From: Pyrenula massariospora | Taxonomy: Eukaryota; Ascomycota; Eurotiomycetes; Pyrenulales; Pyrenulaceae | Length of the DNA: 64,000 bases | Reading direction: 5' to 3' | Assembly (NCBI GenBank): GCA_021030905.1 | Contig: JAGFMI010000005.1 | Span: 1,984,001 to 2,048,000, forward strand | In this document: piece by piece, positions 1 to 64,000 of the stretch | How the letters are laid out: each line of letters opens with the position of its first letter | Position numbering within the stretch: position 1 is the first letter of the stretch | The notes under the pieces: model-generated | The model's input: the letters and a program-made list of their open reading frames with translations, nothing else | What the model was told of the DNA's origin: nothing | The model's database searches: none | Translations under genes and position numbers: made by a program

Positions 1-576
1 AAAGCAAACCAGTAGTGAAAGCGGTACTTCTTCAGATCTGCGAAGGAGAGCACAACAAATGAGGCGAGAAGCGATGGACAGGAGTAAATTGTCCCGTCAT
101 TAATGGCTTCCCATATCTGAAAAGGGCACATGATCAGCCTCCGTTGTCAGTAATGGAGACCTGATTAATTAGAATAACCTTACTGTTCGGCCGGCTTGCT
201 GGAGAAAGCCAGCTTTGTCTAGGTTCTTATACTCTTCGATCGTATTTACATTCTTGATGATGCCTTCTGCTCTGTAGAGGCCCGCTGGAACTCTACGAAA
301 GAGAGTGAACTTGTTTCAGCATGGGAAAAATTCACCAGAATCGCCGGAATTTAGCGAACGGAAAATGCAGAATATGGAGACATACTCATCACTTGTCAAC
401 GCATTTCCATGTATTTGCATCCGACAGCTAGCCTCAGGTGAATCCGCCGGACGTATTTCATACAGACCTAAGAGTTTCCGTGCAGAATCATCAAGTTTGT
501 CATGGTTAACCTTGTGGGAAGCCAGAGATCCCCAGAAGGGCAGCTCAATATCGGATGCGAAAGGGACGTATTGCAT
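1..576 (-). CDS. ATG7: Autophagy E1-like enzyme Atg7, N-terminal part (runs off the window start)
   Basis: Atg7 is the E1-like enzyme that activates Atg8 and Atg12 in autophagy. Three exons are visible on the minus strand: 576-386, 292-184 and 116-1, with GT-AG introns between. The product begins [18 protein letters not shown] and continues through the region reading LLGLYEIRP, then [21 protein letters not shown], then [20 protein letters not shown]. This is the conserved N-terminal Atg7 domain that binds the Atg3/Atg10 E2 enzymes. The ATP-binding and catalytic-cysteine half lies beyond base 1. The start at 576 is supported because the conserved family sequence begins at exactly that Met. Identification is by recognition of the family sequence; the partial status is simply the window edge. 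Confidence 0.93.
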
Positions 577-1096
577 CCTGAAACCAAAGAGAGAGAAGAT
601 AAATGGAATAGGGAAGATGAAACTTTCAGGGTTGCTGTATGAGGAATTTTGAAGAGAGCTCGTGCCTAAAGCGACGATGACTTGACATCTGATCTGGTTT
701 GGACCTCATGATGATCTCCTGATATCTCGTGGCGGGAAGCCTATCGGACCAGGTACGCCCGTCGGCGCAGCTTTCAGGGTTGTTTGCCTCGTTTGCTCAT
801 TTTCCAGTAATTATGCATCACGTGACTCGCCTGCGAAGCTCTTCGTTGCGTACCAACGTCATTGTACCTCATGGAGTGCTCTATCATTGTGATCTAGTCA
901 GATAACAATCGATTGGATGCTCAAAAACCGAATATGAGATGCACAGATGGATTTATTCCTGGAAAGGACCAAGTCGGGAGTGTTTAAGGAACACGGTTTT
1001 GTGTGGAACACTTTGTGAGATGGGTATTAAAGACTACAATAACATGCCCGGGTATATATAGTGCGCCAAAATAGCAAACGGTCGAAGACTAGATAT
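577..1096. other. Intergenic: ATG7 upstream region and permease 3' region
   Basis: No convincing gene. This stretch holds the ATG7 promoter/5' UTR side and the 3' flank of the permease. A TATA-like AT run lies near 1053-1060. Confidence 0.5.
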
Positions 1097-3628
1097 TCAT
1101 TTCATCCATGCCCAAATCCAGATCAAGAAATTGCGGCCGTTTCCTATCGTAATACCATGATCTGGAAGCTCCAACCTTCCCTTTCTTCTTGCACTCGTGA
1201 CTTGTACAGCATTTCGGAGATCATTGGATCTTTCAGGACGCCATCGTGACAAGTTGAAGCCATGCTTTCGGAGTTTGTAGCCTAGGATGAGTAGAATAAA
1301 AACGGGGATCTGAAATTTCATGAGCATTCAAAGCTGCTTTGGCAAAAGAGACAAGTTAGACTCACACTGATGTATGAAGCGACGAATCTTCGAACATCGA
1401 AGGGTCGTTCCAGGAATGGTACAATGCCATTGAAAAGTAATAAGATCAGGCAAGCACTCATCCCATACAGCGCCTTCAGCCATTGCCCATGGGATTTGTA
1501 CGGATAGCGAGGGTGGTTTCGGTCATAGGTGGCGGCCTGGGTCTCCGAGGCATTTCCGTATGTTTTGAAGTTTTCCAATCTATGTCGTTGTCCCAGGTCA
1601 GCCACGTTATAATAGATTAGATAGGAAGGCTTTCTCACGTTCTGAAGAAGTTGAGGTAAGTCGCACAAATAATGATATAGACGATTAGACACGAGACCGT
1701 GCAATTTGCTGCAAGCTCGCTCAACCGCTAGTTGCTTGTCAGTAACAGGTCTTTAATGATAACGTTTTCGGAGACGCACCACTCCAGGACCGCCAGTACG
1801 GCCCATAAATCCGATCAACATCACAGCAGCTGTAAATAGAATAGCTCTCACGGGAACACCGGAGCGGCATTGACGCAGTCTTCGTGTGATGAACTCCGGG
1901 CCAGTCTGATCCCGCAATGCAAGGGTATGCAAGACCCTTGAAGCAACGTACATCGAGTTGATTGCGCACGTGAAAGATGACACAACGAAGACGGCATTGA
2001 AAAAGTGCGCCAGTCCAGGCAGACCAGCCTCCACCACAGCAATAATGAATATCGAATGAGACCCAACTGACTGCCCTTTGCCATTGATGAATGGGTGGTC
2101 TCGGGGGACAAGAAAAGAAGCCGTCAACACTGCCATGACGTATAAGGTGACGATGCGAAGTGATATTTTACGGGCAGCCATTTTCATAGCTTCAGATTTC
2201 ACCAAAGCTCTGCTCTCGGAAGCTGTCGCGGCTACGATATCCATACCAAGGTATGCGAATATGACATTGACCATAGTTGTCCTGTAAAACGACTTATTAG
2301 GGGTTGAGAGATAGATCGAACATTCGAACATACCACATCCCAAGAAATGATCCGATCGTACCCTTGATTTGTCGTTGGAAATCACCCTGCTCGTCTTTGA
2401 CAGCGAACATATACGAGAAAAATGAATATGGTGAGTCCCAGTCTAGAAACGAGTGTTGGCCGTTGCCGAAGAAGAGCGGATAAGACAATGTTGGTAGGGC
2501 TAACTTACATTTAGTGCCAAGTGGTTGGTCATAGTATGCATTCGCTCTTGCTATACGTGGATCTTCATTAGTACAATGTTTTTATATTGTGTAGGCGAAA
2601 GAACGTACGGTTCATGGTGTCCAAAATGACCATCAAAACTATGATAAGCGTGATAAAGACCAACTTGACGCATCCGAAGAAATATTCAAGTTCTCCGAAA
2701 TACTAAATTTTCTGAATTAGTCCGAACTCGCAATCGCATCTCAAGCCTCTAAATGGAGGAAGTCGGCGCATACCCGAACTGGAAACATATTGATCGCGGT
2801 CGCGCAAAACAGGCACAAAGCGATCCACACGGCAGGGTCGACTTTCTCGCCAACTGACCACGACAAAAAGGTTTTGCCATCGTCGTAGCGGAACTTGATT
2901 GAATTGCTTGCAGCGACGAGCTCATCGGCAGCAAGAACAGCATAAGCGAACCTTCCAATAGTTAGGGAAAAAGAATTCGATCCCGCCCTTCTCGTAGAGC
3001 TTACCAGTATATCCATCCCACTGCAAAACCAACACCGCGATCCAGAAAGCGGCGAGGAAACTCCATGATCGGCGCATTGACAGGAAGTAAAGCCGTCATT
3101 TCCCCCAAACTGGATATAACGGAAGATACGACGGTGCCAATGAGTACGTAGCTGAGGACGGCGCCACCGGGTCCAGCGCCTGCGAGCGATCTACCGCTTC
3201 CGAGAAAAAGTCCTTTGAGACAAATGAGCCGGTCTCCTGTAGTCAGACATCATTAGAAGACTACTCACCGTTCCCTATTGTTCTGAACAAAGGCGTCTCT
3301 CGTTAGATGCTGGAAAATAATTGTAGAGCTGGCATTCAAACATACCCAGAGAAGGCAATCATGTTGATCTGCCTCTCACTTAAAACGCGCCTGGATCCAG
3401 ATAAGTACAATCTCAAAAATCTATGATGCTGGCTTCGGACCATAGACTCTCCCCTCCACGGTCCAAATGTTCCTCGGGTTTTGACGGCATATCCAGTGAA
3501 GGATCGAAGTCTTCAAAGCCCACCTGAGTTTCTCCATCGTTGATAGACGAGATCCGCTGGCTACTTGGTTGACTGTATTCATGGACAACCGGGGAGATGG
3601 CCTCAGCCTTTCCGTGATCCATGGTCAA
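1097..3628 (-). CDS. Amino acid permease (AAT/YAT-type APC superfamily transporter)
   Basis: Plasma-membrane amino acid/proton symporter, split by about ten short introns. In order, the exons encode: a hydrophilic N-terminus; LSERQINMIAFSG (about 3390-3347); TIGNG; GLFLGSGRSLAGAGPGGAV and PVNAPIMEFPRRFLDRGVGFAVGW (about 3245-3003); the stretch ending NMFPVR (near 2774); YFGELEYFFGCVKLVFI; AYYDQPLG; WDSPYSFFSYMFAV; the long exon with VNVIFAYLGMDIVAATASE (from about 2290); NASETQAATYDRNHPRYPYKS (1500s); and the tail GYKLRKHGFNLSRWRPERS ending at 1097. These are hallmark segments of fungal general amino acid permeases with about 12 membrane spans. The long upstream Met ORF (3628-3413) reads a plausible acidic cytoplasmic tail but lies in a different frame from LSERQINM. 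The frame joining the first membrane span opens at an in-frame Met at 3443, so the true start is either 3443 or upstream of a frame change. Substrate is not predictable. Confidence 0.88.
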
Positions 3629-4429
3629 GCAGAGAATTCAATTGAGGTTCATTCGAACGTGTCGATAGTGACCGAGGGGCTGAAGAAGAGCTGAAGGTCC
3701 TTCCAAGGCAGAAATTGCCCGTGGAGGGCGTGTTCGCATTTTGTGTCGCGGCGGTCGAGGACCGCCATCTCGAAGCAGATGATGATCTTGATTCGCAGTC
3801 GTACTGCATGGCCGCATTTCACCAAGTCTAGAATACGATTGACAGGGGAGGTGGTGGCCGGGTGCAGGCAACGCAGCAGATACAGGGGCAGCCCACCAAT
3901 TGAGCGGTGGGTTGGCTGGCGAGCGTGCATCGGAAGTCGTTGCTACGAGCCCTTGGCGGCGCCACCTCCGCCCGAGCACGGTTAGGCCGGGGCCCCGATC
4001 TTAATAATAGCAGGTCCTGTCCGCTGTGCCCCTCAACTCTGCAGATTCTCGCCTCGCCAGCCATCGATAAGGTAGAACCAAGCAAAGCTAGGAATCTTTT
4101 GAGCCCCGGCTAGCCCAGGAAAGCCCAACTCAGGTTAATCTGGAGCCATGTGCAACATCCAAAGTCGGCCATTCAGCTCCCAATTCGCACAGGATGGCGC
4201 GCAGCTGGTTGTTACACACGACACCCTTACCACGGCAGGAGCCTGGGAGCCTCGGCCACCAGCAATCTAACGTCGTCTCCTGCCGGCCTCACGATCGTCG
4301 TCATCTGTCATAGAAGTTTCCAACGGTGCCACCGCCAATGAGACAACAGCCACAACGTCCACGGTGAAGCGGGACGCGCTCGCTCATGAGGAGCCTCCAG
4401 GAACGGTCTAATGCTTCGACGCAACGACG
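3629..4429. other. Intergenic between divergent permease and WD40-like gene
   Basis: GC-rich region between two divergently transcribed genes, likely holding both promoters. Several long open frames occur on both strands (for example 3638-3979 and 3907-4113), but their Arg/Pro-rich composition is what high GC content gives by chance. No gene is called. Confidence 0.5.
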
Positions 4430-7400
4430 ATGGCATCTCCAGCCTCGTCATCGTCGCTGTTTCAGCGACTGGTCAATGTCTGGAGGCTCTTATCGCTACG
4501 ATGTGATGTCGACAATGTGCTCTTGGAACTGCTCGGCCAGTTTTCCATGGAAAAGATTTATGCCGATGGCGACAACGACACATATCAGAACCTGGTGACT
4601 GCCTGGTTGGCGCAGCTCAACGCCATCTTTTACATCCAACGAATGTCGTTGCCGTCCGGCGACGTGCAGCCTGAGCGGTATTTGGGGTTTCTGGCCAGCT
4701 GGGAGGTGATTGCTCGTGTGATAGAGTTTACTGCACAAATAATAGCGGAGGCTAAAGAAAAGCTATGGGATGCCCCGCTAATAAGAGACAAATATCTTCC
4801 TCAGGCATTACTGTCCATGCTCCGAGTGCTTCTGCTCCACCCGAAAGCGCCATCAAACCAGCGGGCAAAGGAACGACGAGCTCGTTTTTCACGCATTCAT
4901 AGTTCCCTCGAGCGCGTCTATGACACGTATCCCGCGCCACGATCATTCTTGCTATCGATCTGCAGAGACATGACGACTTATCTTTGCACGAATCCCGACT
5001 TACTCGAGCTACCACCGAGGCTGAAGCAGGAGCTACCGACTCTGGCATCGAAAATGGTATGATACATTCGTCAAGTGCTAAAGGTGGAAAGCTTCTGGAG
5101 ACTAATTTGCTTTGTCATACTTAGTACCCTCTACGAAACTGTCTCTCCTCGCAATACGTTTCGACCATCGTACCACCCGACGATTATTCAGGGAGCTGGT
5201 TGTCGCAATTCCTAGCACTTCGGGACGTTTTACATTTCCTCGTTGGCGCATCAATCCAATACGTTGTCTATCAAGAGACTAGTGACATGCGCCTTCTGAC
5301 GTCTTCTGCCAAGACCCGCAACGCTCTCCTACGAGCTCTTGACAATATGCGCCTTCCACCACATTTGTCCAAGCAAAATTTGATTGCCTCGTTCACTTGT
5401 TACCTCCGAATGGTTCTTCCAGACACTCCGATGCTCCCTCGACGGGAGGCTCCATTATACCAGGTCGACGAGAATGAAATAGACGCATTGGATGATCTTT
5501 GTCGGAAATTTGAGGATCGTAATATGATACAACGTGTAAGCGATAGGGAAATGATGCATGGCATCTCAGAAATTAAGCGCAGCATTGCACTTGTGGATGA
5601 TCCTACTGGCCATTTCAGCTCTCCTTATCCAACACTATACGCACTGAACTGTCAGAACTGTCATGTCGCCGGTGGTTCTCAGCTAAGATCTTTTGACGAG
5701 TTTAAGCTGCCCGTAAGTCCCTCGCTCCTCAACTCTTCCTATCAATCTTCTTTGCCAGGTTGTCCTGCGATACGTCGATCTAGCATTCAACAATCAGCAA
5801 GCTAATCGGATTATTAACACAGCTCGATCCTCATGAACCAACCCCATCAAGCCTCCCAGCATCCAAATGCGTCTACTGCGGAGAAGTTGTCACAAAGGTG
5901 CAGGAGATAGCACTTGTAAGATACGCCTGGGAATTGCTGAAGCCTATCGACTATAACATGGATACAATTGGACTTGAGAGACACTTGCCGACACGGTTCC
6001 AACTGATGCCCCCAAAGTCCGACCTTCGTTCAGCGTCAAATTCAGAAGAAGTCAGGATGCATCTACCAGATGCGGATAACTTGAGCCCGATTGCCGTGAG
6101 TCCAACAGCTACCGAGTCTACACTACCCTTTCAGAGTGGCCAATCCACGTCTCCATTAAGTATCCCGTCTACTCTAGATCGCTCCCGAAGCGTTCCCGAT
6201 ATTCTTTCACCACCTCGGTCCCCAGGTCTCCGCCTGGCCTTGAGTTCACCGCTAAGCGACCAGTTTCCCTCAGAAGGCTCAACGTGTCTGGATAAATCCT
6301 CCCATGACGACTTGAAGAGCTCGCCACCAAAGATGCGGCCTCCGCCTCTCCGGAGGCCAACGTTGGATCTTCCGCTCTCACCTATACCATTCTCACCTGA
6401 CACTGTAGGTCCTCCGATGGATTTCCCGTTCCAACCCTCGCCGATTCCCGTATCCGAGTCCGTCCAATTTCCCAAGATCGATCTGGCTTCGCCGCCAGCA
6501 CCACTGGAGAAGCGTCGATCCAAATGGAGATCAAAGCTTACGATCTCTCGAAAAGATTCAACCACGGCCTCGAGGGACTCAAGCTCACTATCGTCCTCGA
6601 CTCTTGAATCTCAAAAGCTTGAAGAAATTGGTTTGGATGGCTTATTGAGAGCCTCGAAAGCTGCAGCACGAGCGAAAGTCTCTAAGAATGTTAATGTGGC
6701 CCTCTCACAGAATTCGACATTGGCGCTCTTCTGGACGCAACCACTCGTACATATTTGGGACGTTGGATCATCTCCCCCTCATATGATTAGGTCAATCGCG
6801 ACACAGAGCAGCTGTGTTCTGGCGGCAGTGACAAAGGTCTATCTCGCCTACGTTGTAGGAACTAGGGACCAGAAACTCACCGTGAGTCATTAGACCACAT
6901 AATTTAGCCTAGGCTTTACACTGACGAAACCAAACCAGTTGCGAATCGTCAACCTTATTCAACAGTCAGTTCCCGTGCTCGAGTATAGAATGCCATCATC
7001 CCTCTGGTGCAGAAGTATTGCTATCTGCCCTAAGGAAAATTGTGTCGCCGTTGGCTTCGATAAATCTATTGTTCGATTGTACAGAACAGAAATGACAGCA
7101 GAGCCTCGAGAGGATCGCCTGCACAGTCGCTACCATCGAGATTGTAGAGACTGTCCTCCAGTGGAAACTCTCTCATTTTCAAGTGACGGGCTTGCCCTTC
7201 TTGCCAGTACTAGGAACATTAAGACTGGTATAGTACAATTGTTTTCATGGCAATTTCCCTTTTTAGAATTTCAAGAGCATATATCTTGCCGATATCATGT
7301 GCCCTTACACGAATCGGAAGACAATGGAGTCTCTTCGGCTAGTTATCGCTCCAAGTCTGGAGGGGAAGAAGACTTGATCTGCGTCACCACTTGGACGCAG

Positions 7401-7999
7401 TCAGGGGTGCCTGTTCTAGTGCAACCAAAGGATGGGCACCGGACAGATATCGGAAGGACTATTGTCTCGAAGGGCCATGGAAAACTTGGAAATCGTATCC
7501 AATGTGCTTCCTTCTCTAATTCCGGCAGAGAGCTTGCTATCGTCAACGATAAGGGATACCTGTATTACGTTTCCAGCTTAAACTCGAATCAGCTACCTAT
7601 CCGAAGGCTGGCAACATCCAGAGAGCTCACGGCGAAGTCTGACTCTTTTGCAATGACGTTCACAACAATCCACGATGAAGAAACAATTCTTCTAGCGTGG
7701 ACTGACCCAGCAAAAGCTGTAGCATACGTCAAGAAAGTACCTGTGCTTCCCCATGTAAGCATTGTCATAAATTTATCTTTCTCATTGCGTTATTAAAGCT
7801 CATCTCTATACAGGGTGATGTCCGTATGCCACACAGCCCTACGACTGCTTCCATGCCAGTTCAAGCTGAATTATCTGCCGAGCCCAGAGAATCTTCAAAA
7901 ATGCCAGTCGAACTTGAAACAAACGAGCTCTCGCCGCCTCCAGCCTTTTCATTACCAAGAGAATTCCCTTCAGACTCAAAAGAAGATTTTGATGACTAG
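4430..7999 (+). CDS. Large uncharacterised fungal protein with WD40-like C-terminal half
   Basis: Five exons with clean GT-AG borders: 4430-5056, 5125-5712, 5823-6881, 6939-7754 and 7814-7999, giving about 1090 residues. The N-terminal 400 residues are helix-rich (MASPASSSSLFQRLVNVWRL). A pair of CxxC motifs (CQNC near residue 386 and CVYCG near residue 423) could bind one zinc ion and spans the second intron. Residues about 440-640 are Ser/Pro-rich and look disordered, with many SP/TP sites. From about 690 on, the sequence resembles WD40 blades (VHIWDVGSS, VAVGFDKSIVRLYRTEM, LSFSSDGLALLASTR, CASFSNSGRELAIVND). The start is the first Met of the long first exon. No characterised orthologue is recognised; a scaffold role is inference from the beta-propeller-like part only. 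Confidence 0.8.
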
Positions 8000-8600
8000 C
8001 AGACAATGGTACAAATTACCTGGACTTATGTACCTCACGCAAATGCGGCTTCACCCTGTGGTAGCGCACTACCAAAGATACCAAAGATACTGAAAGAATT
8101 ATCAGACCAAACGAAAGCGGCATAGAGGCCCATACAAGATTTTTACGTCGTGAGAGTTTGAGACCAATCCTTTTGGAATTCATCTTTTGAGCGAATAGAT
8201 TTCAGGGAAACAGGCTTCCGTGTTGAAGTCTATCTCGTTAGCGAACCACAAACTACAAAAGTAGCCTCCAACGCTTCATCCCGTACTATATACCCCAGCA
8301 GCGTGCTGTCTTTTGAGGAGGGGAAAGAAAATAGCATTCGTGTTTGACCCGGCGTTTCGGAATAAGTCCAACTTATTGGGATACTTGGAAGGATTTCATG
8401 GGATGCATGCATGGAGAGGGATGTTCTGAGTCGATTGGCAATACCCACAGAATACGAAAAGGCTATAAGAGTAGGAATGTGTCTGATGGCTTTCGGCTCG
8501 TTGATGATCTCTAAACTTGGGACCACGGGGAGGCGTTCTCATAGAGGCAACTCGCTAATCTAAGCAATTCTTTTCATATCTTTAAAATCTGAAATATCCG
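8000..8600 (+). other. Coding-like relic or long 3' region downstream of the WD40-like gene
   Basis: Past the stop at 7999 the same frame continues to look protein-like in several stretches separated by stops, for example VEVYLVSEPQTTKVASNASS around 8230-8290. Another frame then reads LSRLAIPTEYEKAIRVG and LMAFGSLMISK around 8420-8510. No start codon or clean ORF is present. It may be a decayed gene or a formerly longer C-terminus. Function unknown. Confidence 0.3.
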
Positions 8601-8832
8601 AAGCTTAAGGTATACTTCTTAAGTACTCACCGTTACTCACATCCCGCCAACTGGAAGCCAATCATGATAGCGTCATCAACGTATGTGAATGGAATTATAC
8701 TATTGAAAATTCAGCCACATATTTTCTAGACATACTGCAATGACCCAATTGCCGTCGGAGAAGAAAAATTGTAGCCCACCATTAACGTTATACGTAAGTG
8801 TAATTATTCCCGCCTCTCGGATCGCCAAAGTA

Positions 8833-8867
8833 ACGCGTGCACGACGCGTTCGAGGCGCTGCACGCGT
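8833..8867 (+). promoter_or_regulatory. Three clustered ACGCGT boxes (MluI cell-cycle box-like) upstream of DCD1
   Basis: ACGCGT occurs at 8833-8838, 8844-8849 and 8862-8867. The outer two are embedded in a perfect 9-base inverted repeat, ACGCGTGCA / TGCACGCGT (8833-8841 and 8859-8867). The cluster ends 219 bases before the DCD1 start codon. In yeasts ACGCGT is the binding core of the MBF (Mbp1/Swi6-type) G1/S factor, which drives DNA-precursor genes. The functional reading is inference. Confidence 0.6.
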
Positions 8868-9086
8868 CAGTATTATCGTCGTTCAAATACCAAAATTCGT
8901 TATAGAAGAATTATTTTCATTGAATTTGTTGGATCAGAAGCCAATTAGCTGCCTGGGTCAAGAAATGATCAGGATAAATGCGAAACTAAATGGTATTGAC
9001 CACAAGCTTAGCTTCGTGCAAGACCTCGTCCGAGAATTTGATTAAGATCTCAGCCTTATTTCATTTCTCAAGGCTCTTGACCAAGC

Positions 9087-10229
9087 ATGCTGATCGGAAT
9101 CTGTGGAGGTTTCTGCTCTTCACCTGGAACGATCGGAACACATTAGACTAACGTCGATCAGGACTTTGCTCTGGCAAAAAGTCTATCGCTGATTACTTGG
9201 TTCAGAAGCATGGCTTCCAACAAATACAACTCGTCGAAACACCTGTGACACCTCCGGCTGATGGAAAGGAAGGTGACCAGGTGGTGATACGAGCTGGCCC
9301 AGACTCTGAGATTGGCTTCTACGACACCGAGGCGCTAGTCGACTATGTTACGAAACGTTGGAGGGAACACTTTGTCATGACCAACATTCGAGATGAGAAA
9401 TCCCTTGACCTCCTGCTACGACGCCCATTTTTTCTCTTTGTTAATGTTGATGCGCCTCTTCTCTTACGGTGGAAGCGTTACAGTGACAAGTACCGCTCCC
9501 AACCTATGACAATCAATTCCACTCAACTCAGCCTAACCACTATATAGGTGCACAACATCTGGCGCATCCCCAGTTCCCCTCACCGATTTCGTGGAAGCCA
9601 GTGACGAAGAAATGTATTACTCCGCCACTCCCTCATCCACCCGCGGAATCACGCACATGGCCGACCGTCCCTCCGTCCTTCGCATTTTCAACATCTCCGA
9701 CTCCCTCCCCTCCCTCCACACCACCCTTGACTCCCTTGACCTGACCAGTGAGCAACGCCTCCGCCCTTCCTGGGACACGTACTTTATGGAACTCGCCTCC
9801 CTCGCCGCCCAGCGCAGCAACTGCATGAAGCGCCGCGTGGGCTGCGTCCTCGTCCGCGAGCGCCGCGTCATCAGCACGGGCTACAACGGCACGCCGCGGA
9901 ACATCAGGAACTGCAACGAGGGCGGGTGTACGCGGTGCAATGGTGGACATGGGGCTGGCGCGGCGTTGAGCACATGTCTGTGTCTGCATGCGGAGGAGAA
10001 CGCGTTGCTGGAGGCGGGGCGGGAGAGGATCAGGGAGGGAAGTATTCTCTACTGTGATACTTGTCCTTGCTTGACCTGTGCGGTGAAGATTACGCAGGTG
10101 GGGATTGGAGAGGTGGTGTATGCGCAGGGGTATAATATGGACAAGGAGACGGCGGAGGTGTTGAAGGAGGGAGGCGTGAAGCTGAGGCAGTTCTCACTAC
10201 CGCCTAAGAGCGGTCTGGTCGGAGCTTAA
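9087..10229 (+). CDS. DCD1: Deoxycytidylate (dCMP) deaminase
   Basis: Converts dCMP to dUMP, feeding thymidylate synthesis. Exons are 9087-9108, 9162-9489 and 9548-10229. The tiny first exon encodes MLIGICGG and joins the next as LCSGKKSIADYL, giving the P-loop-like N-terminus shared with yeast Dcd1; this fixes the start although the exon is only 22 bases. The C-terminal third is the cytidine/deoxycytidylate deaminase domain: RSNCMKRRVGCVLV, the substrate-side GYNGTPRN, the zinc/catalytic HAEENA, and the zinc cysteines in CDTCPCLTCAVKI. The segment before it (FVNVDAPLLLRWKRY) matches the kinase-like N-terminal half of fungal enzymes. Upstream lies a triple ACGCGT cluster expected for S-phase control. 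The full domain set is present and the enzyme looks intact. Confidence 0.95.
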
Positions 10230-11200
10230 CTAAGGAGATGGATACCCAAGATGACGACTATCTGTAAAGTCGGTGAACAGCAATCAATGGAGTTGGGAAG
10301 AGGTGAGCCCCAATGGCCCTGGAAAAGCTTCTGGTGGAGAGATTTCGGGATATAGACACGCTGTGATAGAATTAGACCAGCACTGCGAAAGCAGGCGCGA
10401 TACCCAGGGAGCAGGTAGAAAAGCTTTCAATATCACGTGCATGGTGCACTTTCGAGACCGGATTCTAGCTCTAGACTGTTTCTCTTGGCCACAATGCGCT
10501 TCTCCTCCATCCTCCGGCAAAACAGGCAAGACTATGGCTCATATTTTTCGCACTTGTATTAAAAGGTCTTAAATGCTAGACGGAAGGTCGCCGAGAGGCG
10601 GAAAAATGCTTAAGTTCACCTCTGAGAAGGCCAACCGATGGGGCACGGTCCTAAAGACCCGTCGGGCAAGCTCCTGTATACACATCGCGTAACGTAGCAT
10701 CTCACTGACAAGCAAACACACCAACTGATCATGACTTTGATTGATGAAGCGCGTACGGTTGATATGCGTCAAAGGAATCAAAGAAATGCTCCTTTTTGGC
10801 GCGCATGACGCGACTGTATTCTCATTCAGAGAGCACGCTCAGCATAGCCCGCAAGTGTGGCGATGCACACTGTCTGTGTAACGAGAGTCTTGGGCGATTA
10901 CTGGCGTTGAGGTATGTATAATACTTATTGGGCGAATTGATCTAGCGTTCCTTGACTGAATGAGTACTTCGAAGTCAGGATCTGGTGGAGTTGATCCTAT
11001 TGCACTCGCCTCATTCTCGAAATCGAGTGCGTTTTCCATTCTTCACTCATAAGAACGCCTTGTACCGAATACAACAAGACCAAGTGGGGGCATCCAGTAT
11101 AACATTCAATTCCGAGATGTCAGACCCAGTTCACGCTCTTTTTCAAAGGTAAGATAATGATATCGAGGGATTGAGATGATTCTTTGGTCACTCTCCTGAA
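10230..11200. other. Intergenic, no recognised gene
   Basis: Only short ORFs on both strands (for example 10273-10572 plus and 10839-11039 minus), without recognisable motifs or partner exons. No gene is called. Confidence 0.45.
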
Positions 11201-11220
11201 CAAGTCACAGTGTCGCCAGC

Positions 11221-11640
11221 ATGTGGGACGACAAACAGGTGACATTCAGCGAATGGGCTGAAGGTTATGATGAACTCCCGTTCGGCCATCACTACGGGGA
11301 ATCTTGTATTGATATCCCGACAGATGGCACATATGTTCACCAGGAACTAGACCATGGCAAATCTCAGATTCGGCTGTTGACAGTCCAGCCGGCTAGCAAA
11401 AAACTAGCGAGTATCCCGACCAAGAGGATGAACGTCTTATTCATGTGAATGGTCATCCTTTTCCAGTCACGTTCAATCTGGACATCGCGCTTCGATACCT
11501 GCGAGAGCCTTCCGTGCCCCGTGTCTTATAGATCGATGCTATTTGCATATATTCCTAACAAACCGCAATGAAAGACCTCGGAACCTCGAGGTTTGCACCT
11601 CAGTTTCCCGAGGGTCTTAATTTTACACATTTAGTTAGTC
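11221..11640 (+). pseudogene. HET-domain gene relic
   Basis: HET domains trigger incompatibility cell death when unlike fungi fuse. The frame from 11221 reads HQELDHGKSQIRLLTVQPAS, the usual opening of a HET protein. A second frame then gives HVNGHPFPVTFNLDIALRYL and IDAICI (about 11440-11540), the core around the beta-strand WIDAICINQ motif. The two parts are in different frames, a TAG stands where the Trp of that motif is expected, and another stop follows. Nothing of the C-terminal half is visible, so this is a truncated, decayed copy. It lies 0.6 kb upstream of another HET gene on the same strand. Confidence 0.7.
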
Positions 11641-12224
11641 AGATTTTGCGAGGACCATGATCCTCATATAGCTTAATACATGTATTCCACACAAAGTCGT
11701 ATGTTAAGCGGATTTGATATGGGCTGCGTCCACTTTTGGCCTAGTGGAATGGTCGTCACAGATTTGGTGTTACAAAGTTTAAACAAATTGCTTAACCCAA
11801 ACAGCGCGCCTACAGTAATTAATAAAGCTAACCACAAGGACCGTCACATAAAGACCCTACGTGAGGTGGCATGCCAAGCCTTGCAAGGCTGCTGGTTAGG
11901 CGGTGGTGCTTGTCATCATCGTGCCGAATTATTTGCTTTTTGCTCTTCGCGTGTCAGGTTTCGCATTTAGCTCTAAGCTTTCAGCTAGCTGATTCTTAAT
12001 CATTCCTTCTTGCTTTTCTTTATGCAAAATTAATCTCCGCAAAGGCTTCACGATTAAGTCTCTTGCCAGATCTAATGCTCCATATCCGTTGAGACAACAA
12101 TTATTAAGGTAAATTACCTTGCAGAGTACGAGGAAATTACCAGGACCGGTACCAAGCCTGACGACAGCATTGCAAACTCAGTGTCGGGTTTCTCAAATAA
12201 GAAAATCTAGTCAACAGCCGCACT
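11641..12224. other. Intergenic upstream of the frameshifted HET gene
   Basis: No supported gene. One 96-codon ORF (11680-11970, plus) has no recognisable motif. The final 200 bases are presumably the promoter of the next gene. Confidence 0.4.
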
Positions 12225-14813
12225 ATGGAGACAACAACCAGAGCTGAAGAGACGATACTATCCGAACGTAGTCCACTAGGAAGTGTACTTCTCGATATTG
12301 ATGTCTCATGCACAGGTCACGACCTTTACGGTGTCTGCAACATATGTTACAGTCTTCGCGGGGGTGCAGACAAGTTCATACTTTCTGACCTAAAAAAAAA
12401 GAGGCGATGTGCTTTCTGTGATATTCTCATTGCATCTGGCGAGGCGATCGAGAATGTGTACGATTCAGCAGTCAAACAGATTCAAGTGCTGAATGGTGAC
12501 AGTTTTTACCATGGTATCTGGCTTCGAACTGATTTCGAGGATGGAACCATTGGGTTATTTGAGTATGTGAAGTCTCAAGGTAATTATCTCCTCAGCTTGT
12601 CTTTAACTTATCCAGTTCGATATCATTCCCCATATTTTCAGATTTGAATCTCAAATAAGACAATTATCCCTCGAGATGATGATATTTCTCCTGGTTCATT
12701 GTAGTTTTTCCTCCATCGTCGTAAATGTACTGACTAAAGTAGTGGAAGCGAGAATAGTTCGGAATTGGCAAGAGATGAAAGACTTGGAGCTGTGTCCAAG
12801 TGATACAGCCTCGAAGCTCACGTTTTCTTGGGCTTTACAGCAGCTTCTCGACTGCGAAACATCCCACGCTGAATGCACAAGGCTCCAGCAGGAAAAGTAC
12901 ATCGACTTTCCCACCCGACTTCTTGATCTTGATCCGTGGCAATTCAGTACTAGTCCAGAGTTCATCGAATCAGACATTAAACTTGTAGACGCTGCTCAAG
13001 TTACATCACTCGAAATGGTAAAATTTGTCACTCTTAGCCATTGCTGGGGAAAGACAGTAGCTAAGGACAGTGGGCCATTGGAAACTACTCGGCAAAATAT
13101 TTCTCAACACAAGACTCGGATAGCTTTTAAGACCCTACCCAAAACTTTCCAACATGCAATACACTTCACAAGACAGCTTGGAATACGCTATCTCTGGATT
13201 GACTCCCTTTGCATTATTCAACATGATGCAAGTGACTGGGCTACGGAATTCCCGAAAATGGGCGGTATCTTCGGCGCGGGCCACATTAACATTGCCGCAG
13301 CTTGGGGGCCAAATAGCTATGCTGGACTTTTTGGGGCTCAAGGTTGTTGGCCAGGATTCGTTCAGTTCAGACTCATGCGAGCAAATTCCGAGCAGCCAAG
13401 TGCGTGCTTCCACTTGCGTCAGTCAGTACGTCACACGGTCCACCATGAGATGGCGGCAGGAGGTGCGGTGGGAGGTCCGGCAGGAAACGCGGCAGCTTTA
13501 CCTCTCCTTAACCGTGCTTGGGTTTTCCAGGAGCGTAATATCGCAACACGCACTATTCATTTCACCCAGGAAGAGCTTCTTTGGGAATGTAGACGTGGCG
13601 GGGTTTGCCAGTGTTTGCCACGGTCTCAGATCAACAAGTCCTATTTCCCAACTGCTAAAAGTCTTCTTTGGATGGGAAAACATACAGCTGTGGACCGATG
13701 GTTGAGAGCAGTGGAAATTTTGTCAAGTTTGCAGCTGACTTATGAGACAGATCGGCTACCTGCAATCGCTGGTATAGTCAAGCTACTATACCAAGACATA
13801 CAGCGGGCTGGAGGTGCAACCTATTTCGCTGGTTTCTGGTCCAACTGGCTGCTTGAACAGCCTTCTCTCCTGCTTTGGAAAATATTTTCCACATCCCCGA
13901 GACAATCTAATATATATGGCCCTTCTTGGTCCTGGACTGCAAGGGCTCCCCAGTCCAGTTCCTCTGCATTCGGACGTATGATGAGGACATCGAGAGCTCT
14001 AATGAAAGCCGGGCAGTATCCATGAGAGTTAAGTGCTCTCTTGTGCATGTGGAGGTCGTCTATGGCGATCGTGCGGAGGTTTCCGTCGATGGAAAAAATG
14101 TCTCCCGAAATATAGTGAACCTGGTCCAAGATCGAACGAAGGAAAACGTACCAGCACCGAGCCAATTGAAACACACCAAGTTTGAACCTCTGAAAATACT
14201 AGCAAATAGTCAGATTCAATTAGAGCCTTGGACGCTGGGATTTGTAACATCTGGCTTGCTTTGTCTCCATGGATTTCTCTTACCATTATCTTCCTGTCGA
14301 AAGCTTCTCTTGAATGCACCTGTAGCCTTCGAAGATGAAAAGGAAAGTTTACGTATTTCAACGGACTTCTCCCTGCCTCAAACCATCCCCTCGGCCGAAG
14401 GCTCTATTGACACAAATACCGGAGGAGACATTCGATATGACCTACAATCGGAAAGCAAAGAAGGCCTCTTTGCATTTCTCATTGGCGAAGGGGGAATGAC
14501 AATTTCGGAGGCCTCGGACTCACAACGGGAGAGACTAGGAAATCCGTTGATCCAAGCTCTACGGAGATGGGGTTTCCAAGATTCCTTCAATCTCCCTCAA
14601 TTCCAATCATTCTATGTCGGCCTTGTGCTCCAGCGAACCCGCCCTCCTCACAGTTCGACTCAGCAGCATTACTTGGAGGATCGATCGACGAGTTTGGGTG
14701 AGCAATCATTCGAACGCGTGGGACTTTTCCACTGCCTTAAAAGTTCAAGCTTTGGCGGTTTATTCGACTCCCTAGAATCTCAAGACCACAAGGTCACGGT
14801 CAAGATTGTGTAG
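12225..14813 (+). pseudogene. HET-domain protein gene with an internal frameshift
   Basis: The first exon (12225-12579) encodes a Cys-containing N-terminal region (CTGHDLYGVCNICYSL, RRCAFCDIL) typical of ascomycete HET proteins, followed by an intron beginning GTAATT. The main exon holds the HET domain: FVTLSHCWGK, LPKTFQHAIHFTRQLGIRYL, WIDSLCIIQHDASDWATE, then the downstream NRAWVFQERNIATRTIHF and GPSWSWTAR. Directly after WSWTAR (about 13938-13952) the reading frame changes: homologous text (GSPVQF, then YDEDIESSNE, CSLVHVEVVYGD) continues in another frame and stays open to the stop at 14813. No intron of workable size could bridge the join, so this is a one-base frameshift or a sequence error. 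If read as is, the protein ends 24 residues later, near 14025, with the HET domain itself complete, so a truncated product could still act. Residual function is uncertain. Confidence 0.75.
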
Positions 14814-16619
14814 GCTTGCTGCAAAACGCGCTTGATTATAAGAGACCTCCCATTTTACCGATTTCGCATGATTCTGAATGTGGAAGGTGGCTGTCACCAA
14901 CCTGCCAATCTTGGAAGCCAATGTGCTCGCGGCTGTAGGGCTATAAGCGGACCTTGCTTCGGGGTATAAAGCTAACCCCTTCACATGAGTAGAAAATGAA
15001 AAGACAATCAGAGAAGAGGATTGACAGTATCAGAGCACATGTGAGCAAGAGGGTTTGCACAATGGCTCTCATACCCCAAGCCGGAGGCACCTGCAGTGGT
15101 AGAGTAGGTGCATTTAAATATTACTTATGATTTCTATCCCCATAGTCGTGTCAAAATGATAGTGCCCAGTTTGGTAACGCGAAGAGAAAAGTAGTGCGCT
15201 ATTGTTAAGGATATTAGGAGCGGGTCTATTTGTAATGAGCGCAGAGCTGCAGGGAAAGGAATTTGCGAGGCGACCGCTCTTGAGGTGATGGAGACTTACT
15301 GAACGCGTTCCGGTGGCATGATGCACTCTGCATCTATTCTGATCGATCCCGCATTAAACACTGCAGAAACTTGAGGTTGGAACCTCCATTTTGTAAGGGG
15401 TTTGATGATGGCATGTCCAATATGCTTGCTATGTCCATGCAAACTATCCAATCGTAGGTTGCTTGAGCGCTCAAGGGCACCGGGCTTGCGTACCTTGGTG
15501 GGCTGATATAGTTTCGACAGGAGGGAGTTGTCCGGAGCCATCGCCTAAGCGAGTGGTTCAACTATTGCTCCCTTGTACCGGCATCCTTATCATCTGCACA
15601 GAGCTACCTTTTGACAAGGTTGTCTTGACGTCTTACGACAACGAAACCAGAAATAGGGTAGCACTCATCGTTGAGTGTTTCTCAAATCTGAGAGGGGCTT
15701 TGTTACTGCATGTGCCTGCATGCCATGGACCTTATGAGAGAAGCTTTGATCGGCGTCTACATGTGAAGTCTTGGTCAACGGTTTAACATTCTTCAATAGC
15801 CGATAGTTCTCCCACTAGGTACGTTAGCGCATTGTTATTCTTTAGGCCTATCAAACAACCTAGTTTAGAAATTCGATGAGAATAAGATGACAAAGAACCA
15901 AAGTATAAAGAGAACGAGACAATAGGGTTCAAAATCGAGGGCAAAAAGTTGGACGTATTCCATCCTTTGACTTGATCGCGCCAGGGGTAACCTGGAAACT
16001 CCTGATGTGTCTAATCGTAGTCTAAAATGGTTAGGAATTGCCAGTGCGCCAAGCTGTAGAGATACCCACCATTGAATTACATCAATATATGATGTTTGGA
16101 AAATAAGTTGACCTACCTTTGGATAGCCCATGTGCCATGTAGTGATAAGCTCTTCGACCTTCACAATCTCTATAGCACACATGGATCCACAATAAAATGC
16201 AGATGCAAGCATCAAAGGTGCGCCGTCGAATCTCCTTCTTCAGGTTAAATGAACCTTCTCTACTTCCTACCGATCTTTGAACACACCTCTGAGATCTATG
16301 AATACGTTGGCAGATCATGATCTGTATAAGCTGTAGGAGGAATTGAAGTAATGACGAGATAAGTATTCCAGGTCAAACCCCGTTCAACACTATTCCACTC
16401 CATAGAAGATTTGTACCGTTTAAAAGCCGAGAATTTCAGATCTAGACAACTCCACAAACAGACCGTCTGAACACACCGTATCCAGAGCTGGGTATCAGTC
16501 TTCAACCTCCACACAAAAACCCGGAAGCTAGCATGGTCTACTCTATCCTCATGTATCCCCGACATTCAAAAAAGGCCAGTCTAAACTGCAATTAACCTAT
16601 ACATCCCATCAAGTCCCCA
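14814..16619. other. 1.8-kb gene-poor stretch
   Basis: Only short ORFs with no recognisable motif occur on either strand. It separates the HET gene from the DDHD phospholipase (convergent 3' ends). I see no repeat, RNA gene or transposon in it. Confidence 0.5.
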
Positions 16620-19600
16620 TTATTTCACTCTCCTCTCCTTATCGCGACTCAGCATCTGACTAATCATAAAATGCCCCACATCTTCATCCGCCCAATATGT
16701 CAAATGGCTTGCAATACTACTCAGCGGGTTAAAAGTATTCACCATACTCTCCTGGATACTGTAGTCCACACGCCCATTCGAATTCAGCGCCCGAACCTTG
16801 GCCTCTTCGCGGCGATATCGGCGCGCTTGTTCCTCATGCTCTTCTGCTTGCTCACCGCTGGTCTCATCTGTGTCGGGATCTTTGTGTTCGAATTGGCCCT
16901 TTTGAAAGCCGGAGTATAGCGTCTCGAGCTCGCCGTCGATGAGTGTCATCTTCTGCCCACTAGGCGACGCCAGTTCCTCGTCTGTGGATGCGCGTTTGAG
17001 TGTCTTGTCCGCGAGTTCTTGCTGCTTCTTGCCGTCTGAGAGCTGGCTTCCGGTGCGTTCCGGAGCGTTAGGACCATTGGCGGGTAAGGCACCAGTCGAA
17101 TGGCGCTTGCTTGCGTCGGGTATGCCGTAATCTTCTGTGGATAATCCTAGACTGCGATTGAGGATGCTGTTTGTCACGCCAGAGCGGAGATTGTACCACA
17201 TTGAGCCGACACTTTGTCCCACGCGGGCACCGATATGGGAGAGGCCAGGAGCATCGAATAGACCCTTCTTGGTGAGGGGTAAAGGCTGGGGTTTTAGATC
17301 GGACATCGCCGTGGAAATTAGTGGCTCGAGCCGATGGGCAATGGGGTCTGCAGGGTGGAAGATGTTGAATAGTTCCGAACACTTAGGGGAGGAGACGGTT
17401 ATAGGGAGAACGTGAGAGTTTCTTCGTGGTCTGGATGGAGGCACATTTAAGGGATCCTCTTTTGGCACTGGGTCAAAGGGACTTTCGGCAGCGCGAGCGT
17501 CTTCCATCTTCCTTGCCGCAATTGTACGACCTTTCAGCATTTGGAAGATAGCAATCGGGGAGCCAAGACAAAAGAAATCGTGACATTCGAAGTCAAGAGC
17601 AAGCTCACTATCCTTCTCCTTAGGCAGGGTCGTTGCCCTTCCGAGTTTTTCTGGTAATCGTAGGGTGGTGCTGGGATTAGTAGTATCCTTCTGACGGCAT
17701 AAAATGTCGAAGGCAATTGCACTTCCTAGTGAGTGTCCACAAAGGCTGACTCGCCCCGAGAAACTAGGATTGCGCTCCCTGAACAGTCGATAGAGCCTGT
17801 TGCATTCCTCTTGTACAATACTGGCAATATGTTCGCGGTATGCACTCTGATACAAGAGAATATCAAGAGCCAAATCACTGATGAGATTCCTGACACCACT
17901 GTTTTCTCCCATTGATATGTCAGCTAGACTTGGGTAATCCTCATCGTCAGCTCCTGCCTCTGTTAGATCTCTTTCTTTACGATTCTGCCGCAGGCTTTGC
18001 CGTGGAAAGTCAAGCAGATGCCTCCAGCACACTGGTAGGACCTGGATGCGACTGTTTTTAGGTGCGTCTTCGAGCTGGGAATTAAGGGCTTGCAAGTCTG
18101 GGGCTGAATTGTAGACAGCCTTCAAAGTCTTCCGAAACGTGTTGACGTCGTGGATAAAATTGAGGCTATCGTACCGAATACCGAGCTTTTGCCCAATTCC
18201 GTGCGTGATGAGCACAAGGTGATCAATTTCTCTACTCTGGTCATCGCCATCAGATTTTCGAGCTTCCTCCATTTCTTTCTCTTCCTGCAACCTAGCCTCC
18301 TCAGCGAGAGCTTCGGAGTCGCCACTTTCTCCGGCGGCAGCAATGGATGAGAGTTGTCGTTCAAGGGCACTTTTCTTCTGCTCTTCTTGCTCAGCAGAAA
18401 CTTTTGATCCCGAGGCATCGTTGGTCTCGTCTGCCGAAGATGTGGAAGTATAAGCTCCTGGAGGCGCTGATCGCCGTTTCAATGGATCTTTTTGGGCCGC
18501 TTCTCCGTACTTAGTGTCTGATTTGCCGAGTTCAGTATATCCTCTCACGAGTTTCGTGCCCCCGACAGCTCCAAATCTCTGATAGACTGTTGAACTCATC
18601 CATGACATGAGATCGTCAGAGCTAAGCCATGCCGTGGATTCATCTTGATATGTCACAATTGAATTCATGTATGTACCAAATAAGCGATATGTTGATGCTT
18701 TCCCGGGCTCCACTTTCAACTCTTTGGCGTCATCTGCTATGATCTTCGGAGTAGCAGCTTCAGACTTCGATGTCTGTTCTACGGAAGAAGGCGCAAGCGA
18801 CATTGAAGCCGGCCGTGATCTTGGCTGGGACGCAGAGCGCGTAGACTGAGTGTTTACATTTCGCCATGGTTTCAGCTTCAGGTAACCTTCTTCCAGCTGA
18901 TTTGCAAGATTTTCTTCACAAGCACGCAATGTGGAACTTTCCACGAAGAACCATGAGCCTCTTCGGACTTCATAAACAGGTCCAAGCCAATAGGCTGGCT
19001 CTAGCTCGCGCTTGACCACACTCACGTCGTAGAGATAATCTTCATTCACTGGTACCTTGATGTCGTCATCTTGTGTCTGGCTTTGTCCACCAGAGAGCGA
19101 GCCATGCTGTTGTTCTGCAAGGCTCTGAAAAGCATTTTCGATAGACTGGGAGTCAGATGCGGAAAACGGTACAAACTTTTTCGGCGTTTGCTTTGCTTTC
19201 TGCTTTTCTTTGTCGTCCGGGCGCTTCTGGGCTGTGACGAGCGGTTTCCTCTTGGGCACATCAACAGCGTAATACCATTTAGTCTTTAATTGAGGACAGT
19301 CATGGGGATATTTCGAAAGACTAGGCAAAGGTTTAAAACTGACAGAATGGTCCAATCCGCCCAGATTTTGGAGCTGGTCCGCCTTGGTTGACGTATCAGT
19401 GTTGTTGGATGGCGGGGGAGGTGTGGATGCCCTGGACGGGCCCCAGGGAGAAAGTGAAGCTAAAATCGATGAAGAAGCCTTTGGCTCTGCCGCCATGATA
19501 TCCCGGTATAACCGGGTGAGAGGGGAGAGGCGAGCCAATTTGGTGGCAGGGAGGGAGAAGGGATATACATCAGTTTCTTGAACCCCAATGATCCGCGACC

Positions 19601-19793
19601 TGGATATCCGCGAGGATTGTGAATATTGAAAAGTGACTTTGAAAGATAAGCGCCTAGTGCTCTTCGGGGTTTCAACGTGAACTAATCTAGAAGTGTCGTC
19701 TGTTATGACAGGCTGGAGAGGTTTGTCGGCAAGGCTGAGGCCAGTCCTGTCGCTGAGTGGTTGGCGGATGGAGGGGCCAGAGGGCCAAGACAA
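16620..19793 (-). CDS. DDHD-domain phospholipase (PA-preferring PLA1 family)
   Basis: Intracellular phospholipase A1 family, including yeast Ddl1 and animal DDHD1/DDHD2. It is a single uninterrupted reading frame of 1057 residues. The central region has a WWE-like segment (AYWLGPVYEVRRGSWFFVE, about 267-285). The hydrolase part starts at IDHLVLITHGIGQ (about 523) and carries the catalytic GHSLGS at 686-691. The DDHD domain spans roughly 740-1045, with FFCLGSPIAIF, FNIFHPADPIAHRLEPL and ADEDVGHFMIS supplying the metal/acid residues that name it. A Lys/Glu-rich coiled-coil-like stretch lies at 470-515. The start is uncertain: a second Met at residue 100 (about 19496) begins MAAEPKASSSILASLSPW and may be the real start. 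It is transcribed divergently from fimbrin. Confidence 0.92.
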   Translation of the reverse strand: MSWPSGPSIRQPLSDRTGLSLADKPLQPVITDDTSRLVHVETPKSTRRLSFKVTFQYSQSSRISRSRIIGVQETDVYPFSLPATKLARLSPLTRLYRDIMAAEPKASSSILASLSPWGPSRASTPPPPSNNTDTSTKADQLQNLGGLDHSVSFKPLPSLSKYPHDCPQLKTKWYYAVDVPKRKPLVTAQKRPDDKEKQKAKQTPKKFVPFSASDSQSIENAFQSLAEQQHGSLSGGQSQTQDDDIKVPVNEDYLYDVSVVKRELEPAYWLGPVYEVRRGSWFFVESSTLRACEENLANQLEEGYLKLKPWRNVNTQSTRSASQPRSRPASMSLAPSSVEQTSKSEAATPKIIADDAKELKVEPGKASTYRLFGTYMNSIVTYQDESTAWLSSDDLMSWMSSTVYQRFGAVGGTKLVRGYTELGKSDTKYGEAAQKDPLKRRSAPPGAYTSTSSADETNDASGSKVSAEQEEQKKSALERQLSSIAAAGESGDSEALAEEARLQEEKEMEEARKSDGDDQSREIDHLVLITHGIGQKLGIRYDSLNFIHDVNTFRKTLKAVYNSAPDLQALNSQLEDAPKNSRIQVLPVCWRHLLDFPRQSLRQNRKERDLTEAGADDEDYPSLADISMGENSGVRNLISDLALDILLYQSAYREHIASIVQEECNRLYRLFRERNPSFSGRVSLCGHSLGSAIAFDILCRQKDTTNPSTTLRLPEKLGRATTLPKEKDSELALDFECHDFFCLGSPIAIFQMLKGRTIAARKMEDARAAESPFDPVPKEDPLNVPPSRPRRNSHVLPITVSSPKCSELFNIFHPADPIAHRLEPLISTAMSDLKPQPLPLTKKGLFDAPGLSHIGARVGQSVGSMWYNLRSGVTNSILNRSLGLSTEDYGIPDASKRHSTGALPANGPNAPERTGSQLSDGKKQQELADKTLKRASTDEELASPSGQKMTLIDGELETLYSGFQKGQFEHKDPDTDETSGEQAEEHEEQARRYRREEAKVRALNSNGRVDYSIQESMVNTFNPLSSIASHLTYWADEDVGHFMISQMLSRDKERRVK

Positions 19794-20193
19794 GCGACGT
19801 TGGAAGTTGGTTAAAACTGTAAGGCTGCTGGGATTACGGATACTAGATCCTGCTAGATGAATGGATGATGATCGTTGCGGCAGGCTGCATTGAATTCGGG
19901 TGAGCTCAGCCCCTCGATGGCGGCGCGGTCCACGCTGCGGGCAACGTCACCCGCTGCCCAAAATCCATCTACTCTGCATGCTTGTGCCTGACGCTCTTTC
20001 TGGTACGAATTTCCACGAACATCCGGTTGGCAGGCACCAGGTTTTCCTATTGAAGATATATAGGCGCCTTTGTTCACTCCCAGCACTATCTCCCTGCTTC
20101 ATCCCCTGACCGGTCATTTCTCAATCCTGCTCCGCGTGACGCCGGTCAGCAGCCCCTCCAACGCACAATCCTGGGGAATCACTCGATTCCAAC
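19794..20193. promoter_or_regulatory. Divergent promoter region of DDHD phospholipase and fimbrin
   Basis: About 400 bases separate the two divergent starts and must hold both promoters and 5' UTRs. The fimbrin-proximal part is pyrimidine-rich (about 20080-20150), as is common just upstream of strong fungal starts. No specific factor site is called. Confidence 0.5.
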
Positions 20194-22357
20194 ATGAATG
20201 TGCTGAAATTGCAACGGTATGTCGCTCACGATCATGAGCAACACCAATGAAGCAAACCGTCTCTGTCCTGCGGTCATCGCTGACGTGCGCCCGCTCTTTA
20301 TAGAAAGTACCCCCAATTCCAGCAGAACGAGATCTTCGGTCTGCAGGACGCCTTCCGCAAACTCGATATCGATGACAAGGGCTACTTGGATGAAGCGAGC
20401 GTCATAAAGGCAACGCAGCAGTCAGAACGACAACCCTACGATGTTGTCCGCCAGGCGTTGAAGGAGGTCGAGCTAGACAGCTCTAGACGAGTGGAATTGG
20501 ATGACTATGTGGATGTATGGCACTCTCATTACCCGAACGCGCCCGAATGCTCATCAACCGTCTAGTTAATCGCCAAACTACGCACCTCTTCTCCAGCGCA
20601 ACAGCGCATGACCACTGGCGGCGCTCGAGGTACACCTATCTCTCCTCCTGGTGCAGGCAACGGTCTTCCTTCTCCGGCCCATGGGAAAAAGCCTAGTGTT
20701 GGTGGAGCAGCAGCTGGAGGTAGAATCCAAGTCCAAGGCTCGTCCGCCAACGTAACCCATACAATCAACGAAGATGAAAGAACAGAGTTTACAAGGCACA
20801 TCAATGCTGTCCTTGCTGGCGACCCTGACATTGGTCATTTACTTCCATTCCCTACGGATACCTTCGAGATGTTCGATGAGTGTAAGGATGGACTGGTACT
20901 CGCAAAGCTCATTAACGATAGCGTACCGGACACCATTGATGAACGTGTGCTGAATCGTCCGGGTAAGAAGATCAAACAGCTCAATGCTTTTCACATGACG
21001 GAAAACAACAACATTGTTATCAATTCCGCAAAGGGCATCGGATGCTCGGTCGTTAACATTGGTAGCGGGGACATAATTGAGGTGCGCGAACATCTGATCC
21101 TTGGTTTAATCTGGCAAATCATCCGCCGGGGTTTGCTGGGGAAAATCGACATCAAGCTTCATCCAGAACTTTACAGGCTCCTAGAGGATGATGAGACACT
21201 GGACCAGTTCCTCCGGTTGCCTCCGGAACAAATCCTCCTCCGATGGTTCAATTACCACCTGAAGAACGCAAAGTGGAATCGCCGAGTCACAAATTTCTCC
21301 ACCGATGTCAAAGATGGCGAAAATTACACTGTCCTCCTTAACCAACTTGCCCCCGATATCTGCTCACGCTCCCCATTGCAAACACGAGACCTCCTCCAAC
21401 GCGCTGAGCAAGTCCTCCAAAATGCCGACCGCCTCGAATGCCGCAAGTTCCTCACCCCCACCTCTCTTGTTGCCGGCAATCCAAAGCTCAATCTTGCATT
21501 TGTAGCCAATCTCTTCAACACACACCCTGGCCTTGACCCCATCACCGAGGAGGACAAGCTCGACATTGAAGACTTTGACGCGGAAGGCGAACGAGAAGCT
21601 CGCGTCTTCACCCTCTGGCTCAATTCCTTGGACGTTCAACCAGCAGTCAATTCGCTCTTCGACGATCTCCGCGACGGAACAATTCTTATGCAAGCTTACG
21701 ACAAAGTCATCCCAGGTAGCGTAAACTGGAGGCACGTGAACAAACCACCTGCTACCGGCGGGGAGATGATACGCTTCAAGGCCGTCGAGAACACAAACTA
21801 TGCGATCGAGCTGGGCAAGCAGAACAAATTCTCCCTCGTCGGCGTCCAAGGCGCAGACATCACAGACGGCCAGCGAACTCTTACCCTCGGCCTGGTCTGG
21901 CAGCTGATGCGCAGAGACATCACAAACACGCTCTCCGCCCTCGCCCAACGGATGGGCAAGCGCGAGATCTCCGACGCGGAGATGGTCAAATGGGCGAACG
22001 ACATGTCCCGAAAGGGTGGGAAATCATCCTCAATCCGCAGCTTCAAGGACCAGAATATTGGGACGGGGATATTTCTGCTAGACGTGCTGAACGGGATGAA
22101 GAGCAGTTACGTGGACTATGATCTTGTGACAGCGGGGAGGAATGATGAGGAGGCGTATGCGAATGCAAAGTTGAGTATTAGTATTGCACGAAAGATGGGG
22201 GCGACAATTTGGTTGGTGCCAGAGGATATCTGCCAAGTGAGAGGGAGGTTGGTTACTACTTTTATCGGTATGTTTTCCTTACCTTTTTGTTCCTTTTCGA
22301 GAAGATCTTGCTGATATCGCTTTAGGGTCTTTGATGGCTACTTATGAGAAGATGTAA
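20194..22357 (+). CDS. SAC6: Fimbrin (actin-bundling protein, Sac6/FimA)
   Basis: Cross-links actin filaments at endocytic patches and rings. Four exons: 20194-20216 (MNVLKLQR), 20304-20514, 20566-22267 and 22326-22357, ending MATYEKM. The N-terminal 70 residues form an EF-hand-like region (FGLQDAFRKLDIDDKGYLDE). Four calponin-homology domains in tandem follow: DERTEFTRHINAVLAGD with CKDGLVLAKLINDSVP; LLRWFNYHLKNAK with DGENYTVLLNQLAP; EREARVFTLWLNSLDV with LRDGTILMQAYDKV; and MVKWANDMSRKGGKSSSIRS. The last exon is tiny, so the stop is set by splice logic. Complete relative to yeast Sac6 (about 640 residues). Confidence 0.95.
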
Positions 22358-22631
22358 ACAAGAGGCGCTCAAAGTATAGGATGAGGTTCGCACTTAGAGA
22401 CCCTATGGCGGTTGTCTCTAAAGGGCCGCGGCCGCTTTTTCAGATAGGAGTACTTTCACAGACTTCGGGTGGGTGGAGAATGAGAGGCTTTTTCAAAAGT
22501 TCTATGCTTCGCTTTTAAGTGCTTATTCTGCCGCCCATTACATCTTCGCTCGTCTTATGTCTGTTGAATGTGCATAGTCTGCGTGACCGCTCGTTACATG
22601 ATGCTTCTGACTCTTGTAGAGCATGTCTTGT

Positions 22632-23791
22632 CTAACCTTTCAAATACGTCTCGAAGAATTGGATTGCCTGGAGGAAAGCCTAAACAAATGGAACGTTAGC
22701 AACCCGTCGCGCATCCTTCGATGGGGAATGGGGTGACTTGCCATCTCCTTCGCGTACTTCGCCGGCTTCTCCTTGATTTCTGCTCTGACGGCAAACCCGT
22801 GCTGGACGCCGCTAAAGAGGTTGATCTGGTATGGTTGCTTGGTGCCTGGGAGAATTGTTTCGGACTCATGGCGCTTCTCGGCGGGGAAGATTTCGTCCGT
22901 CTCTGAGAAATTGTAAGACTAGGTGAACTTTTTTTAGGGACAAGAGGGGGAGTAGCTTACCAGCAGCGGAGATGCTGAGGGGTCCTTTGATGTCCTTGAG
23001 TTCGTCGGCCTATGCATGTTTGTCAGCGCCATTGTTCCCTCATCTTGCTTTCTTTTCTTTTCATTCACGTACGTCTACAAAGCTCGGATGCGCGCAATAC
23101 CCCACATCCACCTTCCCCATATCCGGCCGCAAATGCCTAACCACATATTTTGCCCCAAAGCAATACCCCACCGCGCCAATCTTCTTGCATCCGTACTTGG
23201 TCCTCATCTCGACGATCGCAGCGTCAACAACGGGGTCGACCCGCGGCGGAAGGTGTCCAGGCGGTCCCTTGAGCCATTTCTGGAGGTCAAAGTCTCCTGG
23301 GCGGTTGAGCGGTATGGGGTCCCCGTGGAAGAGGTCGGGCATGACGACGAAGTAGCCATTGGCGGCGAACTGGTCGGCGATGAGTTGGACGTTGATGAAT
23401 TTGTGGCCGATGACGTCGGTGAGGCTTGTAAAACGCTTTAGCCGGGAGGCGGAGATTGATAGAGGGATTTAGGTATACATTAGGATGGCGTTATCGGTGG
23501 ACTTGTCTTCGGGGTAGGAGAAGTACGTCTCAACTGCGATCGGATATTTAATGCCATAATCCAGCAGTTAGAGATAGCGAACGACCGTACCGTCCCCAAT
23601 TTTGCCCAATTCCCCCACGGCCTGTCCTTCATGCTTGACCTAAAATGCACGGCATCGTCAGAGCGGGAAGGGTACCGACAAATCACGGGAGGAAGCTCAC
23701 GCCTTGGTAGCAACAAGATCTGTACCTGAGTTAGTGTAACGGTCCTCCCACAGCTTTTCGTCCGAACTTACCCGGGTGCGTGGGACGTCAT
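22632..23791 (-). CDS. Dienelactone hydrolase-family protein
   Basis: Small alpha/beta hydrolase of the DLH family, split into about seven short exons. The start is the tiny exon MTSHAPG (from 23791), spliced to SCCYQG, then VKHEGQAVGELGKIGDG, then the exon with ETYFSYPEDKSTDNAIL. The main exon carries MPDLFHGDPIPLNRPGDFDL and the nucleophile elbow GYCFGA (Cys in place of Ser, as in DLH). The C-terminal exons supply Asp (ISAAETDEIFPAEKRHE) and His (GVQHGFAVR), completing the Cys-Asp-His triad, and end in AIQFFETYLKG. Family members hydrolyse dienelactone in aromatic degradation, but most fungal paralogues have unknown substrates. Looks intact; its 3' end converges on fimbrin. Confidence 0.88.
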
Positions 23792-24879
23792 AATTTTATC
23801 CTTGACCACTATTGAGAGATATCGTTTTGGATCTCCTGTTCGAGCTGTGACAATTGAGTTAGAAGACTGTCTTCCTCGATGACCTTAAGTACTGGTGCCC
23901 AGGAGATCGTTCACACGCCCTGCGATCACCGATAATTAGGCTCCTCAATCGTAATCGTATCGAAGCATCATGCCCCGCTACAGCTACCCCACCATTGCAC
24001 GCGTGCTAGGGTAAGTAGCCGCAGACGGAGATAGTGTCCAATGTCCGAGATTTAACATCACTGGTGCGCCTTCCTCCTTTCACTTCTTTTCATTCTTTCT
24101 TCACCTGTGAACCGTGTGTCGTGAAAGCCGTCGCACCCGAGGATCACGTGAAAGTCCTTCGTGAACAATTGTGAAATTCAATAAAGCATTGACACTTCAT
24201 TTCGCTCAAATATAAAAAGTAAAGAGGTCTTGGAGTGAAAATCCAGCCAAAACAAAAATTCTTCGATTTTGGAATCAAGCCAGACTCGAAACAAAAACCT
24301 TTGCCCAGTGAATCCGAGGATTCCGGCTAGGAGAACCTTGCGCGTAGCATGATTTTACAACTTAACGGACGGCCTCTCACATTAGATCAGATGATCAGCA
24401 CTATGAGACCGTCGGATTCGGTTGTTGAGAACCATCAAATTTTTGCAAAATATATCCCTTCATTTCCAACTTTTGATAATTGTATCCGCTTTGGTTTGAG
24501 CTCCGTCTGGTAAAGAAGCATCGTCGCTTGGCTCGCAGCAAAGACTACTTTGCTGTTTTTCTTTGTTTCCTGATCGCTTGCCACCAGCAACATGCGATGT
24601 TTTCTTTCATCAGCCTATGCTCCCCTCAAGTGCCGTTTTCGTATGGTGTTCAACAATGAATAGGGTCTCATTGTCCCGAGTAATAGGAATCTCAACGCCT
24701 ATCGCTTCAAATCTGCTGCACCGTCCAACTTATTGACACCCAAATCCATCTTATTGAAACCCGAATACGCTGCTAGAATCTCCCAGGTCGCAGGCACGCC
24801 AATAATCTCTACGCAGAATCAACAGCCAATCCCGCCTCCCCACAAAGAAACCCAACAACCCGTCCCAACCCGAGCCAAA
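23792..24879. other. Intergenic upstream of a small secreted protein gene
   Basis: No gene recognised. Around 24105-24195 several copies of a GTGAA-type word occur close together (gtgaaccgt, gtgaaagcc, gtgaaagtcc, gtgaacaatt, gtgaaattc), the third inside a CACGTG palindrome. The last few hundred bases are the likely promoter of the secreted protein. I cannot assign a factor to the repeated word. Confidence 0.4.
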
Positions 24880-25212
24880 ATGCACATCGCCACTCCCCTC
24901 GCCCTCCTTCTTGCCGCCCCGGCCCTGATCTCCGCAGCCGCCGCCGCCGCAAAAGGCCTCTTCGTCTGCTCCAAAGTCTGGCAGGACTGCAAATGGTACA
25001 AGGCCGACAACACGTGCCAGACCTTCCCGCGGACCATCATCTCCTTCGGGCCGGACAAGGGCGTGGTGTGCGAGCTGTGGGGGATGAAGGACTGCGGGGG
25101 CCCCTTCCACATGACCGGGTTGAAGAATCCCGGGTTTGCGGACTGGCGGTATTCGACGAAGTTGAGGACGTATATGGATCATCCGATTAGTTTTAAGTGT
25201 AAGGAGGGGTAG
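24880..25212 (+). CDS. Small secreted cysteine-containing protein
   Basis: 110 residues. The Met at 24880 opens a clear signal peptide (MHIATPLALLLAAPALISAA) followed by an Ala-rich cleavage region. The upstream in-frame Met at 24733 would put 49 polar residues before the signal and is unlikely. The mature part of about 86 residues has six cysteines (VCSKVW, QDCKWY, NTCQTF, VVCELW, KDCGGP, SFKC), enough for three disulfides, plus several Trp/Tyr. No family is recognised. Size and composition match effector-like or antimicrobial-like secreted proteins; that role is inference. Single exon. Confidence 0.7.
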   Translation: MHIATPLALLLAAPALISAAAAAAKGLFVCSKVWQDCKWYKADNTCQTFPRTIISFGPDKGVVCELWGMKDCGGPFHMTGLKNPGFADWRYSTKLRTYMDHPISFKCKEG

Positions 25213-26073
25213 GGGGGAACTGAGGGCGGGCTGAGAGGTTGGTGGAGGGGTTGGTGTGGCTTGAGGCGGTGGTAGGATTGTGCGAAGGTGAAATTATGGG
25301 AGGTTGAAAATCGACATCTGTAGGGAGAGTAGAGAAGAGGGGGTTCCGAAATGGGGTTTCAGCGCTCGTTCAAGGTGTCACTCAGGATTTTATGCATTTT
25401 TGCTTCAATATTCTATTTTGCTCCCCTTCTAATTCCATAGATGTTCCTACTATCTTAGCAGGGGCTTTTTGTGCAACTTTCAATGGAGAGATGAATAGAA
25501 TTCAGCGTCCATAGATAGACCATGGAAAGAATTTCACCTTGGGCTATCAGTATTTAGTCTTTTATGATGTTTCATACAAGGTGCTGTCTCAAGAAATGTT
25601 CCAGTACGGTAAAAAATGGGTGTGTGCCGTTTGTAGATATTTTATCGCACTAAACGGTAGTACGCCTTTTCCACGGACAATTTACTGCAGAAAATGGTAT
25701 GAAATGGTAGTGGCTTGAAGGTGTTTCCCTTGTTCTTGAGCAAATGCCCCTTTCAGCAAAAAGTGGCTCAACGCCATGAACGCCTGTGGCTTGGAGAGCC
25801 AATGGCTGACAGATGTGGCTGTTAGATCTATGAGGGCTCGAAGCCCTCCCAGCCTTGCGCTCAGCTCTTCGAAAGCACTCGTTTGCCATCCGTCGGAGCC
25901 CCGCTCCCATCAATGAAATTGCCATCGACTACAGTGTCGTCATGTATCCTAAGGCTTTTGACGGCAGAGCTTGAGAATCGCTCAATTTACCATGAGTCGG
26001 GTTCGCGTCGGCTCTGTGTTACGTACCATTACGAACCTGGTGAATTACTGTGGACCTGTGCCTTACAGACTAA
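25213..26073. other. Intergenic
   Basis: No supported gene. Short ORFs on both strands lack motifs. Holds the 3' flank of the secreted protein gene and the promoter of the HET gene. Confidence 0.45.
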
Positions 26074-28077
26074 ATGGCAGACGAAATAGATATCCCGAAA
26101 TATACCTATCGACCGATCGAACATGAGGACGAGATTCGGATACTCCATCTTCACCCGACGAAGGACGCCATCGAGTGCACCATCCATCACATACCGCTTT
26201 CCGAACACGGCTATCAAGCGCTTTCATACGTCTGGGGCAGCGAGGAGCGCCCTTTCCGCGCAAATGTGCGTGGTGTTGATGGCAAATTGCACGGGTACAT
26301 CCCATTGACGACGAATCTCTGGAATGCACTGCGTGATCTGCGTGACGCAGAGGAGTTGACTAGCAAGACGTTTTGGATTGACCAGATCTGCATTGATCAG
26401 GATAAAGACCGCGGAGAGAAGAGTCACCAGGTCACGCTCATGGGTAGAATCTACCGTAACGCCTCTCGGGTCATCACCTATGTTGGACCGGCGGCTTCGG
26501 ACGACGAAGAAGCGTGCGGCATGCGACTCTTGAGGCGCCTAGACAGCCATTTCAGTAAGAATTACGAGGTTTTGGTGCGATTTACGACGCGCAATGCATA
26601 TGAGCGCCGTTCAGAGCTTCCAGTGATCAGCCTACCTGTCGACTTGGAATTCAACGACGAGGAAGCAGAGAAAAACTATAAGTCACAGGGTTGGAAATGG
26701 TTGATAGACGTCGCATTTGGAGAATGGACAAGAAGGCTATGGATGGTGCAAGAGCAGGTTCTTGCCCCTAATTTGGTTATGCTGCATGGCAAGGCACTTC
26801 TTTCCTGGGATAGCGTTACGTTAATGACAATACACTTTTACCTAGGACTTCTTTCCAAGCAATACCTGCGGAGGTTCTGGCAGGAATTTCGGGCTGATGA
26901 CTCCCATCCCTTCTACGTCTCTTTTGACGTATACTCGCTCTGGTCCCTGCGAAACGGGGCCAATTCAAATCTAAGAGCCTTGGCTAAGGCTAAAACAACA
27001 TTGCTACACAACATGGTAAGGTTCGATGACCTCAAGTGCCGCGATCAGCGTGATCACGTTTTCGCGCTCTTATCAATATCTTCGGACGCCGCCCAATTGG
27101 GAATTGTTCCAAATTACTCAGACAAGGTCGCGACGGCTGATATCTTTATCGACACTTCAACTCGGATCATTCAGGCGGCATCAAACCTCGAGCTACTTGT
27201 ATTTGCATGCCAGGGCTATGTAAAAGAAGGGTCGAGAGCACCAACTTGGTCGTTATCCTTTCCTCGAGAGTGTCCATTGGGGCAAAATAGTTTCAGTCTG
27301 AACGCCTTTACTCCTCACCCACAAGAGACGCTGCTTTACATGCCTCGAATATCCCACGATAAATCGATCTTATCTATCAAAGGAAGAGTTGTTGATCGCA
27401 TAATTATGAAATCACTCCCAGTAGAGTACCCAGGTGACCACATGTATTCTACTAGTGAACCTGGGTTGCTGGCTGGCTCTCAGCTCCTGTCATCATTGAG
27501 CAAGGTGTTGTTTCGTGCTGGGGTTTGTATTGAAAATGCCGCATCACTCTGTCGCGCTATCAACATAGGTACCTACAGGGTTTCTCAATCCGGCCATTTC
27601 GACTCAACCCGACGACTTGCCTTTCACTTCTTATCCTACTTCCGTCACTTAGCCTATGAAGTGTGTCACAGTTCTTTGAGCCTCACAATGGTTAAAATTG
27701 AGGATTTGCAAACATGGCTAAGGTTGATGAACAGATTAGCTGGTACTCTAGACTCAAATAATGTAGATTGGTTCTACTTGAGCGATATGCTCACGTCAGA
27801 AGAACAGACGGCCGCCGGCTATGTCAAAAAGCATTTTAAGGGATGGGCTCGTTCGTTCTGTGTCACTGAAGCCAACCGCATCTGCAGCACCATGCGAGGC
27901 GTAGAGGAAGGAGATGTTATCGCAATATTCCAAGCCTCTGACCGGCCCTTTTTGCTGCGTCCGGTCGGCGACAAATACGCGTTGATCGGTGATGTATATG
28001 TCCATGGCATAATGTTTGGAGAGCTGTATGAAGGGGTCGATCCAGCCGATATGGACTATGAAATCGCGTTGATATAG
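26074..28077 (+). CDS. HET-domain heterokaryon incompatibility protein (intact)
   Basis: Single-exon protein of 667 residues with an N-terminal HET domain, the region that triggers vegetative-incompatibility cell death and is structurally TIR-like. Diagnostic motifs: YQALSYVWGSEERPF (about 50-64), TFWIDQICIDQDKDRGEKSHQ (about 98-117) and MGRIYRNASRVITYVGP (about 122-139), with the usual RRLWMVQEQVLAP (about 222). The C-terminal 400 residues have the usual downstream features (FDDLKCRDQRDHVFALLSIS; EGDVIAIFQASDRPFLLRPVG; YALIGDVYVHGIMFGE) and no recognised extra domain. The start is the Met giving a compact N-terminus (MADEIDIPKYTYRPIEHED). The only HET gene in the window with an unbroken frame. 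Recognition partner unknown. Confidence 0.92.
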   Translation: MADEIDIPKYTYRPIEHEDEIRILHLHPTKDAIECTIHHIPLSEHGYQALSYVWGSEERPFRANVRGVDGKLHGYIPLTTNLWNALRDLRDAEELTSKTFWIDQICIDQDKDRGEKSHQVTLMGRIYRNASRVITYVGPAASDDEEACGMRLLRRLDSHFSKNYEVLVRFTTRNAYERRSELPVISLPVDLEFNDEEAEKNYKSQGWKWLIDVAFGEWTRRLWMVQEQVLAPNLVMLHGKALLSWDSVTLMTIHFYLGLLSKQYLRRFWQEFRADDSHPFYVSFDVYSLWSLRNGANSNLRALAKAKTTLLHNMVRFDDLKCRDQRDHVFALLSISSDAAQLGIVPNYSDKVATADIFIDTSTRIIQAASNLELLVFACQGYVKEGSRAPTWSLSFPRECPLGQNSFSLNAFTPHPQETLLYMPRISHDKSILSIKGRVVDRIIMKSLPVEYPGDHMYSTSEPGLLAGSQLLSSLSKVLFRAGVCIENAASLCRAINIGTYRVSQSGHFDSTRRLAFHFLSYFRHLAYEVCHSSLSLTMVKIEDLQTWLRLMNRLAGTLDSNNVDWFYLSDMLTSEEQTAAGYVKKHFKGWARSFCVTEANRICSTMRGVEEGDVIAIFQASDRPFLLRPVGDKYALIGDVYVHGIMFGELYEGVDPADMDYEIALI

Positions 28078-28562
28078 ATTGGTTCGAGCCTAATGTGGAT
28101 ACTAGTCTTTGCTATGTTCCTATAGATCTATTCTAGGGCACACCAAGTTTGTTAGAACCTTCTGGGGACACAGCGACGTAAACTTCGATGCACCTGGTAC
28201 GAGGAAGTGCGTCACAGTCTTGTTATCTTACCATTGTGCGACCGACGTAACCGACAATATTGAACCTGACGAGAAATATGCGAAGCAATGGCTGGTGCTG
28301 CTCTGCACCCTGTCAGTATTTGGGCTGGTAAGCTCAAACCGAGATACACGCCATCAATCATGCAAGGGGAAATGCCCTTTTTCAGCAATAAGCGGCGTTG
28401 ACCTGGTGAAGACTATTGGATTCCATCCCTTCACTTTTATGTACAAGCAAAGGCCACATGAAACCTACCTCCAGATCATACCGAGCAAAGCTGTCGTGTA
28501 ACCCAATTTGCCAGGCAACTTAACCTACCTAAACCACATAGCCTTACCATATCTACTGAACG
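28078..28562. other. Intergenic between HET gene and methyltransferase relic
   Basis: A 130-codon plus-strand ORF (28109-28501) has no recognisable motif and an ordinary composition. No gene is called with confidence. Confidence 0.35.
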
Positions 28563-29283
28563 ATGACTTCGAGCAATCCAGAGTCCTCCACATTCTCTAT
28601 AGGGAAAACCTGGCTAACGGAAAAGCGTGCGATGCCGTCGTCCCAACCCCAATCTCCGCCCTCTGCTACTCCTTCAAATCCCAAGCCACCACCTACGAAC
28701 GCCGCCTCAGCGGGAGCACCTGCTGCGTCATCCCCCACATCATCTCGCTCCTTCCTCCCCTCCACCCAAAACCCCACCCTCCTCAATAACGCCTGCGGCC
28801 GCGCCTTCGCCACCGAAACACTCCTCCGCGCACATCTACGCCGCCGACGTCGCGCCGGATATGATCTCCCTCGCCGACCATACCGTAGTGGAGGGGGGAC
28901 CGGAAACGTCTCGACGGCGGTCATGGACGGCGTGGGCCTAGGGTACGCGGACGCGATCCTTGACGCCTCGATGACGAACTTTGGCATCTTCTTCTTTTAG
29001 GATCCGGTGCAGGGGGTGAGGGAGGTCTATCGGACGCTGAAGCCGGGTGGCACGGCGGCGGTGACATGCTGGAAGGAGGGGCCGGTTTTGGGGGATCTTG
29101 CGCGCCGTGCAGAGGGTGCTGAAGCCGGAGTCGGAGCCGGTGGTGTTGGATGTGTTGGGGAGGTGGACGGGGAGGGAGACGGTGGAGGGGACGCTGAAAA
29201 ACAGGGGAGATAGTGGCTTCTCCATTTGGCGTGATAGCTCGGTGACAGAACCCTCGCTGTGTAGCCGTGCTGCCTTGTGGTAG
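28563..29283 (+). pseudogene. SAM-dependent methyltransferase, decayed
   Basis: A class I (Methyltransf_11/25-type) methyltransferase can be read in pieces in several frames of the plus strand: LLNNACGRAFATETLLRAH (motif I, SAM binding) in one frame, then AHIYAADVAPDMISLADHT in a second, then NVSTAVMDGVGLGYADAI and ASMTNFGIFFF back in the first. An in-frame TAG follows directly, then DPVQGVREVYRTLKPGG, then AVQRVLKPESEPVVLDVLG in another frame. That makes at least three frameshifts and one internal stop, so it is no longer functional. A Pro/Ser-rich N-terminal part precedes motif I. The GC-rich composition of this block differs from the AT-richer flanks. The original substrate cannot be told. 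Confidence 0.75.
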
Positions 29284-30490
29284 ATGCTGTACGGATTCAA
29301 TGCTGAGATCCTTGCCGCTATCAAAATCGCTCAGTGACAAGGGCATGCGATTGTGTTGTTGAGGAAAGTTTATTGCCAGCATTATATCGTTGTAGTACGC
29401 GGTCGTACTACCCAACATCTTTTGCAACTGAAACATCCCTTTATTACACATCACTTTAACAATTTTATAAGCACATTGCAGCGTTTCACTGAACTATTTT
29501 GCAACCGAAGCTGAAGGTTCCGGCATTTCCGTATCTGAAAGACTTGTGTCGTACTACACCTGAAGACTGGCCAGTAAATGCTTTCTCTCAGGCTTAGCCC
29601 CCGGACATCTCAAGCGCCCACTTCTGCAGAATCCGAGAACCTCGAGTAAGCCCTGTGCGCTTCCGACTTTGGTCGTGAAACCCATTTCCGAAGAGCATCT
29701 CATTCAAGCTGACTGTACATTACCTCCGAGCTGGCAGCGTTGTTGGGTGAGAACAAAACCCGCCGTGCAGTTCAGAAGCCTGGCTCAAGTTTCGCAGATC
29801 CCTAAAAACAGGTTTGAAGGTCGGTTCAACCTATCGAGATACTCTAGAAATCTTTTTGATGAGCGGCTAGCGCTGTCTACTTTTTCTTCTTCACTAAGAT
29901 CTTACAGACTGCAGAATGACAAAACTTTTTGGCTTTCTTTGGTAAGTTTAGCGCTGTTAACTAAATCGGGTCAACTCGTTGACTGTTTTCGCAGGTTGAC
30001 TGGATGATGACAGCTATCACCAGCTCAAAAATAGATTATATTCGTTAAGTCAGGTCTAAAGTCATCTGAAGATTGGTAGCTTTAGTATGAGTAAATCGCA
30101 CTTGTGTGCTTTTAGATGACTCAATGCGGCCGCTATGTCTTGACCATAAGGCCTGCTCAAACAAATAGTGGGTGGTACAGACGACATGTTTTGTCAGATT
30201 TCTACAGGGAAGCATTGATTACAAATATAGACTAGTTAATGAAATCAGTAAGTACTCGAAAGTATATGCCTAACGCCGAGAACTCAGTCTACGCGGGCAT
30301 GTCCCCCAATCTTATTTAAGTCTCAGTAAGTCTCGTCTCCAGAAGCGAAGCTATAGCCTCGCCGCAATGCACGGACAATCTGTTTGCCTATACACTCTGT
30401 GTTATCAGTATCTGGAAGACTAGCTCAGTGCCAGACAGACTTACCTTTCTCCGTTCTGCTTGAGCAAATATATATTATTACTCTGAGACA
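29284..30490. other. Gene-poor stretch with an 8-base hairpin
   Basis: No gene recognised over about 1.2 kb, which is AT-richer than the preceding relic. At 29392-29411 there is a perfect inverted repeat, GTAGTACG-cggt-CGTACTAC (8-base arms, 4-base loop). Plus ORF 29669-30007 shows no motif. The last part is the promoter of the membrane-protein gene. Confidence 0.4.
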
Positions 30491-33119
30491 ATGAGTACTG
30501 AAATCACGAACTCGATATCTGAAGATGTTATTTACACTGGCTTTTGGATCAATTGGTCTCACAATCAAGTGCATGGTGCTACTTTGACTCTTACGCATCG
30601 CAATGGCAGTCTCCTTACAGCATTTCTGGCTTTATTCGTAACAATTGTTAGCCGAAGTTTTTGGAGACTGTTCTGTTTGACCATGCACATGAGGTTTTCG
30701 ACATCAAAAGATCCACAGGATGGATTTTATCATCAGCGACAAGTTGTGCTACGTAATTCGGCAACAAGTATGATTGGATTCCAATATCTTTTACAATTAG
30801 GATGGAAATGGCGAGGCAAAGTTCAAAGGCTATGGTTGCGACTTTTACCAATTTCGATGATTACTGCACTTATCACAGCCGTATTCTATGTTGCTACTAT
30901 CTTCTCGTCTCAGGTATGTTGAATTTGACAGTATCATTCAATTCTCCATTTGTCATTATGAGTCCGCCGCGCTGGCAGAAACATTCAAGAGCTATAGAGC
31001 TGATTTGAAAAGCACTCAGTCCTATCGAACCTTCTAGAATTCTCTGTACAAGAGCTAAATTATTGACTTTTGAAATTGTAGGTTTCTTTATCAAATGGGA
31101 ACGAAGTCCTCCTTACCAGTAAGACTTGTGGAGTAATCCCTCTATTATCATCAGCGCTTGAGCAACAAGAGATCTTCCCTTACAAAGCGAGACAATTTAG
31201 CTCAGCTTCGACATATGCGCAACAATGTTATGGTGCGAGGGCAGTTGCACCAACATGTTCAATCTATATCCAGAAAGAGCTTCCGATTTTTGTAGATCAA
31301 AATTTGAATTGCCCTTTTCCAGGGGGAAATCAAATTTGTCTTCGAAAGAATTCAACAAACTTGCGGCTAGATTCTGGATTGCTAAACTCACATGACCATC
31401 TCGGTATTAATACAGCACCGAAATATCGATTTACCTATCGTTTAGTAGAGGACTGTGCTCCTCTAGTTGTTGATGAATATACCAGGATAAATAGCTCAAA
31501 GCCATTTTCATCGGACAATACCTCGATAGAGTATTGGTACGCTATAGAGAACGACTATAGTCGAACTGGGCCGAATTTCAGGATCTTTCAGCACCATGAT
31601 CCATACAGTTGGATCGATTCCCAACCTGACTTTGTAATTCAGTACGTTTACCATGCAATAGAATTCTGTTGACTAATTTGCATGTGTTAGCTCTGATAGC
31701 TATCAATCAGATAGTCTTGACGCCTCAACCTTTGTTCCCATTAAAGAATTGAATCTGACTGACGCTGTCGTGAACCTCTTCTTTTTATCAGCTTTTGGAG
31801 TGCGATTCATGAGTCAGGTGGATGATGACTGGTATTCGGCTCATCGGCCCTATGGGACCTTATATCCTCCAGGCTCTCCGAATGAACGTTTTCCTGTCTT
31901 CTCGTTTGATCGGCCAGCCAACGTGCTCGCGTGTGCTGCCAAAAGCCAGGTATGCAATCCATACACTGGCAAATGCTCCCCTCTTTCACTTGATCCAATA
32001 GGGGACTCTATATGGAGCAACCAACAACAAAAAGATATTTTCAATTACTGGTACTTTAATTTCAATAGCTTGTACCCTACAATGGATCAAGTTCCTGATA
32101 TTCTTGGGGTTAGAGCTTTGAAGGCACGAGACGGATTTTATCGTGGAATACAAGGTCATATACCCCCAAACCAGTGGCAGCAAGACTTATTGTACTGGCA
32201 TTCTATTTCTATGGCATTTTTGCAAATGATGACTGTTGAAATGGCGACTGGCCCATCTGACCTATCGATGATCAAATATATCAACAAAACCACTGTTATC
32301 AGCGGCAACCAGTCTTGCCTACCCCAAAAAGCCCGAAGCACCGCATACACGTCTTTCAGCGTCCTTGGACTTGCGATCATTTTCATCTTCGGCGGACTCA
32401 TTATTCTCCTTGCAACTGTCATCGAGCCTTTCTGCGCAATTCTCCAAAAGAGATACAACAGAGGCACATACCAATGGCTCGAATGGGTCACAAACAACCC
32501 TTTCCAGCTGCAACGCATGGTCCACGAAGATATCGGACTGGGTACGTGGACCGGAACGTCAACGGACATTCCAGTGACTGTCTCAGACGAGCCACTAGGC
32601 ATTCTCAACGTATCAGACGAGAAGCACCCTACCATGACTCGCGCGATCACGTCAGATGCGGACAGTGAGAGCCAGAAGCATGGAATCCGTTCCTCAGCAG
32701 GGGAGAACAAAAACCAGAAGCATGCACGTCATTCCTTAGAAGGCGAGATAGAGAGCCAGGAGCATGGACGCCGCCCCTCAGACGCAGACAACGAGAGCTC
32801 CAAGCCCGCACGCCGTTTCTCAGAAGTGCAGAACGAGCCCGCTCTTGCGCAAAATAAGGGGCAAGATCCATTCCACAAAACTAAGAACAACGCAATCGAC
32901 TCGCCATCGACCACGTCCCGCCATGCGGAATCTGTCCCGAACGAAGCCAAGCAGAGTCCGATGTCTGCGCAGTCTGTAGCCCAGGGCACGCCCATGGGTT
33001 CTAAGCAGCAGGGTGTCGACTCGCCATGGACTGCCGCTTCTCATGCGCAACTGCACATTGACGTGGAGAGAGGCGCTCCAAGCTCTGCTCAGCCCAAAGC
33101 TAGCGGCCAGAAACGATGA
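30491..33119 (+). CDS. Uncharacterised multi-span membrane protein with large extracytoplasmic domain and repeat tail
   Basis: Three exons, 30491-30913, 31082-31641 and 31691-33119, with phase-matched GT-AG junctions; 803 residues. Hydrophobic spans: about 40-58 (LLTAFLALFVTIVSRSFW), about 118-137 (ISMITALITAVFYVATIF) and a strong one near 530-560 (FSVLGLAIIFIFGGLIILLATVI). Between the second and third lies about 390 residues with several Cys and N-glycosylation sequons (KNSTNL, SDNTSI, NLTDAV, INKTTV, GNQSC), so it is probably lumenal or external. The last 180 residues are polar, disordered and cytoplasmic by topology, containing four 14-residue repeats. The overall plan matches a widespread uncharacterised family of fungal membrane proteins. 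No enzyme motif is seen. Confidence 0.8.
32664..32831 (+). repeat. Four tandem 42-base units in the membrane-protein tail
   Basis: Units at 32664-32705, 32706-32747, 32748-32789 and 32790-32831. They encode imperfect 14-residue repeats of the form xESQKHGRRxSxxE (SESQKHGIRSSAGE, NKNQKHARHSLEGE, IESQEHGRRPSDAD, NESSKPARRFSEVQ). Each has a basic-then-Ser pattern resembling an R-x-x-S kinase site. The units are diverged, so the array is not recent. Confidence 0.85.
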
Positions 33120-34016
33120 GACTTCCGCACCTGGAACTCTTGACGGTCCCCGGTAATACAAAGTTTGATATTTGATTACTTTGATGGCTTTTCAAGAACG
33201 GTTAATAAGCGTTGGCTTTACAAATTGAATGTTCTACTATTTAATTTTAATCTGTACATATAAAGATGTTAAAAGTAAAGCGTGGTTGGTTGATAAATGC
33301 GTATGATAATTTCTTGTTAGGTACATGCGCGGAAGTCTCATCATTTCTGGCCCGTAGCTTCGGCTCATTAGGACTACCCAGCCCCTGACGCGCCTCGCAC
33401 CACTATCATAAGACGTCTTAGCAATTATCACAGAGGGTGACCCAAAAACCCCAATTAGAGAAAAGACATGCATTGAGCCAGCTCCAAAAGCCGCATGAGC
33501 ATTGGCAATGCCGTCGGATGCTCCTGAGCAGGCTGACATCAGCGGCCATGGTGCCGGCCCGATGTGGAAGGTCAGGGGTGTGGTCGATCGTATTTGGGTT
33601 GTAGCGGACAACAAAAGAGCCCAAAAGATGGAAGCATTCGATAATCAAACTACAATGATAGTCTAGTACTTCAGCAGTCACTTCTCACAATGCACGCTTC
33701 AAGCCTCGAAGCGGATCGCAAGTGACTGCTTCGCGTTACTCGTTACCACCACCACCACCAAAGCTAGCCTAAAGACCCAACGAGCAAGCCAGAATCCGTC
33801 TTTATGCCCCATGCCGCAGCTTCGTATTGTATGACTTTTCCCTCGGTCCGCTTGGCCGAATGCGATCTAGCAAATAATTCCTTTGTAATAAAAAAAGCAC
33901 CCTCAACGAGGACTATCGGACCCCTCTCCTAGTCCGATCTGCACCCTAGCCCTTTTCTCTGTCTCAACCATTTCCCCTACCGCATGCGCGTAGTATGATA
34001 GCCAATCTTCCACTCC
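33120..34016. other. Intergenic between convergent genes
   Basis: No gene recognised. Contains a short ACC microsatellite (about 33745-33760) and a poly-A-rich run near 33890. Convergent 3' flanks of the membrane-protein and ubiquitin-protease genes. Confidence 0.5.
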
Positions 34017-37000
34017 CTAAGGGGAAAAGCCTTCATCATCCACCTTGATCTCATGGACCGGCATCTCGTCCTCGTCGTCATCCGGCCCCACATCAGGAGT
34101 GACCATCTCCGCGTCCGGCGCCGGCGCGTTTTCGCGGCGTCGTCGTTCCGTGCCCATGGTCAATCCGGTCAGGCTGTCCTCGCTCCCGAAATCTTGCTGT
34201 AGTCGGCTTGCTAATTCACTACCGGCATTGCTACTGCCGTTCATCCCCTCGACTTTGGTGCTTGCCGCGTCGTCCATGTCGTCGTTGTTCTGCGTGCCAT
34301 AGAGGTTCTCTTCAGTGCCTTCGTGGAAGTCAGCATTCGGATCTGATGATAGTCCTTGAGGGCCGTATAGAGAGGTTTTGACAAGGATAGGGCCTGTGTT
34401 CAATGCATCAAAGCCCCACTGAGGATTGTTCTGATGGTGAGCCAAGTCGGCTGAAGAAGAGTACGGCGGAGCCGTGCTGTAGCTTGGAGCATCCTCGAAG
34501 CCTTCGTCATCGTCCACGCCACCCATGTTCATCTGGCCCAGACCCAACGTGCTTCCGTAGGAAGGAGGCATCTCAGGACCTTGAACTTGATCGTCGTCGA
34601 GATACGCTCCTGGAATTGGGCGTTGACGAGCCACCCCACCATCTCCCGCGAGGTGAGTTGCTCCGACTGCGGCTGAAGCGCTCGACGACCCATTGCGGGA
34701 GGAGCCGTCGAGACGCTGGCCTTCCCCCGCCACTGGTGATTCAGCTCGGGACTGGGGACGAGAGTCAGAGTCGACTTGAGCGTGGTCGTTCGCCTCTTCG
34801 ACAATTTGCTCCAGTTTCGGTCCACCTAAAGGGTGGTCTGACCTTCGGCGGTAGAAAAGGAGATACGCCGCAGCGCTGATAACTGCTTGTGGATTTCGTT
34901 TTGATGAGTGAGCGTCTAATTACATCAGTTCACAAGCTTTGGCAATGGAACGCAAGATCTCTTACCATTATATTCATACCACCCCTTATCAAAGAAGTTC
35001 TGAGCGTACGCGGTGTAGTGGCCGCCACCAAGACCTCCATAGTGGTTGTCGACGGCAATCAAGTCATACACCAGGCTCTTCCCATCCTCATGCATAATAA
35101 CACGTTCATTTAAATCCAAACCCTCGACAGGGTAGTCAACCAGCACCTCAAGCTTGTCACGGAAATTACGGTTCGAGCTGAATCGCTTTAGGTGCATGAC
35201 GAGTATGTCCGGAGCCTTCCATAGTTCGAACTTTTTGCTTGCTCGGCGGTGTTCCTTACAGCGCGGGCAATACCATGCATCGTTCTCAGATAGGATCTCT
35301 GATTTGCCGAACTCATCCAAGCAGTCATTCAAGGACACGCCTTTCTTCCGGCGGCTTGATCTCAATGCTCTCTTCGCAGCAAGATCATCGTCACGATAAA
35401 TATCGATACTAGCCCATGTAGCTGCTCCTCGCATCTCATCGTCGTCAGCTTCCGTGCCTTCAAACAAAGCTTCGTGAGCGTCTGGACTCCAATCAAGAAC
35501 TAATGCCTCTCCGGGAAGAACAAGAGGTTGAGAGTTTTCTTGAGTATGTTCCGACTGGTTTCCGAATCCAGGCTTGTTCTTGCGCGAATATGTTATCATG
35601 GCCTTACTGTTTCGGCGTGATGAAGAACGTGAGGAAGTGAGCAGTTCATCAGGAGATGGAAGACTTCCATCAGATTTGTCGCCACCAAGGTCATCTGATT
35701 CATCTGAGTCACGGATAAAAGAGTTGGATTTTGGGCGGCGGGCAGGAATGCTGCCTTCATCCTCGCTGCTAGCTGATGAGCTTCTTGATGGGCTAGTATG
35801 ATGCATCATCCTAGGGGGCCGCTGCTCCCGTGCGGGCTTTCGCCGGCGACTGAGAATCGAAGGGTAATCTTTAATCTCATCAATATTGTTTGCCCCTGTT
35901 GGAATTCCCTCGTTTGTTGACGCGTAGTGTATCGAGAATAAATTTTGCAACATTGGAGGGATCATATTGTGAGGTTGTAGAGCTTCATGTAGCTCGCTTG
36001 AATTCTCATGCTTAGATATATTGTCGACGTCTTCCATGGAAACATCGACAAGTCCATCTTCGCCCTGAACAGACTTTGCATGAATCTGATTCGAATCTGA
36101 GCTCATTCCATCTTCATTATTCATTACTACAGTGTCAGAGTCTTCCGGAGTATCCACCGCAGAGGCGCTGGTTGCCTCGTCCAATATTGGTTTGGTAGTC
36201 ATGGTTGCCACCTTGGCAAGAAGCTTCTTGAGAATCAAGTTTTCGTCCTTTGCTTCACCGCGCGAGAGAATGATGTAATTTGGTACTCCAAAAAATTGCT
36301 TCTGTCGGATGCTGGACGACTTCTTAAATCGGTTAAACACAGGGATGAGCATTTCATCGCCTCCCGGAGAGTCATAATCCGGAATGTCATCATCAGTCAC
36401 CGTAGTCAGGTAAGAAAATTTCCTAGGAGCTTTATTCGCATCATAATTCGTAGGGACAGTCTCGATCTCGAAGATTCCCAGCTCGTCCGCGGGCTGAATT
36501 CCGGCCTCGGTTATCACTGACTTGTTGTCGAACATCTTGTAGAAGCGATTCTTGTATATCTCGGCCATGATCAAGCGATCGGGATCCGATTGCATTCTCT
36601 TTGCAACAAACTCCTTCAGTCCCCTGAAACTCGCGTTTTTGTCGATATCAACGTCAACGCGAATCGGACGCTGGTGTAATGGAAAATAAAATATTTCCTT
36701 GCTCCAATTATTCTCGATAGGGAGTTGTAAAGTTAAATTGTTGAATGGGTCGAAGATAATGCTGACTTTGTCGCACACAGGACAATGAAGAGTAGATTTG
36801 TACATCCCAGCAAAGAGATCTGAGATTACGGACGAATTTCGGGCCAGGTAGATATCCCAGCATGTATCTGCCATTTCTTTCAGCAAAGCTGGGTTGTGAA
36901 CCATTTCGTCAGTTGAGTCAGGCTTTTCAATGTACGGTTTCTTGTGGACACGATTAAGGTCTTCTTGCAAGCCATCCAAGAGGAAGAGGAGAAATTCTTG

Positions 37001-38794
37001 CGAGTCCTGCTGTCCATATCCCGAGAAGTTTGGGCCATATTTGCCGATGACTGCTTTGAAATTCCTGGGTGTTATGGAAGTCACAATCGAGTTTTGGCTA
37101 TAAATTTGATCAAGTAGCCCACCGTATGCCTTTGCAACTTCTCCATTGTGCGAAAGAGGATTGCTTGGATTGAGTTCGGCCTTGTATTTGTGCTGAAGAA
37201 AATATTGTGTTAACTCCTCCACACTCCTCAGGCATTGCAGTGCAGAATTCATGTAGCAGGTGTTCCCCATGTTGGCAAGGCCAACGATACCTCTCGGTCG
37301 TCCATCTCTCTTCTGTCGACCCCGTGTCATCATACCAGGGGCTGGACTAGCTCTGCCATTCGAAGTGCCTTTGTTCTTGGCCCTCTCGGCAGCGGTAGTT
37401 TTCGGCACATTAAGTTTGCTGCTCGAGCCTTTGAGAGAGTCTGATGGCCATTCACCGCCTCCCGGGCCCCCTACCTGCTCTTCTAGTACGACCACCATAT
37501 CGCCGATGATACCAGCAATGCCTAAATCTTGAGAGCCGTTGTACTTCTCGTTAACCGTTACGTCCTTGATTTCCAAGAGCTCACGCTCCGAGCCATCCTG
37601 AAGAGAAGCAAAAGTATTCACGTCGAGCACGAGCTTGTCCCCTGCACTGGCAGTAATGAGAGTCCCAGGTGCCGGAGATGCACTCCGCGATGCAGCAGGC
37701 GTAAGCATGCCGGAACCATCGGCACTCTTCAGACCACCGAGCACCCTCCAAAGCCGAACTCTGGTCTTTGGATCAATGCCTACTTCAGTCTTGACCTTTT
37801 TGAGCCACTTGAGTAACGGGGTTGATCTACTTGACAATATCTTGAAAGGTGGTAGGTCCCGCTCTTTAATAGACTGGAGTGTAGTACTCGATTCAGCAGG
37901 TAGCTTGAGTATAGATATGACCGGTGGAGTAAGCTCGTACTGAATGTTCTCTTGCCCTAGTCCGGTTGCTGTGTTGTGGGCGTATCTTGTAATGATGGGA
38001 GAGTTTGCGCGTACACCATACCAAGACACCACCAAATCCCAAGCTTCTTGCGGCATGATCTGGTAGTCGTCCCCCATTTGAGCACTCGGTTTGAGAGGCA
38101 CAAAGGGCTCGCCAGCTTCGTCCTTGAGCTCGCTGGAGCCCTCCATGACCATGACCAAATCAGAGTTGTCTATCGGCCCAATTGCCCCTTCAGTAGATTC
38201 TTTATCGATCTTGCCTATAGTAGCACCGTGGGAGCTTCTTGACAGGACTCTATTCAACCATTTATGCGAGACAACGTAGCCCTTTTGTCTGTCTTGAGGC
38301 GATCTTTCTATCATGGCTTGTACTCTCACGACTTGCTCGTCAATGGACGGCGGGATAAGCGATGGCGTTGAGATAGCTGTCGTGATCGAAGTTGGAGCTG
38401 TTGATACAGACGAGGAGACTCTACTTTCCGAGCTCGAAGTGTCGTTGGAAGGAGCCTTCTGACTGTGCGCACGAGGGTCGCTCGTACTAGTAGTGGTTTC
38501 TGAGCTCTCTGATCGGCTGTGGCGGGCGCCTGTATCTTGTTGCTTCGCTTTGGAGGTGTTCTCCGTCCCAGATGATTCAATGCCTTCACTTGCCGGTGTC
38601 TGGGCAGTGGTTGATGAACCATCCATCTCAGCATCTTGAAGATGCTCTTCCCGCTCCTGAGCCCCCATATCCGACGCTGGTCTCTTGATCGCAGGTGAAG
38701 CCGCTCTTAGATGTCGACTGCCGTCATACCCTCTCCGTAGTTGCTGGTGAAGTGAAAGTTCTTGATCTGGAGTGGTGTCGTTGGTGCTGGACAT
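34017..38794 (-). CDS. Ubiquitin carboxyl-terminal hydrolase with DUSP domain (Ubp12/USP4/15-type)
   Basis: Cysteine protease that removes ubiquitin. Two exons, 38794-34966 and 34915-34017, splice WYEYN to DAHSSKRNPQAVI, giving about 1575 residues. An open frame continues upstream to a Met at 39145, but those 117 residues are Arg/Pro/His-rich and unlike the family; MSSTNDTTPDQELS at 38794 is preferred. Domains: Ser/Thr-rich N-terminus; DUSP domain about 155-270 (MIERSPQDRQKGYVVSHKWL, EAWDLVVSWYG); USP Cys box near 506 (IVGLANMGNTCYMNSALQC); a zinc ribbon (CPVC in the USP core, later YCPRCKEHRRA); a large Ser/Asp-rich insert; USP His box near 1260 (HYGGLGGGHYTAYAQN); and AAYLLFYRRR closing the fold. 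The last 250 residues are acidic and disordered. Same architecture as yeast Ubp12. Catalytic residues are all present. Confidence 0.93.
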
Positions 38795-39812
38795 GTCACG
38801 GTGCGGAGGAAACGCAGGCGGCGCGTTTGGAGCTCCCAACGACGGTTTTAAAGAGCGATCACGTTTGCCACACGCGCACGTATGCTGAAAATGCTCTCCG
38901 GAGTCGAATAGTCGAGGATGTGGGTATTGAAGCGGAAGGAATGTCCAGTTGCACGCTAAGAGGCGGCGGCTCAGAGGAGAGGGCAAAGTGACGCGGCGGT
39001 GGTATATCGGCAAACTATGTAAGAGATGGATATTGACGACTGTTCCAGGTTGGGAGGAGCGTGTTTTGTAGGGGTATGGGCAGTTATGCCTGCATCGAAT
39101 AGAGCTGTTAGTGTCGTGAAGCTGCGGACTGGGTAGCCGTTGCACCTTACCTCCACTCCAAGCTGTGTGGGGTTCACCACAGCCTACATGAAGGTTAATG
39201 AGACAACTGCATCAATCTGAGCTGGCGATATTCTATTGATACAGAAACACCTCACAGAAGATCGGCAGCCGGTTTGCAACAACGTCAAGTGCAGACCTGA
39301 CAGATTTATGAGGTATCCATCAGGTGGCAGTGCGGGATGATGTACTTCCCGTTGCCTGCTGTCGCCGCACTCACCAAACCCTAAGCATCACCAGGTCGTC
39401 CATCATCACCGACTTCCAACCCACCCAAGATTGGACTTTTGACGCACATTTGATCTAAGTTCTCTTCACAATGATCAGGGCAACAAGGAGCAGTCATCAC
39501 GAGTAGGTTAAAAGCCAGTTATCATATTTACTTCTTGCTCCTCGATGTCGCAAGGTGACACAATAACTGGGGCAAAATGGCATCGTCTTCCTAATACATC
39601 GCCGTTTATTTGAGAATGGTCCATCGGCTTGCTGCTCGTGCACATCACCGATTAAAGCTCATAAGCCTGCACAATGCATCCTGAGGACGAGAAGCTGAGC
39701 TCTCAGACGACCTTTCCGGCTCTATGTCCAAGAGATGTCCGGGCCTGCCTAGTTTCCTAAAATTTATTGCGCGCAACAACGGCGCCAGATATCTTTATAA
39801 GAGCGAAGATGT
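38795..39812. other. Upstream region of the ubiquitin protease
   Basis: An in-frame open stretch runs to 39145 but is unlike coding sequence in composition, so it is probably 5' UTR and promoter. Nothing else is recognised up to the stop of the GPI-protein gene at 39813. Confidence 0.5.
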
Positions 39813-40732
39813 TCAGAGCCAACAACCCAAAATGACCAACATCCAGACCATTCCAACTGACGTGTGCCGCACGTTTGTTACCCCAGCATTCGGACTGCTG
39901 GAAGTTGGACTTTGCGAGCTCGTCCCCGTAGCACTTAGCGTGCTATTGCTCGTAGCCGTATCAGTGTTCATTATTCCTGACATGCCCGTGCTTGAAGACG
40001 AGCTCAAAGACGTTGAAGTGAAGCTGATATTCAGACCGGCGCCTGCGGTGCTCGTGAAATTCTTCGTGAAATATAGTGATGCATCTGTCACATTCGGTAA
40101 AGCCGCGGAGGTGACGGTGGTGTATTCCGCGGTAGGAAGAGGCGTGGATGATACATAACCCGCGAAGAAATGGTTCAGGTCCTGGTCGCCGTCACTCTCA
40201 CAATAGGCATTGCCTACAGCCCGTAGATAATCGATGGGATACCACCCTGAAACGTTGACGTTTGGCATAAGCTCTGGTCCTCCGTGAAGTCGCTTGCAGT
40301 CCTGGCAGCTGGATAGCAAAATCAGTTAATTGTCTCTCCTCCTAGACGTCATCACACGAGCAGGTTCGAAGCTTACCCCTCTAAGTAAGCAAAGTAAGGC
40401 GAAGTGCAAATGCATTGCTGTTCCAGTTGAGAGCTCTGTTGGGTCAAAGAATTCGGGTTTTTATTGGTTTCAGTGATGTTCACGCCGTAATAGCATCTGT
40501 ACAGTGCCTCTGTTAGTTCGATAGAGGGAAATCCCAAGTCTTCGTCTTACTTTTCATCAATATCGTTGGCAGCATTGCAAGGTGCATTGAGGTCGAGATT
40601 CCCGTCTGATGTTACCGGGTGGCAGAGGTCGTCGTATCCCATACCAGAGCTATCTTGCCGAGGGTCAAGTCTCGAAGCTGTGGATACAGAGAGGCCACAG
40701 AGAAGTAGGTACAGAAGGAAGGGACGATGCAT
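39813..40732 (-). CDS. Secreted, probably GPI-anchored, cysteine-rich protein
   Basis: Three exons, 40732-40551, 40496-40377 and 40308-39813, joined in phase, giving about 265 residues. The N-terminal signal peptide is MHRPFLLYLLLCGLSVSTAS. The mature part has a Cys-containing domain (DDLCHPVT, NAPCNAAN, KCYYGVNIT, QQCICTSPYFAYLEGCQDCKR, NAYCESDG), then a Ser/Thr-rich stalk, and a terminal hydrophobic segment (VGMVWMLVILGCWL) preceded by small residues, as in GPI-anchored wall or membrane proteins. The pattern matches a family common in Leotiomycetes and Sordariomycetes with no known function. The start is fixed by the signal peptide. Cell-surface location is inferred. Confidence 0.8.
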
Positions 40733-41410
40733 ATCGACTTGGACAAAAGGAGAAGAATGATGAAGAAAAGAAGGTTGAGAAAGTGCAAGTGGTCCTCGAA
40801 ACTCTGGAGTATCAAGTTCAGAGTCTCCGCTCCCACTGTAAGACGAGGGAGAGCCCGCGATTTCAGCAAAATCCTTACCGCCGACTTCTTGGTTCAAGTC
40901 AGCTCCAAACTGGTGAAACTCACGGGCCATTGCATGCATATGGGGTCCAAGCTCTCGACCCAAAGAAGCATTTAAAGAGCTTGTTGGGGGCGGATCACGG
41001 CATCACGACCCACTGCGGTTCCCCCAAGGGAATGGTTCTAGGAAAATCAACCAAGAAGAAAGACAGATCTGATTGGAAGGGCGCCTCCCGTAATTTCAGA
41101 ATGCGAACGCCAGATTTCTTGGCGGAAAGACTGGGGGCGGAAAAGCGTGACTTGGAAACATGCCTTGGCGGGAGGTGAACCGTATTTAGAGGAGCGGCCG
41201 TCATCCGCGTGTCAGAGCCTTACGTATAGCTGCAGCGGGTCATCAGCAGCAAACGGGGGCTCACAGCTCGATGGTTCACAAGATGTAGATGGCAGCTTGC
41301 TCAACGTCAGCGACAATGGCACTACCAGCAGTAATATTTCAACAGCCTTAGCTGATGAACATCGTTCCAGGAACCAAAGGGCTGGTGTATAACAACTACT
41401 TGCGTGATTA
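40733..41410. other. Promoter region of the GPI-anchored protein and 3' flank of SNX41
   Basis: A 189-codon plus-strand ORF (40609-41178) overlaps the first exon of the GPI protein antisense and has no motif, so it is treated as chance. No other gene is seen. Confidence 0.5.
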
Positions 41411-43545
41411 TTAGATTGGGCGGATTTTGTCCACCTCTTCCCGCGCCTCCAACCACGTTTCCTGCGCTCGGCGAGCCCAGTCGATGTGACAACGGCCGTA
41501 TGCGATCTGCAAATGGATCAGGCGATTTTCAGCCCCAGAGATAAGGCATAGAGCTTACCATGTAGCGACGCAGATCATCTTCCTTCTCCCGCTGAAACCT
41601 TTTCAGGTCCCGCAGCACCCCGGCGCTTGCATCCTTGACGTCCTTCTCCGAGACCTCAAGAGCTTGCTCAAGCTAGTAAACTTTAGCGTTTTGTTGTCAG
41701 CAATAGAAGATGCCTTACCTGTGTCAGGCTTTCCTTGGTCTTTCCCATTTGGTCTCGCCGGGTCCGTTCAGGGTCGTGGTCGACGATGCCTTGTGTAGCA
41801 TGATTGATTCTATTGAATAAGTTGGTAACAAAATTTCCGCTGGATGTGCTCTTCCTTTGGGGTTTAGGCGACCCTGAGCCATTGTCTCTGCCTTGATTTG
41901 CGGAGGGTGACGTCGGCGGTTCTCCATGCGTCGGCGGAAAGTCCGAGTCTATGGACGCGGTCTCCTCCGGGCTACTTTCACGAGGCCTTGAAGGTGTGCT
42001 GGCGGCATGCCTAGTGGACGAGCCGGATGCGGATCGTTTCGGGGTAGCTGCAGGTAGCATGGTGCTACCGCTCATATAGGCTTCCAGTCGACTGGCTTCG
42101 CGCTCACTAGCTTCTAGCTGCGCAAGATAGTCTCGTTTTTTCTCAAGAATATCTAGTGTCATCTCTTGTTGTATCCTCTTCAGCACGCGATATCTCAGCA
42201 CCGATCTCACAACACCTGCGAATTGTGCACTCTCCCTCATCGGCTCGGCAAAACTCGCTCCAAGAGACGAAGTCAGTTCTTCTGTCGCAAGATATGTAGT
42301 GTCAACCGCTTGGCCGATTCTCTCGATAGCTGCGGCAACAGTTGGGGAGGGCTCCGATAAGGAGAAACCGTTGTAGCGAGCTCCGAGATCAGCAAGATCC
42401 ATTGACAACTTTGAGAGGTGCTCTAGCGTTCTCCGATTGGTCTTCTCAACGCTGCCTTGCATCAGATGTTCCAATTCTCTTGTTGAAGCTTCAAAGTTGA
42501 CAAAGTAAGGATCCAACTCCTGCTCAGATATGTCTTGGGAGGTCGGTGGGAATTTGCCGAAAATCTGAGGTCCAGGAGTAGAGTGTGCTGCCGCCGAAGG
42601 AAGTGCCGATGTATCTGGAGGTACTGTAGAAGTTCCAGTGCCAGAGCTAGTTGACGCAGATCGAAGTTTGGCGGATGCTGATGGGACGGGCAACCAGTTA
42701 TGGCCGGGAGATGGATTGGAGGGATCAAGCGGTGGTGCTTTTAGATTGTTCTTAGGTATCGACGACACCGGAGGCATCTGGATAACCTCATTCTGGTCCG
42801 AATTAACAAACGTAGCTCTCAAAGACCACGTATACTTACCCAGCTGCTATTAGGATCCAAAAAGCGCCACCAAACTCCATCTTCAAGAACGTCTCTCATT
42901 TTTCGGCATCTGTTCAGGAATACACCTAACATTCGTTTCCGAAGCTCTATGATATGAATATCTTCCTTGGCTTTGGTAGGCTTGGCAGCATAGTCTGCCA
43001 TGCTATGCTTTTCGGGTATAGGGGGAATGATCAAGGTAGGATGTAGCTGGACCAAGGTGTTCCTGAGAGAGTTGAATTCCGAGTACCGCCGTCGTACAAC
43101 GATTTCCTATGATTCTATTAGAATGCGATTTCTTGCGAGCCAACGGTTTCTTACTCCTGTCTGGATCGTGTAGACGATGAAGCCACCGCCTTCAGCGTTC
43201 TTCCCAGCATCAGTGATAATGATCTCGAGCTCTGGGTTTTCGTAGAGCAGCTGCTGAATCCTGCTGTCATAGCCTCCTCTCTTCCTGGGATAGGACCCGT
43301 TCCGACCATTAGCCTCGCTGTCATCCTCATCGCTGGGCGTCTTCGGTCTCGAGACGTAATCCGGCTCGTTGCCAGAGGAGTGGGAAGATGGAGGGGAGAT
43401 AGGTTGATCATACTCTGACTGAGGTGTCAAATTTAGATTTAAGAAAGAGCGAAGTGGTCTTACGAGCAGCACTTAGAGCTGGATCGTTTGTATGATCGTG
43501 TTGGTCAAAAGACCCATAGGGATTATTGTCTTCATCGTTCCACAT
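41411..43545 (-). CDS. SNX41: Sorting nexin 41 (PX-BAR protein)
   Basis: Endosomal sorting nexin acting with Snx4/Atg24 in retrieval to the Golgi, and with links to selective autophagy. About six exons. The start MWNDEDNNPYGSFD (43545) is the conserved opening of ascomycete Snx41. An acidic disordered segment (PKTPSDEDDSEANGR) follows. The PX domain (about 75-205) includes IVYTIQTG, EIVVRRRYSEFNSLRNTL with the phosphoinositide-binding RRYSEF, and IIPPIPEKHSMADY. The C-terminal BAR region carries SVEKTNRRTLEHLSKLSMDLA and REKEDDLRRYMIAYGRCHIDW, ending near 41411. Internal Ser/Pro-rich spacers (about 42000-41850) are normal for the family. The ATG7 fragment in the same window is another autophagy gene, 40 kb away, and is not a cluster partner. 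Confidence 0.92.
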
Positions 43546-44282
43546 GCTGACGCCTCATTCAGCACGATTCAAAGGCCTCAGATGCGACAAAGCAGTCGCG
43601 AGGCTGAGCAGGACTTAATAAAGGTTTCGCGGTAACTGTATCGCTTGGAAAATGAACTCTACAGCGATCATTGTCTCAAAGCTCCATGGCACAGAAGGGC
43701 AGTGTCCAGCTGCTTGGCGGCGCCTTGCCCGCGAGCAACGTCACCGAGAAAGAGCATTTGACCTCCACGCAGGTACTTCCGCACTTAAACCTCCAACTTT
43801 CCCGATCAGATTTCTATGTCTACATGCGCACCATTAACAACTCCCTCTTCCTTACATTTCAAATAATAGGAGTCACAGTAGGAAATAATGATCTTACTTT
43901 ATCAGTTCCAAGTATCTCGCTCTGGATTTGAGGCACGATGACTTAACGGACCGTCGGCTATACATTCTGGTTCAAAGGACCAACTGCATTATGCACATAT
44001 CTTCCTGAAGGTCAAGGTATCCCCCTTTGACATGATCTGCCTCTATTGCGATGAAATGTCTGCCTAAAATGGTAGATCGATCCACCTTCCACTCGACATT
44101 CAAATACCGAAAAGGTTCATTTAGTAAAGGTACTCCGCTTTGATGAATTTATGCTTACCTCGGAAGGGGTTGTGCTCTAAATCAGACAACAGACAGTGTG
44201 GTGGTGATGGTATAGAGCTTAATCAGGATAGGTTGTGCCTCTGACGCCCGCGCCGAGATCTTGTTATCTTTCTCACCGTCGA
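43546..44282. other. Intergenic
   Basis: Upstream region of SNX41 and 3' flank of the next minus-strand gene. Two overlapping short plus-strand ORFs (43652-43931) show no motif. No gene is called. Confidence 0.5.
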
Positions 44283-45341
44283 TCACATCTCAGTGAGCTT
44301 CCGCAGCGTCTTAGAGACTTCTTCTCTGTCTTGTATCAGCTTTTTCATGCGTTCTTCATCATCTGCAAATTGTTGACTTAGGTTGGGGGAAGTGGCTGTA
44401 GTGGTAGCGCGCGCAAGCCTGAGAGAAGAAGGTTGTTCAACGGATGCCATGATGCTTTCCAAAGGTGATTTACGGATGGTCCCATGAGCTAATGCGAACG
44501 GCGTGGCGCGTTTTCTCGTAGGACCGCGCTCTCTCATCGCTTTTGGCGCTGTTGGAGGCGAAGTAGACTGCCGAATAATTTGCCTCCCTTTTGAAGTTTC
44601 TGGCGTAGTTAGTTTTCGGGGAAAGCCATGCTCTCTCATTGCCCTTGGCTCTGTTGGAGGCGAAGTGGAAAGCAAAGGCTCTTGCCTCTCGAGATCCAGA
44701 GCTTTATTTCTATCTGTGGAGATACGAACATCAAAAGCGCTCTGCGTTCTCGACGGACCTCGCACTTCTGAAGAATTCATTGGAGAAGTTCCACCTCGCG
44801 CTACTACTCCGCTGGCTACTGCGGTTGTCATGAGTGGATCGCCGTCAACAACATTTGCGATTGACTCAGTTTTGATAAAAGCAGGTGAGCCCGCCCCTTC
44901 CTGTCGTCGTTGTCTCCGTCGTTCCTTCAGCTCCCGCTGCAGCTCATGCTCCACCTCCGAGGGCCCACCGTCTGGCTGCTCCCTCAGCCCCGTCTCCAGC
45001 AGCCACTCAAGTCTCTTCTTTTCGTTTTCGTCTCGCATCACGAAGTCCTCCCAAGGCTCGTCCTCCCGCCTGACAAGTGGCTTTGGCCCTCCCATCCCGC
45101 TTTTCAAATCTTCTTTATCCAGCTGTGCTTCAATCCATCGCTCTCGAACACTGTTTCCCATGAATCCGCCATAAATCTCGGCGCATTTATTGCAGATGGC
45201 GAAGACTGGGGTTTGAACGCACTTCCTATGCTGGTCGGGACATTTCCCATGGTCGCTGAGGTCACAGAACTCCGTCCGCACGCGACGTTCATGCCGGGCT
45301 TTAGCCCTGCATGACATCTTCACTATATAGTGGAGACACAT
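44283..45341 (-). CDS. Uncharacterised fungal protein with N-terminal Cys cluster and internal repeat
   Basis: Single-exon frame. The Met at 45341 (MCLHYIVKMSC) is preferred over 45440 because fungal proteins with this Cys cluster typically start MC-x-Y-x-V-K-x-S-C. From that Met the protein has 352 residues. The first 70 carry six or seven cysteines (MCLHYIVKMSC, FCDLSDHGKC, KCVQT, ICNKC) that could bind zinc. Then come a Glu/Arg-rich, coiled-coil-like part (EVEHELQRELKERRRQRRQ) and a disordered Ser/Pro part with two copies of a 34-residue-spaced unit, STSPPTEPRAMREHG and STSPPTAPKAMRERG. It ends in a short helix (DEERMKKLIQDREEVSK). No function is recognised. Confidence 0.65.
   Translation of the reverse strand: MCLHYIVKMSCRAKARHERRVRTEFCDLSDHGKCPDQHRKCVQTPVFAICNKCAEIYGGFMGNSVRERWIEAQLDKEDLKSGMGGPKPLVRREDEPWEDFVMRDENEKKRLEWLLETGLREQPDGGPSEVEHELQRELKERRRQRRQEGAGSPAFIKTESIANVVDGDPLMTTAVASGVVARGGTSPMNSSEVRGPSRTQSAFDVRISTDRNKALDLERQEPLLSTSPPTEPRAMREHGFPRKLTTPETSKGRQIIRQSTSPPTAPKAMRERGPTRKRATPFALAHGTIRKSPLESIMASVEQPSSLRLARATTTATSPNLSQQFADDEERMKKLIQDREEVSKTLRKLTEM
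44528..44666 (-). repeat. Internal direct repeat, two 37-base copies 102 bases apart
   Basis: Copies at 44528-44564 and 44630-44666 share gctctctcat, then tggc, then ctgttggaggcgaagt, with four mismatches. They encode the duplicated TSPPT-x-P-x-AMRE motif inside the surrounding gene. Confidence 0.75.
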
Positions 45342-46168
45342 GGCGGGCTTGGCTTCAAGATATTGTTGCCACCTGAATGTCTCGGCTTGGAAAGCGCTGG
45401 CGATTGAGATATTCGCGAGGTTATATTGTTGATGCCCCAATAATGATTGATATTGGTTGGTATTGATTCTGGAAATTTTCGAGGAAGGAACCGGGCGTAA
45501 ACTTTCGAGCGAGCTTTTCGTAGGAGTGCCTCGGAAAAACGCTACGCCAATTCTCTTTTCTCAATACGATGGGCGTTCGTTATTGAAACTCTTTGTGGTG
45601 AAGAATCGCATTCTACGCGATCAATGGCAGAGGACGACGTGAACAAAGAAAGGCAGGACAAAATAAAGCTCGCTTCGAATCTTACGTAACATGCTCGGTG
45701 GACGCAACGCAGCAGACTTGGTTGATCATAGGTATTGTACACCAGCATCGGTTAGCTATGATGACTCCTAATGGCAACCGCCTACTGCTACGCGTGTCTC
45801 TTTCTATCAAGAAATCCCTACTCTCCAGCCTCAAATTTTACCGACTCGTCTCTACTATATAGGATCCGATCTTTTCTCTCCCAGCATATCACTGTCTCGG
45901 AATACTCGTCAGCCACCAACGAACCCAGGACTCCCATCTACCAAACTCTTCAACTGGCGCTCTACTCCATCTATATCAGAACGATGGCATTGAATAATGT
46001 AAAGAATACCGTCCCGTGTACTTGATGCCGCGTTGACAGGTTGTCCGGTCGCCTGTTTACTAAGCTGGGAAGAAATTTTGAAGAAATCAGTAAACTTTTC
46101 CCAGTAGCGCTCTCCTATATGCAAATGCTCTCAAAAAGGCCAACGTTTCTTGCATGCGACACGCCCAT
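45342..46168. other. Intergenic
   Basis: Promoter of the Cys-cluster gene and 3' flank of the succinate/fumarate carrier. No motif-bearing ORF on either strand. Confidence 0.5.
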
Positions 46169-47194
46169 TCATTCTTCGTACTTCCCACCAACAATAGCCA
46201 AGCTAGAATTCTCCAACTTCGTCTTGAGGAACTCGTACACGGTGAACGTTACGGCTTGCCCCGGCGCAACTCTCATAACTCTTGGCGTGATACCTGTAAA
46301 GGATCCCTTCAGCAAACCTCAGCACTGTAGGAATCTTACAGTCTCACCTTTCCAAAATGCCCTAATCCCCTCCGTCTTCCACATTTCCCCCGCAATGCTT
46401 GTAATTCTCTTTAAATTACTCTCGCATGCTTCCCTCGGCGTCTTCTGCAGTCGCGTCTTGATCGTGTCAATTGGCGCATTGCTAAATGGTCCACACGCCC
46501 CACTAATCAGCCCTATCCCCGCCGTCTGCCATCCCGGCAACTCGATATCTCCTTTTTCGCTTTGTAAATTCTGAGCCCACTGCCGCAGCTCACTGTACAC
46601 AAGGAAATTGCAGGCTTGGTTCGTACCCTGACGGAGGGCCGTCAGCGACACGCCAGCATACAGGCTCCGAATACCTTCCTCTCGAAGCAAAGTAAAGATC
46701 GCATGCGGCGCGGAGCGGTACTTGACGGCGTCCATCGGGTCGGCGAGACTGTGCATCTGGCTCTGCAGTCTGATCTTGACGACCTCCATCGGCGTCACGA
46801 CGGCCACTGCCTCGGTCACACCGGCTCCCAATCCTGCAAGGAAGGTTCCTCGCCCGCTGATTGTCCCGTCGGGGTTTGCGAGCATTTTCTTATACCACTC
46901 GTAGCTGGTGAATCTGATGGCCATCTTCGGAACGATGCCGCTGAGGACGGCACCGAGGCCTTTGTACAAGCCCAGAAAGGTCTCGCGCTTGACGATCTGG
47001 ACGCCGGTTGCGATGAAGCCACGGGGTTTTACGCCAGGGGCTCTCGACCGCCGGCTGAGCTGCATACGCACTTTTATTGTGTCTAGGGGATGGCAGGCTA
47101 GGGCTTCCATCATGCCGGCGCCGCCGCCGGCGATGAGGTTTGTTGCTGGGTTGGATGATTTGCCGCTGGGGCTTCGGACAGATTTTGCGGACAT
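46169..47194 (-). CDS. SFC1: Mitochondrial succinate/fumarate carrier (Sfc1/Acr1, AcuL type)
   Basis: Inner-membrane carrier exchanging cytosolic succinate for matrix fumarate, needed for growth on acetate or ethanol and linking the glyoxylate cycle to gluconeogenesis. Two exons, 47194-46348 and 46293-46169, joining FWKG to ITPRVMRVAPGQAVTFTVYE; 323 residues, usual for the family. All three mitochondrial-carrier signatures are present: HPLDTIKVRMQ, TPMEVVKIRLQ and APIDTIKTRLQ, with the subfamily text NLIAGGGAGMMEALACHPLD and GIVPKMAIRFTSYEWYKK. Closest by memory to Sfc1/AcuL rather than citrate or ornithine carriers. Looks intact. Confidence 0.93.
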
Positions 47195-48420
47195 GGCTGG
47201 AGATATTGAGGGAATCGGAAAGACGTTGTGGTATCGTAGGAAGTAAAGGCAGAGCGCAACGAAGGAGGCGGCGTGGCTGAGTGTCTTGTCTAGGCTGTTG
47301 TGACAGAATCTATAGTGTAAGATACGCCGGATTGCAAATTATTAGAACAGGCATGTCAAGGCCGGACGTAATGAAAGAAGGATAGATCAGTCCTATTCAT
47401 CGTAAGAAGTTTCTAATTGGGAAAGGCACGATTGAACAACAATGCGTCTACAACCACAGTTCAAGACCAAAACCTCACAGGAACCACGTCACACAAAATC
47501 AAACAAAAGAGAAAAGACAAGATCAACAATCGAAGGCTTCTGAAGAGATCAGCAGGACCACATTTCTGGACGAACGGAAGCTGCAGGACAAGATGAGTCT
47601 TGGTTACGGACACCAGCCCCAGGACAAGCTTTCTCCAATTGCAGTTGGAGACGCTCATGGTGGAGCTCGAGCATAGAGACGGCCCCTGCATGTGGACAAC
47701 AGTCATTCGGTATCCGGCACAAACCTAGATTCGACGATCAGATACCCGAGGATATGGGCATCAATGGCAGTAGGATTCTTGATGCTGTCAGGGGTTTTCA
47801 CATGCAGGTTCGATCGTCATTGAAGAAGTTGTGGAGATGCGGGGATTTAGCGCGTTTTCGGGAGACGTCGGGGTCCGCTGGACCGAGGCTCACCTCTGCC
47901 GGTCTTTTCCGAGGTATAATACTAAGGTAGGGACTTGCCTAACGTACCTTGGGTACCTAGCCTTGATATACAAATAAATGCCAAGGTCCATGGATAGGAA
48001 CGGATACTAAGGTATGTAGTCATCCTCAATTTATTCCAAAATTGCGCAATCTGAGAAAAGCACAGATCAGTCATAGGAAATAAGATCTTGTTCGGAGATG
48101 TCGAAGAAACTGCGAGGGAATGTTGAGGCTGTATTTATATCTAAGAGGCTGAGTTTGGCCCAGCCTTTCCCCGTCTTCCCATTCTCGCTTATTCCGACAA
48201 GGCTTATGAGATTGACATTGTCCTGACTCTGCTGAAACATAATTTGTTTCTCGTTGAAACGGTACTGAAAATCGCTTTGAAAGGATGTGTGAAGCGAGAT
48301 TGTAGTTACAAGATGGGAAATTGTTTGTACTGCGATTCCTTTACGTATAGAAAATTTGTTAACCTTTACTTTTTTGGCACGATCAATATGCACTTTTCTT
48401 TATTCATCACATCATCCACT
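47195..48420. other. Intergenic between divergent genes
   Basis: About 1.2 kb with no recognised gene, holding the promoters of the carrier (-) and the secreted protein (+). The secreted-protein ORF extends upstream to a Met at 48244, but that extension lacks signal-peptide character. Confidence 0.5.
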
Positions 48421-49437
48421 ATGAAAAGTTTCATTGTATTAGTCACAATTTTCCTCATCCATCAAATTGCTGCGCAAGAAGTACGATATTTTATCGATGA
48501 ATCCTGCAAAAGCCTTCCAGGGAATAAGGTGGCAGTTGCCCTTTCAGCAGCTCAGCAAATGGCAATCACTGCGCACAATCGACTTCTGAGCCAGAGAGAC
48601 ACCTACACCCCGTTCCTATTCCGTGCAATCTTTAAAAGAGACAGAAACAGTGAAGACGAAGCCGACCACGTCGTAATTGGGCGTATCCTCAATATTTTGC
48701 TCCGTTTTGCAACCATGAGGGAGACGGGGAACCACCAGGATTCAAATTACCGCTACTACTGTGACAACGATCGCCGAGATATCAATGGCGGAACACGATG
48801 GACACTTCGTGAAGATCCACCTCCAAATGAACGAACCCAGGGGTATGTACTACAACGAGATCGGAGACCTCAAAATTACCAAAGGGGACGAACTCAAGAA
48901 TGGGAGGATAGACTTAATGGTCTTATCATGGGTAAATCGGCGAGTTGCGGAGCCCCATGGCAGCCATTAGCTGTCACGTATTTGGCCAAATCACATCGTG
49001 GTCAAAGAGTTGAGTGGCCAAATATGAACGAAGTAAGGGGCACAATAACAATCTGTGATCGTTTGTTAGATGGACATTTACATTCTTTTGTCGACTTTCT
49101 AAAAGATCCCGAACTCAACCTTTTCGAGTACACTCGTGGTCGTCGGTTACTAAACGCCTTTCAAAGTATGACTTCGTTCATTCTCTTATATGAGTCTCTC
49201 CAATTCCCTACATTCCAAAGAAGAATGATCGGGGGTAACTTGGATCGTCGGGGAATCCATACTTGGGATCGTATATTAGGACTTAGTCCATCAGATTCCT
49301 TTCAGAACCCGGAAAATTACGCATTCTTTGGTCTCTTAGCCGAGCTTGCAGACTTTGGCTACCGTCTAGGACCAGGCGATCGTGAGTTGAGACATGGCCA
49401 TTTTCAATTCGTTGGCGCCGGACAGATATCTTATTAG
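48421..49437 (+). CDS. Secreted protein, possibly metallopeptidase-like fold without visible zinc motif
   Basis: 338 residues from the Met at 48421, which starts a good signal peptide (MKSFIVLVTIFLIHQIAAQ); the upstream Met at 48244 adds 59 residues and hides the signal, so it is rejected. The mature protein is single-exon with four or five cysteines (ESCKSL, YYCDND, ASCGAPW, TICDRLL). The order N-terminal helix (ALSAAQQMAITAHNRLL), Cys-bounded core (GTITICDRLL), then a helix near SFILLYESLQFP resembles fungal secreted proteins of the putative-peptidase type. The HExxH expected in that helix is absent (LYESL instead). So either the resemblance is spurious or it is a catalytically dead relative. 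Function unknown. Confidence 0.6.
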   Translation: MKSFIVLVTIFLIHQIAAQEVRYFIDESCKSLPGNKVAVALSAAQQMAITAHNRLLSQRDTYTPFLFRAIFKRDRNSEDEADHVVIGRILNILLRFATMRETGNHQDSNYRYYCDNDRRDINGGTRWTLREDPPPNERTQGYVLQRDRRPQNYQRGRTQEWEDRLNGLIMGKSASCGAPWQPLAVTYLAKSHRGQRVEWPNMNEVRGTITICDRLLDGHLHSFVDFLKDPELNLFEYTRGRRLLNAFQSMTSFILLYESLQFPTFQRRMIGGNLDRRGIHTWDRILGLSPSDSFQNPENYAFFGLLAELADFGYRLGPGDRELRHGHFQFVGAGQISY

Positions 49438-50296
49438 TAGACAGAGCGAGAACTGGTATTCGAAAAATCTAATCTTTCCATTGGTGACCGTCAATGGGGG
49501 ATCAGAGGCGAAAGCAACCCATAAGCTGCGGAAAGTACCTTCAAATCTGCAAAACAACCTGCGAGGACTTGTTGATGATCCGCGACAGCTCTTAGCTCTG
49601 AATGAACCTTACACTTCTCATCAAGGGATCCCACACAGGACTTGAGGCTCATAAGATTCGACAAGTTGAACTCCAGATGGAATTCGTCTAGTGCAAACAA
49701 GTCTTTCCAAGGTGATGTCGAAGACCGACGACACAAACGTGCTAGGCAGAAATCACAACACGGCCAGCGCTATTGTGGGCGTAGATATGGCGTCTTCTGT
49801 GTTTCTTAGGCGATGCTATCTGTCTTCATGCTGTTAATTTGCGACTTTAGGCCGAAGGATTGACGACGGTGTTAAAGCATTCTTAAACTAATGCTCGAGG
49901 TACTGTCCTACCACGCGGATGAGAATTTGAGTTCTTTTCAGGGATTTTTTCGTCGAAATTATAATAATTTGAATCTGGAGCAGCTGCACCTTTAATTTGT
50001 CTTGTATAGTTTGAAGCCACGGCCAAGCCGCGTGGTTTGAAAACAGCTGCAATTGATAAAGACGAGAACCACTATCCACCATCCCGCATGAACCCCATCA
50101 CCAAACCTGCGTCACTCGGAATGCACCTATCCAACGAAGGGAAAAGCTATCAATAGGAAGCGAGCGTCAGCCTATAGCTGAAGCTCGTCACGCTATTTCA
50201 CATAATGAGAAGACTTTGCTCAATTTCCAGACTCACGCCAACGCCGCCGTCAATAGTAGCAGACTGGCCGTCAATCCCTATCGCGTTGTTGTCAAT
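49438..50296. other. Intergenic
   Basis: No recognised gene. Short plus ORF 49394-49645 overlaps the end of the secreted-protein gene in another frame and has no motif. Confidence 0.45.
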
Positions 50297-51300
50297 CTAA
50301 TTCTCGTTGAGTGGAAACGCCATGCCAAGTAGAAACGCAGGTTCATTGATTTGATGGTTTTGGTAGCTTTCCCGATTTAGCACGAATCTGATTTCTCACA
50401 TCGTCATGAACCTTGCCTGAGCACTCCTATGGCGCCTGGTGGGAGCATCATAGATAGAGGCGTTTCCATAGAGACTCTCAACTAACGTTTTGTAAACGCT
50501 CGCAGGATATGACCATGAGCCACCTGGATGCCATCATCGTGTTAATGGTGCATATCGCAATGGCTGTTCACCTAAACTTTCGTTTTCAGGGTAGTTATCA
50601 ATCACGAACTCACCAAAACCACGTCTGCCGGTTTCCCGCCATGCATGTGAGGTCTTTGAATGTCGTGAATCTTAGCAATGAGTCCATCAAGACGATCTGT
50701 CACTTGTTGCGTGGATATAAGGCGCATCGTCAGATGAGCCTAGGCTTGGATTAGAGCGAAATGGATGGGGAGACAAACTCGCCTCCTTCACATCCATCTT
50801 CCCAAATATCCCATGGCTTGTCCACATCAAGCCCATGCTCTTTTCTGCGGTTCTTGATTTCCTGAGTCAAGAGGCCCTCATAGTCACCATAGCCCCATTC
50901 TCCAATCTCTTCTGTGATATCCGCCTTCAAATTCCCCCTCCAATTCTCCAAAGAGAAGCTTGAATGTTATTTGGGCGGTCTTGCGAGGACTAACAAATAT
51001 CTGTGCGAGATTCGTGGGATCGATCAACTTGCCGGGACCGACAAGGAGCTTTCCCGTTCCGATGACTTGCTTTTCGCCGTTTTGAGTGAGCGGGAGCTCG
51101 GTTATACCAGTATACCGCCCATTGATAGTCCACTCGGTCTCTCCTGCAAAGCTTAAAATTAGCCGGATAAATACGATATCCTTTCATTTTGACGAAGGAA
51201 TGGTCATGGAGATTGCCTTTTCAACCTAGCAATGGGCTGACTGAACCTTACCGTGGCGTGCGAGGAAGACTCGTAGAGTCTGCGCGTCTTGGTCAGACAT
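50297..51300 (-). pseudogene. Histidine phosphatase (SHB17/phosphoglycerate-mutase-like), decayed
   Basis: The minus strand starts with MSDQDAQTLRVFLARHG (from 51300), splices across a normal intron to [19 protein letters not shown] and [19 protein letters not shown], then changes frame without any possible intron to [18 protein letters not shown] and PWDIWEDGCEGGE. After a poorly resolved stretch it continues with QVTDRLDGLIAKIHD and, past a plausible intron, VAHGHILRAFT. Final pieces MMLPPGAIGVLS and NEPAFLLGMAFPL lie in other frames, ending at 50297. All landmark motifs of the two-histidine phosphatase family are visible (RHGETEW, the EWGYGDYEG acid region, AHGH), but at least two or three frame breaks make it a pseudogene. 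Yeast Shb17, a sedoheptulose-1,7-bisphosphatase, belongs to this family. It lies head-to-head with an intact FBPase/SBPase-family gene about 1 kb away. Confidence 0.78.
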
Positions 51301-52327
51301 CCTCTATAATCGGAATATGTTGATGAAGCGAGATTGTTTAGTTGAGGATATGGTCGCCAGGAAGGACTTTGAAGAGGTCGTCGAGGATCGGGTGCGGCGG
51401 CTGGTACCTCCTTTGGCTTCGATCTTCGCGGTGAGAAGGCTACGTTGTTAGAATTGTAATTCACTGATGGTCCTAACGTCGTCACGGCAATAGCTTACTT
51501 TCAGACGTTCTCCCCCCACATCTGAATGTTTGGTTGTACACCACGATCTCCCCTACTACTCTTGGAAAATTACTCAGTAAGGATGTTACGCCGATTTTCC
51601 ACTCGCCATCTGGTATCATCAATGCATTTTTTTTATCTGTGATAAATTGTCTTGTGCATCTCATCTAAACTTTAAATGTGCCTTACGCTCCCAAAGGGCG
51701 CCTGAAAGGTCGATACAGCGGTTCGAGGGGCTAAACGTACGATGAGCCTGTGGATCCTGTGTATCCTTTTTCCCCGATGCACATTGGTCTCACGATAATT
51801 TATTCATAGGACAATTCAACCTTGGAAGATCAAGAGATAGTAGAGTCAGATAACCCCACGTTAAATCTTGACGACCCCAACGATGTCATCCGGCTTCAAG
51901 TAACAGAGGTTATAGCGCATCTAATTGTTACCCCTAGTGCCCTCCTAGCGAATGACGGGATGCGCTATGACTTCTGATAAGTAGCCTCGCTCCAGCTTCC
52001 TTATCATTCTTCTCACAAGCTAAAATGGTTTCCCGCCTATCCCAGCGGACATCTTGCAAATCTATCCAGGTGGTGAATTCATGATGAGAAAGCCTCAATG
52101 GAAAGCATCTGAATGGAGGAGTAGATTTCACTGCGATTGTTACACAGAAGACTTTTGGAGGGGCCGGCGCACGGAAAAGCCATATCAGGTAAGTATCCTT
52201 TACCAAAACGAGGCAATCCCATGCCCCGCGTCTCCACAAATCTTCTGTGCGTAGTTCATACAGAGAAGTCTCGAATTCAATTATATTTCTGCGGCATCTC
52301 TTTACTCTTGGTCACTCATCCCGGCAA
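51301..52327. other. Divergent region between phosphatase relic and FBPase/SBPase-like gene
   Basis: No supported gene. Short ORFs (for example 51482-51664 minus, 51934-52239 minus) carry no motif. It should hold the promoter of the downstream bisphosphatase gene and may once have been a shared bidirectional promoter. Confidence 0.45.
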
Positions 52328-53314
52328 ATGATGGCCAAAAGCGGTAGTGAAGCCGTTCTCAGATCCCTTGTTCCTTCGAATACGAGACCTTCCCTTTGCC
52401 ATTCCGTTCTTCCAACACTGATTGACTGCATCTCTTCCATAGCCTCAGTCTTGAGGAAATCTCACCAAGTTTCTCTCATCGGCACAGCCAATGCTTTTGG
52501 TGATGACCAACTGAACGTTGACGTCCTTGCGGAAGGGATCATTCGCGATGCGATCGCCAAATGTCCCTGTGTCATGACAGCAAGCAGCGAAGAAGAGCCT
52601 TTCGAGAGATCTTACAATGAGGAGAAAGAGACCAGTAGAGACGACAATGAGCGATATACCCTTGCATTCGATCCTCTGGACGGAAGCTCTATAATACCAT
52701 CGAATTGGACTGTGGGAAGCATCATCGGCATCTGGGATGGAACAACTGCATTACACCAGTCCCCCAAGGACAAGCTGATCGCCTCTGTTTTGGGCGTATA
52801 CGGTCCTCGCACAACAGCCATCGTGGCCCTGCGTATCCCGGACGCAACCTCAATATGCTTCGAAGTCGGTCTCGATGGCAAAATGTGCGAAGTCATCCGC
52901 TCCTCGATCAATCTCTCCTCCCCGCCCTTCAAGACGCGTTATTTTGCACCGGCCAATTTGCGAGCAGCGGCTGAAGATGAGCGGTATAGGCAGCTCATAA
53001 GCCACTACATGGAGCAGAAGTACACATTGAGATACAGCGGCGGCCTTGTGCCAGATATTGTCCATACTCTTGTCAAGGGACACGGCATCTACGTGTCTCC
53101 TTCCACAGATACCAGCAAGGCGAAGCTGCGACGACTGTACGAATTGACGCCGATTGCGCTTATCATGGAATGCGCGGGTGGGAAGGCAGTGGATCCGGTT
53201 GATGGGGGAGATATTTTGGAGACGGAGATTGGTGACTGTGACGAGCGGGCCGGGCTGGTATGTGGGACGGGAGAGGAGGTTGAACTTGTGAAGAAATTAT
53301 TGCTGAGAAAATGA
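52328..53314 (+). CDS. Class I fructose-1,6-/sedoheptulose-1,7-bisphosphatase family protein
   Basis: Sugar bisphosphatase of the FBPase class I fold, single exon. The start is taken as the Met at 52328 (MMAKSGSEAVLRSLVP); an upstream Met at 52247 adds 27 residues without family resemblance. From 52328 the protein has 328 residues. Motifs: GDDQLNVDVLAE (about 58-69); an acidic SSEEE at about 86-90; the metal-binding DPLDGSS (about 117-123); the GSIIGIWDG strand; and YSGGLVPDIVHTLVKGHGIY (about 236-255), followed by KLRRLYELTPIALIMECAGGKA and ILETEIGDCDERAGLVCGT. The wording resembles plant-type SBPase and its fungal relatives more than the gluconeogenic Fbp1, so sedoheptulose bisphosphate is a plausible substrate; that is inference. 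Metal ligands are present and it looks functional. Confidence 0.85.
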   Translation: MMAKSGSEAVLRSLVPSNTRPSLCHSVLPTLIDCISSIASVLRKSHQVSLIGTANAFGDDQLNVDVLAEGIIRDAIAKCPCVMTASSEEEPFERSYNEEKETSRDDNERYTLAFDPLDGSSIIPSNWTVGSIIGIWDGTTALHQSPKDKLIASVLGVYGPRTTAIVALRIPDATSICFEVGLDGKMCEVIRSSINLSSPPFKTRYFAPANLRAAAEDERYRQLISHYMEQKYTLRYSGGLVPDIVHTLVKGHGIYVSPSTDTSKAKLRRLYELTPIALIMECAGGKAVDPVDGGDILETEIGDCDERAGLVCGTGEEVELVKKLLLRK

Positions 53315-55004
53315 AAGGTCGTTGCAGTCACTAGAGGAGTACGCGAAGACTGGGAAGAAGCTGCAATGCATGTGCAATAGAAGCTGGCCGCAGGAAAGAG
53401 CCTCAGCTAGCTCATGAATTAAAGCCAGGTCTCGCGAACATGCGGTGTAGGCACTGTTAAGTGCTCAGCCCCCTGAGAATTAGCCTCGCATGTTGTATGG
53501 ATACAATGAACAATGCGAAATCCTGTTTCGAAAAGGGTTGCAGTCGAGGAGGCGAAAAGGGATCACTGGGTCACGTTTCTAAGCAACACCAGCCCATGAT
53601 TTCCCCATCCCGTCAATTTAACGTCCGGAAGTAAGGGCTACACTTTCAACAGACTCTTCAGATAAGCACAGAGATCTTTGAGTACTCGAAGCAAATGATG
53701 GAAGTGGTCATTACGCGTCTCCTGGGAAGGTGCGACCATGGGGATTTCGAGGCGCATTTCACAGATCAGACGTCCCAGTGGCTAGGCACATAGAGTATAA
53801 CATCTGGATCGGCTGTGAAAACAACTAGCGTATCAAACCCTCTATGTACGTACAACATACGCAATCTTTTGCCAGGATGGTCAGAGACGTGCGGCCAATC
53901 GGGTATTTCCTTGCAACGTACAATTCTGATGGTCAAGCCACAAGGTTGACACCCTAGATCGTTAATGTATGTCAAACAAAACTTGGCTCCCGCCTCTGGG
54001 GGCTGCCAAGGCCAGAGGGCGTGAGCTTGATCCCAGACACGGGCCAGAATAAAGCAAGCTTGCGGGCTGGTGCCATACCTTGTCTCTACCTCTTCCATGC
54101 CATCTACCCTCGGACATTTCGGTTCCATCGATCAGAGCTGCACCACGATAGGAGTATAGCGGGATGGAATAGAGCAGTTCCCGAGATGGGGCATTCTTGA
54201 ACTTTGTATCAGGCGGTTGGTAAGGCTTAGATCTCACCTGCAAGACAATCATGACCATCCGCCGATTAATCTAACTGAAACCTCTGTGGAGAACTTCTGT
54301 TCTAATGCGTCGAGAATTGTTCGCACTTCTATCAAGTGGTAAGATTCCTCAGAGATGCGAAGACTTGGAATTCAGTATCCACGGCCATTGGTGCACTGCA
54401 GATTCCACATCATACCAAGCGTTGTTGAACCGAAAGCGAGAACCTCATGACACACTAGGGTGCTCGTTCATTGAGACACCTGCGTTGTCTCTGAGCCTTC
54501 TCCTTAGTATTTCGATGTTGCCTTTTGATCCTTCCAAACTTTGAATCTCCTTTGCAGCACTTGAGTGCCTTTACTCTTCTATTTGCATTTTCTCTAAAGT
54601 CTTTTTTGATGATGTGTGGGACTCGATGTCTTCTCATTTCTATTTTAATTACGAAATATGTACAACGATGTTCTCACGGTGTTGACCCTCACGTGCCTTA
54701 CAGATGTCATTGGAATGTGTTTTAGAACACGGCCAACCATCGACGTTTCCAACGATATTATCTGCATGAGAATCTGTAGGTAATTTGATAAGAATGGTGT
54801 TGGAAAGATTCACGCCTTATGCCTGTTGCATTCAACTTACCAACAGTACTGCCTCGTCAATGGAGGAACATGATGTACACTATCTAATGCGCTTTGGAAC
54901 TTCATTGAAGCTTTTCCAAGAGCGACCTATATAAGTACACTACATCAGAAGATCAATCATCATAATTAATATTCACTCATTTCTTTCTGTTCATTTACAA
55001 GCTT
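53315..55004. other. Gene-poor stretch with an unrecognised minus-strand ORF (53766-54128)
   Basis: The ORF at 53766-54128 (minus, 120 codons, MEPKCPRVDGMEEVETRYG) has ordinary protein composition and is preceded by another open minus-strand segment to about 54258. It has no motif I recognise and could be a small gene or a relic. The remaining sequence, including the 700 bases before 55005, shows only short random frames; the last part is the promoter of the NLP gene. Confidence 0.35.
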
Positions 55005-56284
55005 ATGACTCCTAACATGTTGACCATGCACCAATTCACACGTACCACGACCGTAGCCTTGGCCGCTACCTTTTTCGCAGGTCTTAGTACGGCTTTTACT
55101 ACCTTTCCAGACGATCAGATGATATCGATGCTCAACGACGCCAGCAAGGGCGTGCAGCTGGCTCAAACATACGCCCCGTAAGATTCGACTCACGTAAGCA
55201 ACCTACCAAAGCTCACCCACATAGTGTTTTCTTTTTTGGACAGTCCCAGAATCAACCCCCTGCCTATCCTACTTGGGCGTTCGGCGGAGACGCAAGCGGA
55301 GCGCCAGACACGTTCGATGCGGGGCACCAGACCCCAGGCCAGCCGGGATGCGAATACCCGAACGTTGGGTGCAATGCAAGACTTCCAGGTACTTATATCG
55401 TCGATTATGTCTTGCGGTTTCTAATGCGATGATAGGTCCTGCTATTGGAAACGAGGGCGACGATTTTCCGATCTACTGGAGCTATGCACATTGCGGGGAC
55501 GACGTGCATATTGCATATAACACATTCTGTATGTAAATCCAGTCCTAGGTAGTCGCATGTGGCTTACAAAGACAGATCAAAAGGATGGTGTGAAACCTTA
55601 TGAAGAGGACGGTGTCGCCGCCTCTACATCTTCTGGACATCGATGGTATGTACTTGCAAGACAAAAGTCGTGCATTTCCATAACTAAAATTTTCCAGGGA
55701 TTGGGAGAGAGCTATTGTGGTGCTTTCAAAGTAGAGCTCTTCTCACTTTTCAAAAAGAGACATCCAGACTAAACTATGCACAGGAACGGGGACACCTGGG
55801 GTCCAACGTTGCTCCACATGTCCGATCACACTGGCTACAAGACCAAGAACTGGGGCGACATCCAGAACACCCTGCGAGATGACCAGGCGAACAACCATCA
55901 GGATGCTCGCAACAACCAGGCTCAGCAGAACGAAGATCATCCCAAGCTGTACGTCGCATGGTTCAAGCACAACTTGTTCGACACCCGGAACACGGGATGG
56001 AACGACATCGCCAGCCAGACGGACGACAATGCTTTCCGCAGCCAGGACTGGTGGAAATATATCGACGAAGGTGCGTTATTATTCTTTCCCATTCGTCTCA
56101 ATGCCGATTTCTCCATTCAACGTCGTCTACTTTTTGACTTTGCTAATTATGTATGCTTACAGGCCACCTGACCTTCGTGGGAGCTGGCAACGATGCGTAC
56201 AATGCATTCAAAGCCGCTAACTGGGGTTCCGCTTCCTCTCATCCGGCTGCGATCCTTGATAACCTCTGCAACGAGGGGATTTAG
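55005..56284 (+). CDS. NPP1/NLP-family (necrosis-inducing-like) secreted protein
   Basis: Member of the NPP1 family of secreted proteins found in fungi, oomycetes and bacteria. Multi-exon, with at least five short introns. It starts at 55005 with a signal peptide whose hydrophobic core reads TVALAATFFAGLSTA. Family landmarks in order: GVQLAQTYAP, the stretch around AYPTWAFGG, CEYPNVGCNARLP, a segment with IYWSYAHCGDD and HIAYNTF, the GHR-x-DWE core, then HPKLYVAWFKHNLFD, QDWWKYID and HLTFVGAGNDAYNAF, ending at 56284. The gene looks whole. Many members have no toxic activity, and activity cannot be judged from sequence here. Confidence 0.85.
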
Positions 56285-57656
56285 CGAGCAGTGAGACCTT
56301 GTTTAAGGCGGGACTGAATTGAGATGGGGGAAGATTGCAACGCCTGCAGGCAGGCGCTGCTCTTCGTGGCTTTCGGCCAGCCTCCATCGATCCATCTCAA
56401 TTTGTGTATAGTGTGCATCCCTAGAGTCTATTCTGTTGGCGTTTTGGTCTTGAGCATTGGTTGGTGGCTGAACAACTGCTGCGCTTTTACCTCTTTATTT
56501 GCTACATAGTATAGCTAGTGCTAGGCTTCTTTTAGTGGTTTGTCGGTATACATGGAATTTTGTGATAGGCTACTATTCTCCCAGAAATGTCTGGATATTC
56601 TCAGAAGTCTGTGGTTGTGGACAGAAAACCTATCGCTGGTTAACGCCTTGACACAGACGCCCGTGACTTCAGCGATGAGGAAGTTATTCGCTACACACAT
56701 CATGCCTGGTATACAACTTTACGTTTCCTCTGGAGATTTTAGCTCCGAGTAGGTTGGGTAAACCAGCTGTTATTCGTGATATAAAGTGGGATAAAGAACG
56801 AAAGATTATTAAATTTGCGATCAAAATAGTAGGCAGTATCGAACATAAGGTTGGCCGCATATCTATGCTTTGATGCATCTATCACCTCCCGTTTCCGGGG
56901 TCGAAGTTTGGTGGAGTAGCGGACCGAAGACCTGCGGGGCACCTGGCTCATTCCCGAGAAACGCCGCCCGATCCCCTTCCACGACAAATCGGCGTTTCTA
57001 AGCTATGAGCGGAGTCTAAGCTGGCCGCGGCATGACCACAAGGAAACTCGGGACCTTATCTCGAAGAATGGGTTGACATTGACCTGGGACGAACCAAGGA
57101 CACGACCTATGTTTGAGAAGTGGAAAGTGGGACATTTTCGCAGATGGGCTGAGCAGGAGAATCCGCGCGCATATGGTAAAATCAACTGGTAGTTCAGTAT
57201 CGCTCAATCACAGATATAAATGACTGCTACGAGATGCGGTTAAGATATGGATCCAATTGTAGATAGCCAAGTCTGCTGGCTAATGTTCCTCTCACTTCCC
57301 ATCTAGGCATTATCTCGCAGAGCTATCATCCGCAATCTCCGTCGAGACAACTCCTCATTTCCTGCCGCATTGCCACTCGGCTCGGTGAGCTTACTCACTC
57401 GATCGGTACATCACACAAACTCTGGCCAGCTCTGCCAATAAAAAGGCACTCGTAGGGTACTCCGGCTCCCCGAAAGAAAGCTGTCTAGGTCCAAGTTGTC
57501 AGCACACTCAGTGCTATCAAAAGCCATGTCTCAACAACGTCATGCATCAAAAGACAATACTACTAATAGTCTCTCAAACTTCAGTCCTTCCGCCACATGT
57601 CGCCCGTCTCCATCAAATCCTGGACTCTGCAACTCTGCTACCGTCTTCCAAGTCTC
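56285..57656. other. Intergenic with a coding-like plus-strand stretch (about 56917-57192)
   Basis: From about 56917 to a stop at 57190-57192 the plus strand is open without a Met and reads like real protein: LRGTWLIPEKRRPIPF, SYERSLSWPRHDHKETRD, WKVGHFRRWAEQENPRA. It could be the last exon of a lost or unrecognised gene. The rest of the stretch shows only short random frames on both strands. Confidence 0.4.
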
Positions 57657-58334
57657 CTATTGTACCTGCCCCGCTATCCCCTTCGACAGCCGGCTCGTAT
57701 ACAACCCGAGGAACTTTGAAAGGATTAGCCCGTCCTGCACCGCATACTCCACCAGCGCGTCCGGCAGCAACCATTGATTCCACACCGCATAGATGCTCCC
57801 GCTTGCGGGCCTGAACAGCGCCCTCCCGCCATCTTTGACGCCCTGAGGCGGAGGCTTGTATGGGACTCGGGTCGGCGACGAACTCCATGTCTTTTTCCAG
57901 GTTGACGACGAATTTCGGCGGCCTACCGGGCTAGGTAGCGAACTCAAGGAGCTGGATGTCGATGAGGCAATCCAGGTTGATGTCGAAGTGGGCGAAGAGG
58001 ACGTCGGAGTCATGGCGGAGGTCAAAGAGGACCTTCGGGGTGTGGGGGATCCAAGGATGGATTTGAGAGTCGAGAAGTGCGAGTTTGGGGCGTTCTGGAT
58101 GGAGGGGTCGGGTTTCGGGGTGGAAACAGCGTGGTGCTGGAGGGCGTGGATATCGATGAAGTGGACGTACAAGGTTGGGAGGAGAAGGACTTGGATAGGG
58201 GGATAGAGCCGTGGCGGGAGAGTTTGGTGCCTTCCAGGTCGGGGAAGAGGGGAGGGTCTTGGATAGGGTAGGTGGAGAGGGCTTGGATAAGAGCGCCGAG
58301 GGTGGAGGTCTTGGAAATGAGGTGGTGGGACATC
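57657..58334 (-). pseudogene. 3'-5' exonuclease (DEDD/RNase D-like) domain gene, decayed
   Basis: The minus strand from 58334 reads TLGALIQALSTYP and PLFPDLEGTKLSRHGSI, the Exo I motif of DEDD exonucleases in which D-x-E binds metal. It then shifts frame to YVHFIDIHALQHHAVSTP and STLKSILGSP, then again to PKVLFDLRHDSDVLFAHFDI and NLDCLIDIQLLEFAT. A stop follows directly, then PGRPPKFVVNLEKDMEF, and a further frame ends with PDALVEYAVQDGLILSKF (Exo III-like Y-x-x-x-D). At least three frame changes and one internal stop are seen and no introns of suitable size explain them. The family resembles EXD1-like fungal proteins of unknown function. Confidence 0.72.
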
Positions 58335-58633
58335 ATTGGATGATTTTAGTGCTATTTGGACAGGTCATGGTTGTTGTTGTGTTTCCATTGAGGGGTTTAA
58401 TACGTTATTCACTGCAGATGGAACAGTCTGGATGTGACAAGGGTCGTTTGCTTTGAAACCATGACACAAAGAGAGCGAAACGAAGCTCTACATCCCTCAT
58501 TATCTTAAAATTTTCCATTAAATACCATCCAAGTCCTCCCAAGTTCTCCATGCATGCTCAACTCAAGCATTCTCAATATAATACCTTATATTTCCGAATC
58601 GCCAAGATCTCATTCTCAGGCGTCTAAACTCAA
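58335..58633. other. Short intergenic spacer
   Basis: Between the upstream side of the exonuclease relic and the 3' end of the DUF6594 gene. Nothing recognised. Confidence 0.5.
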
Positions 58634-59792
58634 TTACTGGCAAACACACGACCCAGGTCGAGGGTTCGCACTGCCTGATGTAATTGTCACAACCACAGCA
58701 GCATAGCTGTAAAATCATCGTTAATCCTATGAACCCTGTTCAAAGGAGTATATGCACTTACGCAGCTCCAGCAACTAGAACTTCAATAGTTCGCGCTTTC
58801 GTTAGCAAAGCAACCGCAAGCACAAACATTGCTGAGGCTAAGGCAGTGACAGTAAGGCGTGCTTTTGAGTCTGTTATCAAGTCCAGGATCATGATTGGCG
58901 TAATCAGAATGGACATTACCACTGTACTCATCAAGGCTCTACTGACAGCAGTTAATTTAGGACTAAATACGAACACATGCTCATCACTAGTGACTTTTCG
59001 TCTTCCGTAACATGCCAGAGCTCGAAATACCTACAGCTTCATTGCTTAGGAGGGTTTTTGGAAGCGCTTGACTGTCGAGAATTACTTACTATACCCGCCC
59101 TGCCATGCATCCATACTAAGATGTCTGTCAAGCCGCTCTCCACCATTGATATTGTGGAATCACCGAGGGTGACGAGGCTGAATAAATCCTGCTCGTGCTC
59201 CAGGTAGGACGATTCGGTTCGTGAGATGCAAGAATTGCCTTGAATCCAGTATTGTAGACTTCGAATATCACGTTTTCGTGCTGAAGAGAGGCTCAGCCAA
59301 CGTTGATTTTGTTCGAGCAAAGCATCTCTCGATGTCAAAGACCAGTCCAATTTTCCATATAACTCTCTTACCATATTCTTGCAACCTATTTTGGAGCTTC
59401 GTGAAAGTATTTTGTCGTGCCCTGTTTGCATCTCTCTGGACACATCCAAGGAATAGAGGGTTCTTTTCCCCGACGTCAGATTCATCCAGCTCCTTCTCCA
59501 GCAGAGATATTTCGCACTGCTTCTGTAGAATCATTCGGGTTCGGATACGTGTGAAACGTCGGTATATCTGAAAGTCACTGTGACTGCTGAGAAGAGCAGA
59601 GTATCTCGGGTATCCCTGTCTGAAGTGGTCCACTACAATGTTATTAGAATTAAGGAAGCTAAGCCCTTGACTATCGTCTGTAAAGCCGTCGACTAGTAAG
59701 CTTACAGTAAAATTCAGTGTCTCGATGAGCTGGTGAACTATCCATGGCATTCGACTTTTTTGCTCCGCTCTACCTGCCTGTGCAAGCTGCAA
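58634..59792 (-). CDS. DUF6594 membrane protein
   Basis: Fungal-specific family of unknown function with a soluble helical N-terminus and three C-terminal membrane spans. Four exons. An apparent frame jump near 59390 is explained by a 46-base GTAAGAG...GAGAG intron joining LQNRLQEY to DALLEQNQRW, which restores the family motif. A second intron joins GRAGI to VFRALACYGRRKVTSDEHVF, and a third joins the last span to AAYAAVVVTITSGS, ending at 58634. Family marks: YPRYSALLSSHSDFQIYRRF, the QKQxEIxxLExELDE motif (LLEKELDESD), then the spans LMSTVVMSILITPIMILDL and LTVTALASAMFVLAVALL and a third near IEVLVAGAAYAAVVV. The upstream boundary is uncertain (Met at 59792 used). Such genes are often found in fungal accessory regions near HET and NLR-like genes. 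Confidence 0.82.
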
Positions 59793-60274
59793 AGAAGCGT
59801 CGCCAAAACTTTTTACACCGCAGGATCTTTTTTGAGCACATTAGGTCGGCAAATTCTATCTATTTACTATGGAAAAGTCTCATGTGTTAGAGCAGATGGG
59901 CACAAGGCTAGCTATCACCGAGTATGGCTCTTGTGCAACCTTGCCAAGCAATCTCAGCCTGATTATCGAGGCTGAGGTGATGGTTTGAATTCACCGTGTC
60001 TGTGCCTCAAAAAGCAGGATTGTTCTCCTGTATAACATATCAGGCCCGTAAATCGTAATTATGAGGTGAGCGAAGCTACCATAAACTTTCCCTCCCAGTG
60101 GACGAGCTAATTCTTCTCCAGTGCTCACCTAGAACATGATGCCCAGGAGACAAATGTGAGAGAATTTTCGGCTTTGGCAAACAAATACGCTGAGAGAGAG
60201 GATCAGCGTGCCGATTCGGCTCAGGGAGAGGGAGATAGGCAGCTTCGACCAAGGGTGACAAAGTATAAGGACGT
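59793..60274. other. Intergenic with possible upstream exon of the small plus-strand ORF
   Basis: Around 60120-60264 one plus frame reads NVREFSALANKYAEREDQRA and LRPRVTKYKD. It could be an exon spliced over GTTTGT (60265) to about 60319. It overlaps unrelated short minus ORFs. Otherwise nothing is recognised. Confidence 0.3.
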
Positions 60275-60508
60275 TTGTTCTCCCTGATCGCATTAAGTAT
60301 CGGTGAACTGATTGCTAGGCAGGGGAATACCTACGCCGTGGATGATTCCGTTTACCTCCAGAGAGAGCGAAAATTAGATGGTCCATACCTCATTGCTGGT
60401 GTTCCTAAGTCGCAAACATATATCTTATGTAAGATGGATGGGGTGACACTAGTAGAAGACGGACGAGAGTTTCCTGAAAGCATGCTGCGACGAGCTCCCG
60501 AAGGGTAG
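60275..60508 (+). CDS. Short conserved-looking hypothetical ORF
   Basis: 77 codons from a Met at 60275, though the family-like part starts at NTYAVDDSVYLQ (about 60322) and runs through KLDGPYLIAGVPKSQTYIL to EDGREFPESMLRRAPEG. The pattern (x-x-Y-x-V-D-D-x-V-Y-L, GPYLI, Y-x-L) is a small beta-rich module, possibly chromo- or SH3-like, that I recall in short fungal hypothetical proteins, without a name. It may be the 3' exon of a gene starting near 60120. Its neighbours are DUF6594 and the caspase-pseudokinase gene. Function unknown. Confidence 0.4.
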   Translation: MFSLIALSIGELIARQGNTYAVDDSVYLQRERKLDGPYLIAGVPKSQTYILCKMDGVTLVEDGREFPESMLRRAPEG

Positions 60509-60828
60509 CGAGAGCATCAATCTATATCTGCAGACAAAGAGAATTGGCGCATATGACACGGTGCAAGATCTGAACCTGCAAAACAGCCGGATGGATGTTT
60601 CAGGCATCCTGTCTGCCCGCTTTGCTGACGAATATTGTACGCTTATAAGTCCGTGGCCCTAGATTGGCACCACGTGCTCGCAATTGTCTGTGCAGAGTCT
60701 TCGCTTACATGTGTAGCAAGGATGAAATCTGTGTATGGAATCTTATTGAAATGATGCGCCGTTTGAGCGTCTGTGTAACTGGGATGTAGGTGTTTGAACC
60801 TTTTAGAAGCACCGATACTCGGGCTCAA
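60509..60828. other. 3' flank between the small ORF and the caspase-pseudokinase gene
   Basis: No gene recognised in this convergent spacer. Confidence 0.5.
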
Positions 60829-63086
60829 TCAACGAGATTGTATCGACACTCCTTCACTTAGCTTATCCACCACCGTAAACTTGAAAGTCTGATCCAAATT
60901 GCTTTCCGCCTGGTCATCAATAGTTATCCCAAAGTTCATATCCAGGCATCTCGCAACAGCGTCACCATAGGTGCTACCGGCGTAGAATTTCAAACGATCA
61001 TTCACAGCGTCTCGAAGGGAACCGGTCATGTTGTCCACTTCTATGTCTTTCTTTCTTTTGGGATTGGCAATTGCAGTGGCTTCCTCCCACAATCCAATCT
61101 CTAATAGCACTACTCCGAGAGAGTAGAGGTCGTGCTTCTTCTTATGGCCCTCACGAGACGGTCCTTGTCTTGATGTATGGCGATATACGTCTCTTTCGAC
61201 ATCTTGTACATAGCGGCCTGTAGATGGAGCGAGACTCGGACGAGAATATTCAAACCCTCCAAGAAACGGGGAGAAGTAATCCAGGCGAGTCGATCCCTGT
61301 TCATAGAAGAGAAGTATGTCATGGCTGCTGATCCCTTGATGAACCCAAGCAGTAATATGCCACTTCCAGACTGCCTTTGCCAGCATCGAAGCCATTGTCA
61401 GACGTTCCTCTAGACTAGGTCTGCCAGCTTTTCTCGTCGCTCTAATTGCCTCGTGTAAGGACACACAAGACCCTCCTTGGTACGTCATCGGGATATCAAA
61501 ACGCAGAACGAAGCGATGACTCGATTCATCGTGAACCCAGGAGGAGAATGGAAGGCTACGGAAATCAGTTGGCTTTGGAGCAGAGAGAACAGTGGCAAGC
61601 TTCATAACATGGTTCTTAGACTCCTCAGTAATCTGCGGATCTTGCCCTGGATGATAGTTCCTGAATTCAAGAAGCTTCGAGCCGGCTTCAGCACTTACCG
61701 CTTGCATCTGTCCGTGCATGCTAGGAACAGCAGAATCTTGAATCATTCGTTTGAGTATGAGAGGCTGCAAGCGGTCCATATGCTTCGAATCTTGAGCAAT
61801 CAAGATTTCATCAATCTTTTCTCGACCTTCAGTATCAGAAGCCGATAAAAGACTGTCAGCCACAATATCGAGACATTCGGTGTTGGCATGATCCAGCTTC
61901 TTCAGCAAGCTCTCTGCTCGTTCTCTGAGTATGGCGGCATTTTCTAAGTTGCACTGGTCTGATTCTTTTACTTCTGACGATACAAGCTCCAAAATATGAT
62001 CCCATGCTTCAAGTATATTGCGTTGCCTATCAGTACTGAAGGATTCAGTATCCTTTGGGCTCTGACCGATATTTATCATCATCTCAGAGGCTTCCTTGGT
62101 ATCCTTCATGACATCTTCAATGGTGATGCCGGAGACAGACGTCGGCACGTACCGCCCAAGCCAATTGCCGATGGAGTCGACAAGGGTATCAATCTTCCCA
62201 TCTTTAGAGTGCCTTTCAAGACTTAATCTTAAATGGATGAAAAAGCCTGCGTCTTCAAGTCTTGATATCTTCGCGTTGTAAGGCCGCAATATGATACTTG
62301 TCGATGACGATGAACTTAGAAACGGCGTAGTGATGAGGTTTGTCTCTCTCTTCGCAAGGCGATCATGCAATTCAGTGACCACCACTTCTGTTTTCGTCCG
62401 GACGAGTGTGCTGCACAACTTCATCACAGCCTCGGTAAAGGATCCAATACCCGGGCTAACTGTGCCTTGTTCCATGCCAGCGGCCGCCAGGATCTGAATT
62501 TGATTCTTTTGATCTCTGTTCCTTGCAGCTTGAGCAGCAAAACAACAGTCCAGTATCAAAAGGACATCAGCCTTTGCTCGTCTCAATTTGGGTTGGATTT
62601 CGTACCATTGTACCGCAGGGCCGCCTTTGGCCTGGCTTAAATTTCTATCATTAGCACAGAGAAGGTTTGGATAATCAAATGGAACCTTGCTTACGCCGCC
62701 CAGACCGACCTCCTCTTCTGCCCCTTCGTGCGATCTGCATCTTCATCTCCATGACCACCATAATGAATAATGATCAAAGCAGAATTACGATCGCTAGCTC
62801 GGCGGTTGACGTCTCCAATACTTCGGCTGATAAATGCATCTAATACTAGATGACTTTCCTCGGAAGGAATGGGGAATTCTTCTGAGTCAGTGTACTGGAA
62901 CCACTCTTCCAGAAATCCTCGAAATTTCTGAGACTCCTTGCGATAGTCTTCATTTCCATCTTGCCAATATAATACAATTACTTTGACAATCTCGTATGTA
63001 TCATAATGGGGCCTTTTAAGCCGTTCCGCAAGTTGTTTCTTAATCTCAAGGCTATCAGCTTCTCCTCCACTCATGTCTTGGTTCAC
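60829..63086 (-). CDS. Caspase-like protease fused to a pseudokinase domain
   Basis: Two exons, 63086-62695 and 62635-60829, joined in phase (SVWA to QAKGGPAVQWYE); 732 residues. The N-terminal 1-240 is a caspase-fold (peptidase C14, metacaspase-like) domain: IVKVIVLYWQDGNEDY, the catalytic His in IIIHYGGHGDED (108-113 for HYGGHG) and the catalytic Cys in VLLILDCCFAAQA (about 161-162). Between 240 and 450 is a helical linker. Residues about 450-720 resemble a fungal kinase-like fold: the HRD region reads WVHQGISSHDILLF (about 561-574), lacking the catalytic Asp, and the helix after the activation segment is HDLYSLGVVLLEIGLW (about 632-647). No glycine loop or DFG is evident, so it is called a pseudokinase like the C-terminal domains of prion-inhibition (HeLo-linked) fungal proteins. 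A Met at 63074 is an alternative start. The protease may be a cell-death executor controlled by the pseudokinase (inference). The frame is intact. Confidence 0.85.
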
Positions 63087-63730
63087 CTGGACAAGTGATA
63101 CACAAGAAGCACTCTGACGATCAGCTGTCAGCCCCTGAGGTCAGATGGGCTTGTTCAGTTGAAAAGTGGAATATTGGAATCCACTCATCAGACTCTCGCT
63201 GCCTTTGTTAGTGATGCCGTAGCACTCGGAGGCTACAGGACGGAGGAGCAAAGTTTGCTTCGTTATGTTCAGGTGTTAAGAAGCTGAGTCTTGGCTCGAT
63301 GGATGAGTGTGGTGCATCGTCCGTTGAATTTACTTGTCTCAATCTAGCAAGCCTAGCCACGCCAGTCTTACGTTCTCACACTAGCGCGCTCAAGGTACAA
63401 GTAGTACCAAGTTAGGTACAAAAGTCGTTCAAGGTGCCGGGCGCTTACCCTAAAAAGGTAAGATTCTATTAAAATTTAAACGTCCTACACTACCAAAATC
63501 ACGAATGCCGAATACTTCACCAAGGATTGATCTTGCAAAAATAATTTCTCTTGGAACGCAATGTCACGAGTGTGCGTTGCAAATCAGGGTTTAGCCCTGA
63601 ACCTTGGTATCTTGGCACTTGCGTATCTACTCGCTGGAGCCCGCCAGCAGGCAGCCGGCTGATAAGAGCTCCATAGTAACAATTCAGCCATACTAGCACC
63701 CCTGTATTTCGCACCAAGCCATTCACTTAA
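63087..63730. promoter_or_regulatory. Shared upstream region of the caspase-pseudokinase and kinase genes
   Basis: 644 bases lie between two divergent starts, so a shared or adjacent promoter is likely. One short minus ORF (63517-63726) has no motif. A near-direct repeat of GTAC-containing words (caaggtacaagtagtaccaag, about 63392-63412) sits mid-way. No factor site is assigned. Confidence 0.5.
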
Positions 63731-64000
63731 ATGCAGACTGATTCAAGATCTATTCGTCGCTCTAAGCTGGAGCTCACAACAGTTGCAAGCAGTATACTTA
63801 CCCAAGATTCCACTACTCTCGGGTCTATCTTGGAGCACTTCCGTAAGAACAATATACCAGGGCCTTTCGTTCTAGAAGACTGTCACAATGGAGCGGTACA
63901 TCTTGGAGAAGGCGGGCAGTTTTCCGTGTATGGTTATCAAGCAGATGTTTCGGAAAATTCCACCGAATTTGACGGACCATTCTTGGACGAGGCTAAGCAG
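63731..64000 (+). CDS. Protein kinase-like gene, N-terminal part (runs off the window end)
   Basis: Open frame of 90 codons from the Met at 63731 (MQTDSRSIRRSKLELTTV) to the window edge. At residues 57-66 it carries LGEGGQFSVY, a glycine-rich ATP loop of the form G-x-G-x-x-S-V found in fungal kinases of the GxGAQFxVY type, preceded by the helix SSILTQDSTTLGSILEHF. The catalytic Lys, HRD and DFG would lie beyond base 64000. It is divergent from the caspase-pseudokinase gene, which suggests a functional pair, for example an active kinase plus a pseudokinase-linked protease. The assignment rests on the loop and context. Confidence 0.6.
   Translation, partial: MQTDSRSIRRSKLELTTVASSILTQDSTTLGSILEHFRKNNIPGPFVLEDCHNGAVHLGEGGQFSVYGYQADVSENSTEFDGPFLDEAKQ

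Follow-up and report, generated by a model that had tools for sequence, protein, structure and literature searches.

The 64,000-nucleotide stretch of Pyrenula massariospora DNA analysed here (the window) carries near its end a gene in which a caspase-like domain is fused to a pseudokinase (gene C), next to a divergent protein kinase gene (gene K). This arrangement is real, and similar pairs recur in the same genome with other effectors in place of the caspase-like domain. The features of the pair are as follows:

63074..62695, minus strand: exon 1 of gene C, with start ATG at 63074; begins the caspase-like domain and includes HYGGHGD
62694..62645, minus strand: predicted intron of gene C, 50 nt, GTAAGC...GCTAATGATAG
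62644..60829, minus strand: exon 2 of gene C, with the rest of the caspase-like domain including DCC, the middle region, the pseudokinase and the stop codon (60829-60831)
62275..63074, minus strand: caspase-like (Peptidase_C14-type) domain, residues about 1-250, split by the intron
61708..62274, minus strand: middle region of gene C, residues about 251-439, which the model of homologue P0001 shows as mostly helical
60832..61707, minus strand: DUF7580 pseudokinase, residues 440-731
63075..63730, no strand: intergenic stretch, 656 bp between the two divergent start codons
63731..64000, plus strand: first 90 residues of gene K, with ATG at 63731; the gene continues beyond the window to C29:2050983

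Structure of gene C

Gene C is predicted to consist of two exons on the minus strand and to encode a product of 731 aa. HYGGHG and DCC lie in separate frames bridged by the predicted 50-nt intron, so gene C is spliced and not a single open reading frame. The intron has a GTAAGC donor, a GCTAAT branch-like site and a TAG acceptor, and its removal is predicted to restore the frame of the family; all splice sites given here for genes C and K are predictions from sequence. In this regard, the original prediction of an intact gene fusing a C14-type caspase to a degenerate kinase-like domain stood as to the His/Cys dyad and the DUF7580 domain, whereas the match to PF00656 is sub-threshold and the fusion needs the predicted intron. 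The 732-residue product given there corresponds to 731 aa plus the stop codon, and the genes are divergent as described but lie 656 bp apart from ATG to ATG, the earlier 644 bases being counted from an upstream GTG (63086). Gene C as a chance open reading frame is excluded, since about 6e-10 open frames of 636 codons are expected by chance at this base composition, and a similarity search with gene C returned 27 proteins, 25 of which cover 74-99% of it (19 of these at least 92%).

The caspase-like domain

The catalytic dyad consists of His108 (62751-62753, in HYGGHGD) and Cys161 (62542-62544, in DCC). In the caspase family of 26 rows the histidine is conserved in 21/22 and the cysteine in 23/23 of the rows that reach the site, and HYGGHGD is identical across nine aligned sequences. 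A Pfam search, as the original prediction had proposed, placed DUF7580 above its cut-off in the gene C product and Peptidase_C14 (PF00656) under it, at 15.8 bits against a cut-off of 21.4; we therefore label the domain caspase-like and do not file it as a PF00656 member. Among the family members, 11 of 26 match PF00656 at E <=0.1 (best 2.2e-6), and the match is precomputed for homologues P0010 and P0018. The genome has four PF00656 matches, all elsewhere (C11, two on C27, and C13), and the PF00656-positive protein at C13 scores 80 bits against the caspase profile of the gene C family. A PDB search with the profile of the caspase part alone gave no match at E <=1, and the best 50 matches listed by Foldseek for the whole protein were kinases only. 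The HYGGHG and DCC motifs of the dyad are shared with fungal metacaspases (Peptidase C14), from which the gene C domain differs in being fused to a pseudokinase and in scoring under the PF00656 cut-off.

The DUF7580 pseudokinase

The C-terminal part of the gene C product matches Pfam DUF7580 (PF24476) at 35 bits, above the cut-off of 27, and 21 of 26 family members match it at E <=0.1; the name DUF7580 was not found in the literature searched. Gene C has HQG instead of HRD (61333-61341) and GFE instead of DFG (61249-61257). The HRD aspartate is absent and the DFG aspartate is replaced by glycine in all 26 rows of the caspase family; among the 14 paired paralogues of the genome, C5 alone has Asp at the HRD site, and the DFG aspartate is glycine in 14/14. 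We conclude that this part of gene C is a pseudokinase, with a predicted protein kinase fold and dead catalytic motifs, which bears out the earlier description of the last 280 or so residues as a degenerate kinase-like domain.

When the profile of the caspase family was compared with the PDB, the ten best matches were all MLKL (best E 4.6e-5); for the profile of the non-caspase paralogues IRAK4 came first, with MLKL at rank 28. MLKL chains were absent among the best 50 matches listed by Foldseek and by VIA-align. The canonical DUF7580 proteins of the genome (18 loci) were considered as the same thing and rejected, as none of the scored PF00069 kinases lies within 10 kb of them; their alignment (15 of the 18 loci) retains few kinase motifs and gives PDB kinase matches at E of about 0.04.

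The partner kinase

Extension of gene K past the window (L005, C29:2044001-2054000) gave three predicted exons (L005 3731-4905, 4965-6796 and 6838-6983) and a product of 1,050 aa. The LGEGGQFSVY glycine loop starts at residue 58, and the Pfam matches are Pkinase (59.3 bits), which confirms the earlier reading of this gene as a kinase, and ankyrin repeats (Ank_2, 67.3 bits). The kinase encoded by gene K looks live, having intact catalytic motifs, and carries ankyrin repeats. The nearest PDB chains were CAMKK2, CAMK1 and CHK1 in a single-sequence search (best 60 of 69 matches) and IRE1, LRRK2 and CHK2 in a profile search (best 60 of 1,670 matches), and RIPK chains were absent among the best 60 matches listed in both. 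Residues 1-560 have at least eight homologues in a search whose candidates were probably crowded by common kinase words; two are named fungal, one of them a kinase from Chaetomium that has ankyrin repeats (31% identical over 39%), and the others are bacterial-type or unnamed kinases. Residues 535-745 gave 22 matches, the four strong ones (50-60% identity) all being metagenomic. Downstream of gene K, at a distance of about 7 kb, is a gene with a HET domain. Neither product, C or K, has a Pfam match to NB-ARC or NACHT at E <=1.

Recurrence of the pair in the genome

We found 16 loci with a gene C-type pseudokinase (25 rows, with seven caspase-only rows taken out and two row pairs merged). A PF00069 kinase lies within 6 kb at at least 13 of them, or at 14 when the C2 kinase is included, which came from a separate search and was missed by the other, whose kinase list is incomplete as 124 of 205 candidates were scored. 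The linkage at 13/16 is significant (Fisher 6e-7; binomial 1.4e-14 without the window locus) under the assumption of independent loci, though some pairs are duplicates; moreover, the test is not blind, since the adjacency was already known when likeness to gene C was used to delimit the class of 16. The two unpaired loci are C1 and C29b; the latter has a kinase at 8 kb, by eye an unrelated PKA-type one, which was left out of the count. Among the kinase matches scored in either search, none lies within 10 kb of the 18 other DUF7580 loci (27 rows, less nine belonging to the 16), and none was found within 10 kb of 16 HeLo loci without a gene C-type pseudokinase (20 rows, less four in paired loci). 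Seen from the kinase side, a C-like gene lies within 5.5 kb of each of the seven K-like loci with the highest scores, and 9 of 26 K-like loci (27 rows, the two window rows merged) have such a neighbour within 10 kb, or 8 of 25 against 0.32 expected when the window is left out.

Within this genome the linkage is conserved but the orientation varies: ORF coordinates show 6 divergent, 6 tandem and 2 convergent arrangements among the 14 pairs, which rules out a shared bidirectional promoter as the cause of linkage. Furthermore, kinases and pseudokinases vary together. A Mantel test on the similarity matrices of the 14 kinases and 14 pseudokinases, with the C30 and C32c kinases present as 140 residues each, gave a Pearson correlation of 0.855 (p 2e-4; 0.80 without C12/C32b), and the rank-based version was weak (Spearman 0.18, p 0.06; 0.24, p 0.05). 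The nearest relative was concordant between kinase and pseudokinase in 10/14 pairs and discordant at C9, C3, C5 and C32a. C12 and C32b look like recent duplicates, as do C30, C32c and C22. The aligned partner kinases are 23-35% identical to K, and all eight that were aligned, of the 14, retain the Asp, Lys and Asn of the catalytic loop as well as the Asp of DFG.

Interchangeable effectors and kinase repeats

The N-terminal domain fused to the pseudokinase is caspase-like at three loci, HeLo at four (C3, C12, C32b and C10) and a protein kinase at two; a probable SesB-like hydrolase/lipase, judged by eye, occurs at one locus, patatin genes neighbour two sister loci, and two loci carry a three-gene version of the module. 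The partner kinases bear ankyrin repeats in 7/14 and TPR in 3/14 cases (together 10/14), a count that covers the C10 partner only in part and leaves out the C32c partner. At C9, C15, C2, C3, C32a, C4 and C5 the ORF with the repeats was taken as a further kinase exon, since it comes after the kinase and on its strand; no repeats were found at E <=0.01 in the C12 and C32b partners. A PF04598 search of the genome for gasdermins gave no match with a model that may miss fungal ones, and no prokaryotic or viral relatives were confirmed in 32 pattern stretches (genome_contigs) or 14 (viral_contigs). The presence of about 14 pairs with swapped effectors in a single genome suggests a modular switch, perhaps in cell death or defence.

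Proposed mechanism and alternatives

We propose, at about even chances, that C and K represent one instance of a recurring two-gene fungal module in which a sensing kinase switches a pseudokinase and so frees an effector for death or defence. Gene K would be the sensor and activator, its ankyrin repeats probably binding either a guarded host protein or a ligand of the non-self or stress kind. The executor would be gene C, with the pseudokinase switch normally holding back the caspase-like protease; activated K may phosphorylate or bind the pseudokinase, the protease would be freed or clustered, and cleavage of its substrate could end in regulated cell death or in some other defence response. 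In the sister modules the same kinase/pseudokinase switch would control HeLo domains, kinases or the probable lipase. The kinase-controlled cell-death protease unit of the original prediction agrees with the linkage, the conserved dyad and the intact kinase motifs, while its control and death components are the conjectural part.

A stress-signalling pair like SltB, in which the kinase tunes the pseudokinase and the caspase-like domain cuts a transcription factor or signalling protein with no killing, seems to us an unlikely though serious alternative. In the available text of its description, SltB of A. nidulans combines a pseudokinase with a predicted serine protease, acts in the pathway of the transcription factor SltA and is restricted to Pezizomycotina (PMC4557415). 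In that literature it is the sole characterised relative joining pseudokinase and protease in one protein. It differs from gene C in that its Ssy5-like predicted serine protease is C-terminal, whereas the caspase-like domain is N-terminal, and in that the SltA pathway serves cation stress and not death, with no neighbouring kinase mentioned in the available text (PMC4557415). An SltB-like gene also seems to be present in the P. massariospora genome (a 1,165-aa ORF with DUF7580, its protease part judged by eye), and deletion of the ffkA kinase is viable with no listed phenotype (PMC3591445). However, the SltB-like locus (C29:893021-896515) has no kinase within 6 kb, and the HeLo domains (4), the probable SesB-like lipase (1) and the patatin neighbours (2) represent types of effector known from fungal NLR and cell-death proteins (PMC10197012, available text).

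An allorecognition or selfish killer/antidote locus, with gene C toxic, K its control and co-inheritance required, is in our opinion improbable. Tight linkage with variable orientation fits selection for co-inheritance over a shared promoter, fungal cell-death systems are frequently two- or three-gene clusters (PMC12881547, available text), and the HET-domain gene downstream of K counts towards allorecognition; an immune module, however, predicts the identical linkage.

We regard as quite improbable that the caspase-like domain is a protease-inactive scaffold or regulatory fold and that gene C signals through assembly alone. The missed PF00656 cut-off, the match at E <=0.1 in only 11/26 members and the caspase-only profile without a PDB match point that way, whereas the conserved dyad (His 21/22, Cys 23/23 of the rows reaching the site) would be unneeded by a dead scaffold. 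Linkage by descent, with one ancestral kinase/pseudokinase neighbourhood copied repeatedly and no joint function, agrees with the recent-duplicate pairs (C12/C32b; C30/C32c/C22) and is very unlikely, as linkage is kept at 14/16 loci despite 23-35% kinase identity to K, orientation changes and effector exchange, and is found at 0/18 other DUF7580 loci within 10 kb.

Comparison with known systems

The pair of C and K has a partial precedent in A. nidulans, where the pseudokinase gene pskA is divergent from the filamentous-fungal kinase gene ffkA (AN7985/AN7986; PMC4557415, available text), whose product has ankyrin repeats (PMC3591445). Compared by description, this is the arrangement of C and K, and gene K matches the description of an FfkA-type Ffk kinase in architecture and neighbourhood. 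The original prediction knew of no named system with a fused and divergent arrangement; the divergent pair does have this counterpart, but the available text of the two papers (PMC4557415, PMC3591445) mentions neither a protease nor any other effector for pskA, gives the pair a single discussion sentence and does not present it as a system, and PskA is said to have no identifiable actual kinase partner, meaning a similar parental kinase (PMC4557415).

The pair also resembles RIPK3-MLKL in combining an active kinase with a pseudokinase-fused executor, and the ten best PDB matches of the family profile are MLKL. The MLKL pseudokinase has GFE instead of DFG, a substitution that gene C shares. The HeLo domain at sister loci C3, C12, C32b and C10 extends this likeness, the four-helix bundle of MLKL having HeLo as its relative in fungi (PMC12881547, available text). 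In contrast, the N-terminus of gene C is caspase-like and lacks an MLKL-type four-helix bundle, K is not RIPK-like by sequence among the matches listed, and IRAK4, not MLKL, heads the list for the non-caspase paralogues. Fungal two-gene clusters such as het-S/nwd2 or gasdermin with a CHAT or S8 protease are likewise small and linked, with interchangeable effectors and sensors bearing ankyrin, TPR or WD40 repeats, and the same review notes fungal proteases fused to kinase-like domains (PMC12881547, available text). These clusters, as there described, employ NLR receptors, amyloid templating or gasdermin cleavage, whereas C and K have no NB-ARC/NACHT match, a kinase stands in the place of the sensor, and a pseudokinase is the proposed switch.

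Implications

A broader reading, which we put forward tentatively and consider somewhat less probable than its opposite, is that filamentous ascomycetes possess a large and as yet unnamed class of NLR-free immune or cell-death modules with a repeat-bearing kinase as receptor and the DUF7580 pseudokinase as universal switch for very different executioners (caspase, HeLo pore former, lipase or kinase), giving RIPK/MLKL-like control of apoptosis- and necroptosis-type executors. If true, this would be a second fungal route for the control of cell-death executors, besides NLRs and amyloids, and would give a joint function to the orphan Ffk-type ankyrin kinases and the DUF7580 proteins. It would also offer a tractable system for deciding between an ancestral and a convergent origin of RIPK/MLKL-type switching.

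Structure and family of the gene pair

The original prediction of a caspase-pseudokinase fusion with a divergent kinase at its side was confirmed, and the arrangement proved larger than reported, with 14 pairs of a pseudokinase gene and a kinase gene in the Pyrenula massariospora genome (37.8 Mb in 33 contigs). The presence of introns, of HET and HeLo genes, and the hosts in which homologues occur fit a filamentous ascomycete. In the window (G000:C29:1984001-2048000) the pair consists of the fusion, gene C, and the kinase, gene K:

63074-62695, minus strand: gene C, predicted exon 1
50 nt between exons 1 and 2, minus strand: gene C, predicted intron
62644-60829, minus strand: gene C, predicted exon 2
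63731, plus strand: gene K, predicted start, running out of the window

In the gene C product (731 aa), DUF7580 passes the Pfam cut-off and Peptidase_C14 falls short of it. A search of 5.8 billion proteins, in which the 7,997 candidates sharing the most words were scored, gave at least 27 matches (E up to 1e-3); 25 of these align over 74-99% of gene C (28-39% identity), and 19 of the 25 over at least 92%. The remaining two cover 26 and 29%, by eye the caspase part. Source names include Viridothelium, Xylaria, Aspergillus, Lachnellula, Clonostachys, Cercophora and Alternaria, which we take to represent several orders of Pezizomycotina. Because long-coverage homologues occur across these orders, the fusion is, judged by sequence comparison, an old family and no local accident. 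In an alignment of 26 family members, the caspase His is conserved in 21 of the 22 rows reaching the site and the Cys in all 23; the HRD Asp is replaced by Gly or Ser and the DFG Asp by Gly in all 26 (GFE in 17, GFD in 9). Two homologues from that search, P0026 and P0027, have the same caspase-like domain (by eye) joined to an alpha/beta-hydrolase part and a von Willebrand A domain (PF00092 is listed for P0027), so this domain may itself be a mobile module. On its 3' side gene C is followed, after about 1 kb, by a DUF6594 gene (59268-59792, minus strand).

When extended by the 10 kb following the window, the divergent gene noted for its LGEGGQFSVY motif is a kinase with ankyrin repeats by Pfam (three predicted exons, 1,050 aa), with the glycine loop (from residue 58), AIKR (110), HNDIKPDN (239), SDFG (264) and APE (289) in place. 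Its nearest PDB kinases among the matches listed were CAMKK2, CAMK1 and CHK1, and those of a profile of eight partner kinases were IRE1, LRRK2 and CHK2. Downstream of gene K, at a distance of about 7 kb, lies a HET (heterokaryon incompatibility) domain gene (L006:3668-4762 = G000:C29:2057668-2058762).

Recurrence of the pair in the genome

Searches of the same genome with the kinase half of gene K (27 rows) and with gene C (25 rows) found their matches side by side. All of the best seven loci resembling the gene K kinase (K-like) have a neighbour resembling the gene C pseudokinase (C-like) no more than 5.5 kb away. With the limit set at 10 kb, 9 of the 26 K-like loci have one; with the window left out this is 8 of 25, versus 0.32 expected. 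A PF00069 search (at least 137 rows, at least 107 loci), which missed the C2 kinase, showed 13 of the 16 C-like loci to have a kinase within 6 kb, or 14 once that kinase was added from the gene K search; the C-like class was set by similarity to gene C, but only after adjacency had been seen. No kinase was found within 10 kb of the 18 other DUF7580 loci of this genome or of its 16 HeLo loci without a C-like pseudokinase.

The 14 pairs are divergent (6), tandem (6) or convergent (2). Similarity matrices of kinases and pseudokinases are correlated by Pearson (0.855, permutation p 2e-4), with a Spearman value of 0.18 (p 0.06). Both partners have the same nearest relative in 10 pairs, the exceptions being C9, C3, C5 and C32a. 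The unpaired DUF7580 group (alignment A5, 15 of the 18 loci) keeps few kinase motifs and matches IRAK4 at E ~0.04; by sequence, this group may be a branch of the same fold that has decayed further.

Interchangeable domains

Domains at the 14 paired loci (C29 (window), C4, C9, C3, C32a, C5, C15, C2, C22, C30, C32c, C12, C32b, C10)
Pseudokinase protein, caspase-like N-terminal part: C29, C4, C9
Pseudokinase protein, HeLo N-terminal part: C3, C12, C32b, C10
Pseudokinase protein, second protein kinase at N-terminus: C15, C2
Pseudokinase protein, probable SesB-like hydrolase at N-terminus: C5 (GHSLG and FFGSPHRG by eye, no Pfam match to such a hydrolase)
No effector match in the ORFs examined: C22, C30, C32c, C32a
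Partner kinase, ankyrin repeats: C29, C4, C3, C9, C32a, C30, and C5 (by similarity to gene K repeats)
Partner kinase, TPR: C15, C2, C22
L056:3053-4441 (C12) and L058:5276-5998 (C32b): patatin-like phospholipase gene (PF01734)

For most repeat-bearing partner kinases, the repeat ORF was joined to the kinase by position, without a gene model. The patatin-like gene lies between the HeLo-pseudokinase and the kinase, and C12 and C32b are therefore three-gene clusters. Since kinase and pseudokinase are fused in one protein at C15 and C2, these loci offer a Rosetta-stone hint that the two domains work together. At C15 the fusion adjoins the TPR kinase gene (G000:C15:644033-647882), ~4.5-8.4 kb from the contig end.

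Relation to known systems and a possible mechanism

According to passages of a review, gasdermin-cluster proteases can carry fused kinase-like domains, and kinase or pseudokinase proteins contain some of the HELL domains (PMC12881547). Parts of PMC4557415 describe SltB as a pseudokinase-protease; a single sentence there gives pskA, a pseudokinase gene, as divergently transcribed to ffkA. For PskA they report no identifiable actual kinase partner, meaning a parental kinase similar to it. FfkA is an ankyrin kinase whose deletion is viable, and its relatives among the kinases of other filamentous fungi bear such repeats too (excerpts of PMC3591445). In passages of PMC12258605, protein kinases are treated solely as domains within NLRs. 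Among the papers listed by searches of one open-access library, which leaves out most subscription papers, we found none that describes kinase/pseudokinase pairing as a general system. A 1,165-aa ORF (L029:1-3495 = G000:C29:893021-896515) with DUF7580 and a trypsin-like His/Asp region (by eye) is probably an SltB-like pseudokinase-protease; no kinase lies within 6 kb of it.

The proposal of a kinase-controlled cell-death protease unit remains a reasonable hypothesis, for which the support is genomic, from a single genome, together with one parallel in the literature. A dead kinase carrying an effector, beside a live-looking kinase with protein-binding repeats, is most simply read as a sensor, the repeat-bearing kinase, which would act through a pseudokinase switch on the fused effector. 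The kinase-pseudokinase link rests on linkage and co-variation; phosphorylation as its means would be by analogy with RIPK3 and MLKL, as presented in PMC12881547, where the repeats of fungal NLR sensors also include ankyrin and TPR. Parts of PMC10197012 and PMC9815663 name HeLo-like, SesB-like, patatin and kinase domains among the effector classes of fungal NLRs, and the effector classes of the pairs suggest that their outcome would be cell death.
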